The translations under genes and the position numbers were made by a program. DNA of 30,488 nucleotides from positions 1 through 30,488 of the IMG/VR virus record IMGVR_UViG_3300022689_000284, one strand, 5' to 3'. Each line of letters opens with the position of its first letter. Position 1 is the first letter of the stretch. The stretch is from a virus. Of the stretch, positions 1 through 30,488 are shown piece after piece. Below the pieces are notes generated by a model. The model was not told where the DNA came from and searched no databases. It worked only from the letters and a program-made list of their open reading frames with translations.

Positions 1-99
1 TATATTCTATATTTTTTTTAATTTTATAGTCTAGTGGAAATGATCCAATTATTTTTATTTCATAACTATTTAAATTTCTTTTTTTGTTCCAGTGATATA
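1..99. repeat. Terminal direct repeat, left copy (99 bp)
   Basis: Bases 1-99 match 30390-30488 exactly, read base by base. A 99-bp exact end overlap is typical of a circular contig from a short-read assembler with a k-mer of that size, so the likely meaning is a complete circular or circularly permuted genome of 30,389 bp. A true short terminal repeat of a linear phage is less likely because the copy lies inside the methyltransferase coding region. Confidence 0.95.
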
Positions 100-946
100 A
101 TGTGTGATTGTTTCTTGTAAGAGTCGGACAAGGTTGATTTGGGTTGAGTTTCATATATGTAAATAATGAACCTTTAGGATGATATTTAGCAAAACTTTCT
201 CCTGGAAAACATTTCTGCCAATATTTTAATTGATAATCAGTCATATTTTCTTTTGTATCTGGAGCTTCTTTTAAAGCTTCTTTTAATGGAATTATTCTTT
301 CATTAAAATTTAATTTTAAGTTAGGTAAATTTAAATCATTTCTTGAACATATAAAAAAAATTCTTTCTCTTTTTTGTGGCAATCCTAAGTACGCCATATT
401 AATTAAAAACAATTGAACTTTATAATTTATCTTTTTAAATCTCTTAATAACTTCTTTAACATATCCTTTTGAATTACCTTGAATCATTCCTTTGACATTT
501 TCAGCTACTATTATTTTTGGCTTTAATTTTTCACATAGATCAATGTAATCAAAAAAAAGATCATCCAATCTTTGCTTTATTTGACCTTCTTTAAATTTTT
601 TTTCTTTCCCCCAATAATTTTGTTTTTTTGTTGATGCAATTGAAAAAGAAGAGCATGGAGGAGAACCATCTAATATATCTAAATCAAACAATTCTTTAGG
701 TAAGTCATTTCTTTTTTTAAAATCAACTATAGATTCATTATAAGCATATTTCGGGTTAAAATTATTTTTATATATACTAATTAATTTATTATCAATTTCA
801 TTACATCCCAAAACATCAAAGCCAGACATTTTATAACCCATGGTAGATCCACCACCACATGAAAAACATGAAAAAACTTTGTAATTATTTTTTTTAACAT
901 TTTTTAAGTCTGTTAAATGCCATTTATAAGTAAATTCTTTAATCAT
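1..946 (-). CDS. DNA (cytosine-5) methyltransferase, N-terminal part (continues at 30389)
   Basis: Transfers a methyl group from S-adenosylmethionine to carbon 5 of cytosine in double-stranded DNA. Reading leftward from ATG at 946 gives a frame that stays open to base 1 and continues across the circular join to a TGA at 30304-30306, 343 residues in all. Family motifs appear in order: motif I, the SAM loop, is a variant FSCFSCGGGSTMG (about 25-37); motif IV is GSPPCS with catalytic Cys98; motif VI is AENV (148-151); motif VIII is QKRER (191-195). Motif X follows past the join. The start overlaps the ParB-like gene by 8 nt with no clear Shine-Dalgarno, so translation is probably coupled. Its place in the operon before the terminase genes suggests it modifies phage DNA, either against host restriction or to mark DNA for packaging. 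Target site unknown. Confidence 0.9.
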   Translation of the reverse strand, partial: MIKEFTYKWHLTDLKNVKKNNYKVFSCFSCGGGSTMGYKMSGFDVLGCNEIDNKLISIYKNNFNPKYAYNESIVDFKKRNDLPKELFDLDILDGSPPCSSFSIASTKKQNYWGKEKKFKEGQIKQRLDDLFFDYIDLCEKLKPKIIVAENVKGMIQGNSKGYVKEVIKRFKKINYKVQLFLINMAYLGLPQKRERIFFICSRNDLNLPNLKLNFNERIIPLKEALKEAPDTKENMTDYQLKYWQKCFPGESFAKYHPKGSLFTYMKLNPNQPCPTLTRNNHTLYHWNKKRNLNSYEIKIIGSFPLDYKIKKNIEY

Positions 947-1436
947 TAAATTCAAATTTACACTTCGGACAAATATGCTTTAAGTCATTACCAAATTCAT
1001 CAACATCTATCTCTTGTGACTCTTTTATTTGTAAATCTTTAACATGTGGTATTTTTTCAAGGCCCAAATAGTCTATATCACCTAAGTCTATTTCTTTAAG
1101 GTCTTCTAGTAGTTTGTCTTCATTAAGTGTAGCCCACCTGGCGATTTCGTTATCACTTATTAAAAAAGCATATTCTTCAGCTTCACTGTCAAAGTCTTGA
1201 AAATCAACGGGGACTTTTTCTTCACCTAATGTTTTTGCAACCAATAGACGACCATGGCCTGCACAAAGAAAACCTGATCTTTTAGAGATAATTAAAGGAT
1301 GTCTCCACCCTTGAAATTCTACGATTTTAGCTAGACGTTCAATCTGCTCTCTTGTGTGAGTATTTGCATTTTTAGGGTTTTCAACTATGGAATCAACATC
1401 TTTTAATTCAGTATAATCACAATGTATCTTTATCAC
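939..1436 (-). CDS. ParB/Srx-like N-terminal domain protein
   Basis: 165 residues. The N-terminal half has the ParB/sulfiredoxin-type fold signature: an Asn-rich strand (PKNANTHTREQIE, 21-33), a helix plus GWRHPLIIS (43-51), and the G-x-G-R phosphate-binding segment CAGHGRLLVAKTLG (58-71). There is no visible ParB helix-turn-helix domain. The C-terminus ends in a short half-zinc-finger-like CPKC (about 155-158). Stand-alone ParB-like domains often sit beside DNA methyltransferases in phages, as here, where the methyltransferase start overlaps this gene's end. It overlaps the VRR-NUC gene by 20 nt. The likely role is nucleotide hydrolysis or DNA processing linked to modification or packaging. 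Whether it acts as a CTPase or nuclease cannot be told from sequence. It is unlikely to be a segregation ParB. Confidence 0.75.
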   Translation of the reverse strand: MIKIHCDYTELKDVDSIVENPKNANTHTREQIERLAKIVEFQGWRHPLIISKRSGFLCAGHGRLLVAKTLGEEKVPVDFQDFDSEAEEYAFLISDNEIARWATLNEDKLLEDLKEIDLGDIDYLGLEKIPHVKDLQIKESQEIDVDEFGNDLKHICPKCKFEFND

Positions 1437-1806
1437 TTAATAAATTCTCGGCTTCTTCTATTGACGATACGAACCCAGCTATACCGCCGTGCTCTATTAT
1501 TTTATTTATAAAGTTTTCTTGATTTTTAAATCTTATAGATTTATCTGAGAGTTTACAAGTGTCTTTGTTTTTTAGCCACCACTTAAGTTCCCCTGGTCGC
1601 TTTACTTCAAGAGCTACGAACCTAGACTTATATATGCCTAGGATGTCAGACACTCCATTGATCGTGAACTTAGTTGTATGCTTTCTAAATATCTTTTTAT
1701 TAGCGTCAAAGTAACCGCTCGATTGATTAGTCCAGAAAAACCCGTTTTGTCCATACTGCATGTTTAAGTTAAATAGTAAGGACTCTTGAAGTTGTAGCTC
1801 AGTCAC
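1417..1806 (-). CDS. VRR-NUC-type PD-(D/E)XK nuclease
   Basis: 129 residues, the usual size of phage single-domain VRR-NUC nucleases. The catalytic pattern is visible: GVSDILGIY (51-59, Asp54), VALEVKRPG (64-72, Glu67 and Lys69) and a helix with QENFINKIIEHGGIAGFV (from Gln96), typical of this branch of the PD-(D/E)XK superfamily. Such enzymes cut branched or structured DNA, such as Holliday junctions and flaps. In a phage this suits resolving replication or recombination intermediates before packaging. It overlaps the exported-protein gene upstream by 4 nt and the ParB-like gene downstream by 20 nt, so it belongs to the same transcript that leads into the methyltransferase and terminase. Confidence 0.8.
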   Translation of the reverse strand: MTELQLQESLLFNLNMQYGQNGFFWTNQSSGYFDANKKIFRKHTTKFTINGVSDILGIYKSRFVALEVKRPGELKWWLKNKDTCKLSDKSIRFKNQENFINKIIEHGGIAGFVSSIEEAENLLSDKDTL

Positions 1807-2231
1807 TTGAGTAAAAAATCATAGAGTTCTCTTTCTGACAAATCAACTTTATTTAAATCCATTATAAACTCCTCATACTCTATTGGGTTTAAAAGGGAGA
1901 AAGAATTTAAAAATACTTTCATCCTATTTTTCATAAGGTCTAGTATGTGATTTTGAATCTCTGGGACTTGAACCACTCTATTTCTTTCATTTTTTATGTA
2001 GAGAGTTATCTTGCTATCTCCAAGGCCGCCTATTCCAAGATTTATGTGAGCACTAAAAAAAGGTCTTGCATGATCGACAGCGAATGTAATGACATGCCTT
2101 CCCTCATGCTCGTATAGACGCAGTGTGCTAGTGAACGGTTTAACCTGGACATGGTAAAAATGAGGGACATGAGGCAGACCAAAACCTTTAACGCATAGTG
2201 TTAATCCAAGTAACATAATTAAATATTTCAT
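1803..2231 (-). CDS. Exported protein of unknown function
   Basis: 142 residues, not recognised. An N-terminal signal peptide is evident: Lys2, a hydrophobic core (LIMLLGLTLCV) and a probable cut near FG-LP at about residue 18. The mature part looks like a beta-rich domain followed by a helical C-terminus. There is no lipobox. The start lies only 7 nt downstream of a TATAAT (on the minus strand) and lacks a Shine-Dalgarno, so its mRNA may be leaderless. It is the first gene of the long leftward operon and is divergent to another small exported protein at 2296. A periplasmic role such as superinfection exclusion is possible but unproven. Confidence 0.75.
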   Translation of the reverse strand: MKYLIMLLGLTLCVKGFGLPHVPHFYHVQVKPFTSTLRLYEHEGRHVITFAVDHARPFFSAHINLGIGGLGDSKITLYIKNERNRVVQVPEIQNHILDLMKNRMKVFLNSFSLLNPIEYEEFIMDLNKVDLSERELYDFLLK

Positions 2232-2295
2232 GGTTTAAATTATACCTAATTTTTAACTCTAGGTTTTCAAATCTAGACAAAAGGAGATATTATTT
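2232..2295. promoter_or_regulatory. Divergent promoter region between two exported-protein genes
   Basis: 64 bp separate the leftward ATG at 2231 and the rightward ATG at 2296. On the minus strand a perfect TATAAT stands 7 nt before the leftward ATG. The nearest -35-like TTGAAA is about 20 nt further up, longer than ideal. On the plus strand AAGGAG at 2281-2286 is a good ribosome site for the rightward gene, but I see no convincing -10 for it. The leftward promoter would start the operon that leads to the terminase and structural genes. Confidence 0.5.
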
Positions 2296-2712
2296 ATGAA
2301 AAAAGTTTTGATTGTTTTAAGCTTAATTTTGTTAAGCCTAAATTTAAAGGCTTTACCAAATAGAAATTTATTCAAATTGTCCCATGGTTTAACTTTTTTA
2401 TTTGAGACAAAAGGCACAGCCATATTTACACGCCCTGTAAAGGCCAACATCAAATATTTTAATGACCAGGGTTCTTGGATTCTATTGGAGCTTACAGGGC
2501 AAGGTGAGCTATTCTTAAAAGAAACAAGCATGGGTTTAAAGAAATCAGAAATAAAAACTCTTTTGGAAAATGTTTATAAAGAGACTGAAGAAGGTTTAAC
2601 TGATTTTGATCGCAATGGAGCTATACTGCAGCAGTTTTACAGGAATTTGTTAGGTTTAACTGAGATAGATTTTTATTATATGAAGATTCGTGAATTAATA
2701 CTTCAGTTTTAA
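2296..2712 (+). CDS. Exported protein of unknown function
   Basis: 138 residues, not recognised. It has a clear signal peptide (MKK, then VLIVLSLILLSLNL, probable cleavage after LKA at about residue 19) and no lipobox. The mature chain appears beta-rich in the first half and helical in the second. It has a good Shine-Dalgarno (AAGGAG, 9 nt spacing). It is divergently transcribed from the exported protein at 2231. Size, signal peptide, a Leu-Pro just after the cut and a helical tail are shared by the two, so they may be distant paralogues, but the similarity is too weak to claim. A single gene followed by hairpins suggests its own transcription unit. Confidence 0.75.
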   Translation: MKKVLIVLSLILLSLNLKALPNRNLFKLSHGLTFLFETKGTAIFTRPVKANIKYFNDQGSWILLELTGQGELFLKETSMGLKKSEIKTLLENVYKETEEGLTDFDRNGAILQQFYRNLLGLTEIDFYYMKIRELILQF

Positions 2713-2725
2713 TTTAATTGACACT

Positions 2726-2822
2726 CACCGACCTAAAGGAAGGTGATTCTTGGGCTTAGATTTTAAAAATTCAAATATCTCCACAAGCTAACCCCGCATG
2801 CCCTGCGGTTAATTAAAGTAAT
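2726..2822. terminator. Hairpin cluster after the 2296 gene
   Basis: Two stem-loops follow the stop at 2712. The first, 2726-2745, has stems CACC/GGTG and CCT/AGG. The second, about 2797-2822, pairs TAACC/GGTTA and GCA/TGC across a two-base bulge. Neither is followed by a long T run, so a Rho-independent terminator is plausible rather than certain. They lie in the gap between this gene and a possible leftward small ORF at 3013. Confidence 0.35.
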
Positions 2823-2869
2823 AGTTTGTTTGTTTAAAAAGTAAAGTTAATGTTAACTAATTGTAAATT

Positions 2870-3013
2870 TTACAAACAAAAGTGAGTTAAGCTTACCTCC
2901 TCTACTTGAAAGAAGAGGTCTCCACGCTTAAAAAAAAGATAGTCTTCCCCTGCGAGTATTCTTTTTTCTACTTCTTTTTTTGATCTCAGTGGTAGCAAGG
3001 TTTTTTTCTTCAT
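2870..3013 (-). CDS. Possible small protein (47 aa), unknown
   Basis: An ATG-started open frame of 47 codons begins MKKKTLLPLR and contains EDYLFFKRGDLFFQVEEV before ending FCL. It is less AT-rich than the DNA around it and has a coherent charged-then-hydrophobic pattern, which favours real coding. Against it, there is no Shine-Dalgarno, it lies alone in a gene-poor region, and a hairpin (2899-2918) falls inside it. No family recognised. Confidence 0.35.
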   Translation of the reverse strand: MKKKTLLPLRSKKEVEKRILAGEDYLFFKRGDLFFQVEEVSLTHFCL

Positions 3014-3147
3014 AGTTGTTTTTACTTTTTTTTTTAATAGTAGTTAATTTGAAATGAATATTATTTAAGTTTTTTTTAAATTAAAAGGTTTTTAAAAAAA
3101 AAAAATTTAATTTAATCAACATTAATGATAATTAAAAAAAGAATTTC
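3014..3147. other. Homopolymer-rich A/T tract without genes
   Basis: This stretch consists mainly of long T and A runs and has no open frame of note. It directly precedes the folded block that begins near 3148. An AT-rich, easily melted tract beside strong hairpins and before the recombination genes would suit a replication origin. There are no iterons or DnaA boxes here, so that remains a guess. Confidence 0.3.
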
Positions 3148-3453
3148 TACCTGTGAAGGAGAGTGTAGCTCGAAGAGCTACAAATAAACTCGACTGAAAC
3201 AGGGCAACAAGTGCGTAGGCGCTTGTTGTATACCTACCAGTTTATCGTCATTCGAGTAGTTAACTACAAGTTAACATTTTCGTGGTTGACCACGAACGCT
3301 TCCCGTAAAATTATATTAGTATATAGGGCTCAAAAACACGTCAAGCGTTTATGCGCAATGTCATTGAAAATAATTTTAGTTTAGGCCACAAGAGCGAAAA
3401 CTATTTTTAACATAACATGCAGCGTTAAAAAAAAACTGCTTAAAAATTAAGCA
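3148..3453. ncRNA. Candidate structured RNA of unknown family
   Basis: No gene fits here, but stems are dense. Visible pairings: TGTAGCTC/GAGCTACA (3164-3182, GAA loop); a 10-bp stem 3205-3228 with a GTAG loop; CCTGT 3150-3154 with ACAGG 3199-3203; ACTCGA 3188-3193 with TCGAGT 3252-3257, which crosses the previous stem and would make a pseudoknot; TTCGTGG/CCACGAA (3279-3296); AACGCTT 3295-3301 with AAGCGTT 3343-3349; and TGCTTAA/TTAAGCA (3437-3453). The block is more G+C-rich than its flanks. No tRNA, tmRNA, group I intron core or hammerhead core was found. The strand is unclear, though a start codon at 3536 on the plus strand suggests plus. Confidence 0.45.
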
Positions 3454-3535
3454 AACGCAAACTAGGATACATGATTCTCATTTTCATTTAGAGTTAAAAT
3501 GCTATTAATTTTGCATTAAAACTAAAGGGGGTAAA

Positions 3536-3700
3536 TTGGATTTTTTAAAGAAAAATAATGATAAAGATACTTTGGATTTAAAGAAGTCTGTAGGTGAGGA
3601 AACTAATCTTCACATTAGACAGAGGTTATTCAATAACCTAAGAAATAAAGCATTAATAAAGTATTATGATTTAATTAAGAAGAAGAAAATAAAAAAATAA
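3536..3700 (+). CDS. Small basic protein (54 aa), TTG start
   Basis: A TTG-started frame of 54 codons, beginning MDFLKKNNDKDTLDLKK and ending in a Lys-rich tail (LIKKKKIKK). A strong Shine-Dalgarno (AAAGGGGG) sits about 4 nt upstream, which is the main reason to accept this start. It is highly charged with a central helix (about 24-45). No family recognised; a nucleic-acid-binding role fits the charge only. It follows the structured block and is convergent with the gene at 4112. Confidence 0.6.
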   Translation: MDFLKKNNDKDTLDLKKSVGEETNLHIRQRLFNNLRNKALIKYYDLIKKKKIKK

Positions 3701-3707
3701 TCGGTCC

Positions 3708-3731
3708 TTCAAAGCTATTTGTAGCCTTGAA
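3708..3731. terminator. Hairpin in the convergent gap 3701-3740
   Basis: A 10-bp stem with one mismatch pairs TTCAA-GCTA with TAGC-TTGAA around a TTTG loop, midway between two converging genes. T runs follow within about 10-14 nt on both strands. It probably ends transcription from both sides. Confidence 0.5.
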
Positions 3732-3740
3732 TTCCTAAGC

Positions 3741-4112
3741 TTATTTTTTTTTCTTTTGAATTAGACTCTCTTCAAACTTCCATATATAGCGCATAAGTTT
3801 TACCTTATCTTCTCTTTTAATAAGAGGATGAGAAATTCTACTCAAGAGCTTCTTAGCTTTAAGGAGTTCACCATAATGCAATTGGTCAATTATGCGCTGG
3901 TAAAGTCTTACATAATTCTCGGCCATCTCTCCTTTATATCCAAGATAGTGCGTTGTAAACATAACAAGATAATTTTCAAACTTTTCTGAAAAGTTTTTAA
4001 TTTTACTAAAGACTAATTGTTTTTCTAAGGTGTCTTGATAATACTTATTTTTTTTAAAAATTCTTGAAAGGTTGTCTGTATCGTTTTGTGTTAAGTCATA
4101 ATGAAAATACAT
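3741..4112 (-). CDS. Conserved-looking hypothetical protein (123 aa)
   Basis: Not recognised. 123 residues, predicted almost wholly helical, rich in Lys, Tyr and Phe, ending in a Lys-rich tail (QKKKK). It has no signal peptide or membrane segment. The start is supported by AGGAG 6 nt before the ATG (read on the minus strand). It is the only leftward gene in the early region and is divergent to the small regulator at 4340, so it may be controlled from the shared 4113-4339 gap. A cytoplasmic regulatory or host-takeover role is possible; nothing in the sequence decides it. Confidence 0.7.
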   Translation of the reverse strand: MYFHYDLTQNDTDNLSRIFKKNKYYQDTLEKQLVFSKIKNFSEKFENYLVMFTTHYLGYKGEMAENYVRLYQRIIDQLHYGELLKAKKLLSRISHPLIKREDKVKLMRYIWKFEESLIQKKKK

Positions 4113-4210
4113 ATAAAACTCCTATTTTTTAACCCCCTTTAAATGCTTAATCTTTAATCAATTTTATTATACAAAGTAAAGTTAATATTTATTATAAAAT
4201 CTTTTCAAAG

Positions 4211-4230
4211 CCTTTTATATAAAAGGTTTT
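4211..4230. promoter_or_regulatory. 16-bp palindrome in the early divergent gap
   Basis: CCTTTTATATAAAAGG at 4211-4226 is a perfect palindrome followed by TTTT. It lies between the divergent genes at 4112 and 4340. It could be an operator, for example for the ribbon-helix-helix-like protein next door, or a weak terminator. Confidence 0.4.
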
Positions 4231-4271
4231 AGGCTAAATTAAATTATGTAATTTCAAATTGGAACTAATGC

Positions 4272-4300
4272 TTGTATATTTATATAATATAAATTATAAT
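4272..4300 (+). promoter_or_regulatory. Sigma70-like promoter for the early block
   Basis: TTGTAT at 4272-4277 and a perfect TATAAT at 4295-4300 are separated by 17 nt, the ideal spacing. Transcription would start near 4307 and read into the regulator at 4340 and then the recE/recT-like genes. Confidence 0.6.
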
Positions 4301-4339
4301 ACATTCCAGAAATAATTAAACTAACAATATTAAATATTT

Positions 4340-4495
4340 ATGAGCTTTGATAACAAAAAAAAAACTCCTTATCTGTTAGTACTTGAAAAAAATACTCATA
4401 AAAAACTAATGAAACTTTCAAAAAAAAAGGGGATGACTTTTAAAAGTCTCATTTTGGATTCAATAGAAAAGCAGCATAAAATAAATATTTTATAA
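4340..4495 (+). CDS. Ribbon-helix-helix-like small DNA-binding protein (51 aa)
   Basis: 51 residues. After a basic N-terminus comes a short strand (PYLLVLEKN), then helix HKKLMKLSKKKG, a turn, and helix TFKSLILDSIEKQ. This strand-helix-helix order and spacing is that of Arc/CopG-type ribbon-helix-helix repressors, which dimerise and bind operators through the paired strands. It has an ATG start with no Shine-Dalgarno, downstream of a good promoter. As first gene of the early block next to a 16-bp palindrome, it is a fair candidate for a repressor of early or divergent transcription. The assignment rests on pattern only. Confidence 0.55.
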   Translation: MSFDNKKKTPYLLVLEKNTHKKLMKLSKKKGMTFKSLILDSIEKQHKINIL

Positions 4496-4556
4496 CATAC
4501 TGCGTTATTTACCTTTAGCATTATACATAATATTATATTTATATTATATTAAACTT

Positions 4557-5378
4557 ATGAAAACGTTTAATTTAAAGATAAGAGCAAGCGATATAGCTCT
4601 TTTCAGAAGATCACCTTATAAATACTTTCATAAAACTGATATAAAAGAAACACCTAATCAAGCTTTTGGAACTCTAACTCATTTAAGAGTTTTAGAGCCT
4701 GAAAAGTTTGAATCTGAAATTGCCATAGAACCTGATTATGATTTTATTAAATTGCAGACTAAAAAAACTAAAAAAGCTCTAAAAGAAGAATTTGAAACTG
4801 AAAACAAAGATAAAAAGATAATCTCTCTTGATCATTATAACGATGTAAACCAAATTTATATCAACCTCATAACTGATCCTTTAATTAAAGAGTATGTTAA
4901 TGATAAGCAAAAGGTTACAGAAGAGACTCAATATTTAAACCTAATTGATGAAACTTCAAATACACCCTTCACATTACAAGGAACTCCTGATCTTTATCTA
5001 CCAAATAAGAATATAATTATTGATTTAAAAACGTGCGCCGATTGTCGTCCCTTCCCTTTTAGGCAGTCGGTGCACAACTATGAATATTTTATACAAGCAG
5101 CCGTTTACAAATATCTTTTAGAGAATAAATACAAAAAAGAATTTAAAACCTTCATATGGCTTTGTGTTGAAAATAAAGCCCCTTTTGTCTTTAGCTACTA
5201 CTATGTATCTGAAAAGCTTCTAGAGCTTGGTTTAAACATAATGAAGGATACTTTACCACGAATGATTCAATCAATTAGGTCTCAAGATTATAAACCTAAA
5301 TTAAATGAAGCTGGAGAGATCTTAGAACTATCCGAATGGCAACTTTACAATTATAGAACTCAAGGTCTAATCGACTAA
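4557..5378 (+). CDS. RecE-like PD-(D/E)XK exonuclease
   Basis: 273 residues. Degrades duplex DNA 5' to 3' to expose single strands for annealing. It has the motifs of the phage RecE/exodeoxyribonuclease VIII C-terminal domain: GTLTHLRVLEP (38-48, with the conserved His42), PDLYLP (Asp145), IIDLKT (Asp156-Leu-Lys158 of PD-(D/E)XK) and a helix YEYFIQAAVYKYL (175-187) with the Gln and Tyr that follow the active site. The RecT-like gene starts 9 nt after its stop, the standard exonuclease/annealase pairing. There is no strong Shine-Dalgarno; a TATATT lies just before the ATG, so a short or absent leader is possible. Confidence 0.88.
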   Translation: MKTFNLKIRASDIALFRRSPYKYFHKTDIKETPNQAFGTLTHLRVLEPEKFESEIAIEPDYDFIKLQTKKTKKALKEEFETENKDKKIISLDHYNDVNQIYINLITDPLIKEYVNDKQKVTEETQYLNLIDETSNTPFTLQGTPDLYLPNKNIIIDLKTCADCRPFPFRQSVHNYEYFIQAAVYKYLLENKYKKEFKTFIWLCVENKAPFVFSYYYVSEKLLELGLNIMKDTLPRMIQSIRSQDYKPKLNEAGEILELSEWQLYNYRTQGLID

Positions 5379-5387
5379 GGAAGCAAT

Positions 5388-6137
5388 ATGTCAAATTTAG
5401 AAATTAATAAAAAAGGCGATATCGAAATAGATAGTCGTGAGAGACTAAATGCAGCTGCTGATTTTTGCATAAAAACAGGCTTAGCCCCAGAGACTTTACG
5501 ATCTAAAGGCTTGCCTGCTGTGGCTTCAGCCATACTTTTATGTAAACAAATCGGTCTAAGTCTTAAAGCTATGAATAATATGTACTATATTCGTGGGCAG
5601 ATTCACTTTTTTGGCTATCTGCTTAACACTATAGCAATGAAAAGCCCTAATTATGACAAAACAAAATACTTCTTTTTAAACAAAGAAGGAGAAATTATTT
5701 CTTACAAAAATAAAAACTTAAACACTGACATAGACGCTTGTGTGTTTCTTGTTAAGACAAAATCCAGTGAAGAATGGAATGAATACTTTTACACTAAAGA
5801 TATGGCTCTTAAAGCAGGCCTATTAAAAAACCAAACTTATACCAAACATCTAGGTGATATGCTTATGCATAGAGCCAAAGCAAGGGCCCTTTATAATGAG
5901 TTCCCTGATGTCTTAAACGGAGTCTTAACTAAAGAAGCTTCTGAACTTCAAGACGTTACCGATTTAGATGCCAAAACTTTTAAAGATCAAAATGTAAACG
6001 AGAATGTTAAAGATTTTGATAATAACATTTCAATTGTTGAAGACCAAAAAACAATAAGTGAAGTTAAGCTTGAAAAATTAAAACAAGAGACTGACGATTA
6101 CAAAAAAGAAGATAGGCAAAACAATGATGAAAATTAA
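5388..6137 (+). CDS. RecT-like single-strand annealing protein
   Basis: 249 residues. Binds single-stranded DNA and anneals complementary strands; partner of the RecE-like exonuclease just upstream. The RecT-family core spans about 18-185: ETLRSKGLPAVASAILLCKQ, then GLSLKAMNNMYYIRGQ, the Trp/Tyr segment EEWNEYFYTKDMALKAGL, and the closing helix HLGDMLMHRAKARALYNEFP. The last 60 residues are acidic and Lys/Asp-rich, as in tails that recruit partners such as SSB. A good Shine-Dalgarno (AAGGAAG) overlaps the exonuclease stop. The pair probably supports genome circularisation and concatemer formation, since no dedicated replication genes are seen. Confidence 0.88.
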   Translation: MSNLEINKKGDIEIDSRERLNAAADFCIKTGLAPETLRSKGLPAVASAILLCKQIGLSLKAMNNMYYIRGQIHFFGYLLNTIAMKSPNYDKTKYFFLNKEGEIISYKNKNLNTDIDACVFLVKTKSSEEWNEYFYTKDMALKAGLLKNQTYTKHLGDMLMHRAKARALYNEFPDVLNGVLTKEASELQDVTDLDAKTFKDQNVNENVKDFDNNISIVEDQKTISEVKLEKLKQETDDYKKEDRQNNDEN

Positions 6138-6636
6138 ACCCTATCCTCATAAGTTTAAATTAGAAACTGTAAAAAACTTTCTTGAAAAAAATCAAAATAT
6201 AAGTAAAGAAAAATTTTGCAAGAAAGTTGGTATTAAGACTTATACGATAGATCGTTGGGTTAAAAAATTTAGTAAACAAGTTAAAGAGAATTTAATTAAA
6301 AATAATATGAATGATTCTAATATAACAAAAGTTTTAATGGAAATAATAAATGAAAAAATTGATGAATGTGAAGAAGAGGTCGCTTATGTCGAAGGGAATC
6401 ATGAAAACACTTTTTTAAACATTATTATCTATACACACAATAAATCCATGTTATTTCGATTTGAATATAATAATGATTCTTTTAATATACCTAAGATTGA
6501 GCAACATGAGGATTTACTTATTATAAATAAAACATCTATTTATAAAGATGAAAAAAAAGGTGATGTCAGAACTATTATCAATTCAAAATATATTGAATAC
6601 ATAGATATCTATGTACAATTTCCACATTATGATTAA
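6124..6636 (+). CDS. HTH-domain protein, function unknown
   Basis: 170 residues, starting 14 nt inside the recT-like gene. The N-terminal 60 residues look like a homeodomain-like helix-turn-helix (helices near LETVKNFLEKN, SKEKFCKKVGI and TYTIDRWVKKF), as in transposase OrfA or regulator DNA-binding domains. There is no transposase catalytic domain and no inverted repeats, so I do not call it an insertion element. The C-terminal 100 residues form an unrecognised mixed alpha/beta region (NTFLNIIIYTHNKSMLFRFEY). Position at the end of the recombination operon suggests a phage regulator or an accessory to recombination. Confidence 0.65.
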   Translation: MMKIKPYPHKFKLETVKNFLEKNQNISKEKFCKKVGIKTYTIDRWVKKFSKQVKENLIKNNMNDSNITKVLMEIINEKIDECEEEVAYVEGNHENTFLNIIIYTHNKSMLFRFEYNNDSFNIPKIEQHEDLLIINKTSIYKDEKKGDVRTIINSKYIEYIDIYVQFPHYD

Positions 6637-6808
6637 ATGTAATATTATGAATACTAAAGAATTAGAGCGTGAGCTTGAACGGATTTTAAATAATACTTCT
6701 ACTTATACAAGTAAACAACAAGCCGAATGTATCGTGCAATACTTGATTGAGAAAGAAATTGTATCCTTAGATCCTCAAGACGTTGAAGTCATTGAAGCTG
6801 AGCTTTAA
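6611..6808 (+). CDS. Small hypothetical protein (up to 65 aa)
   Basis: Not recognised. The longest frame begins at 6611 and overlaps the preceding gene by 26 nt. In-frame ATGs at 6629 and 6647 are alternatives, and the one at 6647 (MNTKELEREL) gives a cleaner helical, acidic 53-residue protein. None has a strong Shine-Dalgarno. Helical with an acidic end (LDPQDVEVIEAEL). Last gene of the early rightward block. Confidence 0.55.
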   Translation: MYNFHIMIKCNIMNTKELERELERILNNTSTYTSKQQAECIVQYLIEKEIVSLDPQDVEVIEAEL

Positions 6809-6855
6809 AATATATAAAAATAACAATACTCTAAAAACAGTAAACAACTAAATAT

Positions 6856-6891
6856 AAAGATTAAAATTAATAAAGCGTCGTTAATATCTTT
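6856..6891. terminator. Stem-loop in the convergent gap 6809-6894
   Basis: AAAGAT pairs with ATCTTT and, inside, ATTAA pairs with TTAAT across a 10-base loop. It sits between the converging early and late tail blocks and is probably a bidirectional terminator, though AT-rich and without a long T tract. Confidence 0.4.
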
Positions 6892-6894
6892 CAA

Positions 6895-7239
6895 TTAAAC
6901 ACCTGTTTGAATTTGATATATATTTACATTTATTTCATTGTTATTACTTGGATATGTCCCGGTTGGTCCTGGACCTCTTAAAAAAATTGTATCACCACTT
7001 TTAGCAAAAAATAAAGTTCCGTTAAGTGTGGATATATTAGCGATTTCAAAATTTCTAGGGCCTGTACTCGAGTTTATAAATGTTCCAGCATTGCTTTCAA
7101 ATCTAACTCTAGAATTAATACCTGAATTTTGCCATCTTAAATACTCTACTGAAAACATCGCATCATAGGTAAATGTGTATGAACTCTCTGCAGTACCATC
7201 TTGTCTTAAATTTTGAACTTCATAATTTAAAAAAATCAT
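6895..7239 (-). CDS. Small tail-associated protein (114 aa)
   Basis: Not recognised by name. 114 residues, predicted all-beta, rich in Asn, Ser, Thr and Gly with few Lys, the composition of virion surface proteins (for example SGDTIFLRGPGPTGTYP). Its ATG overlaps the preceding gene's stop by 4 nt. It is the last gene of the second leftward block, after the tail hub-like protein and another beta-rich protein. A tail-tip or receptor-binding accessory is the likeliest role. Confidence 0.6.
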   Translation of the reverse strand: MIFLNYEVQNLRQDGTAESSYTFTYDAMFSVEYLRWQNSGINSRVRFESNAGTFINSSTGPRNFEIANISTLNGTLFFAKSGDTIFLRGPGPTGTYPSNNNEINVNIYQIQTGV

Positions 7240-7829
7240 ATAAACCTCATTACAAATCTTAAATTTAAAACTTTAGTAGCCATACTTTCAATTTCAAATT
7301 TTAAATAATAACCACCTGGATAAGTTGAATTTAAAAACCCAGGAATTCCAGTAGTTATATTTGATACGTTAACTGAGCCTGTGGTAGCTGGTGACTCTCT
7401 AAAATCATACCAAATACTTGGATTACTTTGATTAGCAACTGTTGCTTGCATACTAGGGCCACTACCACCAGTAAACATTTTACCCAGGCTTGCTCCTGTA
7501 TCTGTGAATCTTGAAAAGTTAATTCTACACGGTGTCCCAGTATCTCCGATGCTACCAAAACTTAAAGAATAATAATTAATTACATGGGCATCGGGTAGTG
7601 TTAAAGGTGGTAAATAAATAGGAGCAAGACTTGTTATAAAAACACTACTTGGATTAGTTGGAATATATCCTTTATATTCAAAAACAATTTCATTAAAGGT
7701 GTTATCTAAAAGATAGTTTATATTTCTGCCATACTTTGACATTACGGCAGATGATACTGGCCTGTTTGAATCAGCATCACCGACTTTAATCTTACTCTGT
7801 AAACTTGCTAAATCATCATTTATCGCCAT
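7236..7829 (-). CDS. Putative tail fibre/tail tip protein (197 aa)
   Basis: 197 residues. A short N-terminal helix (DLASLQSKIKVG) is followed by a conserved-looking SNRPVSSAVMSKYGRNINYLLD segment, a pattern seen at the base of small phage tail proteins that trimerise. The rest is beta-rich and low in charge, fitting a distal adhesin or tip domain. It lies 12 nt after the hub-like gene and overlaps the next small gene by 4 nt. Role inferred from composition and position. Confidence 0.6.
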   Translation of the reverse strand: MAINDDLASLQSKIKVGDADSNRPVSSAVMSKYGRNINYLLDNTFNEIVFEYKGYIPTNPSSVFITSLAPIYLPPLTLPDAHVINYYSLSFGSIGDTGTPCRINFSRFTDTGASLGKMFTGGSGPSMQATVANQSNPSIWYDFRESPATTGSVNVSNITTGIPGFLNSTYPGGYYLKFEIESMATKVLNLRFVMRFI

Positions 7830-7841
7830 AATTTTTAATCC

Positions 7842-10331
7842 TTAAAGTAAAAAATAACCGTTCTCTTCAGTCAAAGAGTAGCTTCTAGTTTCTATCACGT
7901 CATTAACTGATCCAAGGCTAAATCCAGGTCCATAATCGTTTATCGTGATTGTATTGCCTACTATATTAGCAATCGTTGCATTCCCAAAACTATTATAACT
8001 TTGATCATAAATATAAAGTAAATCCCCAATCGTAAACCCAGAAGCATCTGGCACAGTTATATCATTACCACCTGGATATCCTGTAATTTCCTGATTGTAT
8101 TTATTAAAAAATACATATTTTAATTTTAAAAAATTATTAACAGGGGTATCAGAAGAAAAACGAGTATATAAATCTAATTCTATAATTGCATCTGTAGGCG
8201 GAGCAACGCTCAAAGTATCAACTTCAATTTGATTTGGGTTACCTGGTGGAAAACTAACAATAGTAGTCGACTCATCATAAGTATAATCAACTGACCTTAT
8301 TCTTACAGGCGCACCAATTAGACCTTCGAATGAGTCCCTTGCAAAAGTAAATTGATCACTATCTGAAATTGTCTTTGTTATGTTTACAATAGTTGTAGTG
8401 CTGCTTGTTATAACAGCACTTGGACTTATAACACCGTAAATACCAACGGAAGCAAAACCAGTGTCAACTAAAGACACTGATATATCTCCAGATAGATCTA
8501 ATTTTTTATTTACAATCTCATATTTTTTTAAAGGAAGATCACGCTCTCCTGTTTCAAAATTTACAAGCTGTGTATCACCGCCACCTAGGAATATGACATC
8601 TCCTACCTCTAAATTAAAGCCCGCTTTAAAGGTGAGCTTTACATTTTCTATGTATGTACTTGCAAATTTAAATCTATCTAAGTACCTCTTTGTTACAACC
8701 TCAAGTATGTTTGAAACCTCTGCAGTGTCTGGATATCCTTTTGATTCTACTCTTAATACCTTTTTACCGAGCTTTATTCTATCAGTTGAGTCGGTGTTTA
8801 AAGTTGAAACATAGGCTAAGAAATTATCCTCAAGTACATTTTCGTTGTAAATAAAATCAATACGGTTAAAAAGATATCTATGACCTGATCTTCTAATCGA
8901 TAGATCAGATAAATTAAGTATATTTTCAGTGTTTAAATTAGGAGTTTTGTCGATTGTTAGTGGCGGCGTAAAACTCTTTACTCCCACTTTAGCGTCTCTT
9001 GGGACACCGTAAAACCCGCTATTAAATAACAGCTCTTTATCAATGAACTCTTTTGGATCGTCTAAAGTGTCCTTAAGAAAGAACCTCATTTCATTTGTTA
9101 AAGATAAATTATTTAAGTCTCTTTCAAAAAGAAAGCCTGCAACATCGACCTCAAGTGGAAGCATTTCTAGGCCGTCTGGCAAAACATCAAACTGACTCTG
9201 ATAGGTGTATGTTGTACCAGCTGCATCGATCACACTTGTTAAGTCATTAGTAGTATTTATAACTATATAACTGCGACCATTATCAAGTTGTACAAATGAG
9301 TCAATAATATAACTACCAGCATTAACACCGCTTGTTAAATTAAGAGTATCACCTGGTACCAGACCAGTGGTCCTTTGAATATTTGGATCATCAAAAACAA
9401 TTGCATTTTTTATATTTAACGATGGATTAATATAAACAATGCTTTCAATTATAACTTCACCAGTGATTGCACCAGTACCGCTAAGCATAATTTTTAAAGC
9501 TAGATCTATAGGGTTACCAGTTTGTAGTCCTGATTCGGGCACAGTACCAAGTACATAAAAGCTTTCAACCTCAGCTCCAGCATCGTGAGTTGCTGCAGCA
9601 GTACCTAATTGGTTTCTAATGACGGTTATCTCATTAGCTAAAGGCTTATCCGTAACTTCCATTATTTCATCATCGATTCTGACAAAGGTCGTAAATGATC
9701 CCTCTAAATTCGTATCTAAAAACTTAAGTGAATCATCTACTGTGATAGATGTAACCACGTCATTTATAGCCCCACCAGTAGAAATCTTAGTTACAACTTT
9801 TGTAAAGATGCTTTGACGTTTTAAAGTTTCAGGACTTGCAACGGTTAAATTGATAGCCCCTGCGTTCCAATAAAAATCAGTTATTACACCTCGGTATATG
9901 TATAAATAGTCCCTAGGATACTCCCCTTGAGTAAACCCGTAAGCAAGATTACACTTTTTACCTAAGATCTCAGTGATCGAATCAAAAGATAACGCCTTAG
10001 CAACTTGCCTGTCTTTATCTATAATTTTTAGATTTACACTTGAGACACTACTTGCGCCTTGTTTATCAGGGTATATCTGTTGAGTAACTGACTTTGTAGT
10101 ACCACTTAAATCAATCCAAGACTTGGACTTATCGTTTTCAATTAAGCCGTCCCAGAAGATGCCGTCTTGATCCCAAAATACTTCAGGGTTTGTTTGATCC
10201 CATCTTATAAATTCAAGTATGGGTTGCGCCCCATAAAGGTCTGTAACGCCTTCTATATCGACAACTATATTAGGCGTTTTAACCGTGTTTTGTACTAAAG
10301 ATTTGGCAAGGATTGAGAGCTCTTGAGGCAT
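7842..10331 (-). CDS. Tail hub / baseplate-like protein (829 aa)
   Basis: The largest protein of the genome. It opens with a tail-protein-like region (VVDIEGVTDLYG, then FIRWDQTNPEVFWDQDGIFWDG at about 38-62), passes through a long beta-rich middle, and has a hub-like stretch near 545-620 (FKAGFNLEVGDVIFLGGGD followed by LKKYEIVNKKLDL), resembling domains that form the baseplate ring below the tail tube. The C-terminal 200 residues are Ser/Thr/Asp-rich beta structure. The order (membrane protein, hub, two small tip proteins) suggests the tail-tip module continues here after interruption by the plus-strand cassette. There is no strong Shine-Dalgarno, and the gene starts 3 nt after the previous stop, so coupling is likely. 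Confidence 0.7.
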   Translation of the reverse strand: MPQELSILAKSLVQNTVKTPNIVVDIEGVTDLYGAQPILEFIRWDQTNPEVFWDQDGIFWDGLIENDKSKSWIDLSGTTKSVTQQIYPDKQGASSVSSVNLKIIDKDRQVAKALSFDSITEILGKKCNLAYGFTQGEYPRDYLYIYRGVITDFYWNAGAINLTVASPETLKRQSIFTKVVTKISTGGAINDVVTSITVDDSLKFLDTNLEGSFTTFVRIDDEIMEVTDKPLANEITVIRNQLGTAAATHDAGAEVESFYVLGTVPESGLQTGNPIDLALKIMLSGTGAITGEVIIESIVYINPSLNIKNAIVFDDPNIQRTTGLVPGDTLNLTSGVNAGSYIIDSFVQLDNGRSYIVINTTNDLTSVIDAAGTTYTYQSQFDVLPDGLEMLPLEVDVAGFLFERDLNNLSLTNEMRFFLKDTLDDPKEFIDKELLFNSGFYGVPRDAKVGVKSFTPPLTIDKTPNLNTENILNLSDLSIRRSGHRYLFNRIDFIYNENVLEDNFLAYVSTLNTDSTDRIKLGKKVLRVESKGYPDTAEVSNILEVVTKRYLDRFKFASTYIENVKLTFKAGFNLEVGDVIFLGGGDTQLVNFETGERDLPLKKYEIVNKKLDLSGDISVSLVDTGFASVGIYGVISPSAVITSSTTTIVNITKTISDSDQFTFARDSFEGLIGAPVRIRSVDYTYDESTTIVSFPPGNPNQIEVDTLSVAPPTDAIIELDLYTRFSSDTPVNNFLKLKYVFFNKYNQEITGYPGGNDITVPDASGFTIGDLLYIYDQSYNSFGNATIANIVGNTITINDYGPGFSLGSVNDVIETRSYSLTEENGYFLL

Positions 10332-10333
10332 GT

Positions 10334-10621
10334 TTAATTTTTCTTTATGTCATTTTTCAAATCATTTATCACTTGTCTTAGCTCATACATACCGTTTACT
10401 AGATCATGACTCTTTAAATGATTGTTATTAACTACACCATACATCTTATCTATTAACTCTTTTAGCTCTTTTTTTTCTTGGTCGTCTTTTTCTTTTTGCT
10501 CTTGTAAAATCTTTTGATAATGATTCCAAGAAAACTTTGTTAAGATAATTAAAAGTCCAAGCAAGACCATGCTTATCCTAAAATCTTTAATCTCTTTTAA
10601 ATGCTCTATAAGTTCTGACAT
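10334..10621 (-). CDS. Membrane-anchored coiled-coil protein (i-spanin/holin-like)
   Basis: 95 residues. One hydrophobic segment (about 15-30, FRISMVLLGLLIILTKF) is followed by a long charged coiled coil (about 33-95, for example QEQKEKDDQEKKELKELIDKMY). A single N-terminal membrane anchor plus coiled coil is the architecture of inner-membrane spanins (Rz) and of some phage tail-associated membrane proteins. It directly follows two tiny membrane peptides: the ATG abuts the stop of the second. If a lysis role is right, its outer-membrane partner could be the lipoprotein at 12404. Confidence 0.55.
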   Translation of the reverse strand: MSELIEHLKEIKDFRISMVLLGLLIILTKFSWNHYQKILQEQKEKDDQEKKELKELIDKMYGVVNNNHLKSHDLVNGMYELRQVINDLKNDIKKN

Positions 10622-10696
10622 TTAAATAACCATCCAGATTAAAAACAAAGCCCATAAATAAGACATAAATAAAAAGATTAAATACAACCTCTCCAT
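10622..10696 (-). CDS. Membrane micro-protein (24 aa)
   Basis: A 24-codon ATG frame, almost entirely one transmembrane helix, with FLFMSYLWALFLIW at its core. Its TAA directly abuts the ATG of the next gene. The block F-x-F-M-S-x-L-W also occurs in the adjacent 32-residue peptide at 10818, which argues against chance. There is no Shine-Dalgarno. Candidate holin-like or lysis-timing peptide; function inferred. Confidence 0.5.
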   Translation of the reverse strand: MERLYLIFLFMSYLWALFLIWMVI

Positions 10697-10719
10697 ATTT
10701 TTATTTTAAGACAAGATTT

Positions 10720-10818
10720 TTAAAAAACAACGTAAAGAATATATATGGTCCAAAGGATAGACATAAAGATAAAGGTTATGTATTGGTCATTTTTTAAGGT
10801 TTTTTTAAGTACTTTCAT
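10720..10818 (-). CDS. Membrane micro-protein (32 aa)
   Basis: A 32-codon ATG frame: a basic start (MKVLKKTLKND) followed by a transmembrane helix with FIFMSILWTIYILYVVF. It shares the F-x-F-M-S-x-L-W block with the 24-residue peptide 23 nt downstream, suggesting tandem duplication. It is first in the second leftward block, before the spanin/holin-like gene. There is no obvious Shine-Dalgarno. The lysine-rich N-terminus would favour an N-in topology. Confidence 0.5.
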   Translation of the reverse strand: MKVLKKTLKNDQYITFIFMSILWTIYILYVVF

Positions 10819-10895
10819 ACGTTTTAAAATAACACTATAAAAAAAAAATAAAATCTAGACTTTTATTTTTAATTAAATTCATTCCATAATTAAGT

Positions 10896-11108
10896 ATGGA
10901 TGATAAAAAAAAAAAACTAAACATAAATTCAAGCCCTAAACGTCAATTTAATTCTGAGCACAAAAAAAAAACAAGAAATTATTTAAAAGATTACGATTTA
11001 GATTATGATTTTGAACCAGACAATTTCACTCATGGACTTTCTTATTTTGATGATGATGATCCAGATTGTAAACATTTATATACAATACAGATGGATATAG
11101 ATTTTTAA
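10896..11108 (+). CDS. Small acidic-tailed protein (70 aa)
   Basis: Not recognised. 70 residues with sharply split charge: a very basic first half (DDKKKKLN, then KRQFNSEHKKKTRN) and a very acidic, aromatic second half (DYDLDYDFEPD, then YFDDDDPDCKH). Such proteins are often disordered and may mimic DNA or bind partners. A CATAAT stands 5 nt before the ATG and there is no Shine-Dalgarno, so it may be leaderless. First gene of the plus-strand cassette set within the late tail region. Confidence 0.6.
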   Translation: MDDKKKKLNINSSPKRQFNSEHKKKTRNYLKDYDLDYDFEPDNFTHGLSYFDDDDPDCKHLYTIQMDIDF

Positions 11109-11117
11109 TTAAAAAAA

Positions 11118-11204
11118 CCCTATAGCTATAACCAATGAGTGATAAAAGTTCCCCCCTTTTTTTAAAAAATCGTCCATGATTTTTAAATAATTATAGCCAT
11201 AGGG
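11118..11204. other. Long-range inverted repeat, possible RNA structure
   Basis: A 14-base arm beginning CCCTATAG (11118-11131) pairs, with one G:T-type mismatch, with an arm ending CATAGGG (11191-11204). Inside is a smaller hairpin (AAAAATC/GATTTTT). Together with the terminator just after it, this gap would fold into a three-stem element downstream of the 10896 gene. No coding potential seen. Confidence 0.35.
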
Positions 11205-11233
11205 CAAACAAGGCATTGTTTACCCTTTATTTT
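11201..11233 (+). terminator. Rho-independent terminator
   Basis: AGGG-AAACAA pairs with TTGTTT-CCCT (one C/A mismatch) around GGCA, followed by TTATTTT. It ends the plus-strand transcript of the 10896 gene. Confidence 0.6.
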
Positions 11234-11245
11234 ACAACACACCGC

Positions 11246-11268
11246 GTTATTTTAAAATCAAATAAACC
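11246..11268 (+). repeat. 23-bp direct repeat, copy 1
   Basis: Exact match to 11788-11810 (GTTATTTTAAAATC and onward). In copy 2 the sequence is the end of the 38-residue ORF (YFKIK then stop). Copy 1 is open in the same frame (PRYFKIK then stop) but has no start, so it may be a decayed duplicate of that gene's end. Confidence 0.7.
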
Positions 11269-11277
11269 AACATAAAA

Positions 11278-11293
11278 TGTTTCTTGTGAAACA
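11278..11293. promoter_or_regulatory. parS-like palindrome (14 of 16 bases)
   Basis: TGTTTCTTGTGAAACA differs from the consensus bacterial parS (TGTTTCACGTGAAACA) only at two central bases. Its arms extend to a perfect 9-bp inverted repeat (AAATGTTTC/GAAACATTT). It lies 68 bp before the 11361 gene, so an operator function is the alternative. Confidence 0.4.
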
Positions 11294-11360
11294 TTTAACA
11301 ATAACTTAAATAGAGTATATTAAACTTTTTTAAAACTTTATCTATATTCAAGAGGATACA

Positions 11361-11645
11361 ATGACAATAGAAGAAGCTGTTGAACAAAATTTATTAGATG
11401 AAGATCATTGGATTGTAAGAGCCAAAACTAAAAATGCAAATATAAGTTTTTCTAAAACATCAAAAATTATCTGGCATGATGGAATTTGGGAAGATGGAAT
11501 TTGGGAAGATGGAACCTGGCTCGATGGAATTTGGGAAAATGGAATCTGGGTAGACGGAACTTGGATCAATGGTTCCTTTGAAAAAGGCAAATGGATAAAA
11601 TCAAACGGAATGATTAACACCACTTTAATTAAAAGTCTCTTTTAA
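11361..11645 (+). CDS. Trp-rich pentapeptide tandem-repeat protein (94 aa)
   Basis: 94 residues. Residues 37-78 are tandem five-residue units of the form [I/T]-W-x-[D/N]-G: IWHDG IWEDG IWEDG TWLDG, then IWENG IWVDG TWING, fading to SFEKG KW. Such short regular units are expected to stack into a beta-helix or solenoid, with Trp on one face and Asp/Gly turns. The flanks are ordinary helix and strand. A good Shine-Dalgarno (AGAGGA) supports the start. Second gene of the plus-strand cassette; partner unknown. A surface, receptor or DNA-mimic role is conceivable but not shown. Confidence 0.7.
   Translation: MTIEEAVEQNLLDEDHWIVRAKTKNANISFSKTSKIIWHDGIWEDGIWEDGTWLDGIWENGIWVDGTWINGSFEKGKWIKSNGMINTTLIKSLF
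11469..11594 (+). repeat. 15-bp in-frame tandem repeat
   Basis: About eight degenerate 15-bp units of the type GGAATTTGGGAAGAT encode the [I/T]-W-x-[D/N]-G repeats. The 15-bp period equals five codons, so copy-number change would keep the frame. Confidence 0.75.
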
Positions 11646-11690
11646 TTTTTTTATGATTAATACCACTTTATATAAAGGAAAGTGGAATAT

Positions 11691-11807
11691 ATGAAACATT
11701 TAATCTTAATTTTAACAAAACTTTCTCTTAAGCTCTTGATACTTTTCTTTAAACTTTATATTAAAATCTTTACTTCCACGACCGTTTGTTATTTTAAAAT
11801 CAAATAA
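11691..11807 (+). CDS. Small hydrophobic basic peptide (38 aa)
   Basis: A 38-codon ATG frame: a hydrophobic stretch with regularly spaced lysines (LILILTKLSLKLLILFFKLYIK) and a short tail ending YFKIK. A purine-rich AAGGAAAG lies upstream at moderate spacing. It could insert in or lie along the membrane. The end of the gene is a 23-bp direct repeat also found at 11246, hinting at a duplicated gene end. It sits 45 nt after the pentapeptide-repeat gene, probably in one transcript. Function unknown. Confidence 0.45.
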   Translation: MKHLILILTKLSLKLLILFFKLYIKIFTSTTVCYFKIK

Positions 11808-11810
11808 ACC
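11788..11810 (+). repeat. 23-bp direct repeat, copy 2
   Basis: Exact copy of 11246-11268. Here it covers the last codons and stop of the 38-residue ORF and ends 49 bp before the 11860 gene. Confidence 0.7.
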
Positions 11811-11859
11811 CTAAAGTTAAATTTAAAACTGCCGATAAGTCTCTTAACAAGGGGATATT

Positions 11860-12072
11860 ATGGGCAATCAATTAATTAAAAAGCTTACAGGGCAATCAAT
11901 AAACGATCTTTTAAAAAGTAAAGTCTATTTTAAAGACGGTCATCTTGAGCTAATCTTTCAAGATAAGGGCATCTTTATCTGGTTAGACCGAGATAATAAA
12001 AAGCTTCATATTAAAACTTGCAGCAAAAAAACAGGTCAATTTGAGACACAATCAATCATTACATTAGACTAA
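11860..12072 (+). CDS. Small hypothetical protein (70 aa)
   Basis: Not recognised. 70 residues with an N-terminal helix (LIKKLTGQSINDLLKS) and a beta-rich remainder (VYFKDGHLELIFQDKGIFIWLD, then KKLHIKTCSKK), compatible with a compact alpha/beta domain. A strong Shine-Dalgarno (AAGGGGAT) fixes the start. Last gene of the plus-strand cassette; it ends 3 nt before a palindrome that matches parS. Confidence 0.65.
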   Translation: MGNQLIKKLTGQSINDLLKSKVYFKDGHLELIFQDKGIFIWLDRDNKKLHIKTCSKKTGQFETQSIITLD

Positions 12073-12074
12073 AT

Positions 12075-12090
12075 TGTTCCACGTGAAACA
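12075..12090. promoter_or_regulatory. parS site match
   Basis: TGTTCCACGTGAAACA matches consensus parS at 15 of 16 bases. As I recall it equals the site in Bacillus subtilis spo0J. Its flanks extend the palindrome to 24 bp (AAAT...ATTT). It fills the 38-bp gap between two converging genes, so it could also serve as a bidirectional terminator, but there is no T tract beyond three bases. Confidence 0.6.
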
Positions 12091-12110
12091 ATTTAAGAAG
12101 CTGTCAAAAG

Positions 12111-12407
12111 CTAATTAAATTTGTCTTTAAGTTTTAAATACTCTTCACAAAAACGCTTCTTAAATTCTTTTTGAGAAGCACGGCCCTGATTTAATTTAAA
12201 AAATCTATCACGTTCTATCTTGGAACTTTCAATTAAATTAAATTTTTTTAAATAATAATTAAATTGTCTTTTGTCATCGGTGTTTTCTATAAGCCAAATT
12301 ATCATGTGTTTTAAAACGCTGTCTTCTCTAGACTGATAGATTTTTAAAGTATTATCACGCCAGTCACGAATGCGATCTTTTTTATAAATACTTGAAAAAT
12401 GTTTCAT
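12111..12407 (-). CDS. Hypothetical protein (98 aa)
   Basis: Not recognised. 98 residues, strongly helical and basic, with many Lys, Arg and Phe/Tyr (for example RQFNYYLKKFNLIESSKIERDRFFKL). No membrane segment or signal. Its ATG overlaps the stop of the lipoprotein gene by 4 nt, so expression is coupled. Last gene of the first late leftward block, ending near the parS-like palindrome. Confidence 0.65.
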   Translation of the reverse strand: MKHFSSIYKKDRIRDWRDNTLKIYQSREDSVLKHMIIWLIENTDDKRQFNYYLKKFNLIESSKIERDRFFKLNQGRASQKEFKKRFCEEYLKLKDKFN

Positions 12408-12682
12408 CTTAAAAGCAGCTCTTGATAATGACTTTCTAGCTTTAAGAAATCTTGAGGTGAGATCATAAAGTACTTATCAAGTTTTTGTGATGGCACTATT
12501 TCAACTTCATTTTTTAAATAATCAGAGCAGTAAGCTTGCGATCGTTTAGCATCGAATGAGCATATGGTTATGTTAATTGGCTTTTTTGCAACGCTTAAAC
12601 TACATCCACCCACCATCATGGTGAGTATTACTAAAGTCATTAATTGCACGAATACGCTCGGCCTGAGTATGTGACTCTTCAA
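12404..12682 (-). CDS. Lipoprotein, possible outer-membrane spanin
   Basis: 92 residues. N-terminal lipoprotein signal: basic start, hydrophobic core (VQLMTLVILTMM) and lipobox VGG-C with Cys27. Ser28 at +2 predicts sorting to the outer membrane. The mature part is about 65 residues with two more Cys (near 39 and 52) and a C-terminal MISPQDFLKLESHYQELL, a pattern seen in small phage o-spanin-like lipoproteins. Its start lies 83 nt inside the preceding gene in another frame, the kind of overlap known from Rz/Rz1 pairs, though that upstream protein has no clear membrane helix. An outer-membrane fusion role in lysis is likely but unproven. Confidence 0.6.
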   Translation of the reverse strand: MKSHILRPSVFVQLMTLVILTMMVGGCSLSVAKKPINITICSFDAKRSQAYCSDYLKNEVEIVPSQKLDKYFMISPQDFLKLESHYQELLLR

Positions 12683-12803
12683 TTTTTTTAACCCCTTTTT
12701 TTAAATCAGACTTTTTTTTAAAAACTTTCCACTCAAGAAATAAAGCTCTTAAAACCTGCTCTAATATAACACGACCTATGTTAACGATAAATTTTTCAAG
12801 CAT
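12600..12803 (-). CDS. Hypothetical protein (67 aa) overlapping the lipoprotein gene
   Basis: 67 residues, not recognised. An amphipathic N-terminal helix (IGRVILEQVLRALFLEWKVF) is followed by a basic, charged helical stretch (KKKSDLKKGVKKIEESHTQAERIRAINDF). The N-terminal helix carries Arg and Glu, so a transmembrane span is doubtful. The gene starts at the last base of the preceding gene's stop and shares 83 nt with the lipoprotein in a different frame. It could be an unusual i-spanin or simply a virion-assembly accessory. Confidence 0.55.
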   Translation of the reverse strand: MLEKFIVNIGRVILEQVLRALFLEWKVFKKKSDLKKGVKKIEESHTQAERIRAINDFSNTHHDGGWM

Positions 12804-13150
12804 TATTGGATTCCAAGTTTTGGCTTGATTATTAAGGTGTAGAGATGAAAAAAACCATCAACGACAGCATTGTCTACGTTTGACTCTGTACTTTCTGCAA
12901 GCTTTTTAAGTTCAGGCAATAAAAAGTTTTCAAAGAAGTCTTGGACCATCTCTTCAATAACTAGCTCATCTTTCTTTAAATAATGATTTAAATATTTAAC
13001 AACTCTATAGCCAAAATCGTCCCATGCAGAATCACTTTGAAGAGTCCGTTTATGAATCTCTGGTAAAATATTAGACTGCATAAGATCATAGATGATGCCT
13101 TTATAATTAATCTTTAATAATTGTGATTTTAAAAGACTACCTAATTCCAT
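12803..13150 (-). CDS. Hypothetical helical protein (115 aa)
   Basis: Not recognised. 115 residues, mostly helical, mildly acidic (for example ELVIEEMVQDFFENFLLPELKKLAEST), without signal or membrane helix. The start is supported by a strong Shine-Dalgarno (AAGGGGG, 4 nt before ATG on the minus strand). It lies between the tail-fibre genes and the candidate lipoprotein, all leftward. Role unknown; a chaperone or lysis-linked factor are both possible. Confidence 0.65.
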   Translation of the reverse strand: MELGSLLKSQLLKINYKGIIYDLMQSNILPEIHKRTLQSDSAWDDFGYRVVKYLNHYLKKDELVIEEMVQDFFENFLLPELKKLAESTESNVDNAVVDGFFHLYTLIIKPKLGIQ

Positions 13151-13159
13151 TAAACCCCC

Positions 13160-13315
13160 TTAATGAACTATGCTTAAATGATCCTTATTAGTTTCCTGAA
13201 AATTAAAATGAGCCTCAAGATAATTTTTTAAATATTTTTCATCAGTTTCAGAAAGACTATAAAGTTGTCTAAAATAACTGAGTAAATAAATAATATAAAG
13301 CTGCTTATTCTCCAA
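13160..13315 (-). CDS. Small hypothetical protein (51 aa), TTG start
   Basis: A 51-codon frame starting at TTG 13313-13315, overlapping the end of the preceding gene by 11 nt. GAGGAAG a few bases upstream is a good ribosome site. The product is helical and Tyr-rich (MENKQLYIIYLLSYFRQLYS, then a more polar half). It fills what would otherwise be the only sizeable gap in this tightly packed operon, which supports it. No family recognised. Confidence 0.55.
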   Translation of the reverse strand: MENKQLYIIYLLSYFRQLYSLSETDEKYLKNYLEAHFNFQETNKDHLSIVH

Positions 13316-13670
13316 AGACTTCCTCAACTAAAGCTTTAATTATAGGCTTAAGATTAGTTAAAGTTAGTTTATCAATTTTATCTTTATTGTCTTTAATTAA
13401 ATTAATTCTAGCTTCCTTTTTATTTTTATATTTAATTATTTTGTCCTCAATTTCTCTTTCTTTTTCTTTTAATATTAGGTCGCGTTCAACATCTAACACT
13501 GCTGCTTTTCTTGTTTGACCGTTTGTATTAGGTATAATTTCATCAATAATTTTATAAGCACTTCCAATTAGTTCTCTTGGGAGCTCACATATAGAACCGT
13601 TTGCGTTTGATCTTTTTTCAACTTTGGTTTTACTCGGATCGTTAAGATCAGGCATGACATAATATTTCAT
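13305..13670 (-). CDS. Hypothetical protein after the tail fibre (121 aa)
   Basis: 121 residues, beginning MKYYVMPDLNDPSKTKVEKR and continuing with a long charged coiled-coil-like helix (about 60-110, EKEREIEDKIIKYKNKKEARINL). It starts inside the last codon of the fibre gene (4-nt overlap). Small proteins directly after a fibre gene are often fibre-assembly chaperones, and the coiled coil would suit that. I see no specific family motif. Confidence 0.6.
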   Translation of the reverse strand: MKYYVMPDLNDPSKTKVEKRSNANGSICELPRELIGSAYKIIDEIIPNTNGQTRKAAVLDVERDLILKEKEREIEDKIIKYKNKKEARINLIKDNKDKIDKLTLTNLKPIIKALVEEVFGE

Positions 13671-15178
13671 TTCATCTTCCTTGCTTTCAAGTTGTATTGG
13701 TCAATCCTACCCCCACCAGTATTATTTGAAATATTCACATTCAAATAATAAGTTGTAGCTGTTGTAACAGTTGTACTCCAAGAGGGTAGAGAAAAAGGGT
13801 AATAAACAAATTGCTCGTTAACCGTAGTTAACCCTCTATTCACCCCTGATGTCATACCCGCATTACTATTATTAGCCGTACCTATACCCACACTTAGATC
13901 TGCTATTTGAGCTCCTGTAAAGTTTCTTGGAACTATGAAAAAAGACATATCCCAACTTCCTGGTGATAAAGTTAGACTAGTTAAATTTTCCCAGGCTGCT
14001 GCAGTTGTTATCGTATAAGGACCACCACTTGCTATGAGTGTTTCATTTAATTGAACGCTTGAATCTCCTACTTTTAAATCACTAAAAAAAAGATTTACTG
14101 CACTTGCTGTTGTTACTTTTCTATGAAAGCCAAGCCTTAAAGAAATACAAGTGGATGGAATTTCAACCGTAACTTGAATATTTACTGTTTCATCCGCACT
14201 TAAAGCTGGAAGATTATTCGATGTTAAATTTGAAACCGTTCTTAAAGCGGCATTTGTCACATCATAGGCATAGAATCCAAAATCACCGCTACTTACAGCT
14301 GCATCGGTACTCATTCTAAAAGAAACAGTTAAGTAACCTTTATCTCTAAATGATTTAGGAATCGTGAAAGCTTTAGCTACACCTTCTCCTTGATTATCAA
14401 CTGCTGTTAGAGCTAACCTAAAAGCCCCTTGATAAGCATCACTTAAGATTTGAGTTTCAGTAGATTGAGCTGTAAACAATACTCCCGGAGTTCCGCCTGT
14501 CATATCAACTGGACTTGCAACGGCCCCATCATCATAAGTGGCCCATGATCCAACACCACTTTGTGCATAGGGATCTGATTCTAAGTTAACGATGTTTCCT
14601 AGTTGAGTTAGAGTTCCAGCAGGGTTTAAGAGTATGGTGCCATTATCAAAATAAAAAAGCTCTGTATCAGTTCCGTAATACACTCGCCCAGCTTCTCTTG
14701 TAAGGGCATCTAGATTGGCTTTTGTATCTTGAGGTACAACTAACTTCTGAGTATCACTGGCCGTTCCATAATCTGTTTGAGCATCATTTATTATAGGAGC
14801 TGTTAAAGTTTTATTCGTTAATGTTTGAGTACCTGTCTCAGTTACAACCCCGGTAATTGAAGAGTTAATTGTAGCTATATCATCAAGATTTATTTTTACC
14901 TGTGCATCAAGTTTACCAATAGCAACTTTACGATCATCACCGTTAGCAACTATTTGCTCACTTGAATAAGTCTTAGCAGTTGCATCACCTTCACCCGCTA
15001 CACCATCAACCTCAGCAAGCTCATTAATGTAGTCTTGCGTGTCGGCTATAGCATCCGGATCAGTGTTTGCTGTTTTAAATAAACCTAAAGTTCCCTTCTT
15101 TTCATCATCAACTGTTTTATCTACAAAGGTTGCATTGGCTACGCTGCTTGATAGTTTACTATTTGGAGTAATTGGCAT
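13667..15178 (-). CDS. Tail fibre / receptor-binding protein (503 aa)
   Basis: 503 residues, low in charge and rich in Thr, Ser, Ala, Asn and Gly. The N-terminal third is helical and repetitive; at about 112-127 it has GTQTLTNKTLTAPIIN, a short repeat widely seen in phage tail fibres. The middle and C-terminal parts look like two beta-sandwich domains (about 195-370 and 380-500), suited to carbohydrate or receptor binding. It follows the distal tail-like gene with a 4-nt gap. The likely role is host recognition at the tail tip. The variable C-terminus ends in a short basic tail (YNLKARKMK). Confidence 0.75.
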   Translation of the reverse strand: MPITPNSKLSSSVANATFVDKTVDDEKKGTLGLFKTANTDPDAIADTQDYINELAEVDGVAGEGDATAKTYSSEQIVANGDDRKVAIGKLDAQVKINLDDIATINSSITGVVTETGTQTLTNKTLTAPIINDAQTDYGTASDTQKLVVPQDTKANLDALTREAGRVYYGTDTELFYFDNGTILLNPAGTLTQLGNIVNLESDPYAQSGVGSWATYDDGAVASPVDMTGGTPGVLFTAQSTETQILSDAYQGAFRLALTAVDNQGEGVAKAFTIPKSFRDKGYLTVSFRMSTDAAVSSGDFGFYAYDVTNAALRTVSNLTSNNLPALSADETVNIQVTVEIPSTCISLRLGFHRKVTTASAVNLFFSDLKVGDSSVQLNETLIASGGPYTITTAAAWENLTSLTLSPGSWDMSFFIVPRNFTGAQIADLSVGIGTANNSNAGMTSGVNRGLTTVNEQFVYYPFSLPSWSTTVTTATTYYLNVNISNNTGGGRIDQYNLKARKMK

Positions 15179-15182
15179 GTGT

Positions 15183-15959
15183 TTAACCTACTAGTTTTCT
15201 AAATGTTAATGAACCGCTCTCATAATAAAAGGCAAGGCCGCCCTGTCTTATTTCTTTTAATTTAAACTCAACCCCTTTATTACTCTCTGGTGTCGATTCA
15301 AGAATGCAATTTGTATAAGTGTTATAATCTGCAATATCAGGTATAAAAACCAATGGTTTTTTTTGCACTGCATATTGAATAAAATTTAAATAATCACTCA
15401 CACCGTTTGCATTGTTTGTTATAGGTGAGTTAACACTCTGCGTTATATCTGTTACATACCTGATATTAGCTTCCATAAAATTAACTCTTGAATACTCAAC
15501 TATCTCTACAACACCGCTTGCACTTTCATTCACTTTAGCTTCACTTGACCTTTCTATATGATTAAAGGGTGTGTAGTTTTGTAAAGGGTATTGTGGTAAA
15601 TACTCTGATCCTACAACTGAAGAAGAAGTATAACTATTTGATCCTGTTTGATCACTCGAAAAACCAATTAGTGAAAAAACATCACTCCCACTATTAGCTC
15701 CAGTAGTCACAAGCAAGCTAAAATTTGAATCACCTGCTATTGTTAGTAACCGAGTTGGATAATCAACGGTGACTGTATAGTTGTTACTACTTAAAGCATT
15801 CATTTTAGAAGCTATCTCTATAGCTAAAGCGTCTAAAGTGTATGCCCCAATATTAAGCTCTGCATTATATTCAGTTGATCCTTCCTGAAAATCTAGAAAT
15901 TTATTAGAATTAGTTATATCAAACCCGTATAGAAATGATGATTTTGTTTTTATTGCCAC
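15183..15959 (-). CDS. Distal tail / tail tip protein (258 aa)
   Basis: 258 residues, beta-rich and neutral, located directly after the tape-measure gene, where siphoviruses encode the distal tail protein that caps the tube. The first 100 residues contain an alternating strand/helix unit (YTLDALAIEIASKMNALSSN, then YTVTVDYPTRLLTIAGD) similar to small repeat domains of phage baseplate proteins. No exact family is recognised, so the call rests on position and fold impression. It starts 2 nt after the tape-measure stop. Confidence 0.6.
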   Translation of the reverse strand: MAIKTKSSFLYGFDITNSNKFLDFQEGSTEYNAELNIGAYTLDALAIEIASKMNALSSNNYTVTVDYPTRLLTIAGDSNFSLLVTTGANSGSDVFSLIGFSSDQTGSNSYTSSSVVGSEYLPQYPLQNYTPFNHIERSSEAKVNESASGVVEIVEYSRVNFMEANIRYVTDITQSVNSPITNNANGVSDYLNFIQYAVQKKPLVFIPDIADYNTYTNCILESTPESNKGVEFKLKEIRQGGLAFYYESGSLTFRKLVG

Positions 15960-15961
15960 GT

Positions 15962-17878
15962 TTAAGCTGTCCTAAAATCTGTTATAATGTTTGAATTTTT
16001 AGCATTCGATTCACTTAAGACATCACTTATAAAAGAGCCAAGTTCCTCTTGCCTAACAAGAGATCCTTCAACATTAATGCTAACACGAGTTTGTTTTTCT
16101 GCAATAGCTTCAGGCTCTGATAAGTCTTCAGTTGTTTCACCTACTTGTAATCCTACACCTGGAGCCGTAGTTCCACCACCTGCTCCACCGCTGGTTGCAC
16201 CGCCACTATCACCGCCAGCACTTGCTCCTAAAGCTCCTCCAAATGTTGCTAAAGCTGCACCGCCAGCCAATAATCCAGGAGCTAATAACCTTTCTGCTGG
16301 ATTTAAAGAAAATAATGCAGCAGCACCTTGAAGTATAAAGTTAGTACCTAATGTAACAGCAGTCTGACCAATTTGTTTTATTAATACTTTACCAAAGTTT
16401 TCTAGACCGTTTTCACCTGTTATTAAAGCCCTACCAATTTCTTTAAATCCAGCTCCAACGGCCTTAGCAAAATCTTGTCTAACTGCTTTACCTGATTCTT
16501 TAGCAAATTTTTTGAATTTTTCATTTGATTCTGCTAATGCTTCCTGTGTCATCTTGGCTGCTTTTGGAAACTCAGTAAATTGATCAGCAATTAATTGAAA
16601 GACATCAGCAACTGTTTTAAACTCATTTGTAATTGTTTTAGCTACTGAACCTTCACCTTCATCTCCACCAGTTACAATTTTTTTAAGCTCTTCATTTGCT
16701 TCCTTAACAACATTATTTCTGTTATTTAAAGCCGCTTTTGCGGAATCAATTGAATCGTTGATAGATTTTGAAATACTAAAGTCAAAAAGGCCAACGGATA
16801 AATCTTCACGGTTAGCGTTTGAGGTTTTTACTAAGTTATCTAGTTCTACAATTGAATCTTGTAAATCGGACTTAACTCCAAAAAAAGAAAAAGCATCACT
16901 TATTTTTTTTAAAGTACCAGTTACAATACTAAACAAATCGAAAAAAGTATCACCGACGGATCTAACTATTGTATTGAATATATTAACGACAAACTCACCA
17001 AGGGGTAATAATGTCTTAGTAATAACTTGAGCAAAAGTTAAGAAACCAACTTGAATAGAATTTAAAACTTCCAAAAAAGTGTCAAAGTTATCTGTTAAGA
17101 ATCTAATAAATTTAATAATGCCTTTAATTGCATTAACAATTAAATTGCTTGTCGTGATTGTACTTCCAAATTTTTCTAGTAAATCTGAAAAAGCATTCGA
17201 CAATTGTTCAGTAGCTGCCGAGAAAGTTTTTATATCTCTTTCACCAGCTTTATTATACCTTTCAGCAAGTAGTTCAACTCCAGCTCCTGCTTGTAACTGT
17301 TCTTTAGTTAGGTTTTTTAGTTCTGGAATGGTTTCTCCAAGTTCACCAGCAAACCCGCCCAAAGTTTTTGAAACGTTCCTAGTAGCACTTTGTAAATCAA
17401 TTTTAAATGCAGCCGCTAAATCAATAGAGGCTTGAATAATATCTTCGGCTTGCTCGTTAGTAGCTCCAAAAGATTTAGCCAAGGCTATATTATCTAAAAT
17501 AACTTCATCACCAAACCTGGAAGTAGTTTGTAAATTAGCAGCAAGTTTTTGAAAACTTTGTGAAGCTTCTTCAGAAAAACTGTTTGATGTTTTTAAAGCG
17601 TTATTAAGCCTATTGACAGCATCCTCTTGTTTATTGGCTGCTTGGACTATACTTCTAACCCCAAAAGCTGCAGCAAAACCTGCAACTAATCCAATATTTT
17701 GACGTAAAAGATTGCCAAGACCTTTAAGGGCACTAGTGGAGCTTTTCTTGAAATTAGTGCCAAATCTAAGACCCGCTTTAGTTCCGGCTTTTGAAACATC
17801 TTTTTGAATGTTTGTAGTTGCTGTTTTAACATCACCTTTTTCAAGATCTATTTGTACTGTTATTTTATCATTTGCCAT
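15962..17878 (-). CDS. Tail tape measure protein (638 aa)
   Basis: 638 residues. Sets tail length and is ejected with the DNA. It begins with a tape-measure-like domain (VQIDLEKGDVKTATTNIQKD), then a Gly/Ala hydrophobic segment (NIGLVAGFAAAFGV, about 63-76), a long helical core with AATEQLSNAFSDLLEKFG (about 221-238), a second hydrophobic Gly/Ala-rich region near 510-570, and a Gly-rich linker (about 555-575). Position after the frameshifted tail chaperones and before the distal tail gene is diagnostic. By the usual rule of about 0.15 nm per residue, the tail would be near 95 nm. Confidence 0.92.
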   Translation of the reverse strand: MANDKITVQIDLEKGDVKTATTNIQKDVSKAGTKAGLRFGTNFKKSSTSALKGLGNLLRQNIGLVAGFAAAFGVRSIVQAANKQEDAVNRLNNALKTSNSFSEEASQSFQKLAANLQTTSRFGDEVILDNIALAKSFGATNEQAEDIIQASIDLAAAFKIDLQSATRNVSKTLGGFAGELGETIPELKNLTKEQLQAGAGVELLAERYNKAGERDIKTFSAATEQLSNAFSDLLEKFGSTITTSNLIVNAIKGIIKFIRFLTDNFDTFLEVLNSIQVGFLTFAQVITKTLLPLGEFVVNIFNTIVRSVGDTFFDLFSIVTGTLKKISDAFSFFGVKSDLQDSIVELDNLVKTSNANREDLSVGLFDFSISKSINDSIDSAKAALNNRNNVVKEANEELKKIVTGGDEGEGSVAKTITNEFKTVADVFQLIADQFTEFPKAAKMTQEALAESNEKFKKFAKESGKAVRQDFAKAVGAGFKEIGRALITGENGLENFGKVLIKQIGQTAVTLGTNFILQGAAALFSLNPAERLLAPGLLAGGAALATFGGALGASAGGDSGGATSGGAGGGTTAPGVGLQVGETTEDLSEPEAIAEKQTRVSINVEGSLVRQEELGSFISDVLSESNAKNSNIITDFRTA

Positions 17879-17887
17879 TATGCACCT

Positions 17888-18124
17888 TTAAAATAAAATA
17901 AGCTCATTAGTTTTTAAAGCAACTTCAGGCTCTGGGTTAGCACGTTTTGAATAATAACGATGCGTCTTTTTACGGTGATTCTTGTCAGAGTGAGGGTAGC
18001 TATTAATAGTTAAAGCATCTAGATTTTCTCTTGCTTCTAAAATGTTGAGAGATTTAATAATCACATTGAAGTCATGAATATTCATATTTACAACTTCTTT
18101 ATAACTCATATTTAAATCTCTCAT
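17888..18124 (-). CDS. Tail assembly chaperone, frameshift extension (GT-like)
   Basis: An open frame of 78 codons from its first ATG, but probably made only as the C-terminal part of a fusion with the chaperone that starts at 18402. The upstream chaperone ends on an 11-base A run, and a -1 slip there leads straight into this frame through IIDEIDIQVV and onward, giving a fused product of about 171 residues. This ATG has no Shine-Dalgarno, which supports fusion. The segment is helical (SYKEVVNMNIHDFNVIIKSLNILEAREN) with a basic stretch. Such long forms guide tape-measure assembly in siphoviruses. Confidence 0.75.
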   Translation of the reverse strand: MRDLNMSYKEVVNMNIHDFNVIIKSLNILEARENLDALTINSYPHSDKNHRKKTHRYYSKRANPEPEVALKTNELILF

Positions 18125-18156
18125 ACATCTAACTACTTGAATATCTATCTCATCAA

Positions 18157-18402
18157 TTATTTTTTTTTTTCTTCAGTTAACTCTTGAATTAAAACCTTAA
18201 GCTGTCCAGAGGTTAGATTTAAAATGACTTCCTTGTCTCCACCTAAGCCTACTAAGAAATCAACAACAAGCTCCAAGTTATCCACATCTTCTTTTTTCAT
18301 TTTATTATTGTAGTCTTGAAGCTCCTTAATATTAGGATACCTTATTTGATAAGACTTATTTGCAACTTTAAATTGAACAACCTTAGGCGTAAAATCTAAC
18401 AT
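18157..18402 (-). CDS. Tail assembly chaperone (G-like)
   Basis: 81 residues: a beta N-terminus (VVQFKVANKSYQIRYPNIKELQDY) followed by helices (VDNLELVVDFLVGLGGD, then SGQLKVLIQELTEEKKK), the size and layout of the short tail chaperone of siphoviruses. It lies between the major tail protein and the tape measure, as expected. A good Shine-Dalgarno (GAGG) precedes the ATG. The stop directly follows an A11 run that acts as the probable slip site for the longer GT-like product. Confidence 0.85.
   Translation of the reverse strand: MLDFTPKVVQFKVANKSYQIRYPNIKELQDYNNKMKKEDVDNLELVVDFLVGLGGDKEVILNLTSGQLKVLIQELTEEKKK
18160..18170 (-). other. Programmed -1 frameshift slippery site (A11)
   Basis: Eleven A's on the minus strand (T11 on the plus strand) end directly before the TAA of the short chaperone. 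The frame after a -1 slip stays open through the downstream chaperone gene. A sequencing length error in the homopolymer could mimic this, but the arrangement is the one conserved across long-tailed phages. Confidence 0.75.
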
Positions 18403-18419
18403 GTAACCTCACTTATTAG

Positions 18420-18458
18420 TTTTATGATTTATAATTTGTAAAACCATAAATCATAAAA
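18420..18458 (-). terminator. Hairpin after the major tail protein
   Basis: A perfect 13-bp inverted repeat (TTTTATGATTTAT / ATAAATCATAAAA, 13-base loop) lies in the 66-bp gap between the major tail protein and the chaperones. It lacks a classical T tract and probably reduces read-through or protects the upstream mRNA, so the major tail protein is made in excess. Confidence 0.55.
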
Positions 18459-18468
18459 TCTTAATTGA

Positions 18469-19380
18469 CTACTGAACTGAATGATCACCGTATGAAACAA
18501 TATTTGTTTCAGTAGCCGACAGAGTATCTCTGTAGCCTGTAAAGGTAAATGGAGCTGCCTGTAAGTTAGATCCACTGAAGTTTATCTCACTCATATTTGG
18601 CGCGGTGCGTTTCATACAAATGTCTTCGTCACGATTTGAAAACGGAAGCCTCACAGGATGACCAACTAAACGGCCTGCATAATCAAGTAAGTTTTGAAAT
18701 AGCTTACTTGTTCCAAATCCAATTTGAGTTTTACCGTCTATCTCAACGCTTCCACCTGCTACATCTCCAATAAGACTTTGCCATCTCTCACGAGTCATCT
18801 CTCTAATGTCAAAACTAATTTCAGCCGTTGTACCTGTTAAAATCTGAGCTTGCACGATTGTACCTTGCGCATCGTCAAGTACATCAATAAGTCCAACTTC
18901 TGGAGATAAAGAAGCCTCACCAATTTGACCTAAGTAGCCACCGCTTCCAAGAAAATCAACGGCGAATGTTAAAGATGGTGCGTTTGTATTTACTTCCACT
19001 GTGATTAATCCTAAAAAACTATTTAAAACATCAACTGTGCCTGTAGTTGTTTCAGTTAAAACTGGCAGTGTTGCAGTAGTCATAGCACTGACAAATGCGG
19101 CTGCTATTGTGGCAGCTGTATCATTATCAGTGTAGCTAACTTGCAAAAGTGTTTGATCACTCGCAGGCGTTGGAGGGGTTGCAGATCCATTATCTAAATA
19201 TACTAAATATTTTTTTTCTTCATACTCTTCAGTAATAACGTTTAAATCAAAATACTCACCTGATAGAGATCCGGCAGTGTCATCAACGAACGTGATAGAC
19301 CTACAATGACGATTCCCAAAATACATTCTCATTGGTTCCAATTTCTGCTCTGTGGCTGGTGCCCTTGTACATAATGCCAT
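18469..19380 (-). CDS. Major tail (tube) protein (303 aa)
   Basis: 303 residues, beta-rich, low Lys, in the canonical place between the tail-terminator-like gene and the tail chaperones, and followed by a strong hairpin as for highly expressed structural genes. The central third (about 70-160) is Thr/Val/Leu-rich, like an Ig-like or inserted surface domain. The C-terminal part (DLLDYAGRLVGHPVRLP-type region, then ISF/SGSNLQAAPFTFTGYRD) resembles tube-fold proteins. Assignment is by position, composition and expression signals. Confidence 0.75.
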   Translation of the reverse strand: MALCTRAPATEQKLEPMRMYFGNRHCRSITFVDDTAGSLSGEYFDLNVITEEYEEKKYLVYLDNGSATPPTPASDQTLLQVSYTDNDTAATIAAAFVSAMTTATLPVLTETTTGTVDVLNSFLGLITVEVNTNAPSLTFAVDFLGSGGYLGQIGEASLSPEVGLIDVLDDAQGTIVQAQILTGTTAEISFDIREMTRERWQSLIGDVAGGSVEIDGKTQIGFGTSKLFQNLLDYAGRLVGHPVRLPFSNRDEDICMKRTAPNMSEINFSGSNLQAAPFTFTGYRDTLSATETNIVSYGDHSVQ

Positions 19381-19382
19381 AA

Positions 19383-19811
19383 TTATTGCTCCTTTAAATA
19401 TGCTATTCTTAAATCTAAATTTATATCAAATCTAAAAAGATCTTCATTTGTGTCTACTTGGCTTGGCTCTACTGAGCTGCATGTAGAGTTTATCAATATA
19501 TCTTTTAGTGTTAGATTTTGAACGCTTGTTAAATCATCCACTATGCATAAGACATTTTGATAAACCCTATCAAAGTTTTCCTTTTCTTTCCTCTTAGCAA
19601 AAGTAAATAAAGAAATAGTACAACCTAAAGTAAACTCTCTGTACTGAGTTCTTAAAAAATCACTCATGTTCCCGAAGTTTATAAGAAATGTTTTTTCTAT
19701 TAAACTCTCCGGTATATCATCATTGAAATAAGTCCCTCTAGCTTCTATTAATTTAGAATCTAGTGACTTAATTCTTGATACTAAAAACTCTCTAATCTCT
19801 GCTATCATCAT
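19383..19811 (-). CDS. Tail terminator / neck protein (142 aa)
   Basis: 142 residues with an alpha/beta pattern: an N-terminal helix (IAEIREFLVSRIKSL), strands, a central FTLGCTISLFTFAKRKE, a helix FDRVYQNVLCIVDDLTS and a final beta segment LFRFDINLDLRIAYLK. This is the usual layout of tail-terminator (gpU/TrP1-like) proteins that cap the tube. It sits between a head-tail adaptor and the major tail protein. The next gene follows after 2 nt. Confidence 0.65.
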   Translation of the reverse strand: MMIAEIREFLVSRIKSLDSKLIEARGTYFNDDIPESLIEKTFLINFGNMSDFLRTQYREFTLGCTISLFTFAKRKEKENFDRVYQNVLCIVDDLTSVQNLTLKDILINSTCSSVEPSQVDTNEDLFRFDINLDLRIAYLKEQ

Positions 19812-19812
19812 G

Positions 19813-20517
19813 TTAAAAATGCTTCACTAATTGTGTAGTTCTAATATTAACAGTTTCCCCGGGCTCAATCGTGCCGTCCTTATTATAATCAATTCTAAGA
19901 GCGTTTTGTGTCCTTAATTTATCTCGCTCCTTTGTATAAGTGTCGGCCTTGATTGCGAACTTGTCACCGCCTGTTACAAACAAATCAGAATAAATAATTT
20001 GTAATGCTTCATAAGTTGACCAGCGTCTAATGTCTTGATCCAAGTTAAGTTGAGTTTTTAAAAACCTTGTATCATCTCTATTTCTTAAGTTTTTTCTATT
20101 AATAAAATCTAATATCCGTTGCTGTGCTTCACGGTGGACATAGTTAAATGAACTATAACCATCTGGTATGTAGTCTTTAAGTTCCGTTTCTATTTTAAAG
20201 ATATCTCTATCGTTAGAGTATAAATAGTCAGTCGCTTCAGTTACTGATTCAATAGTTAGCTCTTTAGTATATGTTGTGGCACCACTATCCGTTGCAACTA
20301 TGGTAACCGTGTTAGTAGCAGCACTAGTATAAGCCCAGTCAAGAAACCATAGTGAGGTATCCCCTGAATTGTATACACTAACTGCGGTATCAGTTGCGGA
20401 AGGCTTAATAGTAATATCAGTAATACTAACACTTTGAGAAAAGGTCTTTGATACATCAATCCTCGTTTTATCGTTTATCTGTACATAGTTTTCAAAGTTA
20501 GCATTTATAAAAATCAT
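19813..20517 (-). CDS. Head-tail adaptor-like protein (234 aa)
   Basis: 234 residues in two parts. The first 95 look like a small beta-sandwich (TVTIVATDSGATTYTKELTIESV). Residues about 100-210 are helical (FNYVHREAQQRILDFINRK, then WSTYEALQIIYSDLF), resembling the helical bundle of head-completion/connector proteins. The C-terminus contains DYNKDGTIEPGE, a calcium-binding-like DxDxDG turn. Position between head genes and tail terminator fits a connector. The added N-terminal beta domain is unusual for that family. Confidence 0.55.
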   Translation of the reverse strand: MIFINANFENYVQINDKTRIDVSKTFSQSVSITDITIKPSATDTAVSVYNSGDTSLWFLDWAYTSAATNTVTIVATDSGATTYTKELTIESVTEATDYLYSNDRDIFKIETELKDYIPDGYSSFNYVHREAQQRILDFINRKNLRNRDDTRFLKTQLNLDQDIRRWSTYEALQIIYSDLFVTGGDKFAIKADTYTKERDKLRTQNALRIDYNKDGTIEPGETVNIRTTQLVKHF

Positions 20518-20525
20518 GGTTTTAC

Positions 20526-22562
20526 CTATTGAATATAATCTAAGTATTTAAAAAAAGCAGATATATTAGTTCCATTATCACTTACGACTGCGACTCTCCA
20601 TTTTATATCTGTCCTAGGGGGGACCACTATCTTCTTTTGAAGATCATCATAGTAAAGCCCAGTCTGTAGATCTTGAGAAAGTCTTGCCTGAAAAGGGCCA
20701 CCTACTTCACGAGTTAATAACAAAAGATTTGCAGATCCAGCAAGCCCACCACTTCTTGAGATTGAACCCCCAATATCAAAAACAGTCCTTTGAACATTAT
20801 CGGGGACCGTATCCGCTGCAATCAAGGTCCTATTTGTTTCAATGGGCATGACTGCAAACACATTCGCTGTCGTTGTAACTTGTCTAGCAGTTAATTCACC
20901 CTGGTTAAATCCACTTGATCCGGCTTTAATAACTCTACCACGCGAAAGCCTAAAACAATTAGTTGTACTTATAACAGGTGTAGTTCCATTTAAAATTACA
21001 TACTGATCTATTTCACGCATGTAATCTTCATTTAAAATGTTATTCCATTGAACTACAGCCGCCCCCGTTCCTGAGGTTGTAGCAACCCTATAACTGTCTC
21101 CTATTAAAGGAGTTCTGGGCTCTGTTACACCCGGGGCAATGACAACATCATTAAGCCTGTTATCTCCGTCTGACCAAAAGAAAACAGTTATTGTGGTTTC
21201 ACTAGTGACTTCCCTTATATGTCCATGAAATCCTTGAGTGTCATCAATGAATAAATCACCAACCGCAACACCGTCGGTGATAAAAGTAGCTGTGGAATCA
21301 GTAACAGTAAATTCACTTGCAGATGTAACACTCCCACTTGTTACTAAGGCACCAACATCATTTGCGCTTGATGAAAAGGTTTCAAGGTTTTGATTTTCTA
21401 TTGCATTGAAACCAGTATAATCTCCGCTACCGTTCCATACATCGACTGGCACATCATTAGTATCCACATTTGTCACTCTGCCAAACTTGTCGCCAAAAAC
21501 TAACAAAGGATAAAAGCCTCTAGCGATTTCAAAAAGAAAATCTGAAGTCTGTAGCGAGCCATATTGATTAACAGCTACATTTCTAAAAACCCCAGAAGCG
21601 TCTAACCCAGAAATAGTTGACCTTGCCGTATGAATCCCACCTTGCCAGGATCCAGTTCTTAAATTAATAGCACGCCCAACTATTGCATCATTTTCAACCC
21701 TTACAAATATTGGTAAATTAGGCGAGGGAATTGTTGAGCCTTTTTGTGAATTTATAGTTTGGTCTATGTGGACCTGTATAAATTTACCCTCGGGCGTTGT
21801 TACATAGTAAGTAGGTGAAGCTATTCCGTACCACTCAAAGCCCACATGATAAATGTGGTTATTTAAAGGATTAAAAGCTACTGGTACTCCACTTGCTCTG
21901 AATCTTGAATTAGAATTTCCATCTAATTTATCAACGTTAAAATCGGCCTGATAAGTTTTTGAAGCATAGCTTCCTAATTTTTTTCTAAAAACATAAAGCC
22001 CAGTAGCATCATAACCCCAGCCGATACCGTTATAAATATCACCGCTTGGAGTTGTAGGGTTATCCTCACCGTAACCCCATTCTATTTTTTCAGAATTTTG
22101 CAAGGCTAAAGAGATTTCAATTGTTAAACCACCTTTAACCATCTCTCCAGGCTCATAGGTGACAATGTTTCTAGATCTGTAATAGGAAGTCGATGAAGCA
22201 GTAGCAGGGACTCCTATTTCAATTTGCCCCTCGGTTGGTATTAATGTAGCAGTTCCGTTATTTGAAATCTCTTTAATTAATTTACCATCTAATGATTCTT
22301 GGCCTAGGTCTCTAGAAAACTCTACGTTTATAAAGTTCCTAAAGCCTTCGATAAAAAGAGACCCGCTTTGAGTTATAAATTGGTCACGGTTTGCTACGTT
22401 TAAATCACCGACAGAGTTTAGCTTGGCACTAGAGAACTCTCCTGTTTTATCATTTGCACCAATTAAAGAAGAGGTTGTTTCTCTTGCAGCGTTAGGCAAA
22501 CCACGAGTAGGGCTTTCAACAAAGCTAGAAAATTGTTTATCTAAGATGCCGCCTGTACTCAT
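20526..22562 (-). CDS. Large fibre-like structural protein (678 aa), possible head fibre
   Basis: 678 residues, Gly/Ser/Thr/Asn-rich and beta-predicted. The N-terminal 60 residues are extended (LDKQFSSFVESPTRGLPNAA), likely an attachment region. Residues about 130-290 look like a lectin/jelly-roll domain (GIGWGYDATGLYVFRKKLG, HIYHVGFEWYGIASPTYYVT). The C-terminal half has further beta domains. It lies among head and connector genes, between the decoration-like protein and the neck genes, and far from the tail-fibre locus. That placement suggests a capsid or neck fibre rather than a tail fibre. No named family recognised. Confidence 0.6.
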   Translation of the reverse strand: MSTGGILDKQFSSFVESPTRGLPNAARETTSSLIGANDKTGEFSSAKLNSVGDLNVANRDQFITQSGSLFIEGFRNFINVEFSRDLGQESLDGKLIKEISNNGTATLIPTEGQIEIGVPATASSTSYYRSRNIVTYEPGEMVKGGLTIEISLALQNSEKIEWGYGEDNPTTPSGDIYNGIGWGYDATGLYVFRKKLGSYASKTYQADFNVDKLDGNSNSRFRASGVPVAFNPLNNHIYHVGFEWYGIASPTYYVTTPEGKFIQVHIDQTINSQKGSTIPSPNLPIFVRVENDAIVGRAINLRTGSWQGGIHTARSTISGLDASGVFRNVAVNQYGSLQTSDFLFEIARGFYPLLVFGDKFGRVTNVDTNDVPVDVWNGSGDYTGFNAIENQNLETFSSSANDVGALVTSGSVTSASEFTVTDSTATFITDGVAVGDLFIDDTQGFHGHIREVTSETTITVFFWSDGDNRLNDVVIAPGVTEPRTPLIGDSYRVATTSGTGAAVVQWNNILNEDYMREIDQYVILNGTTPVISTTNCFRLSRGRVIKAGSSGFNQGELTARQVTTTANVFAVMPIETNRTLIAADTVPDNVQRTVFDIGGSISRSGGLAGSANLLLLTREVGGPFQARLSQDLQTGLYYDDLQKKIVVPPRTDIKWRVAVVSDNGTNISAFFKYLDYIQ

Positions 22563-22582
22563 GATTTTCCCTAAAACAATAC

Positions 22583-22620
22583 CGAACTAAGTTTAATCGC
22601 ATACGACTAAACTTAGTTCG
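22583..22620 (-). terminator. Hairpin after the decoration-like gene
   Basis: A perfect 13-bp inverted repeat (CGAACTAAGTTTA / TAAACTTAGTTCG) with a 12-base loop lies in the 74-bp gap before the fibre-like gene. On the minus strand a weak T tract (TTGTTTT) follows. It probably causes partial termination, keeping capsid genes above downstream ones. Confidence 0.6.
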
Positions 22621-22636
22621 ATATACTTAAATTAAA

Positions 22637-23083
22637 TTAAGATGTAAAAGACTGATAGAACTCTAAAAGTATATCAAAGACCCCACCAGTCAGGGCAGCT
22701 GTCCCCACGGTCACAATTACTTGAGTATTTGAAGCATCCACGTAGTAATCAATTTTATGATCATTTGTATTATCAAATAAAAGTGCTCCACCATCTGACT
22801 CACTGTTAGTTACATTTGTAGCTGTACCAACGACACCGAATAAATCAGTGAAATAACCATCGGCATCCGTAGCAGTTCCAGCAAGTCCTGGTCCTACAGT
22901 AATCGTTGGTGTGCCACCACTTGTTACAGCTTCAACTGTGTTTACATGTACAGCAGTGATAACAGATCCAACTTTTAATCCTGCAACTTTCGCCGGAAGT
23001 ACAATTGCACCTACAGCTCCACCGCTTTCAGAAAAGTCATATCTGTATCTTGCAATATATTTTTCATTTAATCCTGCACTCAT
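22637..23083 (-). CDS. Capsid decoration / head stabilisation-like protein (148 aa)
   Basis: 148 residues, neutral, Gly/Thr/Val-rich and beta-predicted (GAVGAIVLPAKVAGLKVGSVITAV, then the TSGGTPTITVGPGL segment). Small beta proteins of this composition encoded just after the major capsid gene are commonly decoration or structural proteins on the capsid surface. A hairpin after the gene suggests high expression together with the capsid. It overlaps the preceding small gene by 4 nt. The exact role, decoration or minor structural, cannot be fixed from sequence. Confidence 0.6.
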   Translation of the reverse strand: MSAGLNEKYIARYRYDFSESGGAVGAIVLPAKVAGLKVGSVITAVHVNTVEAVTSGGTPTITVGPGLAGTATDADGYFTDLFGVVGTATNVTNSESDGGALLFDNTNDHKIDYYVDASNTQVIVTVGTAALTGGVFDILLEFYQSFTS

Positions 23084-23301
23084 TTTTGAGTCTCCTTATA
23101 AATTTCTTTATTTAAATCAAGTTGCTCGAAGTACCACATCACATGCTCATTTTTTAAAGTATCAAAGTAAACATTGATCACTTGGTACTGCTTTAATGTT
23201 TTTAATTGCAGGTCTTGAAATTTTCTCTCAAGACCTCGCAATGATTTTGAGCTTAAACTTCTAGGCAGTATTGTATGACTTGCTTGTGTAGTTAAGCCCA
23301 A
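23080..23301 (-). CDS. Hypothetical protein between capsid genes (73 aa)
   Basis: Not recognised. 73 residues, basic and helical (SLRGLERKFQDLQLKTLKQYQVINVYF), without signal or membrane segment. It lies 10 nt after the major capsid gene and overlaps the decoration-like gene by 4 nt. Position suggests a capsid-assembly or minor head protein. Confidence 0.6.
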   Translation of the reverse strand: MGLTTQASHTILPRSLSSKSLRGLERKFQDLQLKTLKQYQVINVYFDTLKNEHVMWYFEQLDLNKEIYKETQK

Positions 23302-23311
23302 TTAATACCTC

Positions 23312-24145
23312 TTAAGATAATGCACTCTTAACAAGTAAATTGCCTTCATTAAGACCTTTAACACCAAACATTTGGTCCATACTCCATCTTCGACTTCCGC
23401 TACCAAAAGCAATATCTGGTTGGCTTTCAAGCATTGGTTGCGCACCAAAAGCAATAGCGATTGCATCTCTATGTACTAACCAAGATTCTGCAGCTGCTCC
23501 TGTAGTTACAACGTCACTTTGAAAAACAGGTATTCCATATAAAGTTCCGATATTTCCAGTAGCGATTGGCGCATTCCTACCGTTGGCACTTGCATCAACA
23601 AACGAATTAATTGCAATCAGGTCAGCGTAGCTTGCATTACTAAATACAAACGCACGTCCTTCTTTAGGCATACGAGCTTCGTCCGCGGCTTGAATCATTT
23701 CAGTGATTTTTGCTTGAGTTAAAGCACCAGGAGTTAATACGTTACCAGCTACAACACTTGTACTCATTACATCATAAACTTTTTCATCAACAGCTATAGC
23801 ATGCTTTCTAGTTGCTTGATTAATTGCAGCCTCTAATAACTGTACCTGACTTTTTGCTTGATCAAATCTTCTAATAATCCAACTGATGTTGTTCTCCTGA
23901 TCTAGATCCAAATTATCAGTTTCATAGACTAAACTTGTAGCATCCGCTTTAATTCCACCGTTTAAATTTTGCACGGTAAAGTTATCAGTAATTCTTGGGA
24001 ACTGAACTTGCTTTGATCCTGGAGTTGCAAACTGACTCATGTCAGCAAACAATCCTCTTAATACTGTATTCTTTAAAAGAGTGATCTGCACCATCTGTGC
24101 GACTGTATTCTGACCAACTCCTGTACTTAACTCTTCAACTGCCAT
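23312..24145 (-). CDS. Major capsid protein (HK97 fold likely)
   Basis: 277 residues. Forms the icosahedral shell. The N-terminal helix and strand pattern (MVQITLLKNTVLRGLFADMSQF, then GSKQVQFPRI) and the C-terminal segment with GTLYGIPVFQSDVV, AWLVHRDAIAIAFG-like and SRRWSMDQMFGVKGLNEG match the P22/HK97-type coat proteins of many phages. A scaffold gene ends at the base before its ATG, and GGAGAAG four nt upstream is an excellent ribosome site. Order portal, scaffold, capsid is standard. No protease domain is seen, so maturation probably depends on scaffold exit rather than prohead cleavage. Confidence 0.9.
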   Translation of the reverse strand: MAVEELSTGVGQNTVAQMVQITLLKNTVLRGLFADMSQFATPGSKQVQFPRITDNFTVQNLNGGIKADATSLVYETDNLDLDQENNISWIIRRFDQAKSQVQLLEAAINQATRKHAIAVDEKVYDVMSTSVVAGNVLTPGALTQAKITEMIQAADEARMPKEGRAFVFSNASYADLIAINSFVDASANGRNAPIATGNIGTLYGIPVFQSDVVTTGAAAESWLVHRDAIAIAFGAQPMLESQPDIAFGSGSRRWSMDQMFGVKGLNEGNLLVKSALS

Positions 24146-24760
24146 CTAACTTCTCCTTTTTATTTCATTTATATGTAGTCTTAATGCATCACCTAGCGTT
24201 TTTGGTTTTACATCCAAGTCAGGGCTTGCCTTACCCGGTTGACCGTCGGCTATGCTCACATTTTTTTTAAATAAAAAATCATTTTCTTTCTTTCCCTGCT
24301 CAATCAAACTTTTAAGACTCTGCTCATTTACACTGTAATTATCATCTAACTCTAAGCTGCTTAGCTCATTATCATTTAATAATTGTAAAAACTTCTTAGT
24401 GTTTAAACACCCATGCTTTAAAGCTTCCGTTTCTATAGCGCTACTAATCTTTGACCACGCAAACTTCTGGTCTTTTTCAGTGAGTTCTTTTTTTGCTGTT
24501 TCATATTTAGTTTTATAGTCTTCTAAAAGTTCGTCCTTCTTACCCTCAGCTTGAAGCTTTTCAGTCCGAAGTTTTTCAAGCTCCGACTTCATTTCTTCTA
24601 ACTTAGTCTGAGCATTCTTCTTTTCACTTAGAATCTTTTTATAAGTTTCATAAGCGACTTTGTCTTCAGTGCTTTCAGGTTTTTCAACGTTTGATTGATC
24701 GCTTGGACTACTAGTCGTTTGCGTTTGGTCCACTGGACCGGTGGGCTTTACATCTTCCAT
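24146..24760 (-). CDS. Capsid scaffolding protein (204 aa)
   Basis: 204 residues: an acidic, Ser/Thr/Gln-rich N-terminus (about 1-30), a long coiled coil (about 40-100, KKNAQTKLEEMKSELEKLRTEK), a helical middle and a basic C-terminus (LRLHINEIKRRS) that would bind coat protein. This is the normal organisation of phage scaffolding proteins, and the gene directly precedes the major capsid gene with no spacing. No protease motif seen. Confidence 0.85.
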   Translation of the reverse strand: MEDVKPTGPVDQTQTTSSPSDQSNVEKPESTEDKVAYETYKKILSEKKNAQTKLEEMKSELEKLRTEKLQAEGKKDELLEDYKTKYETAKKELTEKDQKFAWSKISSAIETEALKHGCLNTKKFLQLLNDNELSSLELDDNYSVNEQSLKSLIEQGKKENDFLFKKNVSIADGQPGKASPDLDVKPKTLGDALRLHINEIKRRS

Positions 24761-24776
24761 TAAATTACTCCTTTAT

Positions 24777-25289
24777 TTAATTGTCAACTTTCTTTAATTC
24801 TTTACGTAAACTTGATTTTATTTTTTTAATGAGTTGTTTTTCCATCTCCGGAGTTATTTTTAGATAGTCATAACCTCTATCTTGAACGTCTTTACTAATC
24901 TTTTTAAAAGATAAAGGCTTACCAATTGGACCGCTTGCTCCCTTATAGCGTTTATGCTTTTTATTAGAATGCTTAAATATAAACTCACCCTTAGTCGTAT
25001 CTGTTATCACAGAGTTTACGAGGTCTTTTAAAAGCTCTCCAGTGAATGTTATGTTGATAATGCTCCTATCATAATTAGCTGCAGTCTTATTGTATTTTTC
25101 AAGATGCTTTCTTATAATTTGAGTCACAGGATTAGCAGCTGCGAAGGTTGTATCTTGTATTTCTTTTTTGACAATATTCCCTAGACTTGTCTGTAGCTTT
25201 TTATCTCTCAGAGTCTGATTTACTACAATCAACATCTTAGAGTTTAATATCTTTCTAAATTGAGATAAGTTTTTAATTCTAAATTTCAT
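24777..25289 (-). CDS. Virion morphogenesis / neck-type protein (170 aa)
   Basis: 170 residues, basic. A helical N-terminus (QFRKILNSKMLIVVNQTLRDKKLQTSLG) is followed by a central strand-helix unit ITFTGELLKDLVNSV and a basic C-terminus. The F-T-G-E-L-L unit resembles L-T-G-R-M-L in the protein encoded just upstream, a pattern also seen in tail-completion (HK97 gp10-like) proteins. It overlaps that upstream gene by 11 nt. The likely role is head-tail joining; family uncertain. Confidence 0.55.
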   Translation of the reverse strand: MKFRIKNLSQFRKILNSKMLIVVNQTLRDKKLQTSLGNIVKKEIQDTTFAAANPVTQIIRKHLEKYNKTAANYDRSIINITFTGELLKDLVNSVITDTTKGEFIFKHSNKKHKRYKGASGPIGKPLSFKKISKDVQDRGYDYLKITPEMEKQLIKKIKSSLRKELKKVDN

Positions 25290-25866
25290 CTAATGGGTTG
25301 CGTCTTCTTGTAGTAGGTGATTCGCCAAATAAGTTTCTTAAAGCGGCTGCATTTATGACAGGGCTTGCAGAAGCTTCAGGCTCAGGTGTCTCCTTTGACT
25401 TTAATATTCGCTCGACTTTATTCTTAATTCTAGTGGCTTCAGTTTCATTGATTCCAAAGAAGTCACGCTTTGGACCGTTTCTTATAAACCTATGCCCCTT
25501 AAAGCCACTAATATGACCGTAGGCTTTAGGCGTTTGATCAGGCCTAATTTGCAATCTTAAATTATCTTTTCTTTGGCTTTCCTCAAATGAATTTAGCATC
25601 CTGCCAGTCAAGGTTAAGTCTACGCTCCCTCGACTAACACCTTTGTTAGCTGCATAATCTTTTGAGTAGCGAATAAACTTAGAGCCAAATCTATCTTTAC
25701 CTGATGTAGTCCTACGCACCATATAGTCCACCGCTTCAGTATAAAACAAATTTGATTCGGCTGGAGATGGCTTTCTACCGAAAACTTGCTTAAGATTCAC
25801 TACCTGGTAAACTCTGCTCTTCGATGCTTGAGGCTTGTTGACCTTTGGCATTGTTATACTCCTCAA
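25279..25866 (-). CDS. Phage virion morphogenesis protein (195 aa)
   Basis: 195 residues. The core at about 25-120 has FGRKPSPAESNLFYTEAVDY, RTTSGKDRFGSKFIRYSKDYA and VDLTLTGRMLNSF, a pattern typical of small phage morphogenesis/tail-completion proteins. The C-terminus is Pro/Glu/Ala-rich and then basic. The longest frame starts 77 nt inside the portal gene in a different frame; an internal ATG (MPKVNK, 25851) is an alternative start. Because the conserved part begins near residue 28, at least a substantial overlap with portal must be translated. It probably joins head and tail. Confidence 0.65.
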   Translation of the reverse strand: MRSITMPKVNKPQASKSRVYQVVNLKQVFGRKPSPAESNLFYTEAVDYMVRRTTSGKDRFGSKFIRYSKDYAANKGVSRGSVDLTLTGRMLNSFEESQRKDNLRLQIRPDQTPKAYGHISGFKGHRFIRNGPKRDFFGINETEATRIKNKVERILKSKETPEPEASASPVINAAALRNLFGESPTTRRRNPLDEI

Positions 25867-27355
25867 TTTCTTTCAAGTATTTAATAGCATCCTCATCATT
25901 CATACCGTATTTATCCATCAAATAATGAACTCTTGAATTAAGTCCTAGATCAAGTTCTTTTTCAAACTCTTCAAGCTCTTGCACTTTAGTCTTAATAGCT
26001 TCCGGCTTATGGAACTCAATATAAAACTGCTTAGGATCATACTCTCCAAGTGATCCTTGTAAGTCTTGATTAAGATAAGGATTACCATCTCTGTCAGTTG
26101 CTACTTGTAATACTTTCGTATAATGAAACAAAACTTTATATAGCTCCTTTTCAACGTGTCTAAATAATGAAAAATCAGATTGAGAGGCTTCAAACTTTTC
26201 CACCATTTGTAAAAGCTTCTCAATGCCGCTTGTAGCCTTAATGGACTCACCCTTGCTATTGATGACATTGGTATCTAAGCCCCGGCTTGAAAGAAATGCA
26301 GCTAGCCAACTTTGTCTAAATGCTAAGGAGCCTGCAAGGTCCGCACTTGGGGAAGCAAAAGCAAACTCAGAGTCTACAGTTTGACCCTCAAGGACTGGTA
26401 TAAATAAACATTTATTCTTACCTACACTTAGAGTTTGAGGAAAAGCATCCTTTGGACCTTTAAAATATGCCTGACTAAATCCTTGAAGTGATACAGTTTC
26501 AAACTCGCTTGAGAGCATTACATTATATTTAATCGTGCCGTCCATCAGTAAGTTGCCACTTCGAACCCAGTACTCATAATCACGCTCTCCTACGATATCA
26601 ATAAAAGGCATGATCTGATACTCCGCTAGTGGACTTGTAAAATTAGATTCAAGATTAGAGTTGTCACTTATAACCTCTTCAGTATCTTTATCTAGTATCT
26701 CACCTTTCCCGTTCATGCAGAAATTATAATCTTTTGACCAAACATAATAGCGCTCAAGCGTTGATACTTTGTCGTCAGGATCACCTATTAATTGATTCAT
26801 TTGATCGTTATAAATGTCACCTTGAGAGTTGCCTGTACGGTCATTTTCTCTTTGAATTTGTTCACGAAGTCGTGTGTCCATGTTTGAAATAATATACGCC
26901 TTAGAATGCTCAGGATTTTTAGGATCAGCTATCACGTCAAATTGATGAGGATGCAGTAGCTCTAGTTTAAAAGATCCTTTATATGGTTTAACTTTCAACG
27001 TGCATTGATCTAAGTATTTATAAGCCACGTTGCTCGCTTTCATCTTTGAATTAATACTCATAGAGTTATACACGTTTAACATGATATCGTTTTCTACTTC
27101 ACGCTTTGGCTCATAGTTATAAATAGAAGCTTCACTATTAGAGATCCTTTTTTGAAGATTGATCTCATTAAATACGGCCATCTGTTTAACAGTCGCTCGA
27201 CCGTACATAGTAACTAGATACTCAAAGACGTAACTATAGAAATCATCCTGCTGTATTCTGTACTTTTTGTAGGCTAAAACTTTACGCTGTATGTTTTCTT
27301 CGTTCTTAATATCTGCTATTAATTTCTTTCTAAAATCTTGATCTAATAAATTCAT
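25790..27355 (-). CDS. Portal protein (521 aa)
   Basis: 521 residues. Dodecameric ring at the capsid vertex through which DNA passes. Size, position after terminase and endolysin, and sequence fit: an N-terminal helical region, a central beta part (FKLELLHPHQFDVIADPKNPEHSKAYII), a long middle with RGLDTNVINSKGESIKATSGIEKLLQMVEKFEASQSDF around 360-400, typical of the portal stem helix, and a C-terminal helical crown (VQELEEFEKELDLGLNSRV). The ATG is 2 nt after the endolysin gene, and the 3' end overlaps the next gene by up to 77 nt. Confidence 0.88.
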   Translation of the reverse strand: MNLLDQDFRKKLIADIKNEENIQRKVLAYKKYRIQQDDFYSYVFEYLVTMYGRATVKQMAVFNEINLQKRISNSEASIYNYEPKREVENDIMLNVYNSMSINSKMKASNVAYKYLDQCTLKVKPYKGSFKLELLHPHQFDVIADPKNPEHSKAYIISNMDTRLREQIQRENDRTGNSQGDIYNDQMNQLIGDPDDKVSTLERYYVWSKDYNFCMNGKGEILDKDTEEVISDNSNLESNFTSPLAEYQIMPFIDIVGERDYEYWVRSGNLLMDGTIKYNVMLSSEFETVSLQGFSQAYFKGPKDAFPQTLSVGKNKCLFIPVLEGQTVDSEFAFASPSADLAGSLAFRQSWLAAFLSSRGLDTNVINSKGESIKATSGIEKLLQMVEKFEASQSDFSLFRHVEKELYKVLFHYTKVLQVATDRDGNPYLNQDLQGSLGEYDPKQFYIEFHKPEAIKTKVQELEEFEKELDLGLNSRVHYLMDKYGMNDEDAIKYLKEIEEYNNAKGQQASSIEEQSLPGSES

Positions 27356-27356
27356 G

Positions 27357-27749
27357 TTAATCCTTTAATTCAAAATGTACCAAGTCGTTAAAGCGTTGAT
27401 CTTTAAAGTTGTTATCACTGTCCCAATCACCGCCCCACCTTATAGGTATCTTTAAATAATCTGCAACGGCTAGCACATAACCCCCAAAGTGATAAAACCT
27501 TGATATATCATTCCAGTCAATTGGGTAGGGCGCAACGTCTACAGCACGGGAGGGCAATAGATTATGTTTGCTCTGAGGATATACGAGCTTAGTATTTCCA
27601 CTTCTATAAGCTTTCATTTGATCTTCTTCACTTCTATGACCACAAATGATTGAGCAATCATAATATTTAATCACATGGTGAAACAAAACTTGAAGTTTAT
27701 TGTCACATGTTTTTAATCTATCTAGTGAAATATCAGAAAAATTATACAT
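27357..27749 (-). CDS. M15-family peptidase endolysin
   Basis: 130 residues. Cuts peptide cross-links in peptidoglycan (L-alanyl-D-glutamate or similar D-Ala peptidase of the M15/VanY-like group). Zinc and catalytic residues are visible: SKHN with His62, AVDVAP with Asp71, and VHFEL with His125 and Glu127. The length is that of the single-domain T5-type endolysins. It has no signal peptide, so it needs a holin, for which the membrane peptides near 10.7 kb are candidates. It is encoded between terminase and portal, away from any other lysis gene. Confidence 0.85.
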   Translation of the reverse strand: MYNFSDISLDRLKTCDNKLQVLFHHVIKYYDCSIICGHRSEEDQMKAYRSGNTKLVYPQSKHNLLPSRAVDVAPYPIDWNDISRFYHFGGYVLAVADYLKIPIRWGGDWDSDNNFKDQRFNDLVHFELKD

Positions 27750-27761
27750 AAATTTATCCTT

Positions 27762-29858
27762 TTATAATTGATAAGCCCTTGGAATTTCACCATGAAAGGG
27801 CAGTAAAGCATGACACGCATAACCAAGAGCATCACTTATGTGAGTAAGCATTGGATCACTTGCATCTAGTTTATTATTTTTCCATGAAACTTTATCCAAA
27901 TCATTAATTAGTTTCTTACATTTAGGACTTATTTTTATTTTATTAAGACCAAAAAGTCGGTTTACATTATTAACCCGGTCAACTACGAAAGGGTTATGAT
28001 TTGATCTAATCTGAAACCCGGCTTGCCTAATGATATCAAAGTCAGACTGCCCACTTGTCTTTCTATTCTTTCCTGTACTATCAGGAATAACAATAGCCCC
28101 AGTGTAACCAGCTTGTTTCCATGCGTGAGTTGCTCTAAACGTATCGCTATTTCTTAAAAAGAATTCATTGAATATTCTTATTTCATTATCAATGAATTGG
28201 AATGCAATTGAGCAATAAGGATCAACGTTGAAATCTGTGGCTATGAATACAGTGCCTGGTTGTTTTTTTACATCAAACACATGAGTCTCACGGTTAAAAG
28301 CATAGTATACTTGACCGTCACTCTCGTCTGTATAAAGACCATAAAGAAAACGATCACGTTCACTTTTTGGAAGTGATTCAAGCATTGATATATAATCTTT
28401 ATCAATATTTTCTAAATTGTCATTTGGGTTCATTAATAAAGAAGTATAATTTTCAGGATCTTTTAAAGGTTCGTTGTCTATTGGGTCTAGTTTTTTCTCA
28501 AATACCCAGTACTGCCATGATGATTTCTTAGGAGGGTTGCTGTCATAATAAACTTTTTTATTTAAAGAGGTTTTTTCTGCAAGTCTAGTTAATGCTAAAT
28601 TTATAGAGCTGTATTCAATTTGCGAAGTCTCATTAAAGTAGACTGTTGAATATTCATTACCTAAAATCTTTTCAGTCCTTTCCTTTGAGTCAAGTCCACC
28701 TATCCATATCTCACTACCATTGATTAGTTTTATATAGTAATCAGAACTATTCTTTTTAAAATATAGATTTGGCAGTGCATATTCAAAAACCTTTGGTATA
28801 GTATCTAACCATAAAGAGCGCTTAGCATGATTAAATTTATCTCTTAATATTATGTGTCTGGACTTAGTCTTTGATGCTCTTATTAATACTGCATAGACTA
28901 AAAGGAAAGTTTTGCCTGAGTTATGATTTAAAAAATCATTTGCATAATAATGCTCTAGAATCGGCACGTTTAAAGTATAATAATCTTGTATGGTGGAAGC
29001 CGTTGACTCCTTAATCCGCTCTAATTTATAACTATTCTTTTTAGGAGTATCTAATGAGTAAATGTTATAGGGAAGCGAGAACTGGACGTATTGGTCTACA
29101 TAATTATGAAAAGGTAACTCAAATGATTTTGGAAGGCTTAACTGCATCAGAAATTTCAGATCACTTTGGACTCGCCCCTGAAACAATTCGAAAATTTGCC
29201 CGTAAAAGAAATTTGAAGATAAAGAAGCATGACATGAGTATGGAGAATCATCCTGCATGGAGAGGTGGGGTAACTTATGATCGTAGAGGCTATAAATTAA
29301 CTCGAGTAAAGAAAAAAGGTCTTTTTGGTTATTTAATAAGAGCAAATAGTGGTGGATATTCAGGTGGCTATGCACCTGTTCATAGGATTGAAATGCATAA
29401 GAAGCTAAAAAGGAAATTAAAAGAAAACGAAGTCGTGGACCATATCGACGGGGACCATCGGAATAATCATCCTGATAATCTAAGAATATTTCCTTCAAAC
29501 TCGGAACATTTGCGAGTAACTCGGAAGGGTAAAAAACCAAATTGGACTCAAGATGGTTGGAAAAAGATTTGCTCTTTAAAACCGAGATTAAAGAAGAAGA
29601 GTTAAGATCCTTTGCTTTAATCCATTTATATCCATTCCAAAACTTATGATCAGGTGTAACTTCTATAGTTTTATTTGTTTCAGTTACTATTTTAATAAGT
29701 TGGCATTTACCTTTTTTAAAAGGTGGGTTAGCTATTTGTTTTCCATAAGTTGTTAAAACTTCTACAGGATTATTTAGTTCAGCTAACTCTTTAATTGTTT
29801 TAGTTTGCCCATTAAGTATTGTATCACCTGAAACGCATCTCGATCCTCCGTAAAGCAT
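27762..29858 (-). CDS. Terminase large subunit with intein in the Walker A motif
   Basis: 698 codons from the first ATG. ATP-driven motor and nuclease that packages DNA. Residues 1-7 (MLYGGSR) and 314 onward (SGKTFLL) join after intein removal to GGSRSGKT, a Walker A loop. Other motifs: Walker B TVYFNE (405-410), coupling motif YYDSNPP (437-443), and nuclease acidic residues in ATDFNVD (Asp542), IPDSTG (Asp593) and HISDALGYA (Asp676). The intein occupies residues 8-313. The ATG at 29858 falls inside the conserved domain: the same frame is open for 26 more codons upstream, encoding EDLEFNLTKKQDEAIDLLVS, the expected N-terminus, with no ATG, GTG or TTG. An AUA at 29934-29936, overlapping the small-terminase stop, is the best candidate start. 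Without splicing the ATPase would be dead. Confidence 0.93.
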   Translation of the reverse strand: MLYGGSRCVSGDTILNGQTKTIKELAELNNPVEVLTTYGKQIANPPFKKGKCQLIKIVTETNKTIEVTPDHKFWNGYKWIKAKDLNSSSLISVLKSKSFSNHLESNLVFYPSELLANVPSLKEIFLDYQDDYSDGPRRYGPRLRFLLISFLASYAFQSYEQVHSHLNIHHYLLLLNNQKDLFSLLELIYSLYDHKLPHLSMQDDSPYSCHASLSSNFFYGQIFELFQGRVQSDLKFLMQLSLPKSFELPFHNYVDQYVQFSLPYNIYSLDTPKKNSYKLERIKESTASTIQDYYTLNVPILEHYYANDFLNHNSGKTFLLVYAVLIRASKTKSRHIILRDKFNHAKRSLWLDTIPKVFEYALPNLYFKKNSSDYYIKLINGSEIWIGGLDSKERTEKILGNEYSTVYFNETSQIEYSSINLALTRLAEKTSLNKKVYYDSNPPKKSSWQYWVFEKKLDPIDNEPLKDPENYTSLLMNPNDNLENIDKDYISMLESLPKSERDRFLYGLYTDESDGQVYYAFNRETHVFDVKKQPGTVFIATDFNVDPYCSIAFQFIDNEIRIFNEFFLRNSDTFRATHAWKQAGYTGAIVIPDSTGKNRKTSGQSDFDIIRQAGFQIRSNHNPFVVDRVNNVNRLFGLNKIKISPKCKKLINDLDKVSWKNNKLDASDPMLTHISDALGYACHALLPFHGEIPRAYQL
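29003..29032 (+). promoter_or_regulatory. Promoter inside the intein, directed at the HNH gene
   Basis: TTGACT at 29003-29008 and TATAAC at 29027-29032, spaced 18 nt, give a strong sigma70-type match on the plus strand. A start near 29039 leaves a short leader with AGGAG (29043-29047) and the ATG at 29054. It is embedded in sense-strand codons near intein residues 276-286. Confidence 0.6.
29054..29605 (+). CDS. HNH homing endonuclease, antisense within the intein
   Basis: 183 residues on the strand opposite to the terminase. The N-terminal part has a helix-turn-helix (about 27-50, LTASEISDHFGLAPETIRKFARKR) for target binding. The nuclease part has the HNH signature: VHR (His110), EVVDHIDGDHRNNHPDNL (His130, Asn138, His139, Asn142) and SNSEHLR. 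AGGAG lies 6 nt before the ATG, with a good promoter upstream. It fits exactly between the two splicing halves of the intein (sense residues 85-269), where in-frame endonucleases normally sit, so it is the likely homing enzyme. Both strands are open throughout. This is not a shadow frame: its domain content is clear, whereas the sense frame here has no recognisable domain. Confidence 0.9.
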   Translation: MSKCYREARTGRIGLHNYEKVTQMILEGLTASEISDHFGLAPETIRKFARKRNLKIKKHDMSMENHPAWRGGVTYDRRGYKLTRVKKKGLFGYLIRANSGGYSGGYAPVHRIEMHKKLKRKLKENEVVDHIDGDHRNNHPDNLRIFPSNSEHLRVTRKGKKPNWTQDGWKKICSLKPRLKKKS

Positions 29859-29932
29859 TATATGCTTAGCTTCAGATACGAGTAAATCAATGGCTTCATC
29901 TTGTTTTTTTGTTAAATTAAATTCTAGATCTT

Positions 29933-30307
29933 CTATAAATCTTTAGCCTTTACGTTTTTAAATTGAATTACATTTGATTTAACATCTAGACTTATGTCAC
30001 TACTATCCGTTTGACCTAATTCATTTTTACCAAGCCATATAAGCATTGAAGTATTACCAGCCATAGCAACATCATACTGTTTTTTTCTAAGGTTAATTCT
30101 AACCTTTTCTTTCTTTTTATTTTTATACTGGTCAAAACTGAAGCCCTTTTCACGCAATTTTCTCTGCAGTGTACTTACTGAAATTCCTAGTTTTTCCGCA
30201 CAATATTCTTCATTTGCCCAAATAATTAATGCGTCTAATTGGTCCCATAAAGTAAATTTTTCTTTATTTAAATCTATAGGAGGTCTTCCGCCTGGATGTT
30301 TACTCAT
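29933..30307 (-). CDS. Terminase small subunit
   Basis: 124 residues. Recognises phage DNA and loads the large terminase. The N-terminus (KHPGGRPPIDLNKE) is followed by a helix-turn-helix-like region (EEYCAEKLGISVSTLQRKLREKGFSFDQYK, about 33-62) and the characteristic AMAGNTSMLIWLGKNELGQTD (about 82-102) common to small-terminase-like phage proteins. Its ATG overlaps the methyltransferase stop (ATGA), and its TAG overlaps the probable AUA start of the large subunit (ATAG), so all three are likely translationally coupled. Confidence 0.82.
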   Translation of the reverse strand: MSKHPGGRPPIDLNKEKFTLWDQLDALIIWANEEYCAEKLGISVSTLQRKLREKGFSFDQYKNKKKEKVRINLRKKQYDVAMAGNTSMLIWLGKNELGQTDSSDISLDVKSNVIQFKNVKAKDL

Positions 30308-30488
30308 GTTGTTAACCTGTCTAATAATTGTTTTTTAATTTCTTTTGATATTTTATACATAGATAATGGAGGTACTGACATACCTACAATATATTCTATA
30401 TTTTTTTTAATTTTATAGTCTAGTGGAAATGATCCAATTATTTTTATTTCATAACTATTTAAATTTCTTTTTTTGTTCCAGTGATATA
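30304..30488 (-). CDS. DNA (cytosine-5) methyltransferase, C-terminal end (continuation of the gene at 1-946)
   Basis: This is the other side of the contig join. Bases 30390-30488 repeat 1-99, and the unique continuation is 30304-30389. It carries the C-terminal motif X, seen as VGMSVPP, the conserved segment that packs beside the SAM-binding motif I. The frame ends at TGA 30304-30306, which overlaps the ATG of the small terminase (ATGA), so the two genes are probably translationally coupled. With this end the enzyme has all the core motifs and looks intact. Confidence 0.88.
   Translation of the reverse strand, partial: YHWNKKRNLNSYEIKIIGSFPLDYKIKKNIEYIVGMSVPPLSMYKISKEIKKQLLDRLTT
30390..30488. 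repeat. Terminal direct repeat, right copy (99 bp)
   Basis: Exact second copy of bases 1-99. Joining the copies restores one continuous methyltransferase reading frame, which supports circular closure. The copied stretch encodes part of the C-terminal third of that enzyme. Confidence 0.95.

Follow-up and report, generated by a model that had tools for sequence, protein, structure and literature searches.

An intein in a phage terminase overlapped on the opposite strand by an HNH endonuclease gene, and its relatives in phages and bacteria

In the usual description of inteins, the endonuclease is encoded in the intein's own reading frame. The terminase large subunit (TerL) gene of the viral record analysed here (the window, i.e. 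the whole stretch of 30,488 bases) contains an intein that departs from this arrangement: a canonical large intein holds its endonuclease within the same polypeptide, whereas here an HNH gene lies on the opposite strand (Table 1). The locus raises the question of whether both readings of the same DNA are real genes, and whether together they make up a mobile element. The record carries an identical 99-base direct terminal repeat (1-99 and 30390-30488) and therefore probably represents an entire genome that closes into a circle, with a cytosine methyltransferase gene spanning the point of closure. Positions 11361-11645 are predicted to encode a protein of 94 aa containing tandem repeats of the type GIWEDGTWLDGIW. 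The position of the probable small terminase gene upstream of TerL matches that in related phages. Within the TerL frame between 29838 and 29942 the ATG at 29858 is the first start codon, no earlier ATG, GTG or TTG being present, while the homologous N-terminal sequence begins at about 29942, upstream of that ATG. TerL may be translated from a rare start codon or via a frameshift out of the small terminase gene.

Table 1. Features of the terminase locus in the window.
Feature	Coordinates	Strand	Basis
Probable small terminase, upstream of TerL	29933..30307	minus	weak PHROG small-terminase match, E 0.001
TerL ORF (terminase large subunit)	29858-27762	minus	698 aa, open reading frame with intein
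N-extein of TerL, to Walker A (RFIEDLEFNLTKKQDEAIDLL...MLYGGSR)	29838..29942	minus	open frame; matches N-termini of intein-less L003 and L005
Intein, 306 aa, Cys1 to Asn306, +1 Ser	28920..29837	minus	splicing blocks; Pfam Intein_splicing; AlphaFold2 (AF2) splicing domain
N-terminal part of splicing domain, residues 1-90 (Cys1, TPDH)	29568..29837	minus	pLDDT; family alignment
Intein linker, residues 91-259, predicted disordered, HNH gene read in reverse	29061..29567	minus	low pLDDT; overlap
C-terminal part of splicing domain, residues 260-306, ending HN	28920..29060	minus	high pLDDT; conservation
C-extein of TerL, first residues SGKT	27762..28919	minus	Terminase_3, E 6e-15; PHROG terminase large subunit
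Shine-Dalgarno AGGAG of HNH gene	29043..29047	plus	six bases 5′ of ATG
HNH endonuclease gene, 183 aa	29054..29605	plus	Pfam HNH_3; AF2; I-HmuI best structural match
Predicted helix-turn-helix, HNH protein residues 15-51	29096..29206	plus	AF2 helices; weak HTH matches
HNH nuclease motif, residues 110-152	29381..29509	plus	HNH_3 match at 110-149

The minus-strand translation of the intein is free of stops over all its 306 residues and reads GGSR/CVSGDT...TPDH...FLNHN/SGKT (slashes mark the splice junctions), its insertion point being the Walker A motif of TerL (GGSR/SGKT). The first-pass annotation had described a complete set of splicing blocks, and this holds: Cys1, the block B motif TPDH, the terminal HN and the +1 Ser are all in place, and the intein matches Pfam Intein_splicing (E 5e-9) and NCBIfam TIGR01445, the intein N-terminal region (E 4e-7). 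In an alignment of 29 intein sequences of the family, Cys1 and Asn306 are invariant and His305 is at least 90% conserved; 28 of the 29 match Intein_splicing. An AlphaFold2 model built with the family alignment has a mean pLDDT of at least 93 in every ten-residue block of residues 1-90 and high values again from about residue 261 to 306, while in the linker (about residues 91-259) pLDDT is mostly below 50. Foldseek searches with this model returned mini-inteins (E 3e-6) and the splicing domains of Ssp DnaB, Mtu RecA and Npu DnaB. The model confidently predicts a HINT fold for the splicing domain and a disordered linker that coincides with the HNH overlap. Judged by its motifs, the TerL precursor would splice out its intein.

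The HNH gene overlaps intein residues 78-261 in antisense, so that the linker is, as had been claimed, the antisense translation of that gene, a relationship that recurs in 45 diverged clusters of related loci (see below). The HNH protein of the window matches Pfam HNH_3 (E 2e-7), as do all 28 family HNH proteins, in which H110, H130, D132, N138, N142, N149 and H152 are invariant; a pattern search found the HNH motif in 88 of 89 loci. The HNH part of the initial assignment is thereby confirmed. The helix-turn-helix also assigned to this protein is weak by sequence (GerE, E 0.012, below the Pfam cut-off), although the AF2 model (mean pLDDT 87.6) places helices at residues 15-26, 31-38 and 42-51. 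The top Foldseek match of this model was I-HmuI (PDB 1u3e; E 0.065, probability 0.99), no fold in the PDB being matched at E 0.001 or better, and I-HmuI was also the best nuclease match in a profile search with the HNH protein (E 0.0012). I-HmuI is encoded by a group I intron, and its similarity to the HNH protein is weak and covers part of the protein.

The HNH protein is presumably expressed from its own Shine-Dalgarno start. A promoter scan of the window showed none above chance for the HNH gene, and a terminator scan of the window stayed within chance level. Across the family, Shine-Dalgarno energies had a median of -6.1 at HNH starts against -1.7 at other ATGs, a comparison biased by starts having been chosen partly by their Shine-Dalgarno sequence; among the eight loci with one candidate start, six had a strong Shine-Dalgarno sequence and two had none. 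In a subgroup (L008, L011, L083, L092, L099 and relatives) the HNH protein has a C-terminal extension. The 3′ end of the gene there lies antisense under the intein N-block, nearly to Cys1, with the overlap beginning at intein residues 7-20, and the HNH and splicing motifs therefore share bases.

Database searches with both proteins had been suggested at the outset, and they fared differently. The HNH protein retrieved a GC-rich phage contig (L002) with an HNH protein 59% identical, likewise encoded antisense within an intein that occupies the same TerL site. Tblastn against phage records added seven Pectobacterium phages, Dickeya phage Setonix and Pseudoalteromonas phage PHS3; the layout was seen on reading the sequences of phages Ymer, Setonix and PHS3, and the gene table of Abuela matches that of Ymer. 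Of 274 relatives found among viral contigs with a profile, the 80 best were retained. The whole 306-aa intein used as a single query, by contrast, found no matches, since the amino acid sequence of the linker is not conserved.

A long antisense frame, always in the same relative phase, spans the HNH gene in all 80 viral loci kept, with 15 bases tolerated at either end of the frame and one stop present within it in L055, a near-duplicate. Splice junctions in the Walker A motif of TerL were discernible in nearly all 80; automatic calling of the N-terminal junction gave none for 11 loci and mis-called L008, which reads GFG/CVHPHT. The 89 loci in total comprise 72 distinct HNH sequences, several of the loci being near-identical copies, and form 45 clusters at 70% identity. 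Five of them, with the layout in the same relative phase, come from bacterial genomes, e.g. the chromosome of Enterobacter cloacae DSM 26481 and an Acinetobacter, and an additional close copy, beyond the 89, is found in Escherichia coli MEI003. TerL inteins with an antisense HNH gene are a widespread family of which the window is one member.

The N-terminal splicing block was also used as sole query. It retrieved 28 + 79 loci, many of them on the same contigs as in the HNH searches. An antisense HNH gene was present in 65 of the 90 loci examined and no HNH gene in the other 25. The family HNH profile detected no in-frame HNH, and no out-of-frame HNH on the same strand, in any of the 90, in agreement with the earlier statement that the intein's own frame lacks the endonuclease; homologues with an in-frame HNH in this segment, which would have spoken against the arrangement, were thus not encountered. 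The 25 loci without HNH include mini-inteins of 130-155 aa at the TerL site of the window (L121, L145, L165, L176, L178, L188 and L200), two of which, L121 and L145, are confirmed by Pfam as terminase plus intein. These resemble the window intein in having a related N-block and the same Walker A site, but differ from it in their length and in that the element is without its endonuclease gene. Also among the 25 are distant inteins in other genes, L132 carrying a clear in-frame LAGLIDADG domain.

The element is very likely a mobile intein composed of two overlapping genes on opposite strands, one for the TerL-intein and one for a homing HNH protein. On the minus strand, TerL and a Cys-type intein within Walker A would be made as one polypeptide, and the HINT domain, with the splicing blocks described above, would cut itself out and ligate the exteins. 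On the plus strand, a separate HNH protein, presumably translated from its own start, would cleave terL alleles that lack the intein, at the insertion site or close to it. Repair after the cut would copy the entire intein, endonuclease gene included, and the linker would be the reverse-strand reading of that gene.

Comparison with intein-less alleles and between related elements bears on mobility. Intein-less TerL relatives of the window show the empty site GGSRSGKT. The spliced TerL of MEI003 is 77-79% identical in amino acids to the intein-less TerL of E. coli ET729 and 3426, the alignment being gap-free across the junction. The intein-less alleles are likewise without the HNH gene, which is located inside the element. 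Further, the 1,008-base inteins of MEI003 and DSM 26481 are 92.2% identical in DNA, whereas identity is 74% for the upstream 90 bases and 60-79% per 100-base window across the first 1,000 downstream bases. The higher identity of the intein than of its flanks points to a recent lateral transfer, and the intein-less alleles and this probable transfer together support mobility of the element. Among 42 representatives, 44 pairs combine HNH scores above 150 bits with TerL extein scores below 40.

The HNH gene might instead be a passenger or a relic, the element persisting as a splicing intein without homing. Loss of the HNH gene is possible, since mini-inteins without it share the site, and expression and activity of the protein are putative. 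However, the motif is intact in essentially all loci, differences between HNH genes fall mostly at third codon positions (906/745/2407 at positions 1/2/3 in 33 related gene pairs, some of them near-duplicates), and the recent transfer between MEI003 and DSM 26481 requires some mobility, so that a relic is very unlikely.

A separate endonuclease gene located between the N- and C-terminal parts of an intein also recalls a split intein, with TerL made in two pieces and a free-standing endonuclease gene between the halves. Such 'fractured genes', with a separate endonuclease gene between two split-intein halves, were reportedly described by Dassa et al. in 2009. In them the host gene is split, whereas the host frame of the window is continuous: no break occurs in it across the linker in any of the 45 representatives, while a split gene needs no open frame. 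A split intein was rejected on these grounds and is very unlikely to account for the family. Two further candidates were rejected. An assembly inversion, a doubt raised together with the first description of the locus, does not fit a layout that recurs in independent contigs, sequenced phage isolates and bacterial chromosomes; no inverted repeats of at least 30 nt were found in the window. A group I intron is at odds with a translated intein, and Rfam gave no group I match up to E 1.

HNH proteins adjoining terminases are packaging factors in some phages, and the proximity of this HNH gene to terL would suit a role in DNA packaging. It is, however, embedded in the intein and is missing along with it from intein-less alleles. 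Its similarity follows that of the splicing domain (rho 0.66) better than that of TerL (rho 0.38). With a homing endonuclease, I-HmuI, as its best nuclease match, a function other than homing seems most doubtful.

Synonymous codons were permuted within each HNH gene, protein and codon usage being held fixed, in 45 representatives sharing less than 70% HNH identity and ranging from 37 to 64% GC. No stops were observed in the antisense intein frame against 288 expected. For the window gene, none of 60,000 shuffles kept that frame open (mean 7.8 stops per shuffle). The remaining two antisense phases had stops as expected, one with 433 against 388.5; the other, with 339, is fixed by the protein and is uninformative. 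Five freestanding HNH relatives had 4-22 stops in the intein phase, as expected in four of them (L014 has 7 against 11).

Up to twelve pairs of elements were compared at the codon positions of the intein. Differences numbered 280/195/656 at positions 1/2/3 in the non-overlapped splicing blocks and 372/973/324 inside the overlap, where position 2 of the intein codon is position 3 of the HNH codon; amino acid identity fell from 0.74 over the splicing blocks to 0.48 over the linker. The codon-position patterns therefore indicate that constraint acts on the splicing blocks as intein sequence and on the overlap as HNH sequence, the linker mainly needing to stay without stop codons and to tolerate disorder. 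It is hardly credible that chance or base composition accounts for the open antisense frame and that one reading alone is real: long antisense frames are common in GC-rich DNA, and L102 and L053 taken singly are of weak significance (P 0.018 and 0.163), but the absence of stops throughout clusters of such varied GC content, the stops retained by freestanding relatives and in the remaining phases, and the conserved domains in both readings, each constrained in its own segment, refute it for the family. The two-strand architecture is genuine and conserved, and selection maintains it.

More broadly, it is likely, if slightly less so than for the two-gene reading of the element itself, that the loci belong to a widespread, so far unreported type of mobile intein in which a mini-intein was invaded by an opposite-strand homing-endonuclease gene, the two-strand overlap is kept by selection, the unit moves between unrelated terminases, and the terminases are mis-called broken or hypothetical. 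The antisense intein accounts for mis-annotated terminases. In MEI003 (L105, 1364-3651), TerL is labelled in RefSeq as a pseudogene without its N-terminus, beside the HNH gene, because of the antisense intein; the annotation of phage PHS3 gives TerL without its N-terminal part; and that of phage Ymer lists the TerL frame as a 'hypothetical protein' and omits the HNH gene. As in MEI003, antisense inteins may lie behind further prophage terminases that look 'broken'. Surveys restricted to in-frame domains would score antisense-HNH inteins as endonuclease-less. A mobility gene on the opposite strand would presumably be expressed separately from its host gene, with about 550 bases shared by two proteins. 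The family offers an extensive natural experiment on genes that overlap in antisense, one reading being constrained as protein and the other mainly kept open.

The first-pass annotation knew of no common intein with an antisense endonuclease, and no published case was found, most subscription papers and bioRxiv lying outside the scope of the search and priority being unproven. Among mycobacteriophage TerL inteins, five spliced and two of these cut intein-less alleles (PMC5050341). TerL1-a and TerL1-b of that set lie, like the intein of the window, in the Walker A region, but the TerL1-a site is between Lys and Thr and the insertion in the window is three residues upstream (GGSR/SGKT). The nuclease activity tested in those inteins goes with an identifiable endonuclease domain in the intein itself (PMC5050341), whereas the HNH of the window is antisense.

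The closest published case is the ShiLan domain of phage methylases, in which an out-of-frame HNH is hidden (PMC11855218). As in the window, the HNH gene lies in an insertion through which the host frame stays open, and there are signs of mobility. The ShiLan HNH, however, is read in a different frame of the host gene's own strand, and its authors report no intein splicing motifs (PMC11855218), whereas the HNH gene of the window is antisense to a complete intein, splicing motifs included. In L012 (LR756508.1, a 484-kb uncultured phage), an HNH gene (2024-2908) lies inside a DNA methylase frame (1651-4002), both on the plus strand in different frames. This methylase frame has 0 stops over the HNH gene against 17.4 expected, and by eye shows intein-like end blocks (CITPDTEIL, SPEH, VTGN/S); neither Pfam nor NCBIfam called an intein in it.

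The resemblance to antisense genes of group I introns, drawn when the locus was first described, is apt. The nuclear group I introns L2066 and S956 of Didymium carry antisense homing-endonuclease genes, and so, like the window, have such a gene opposite its host splicing element (PMC9548176). Their host element, however, is a ribozyme without a reading frame to hold open (PMC9548176), whereas that of the window is an intein.
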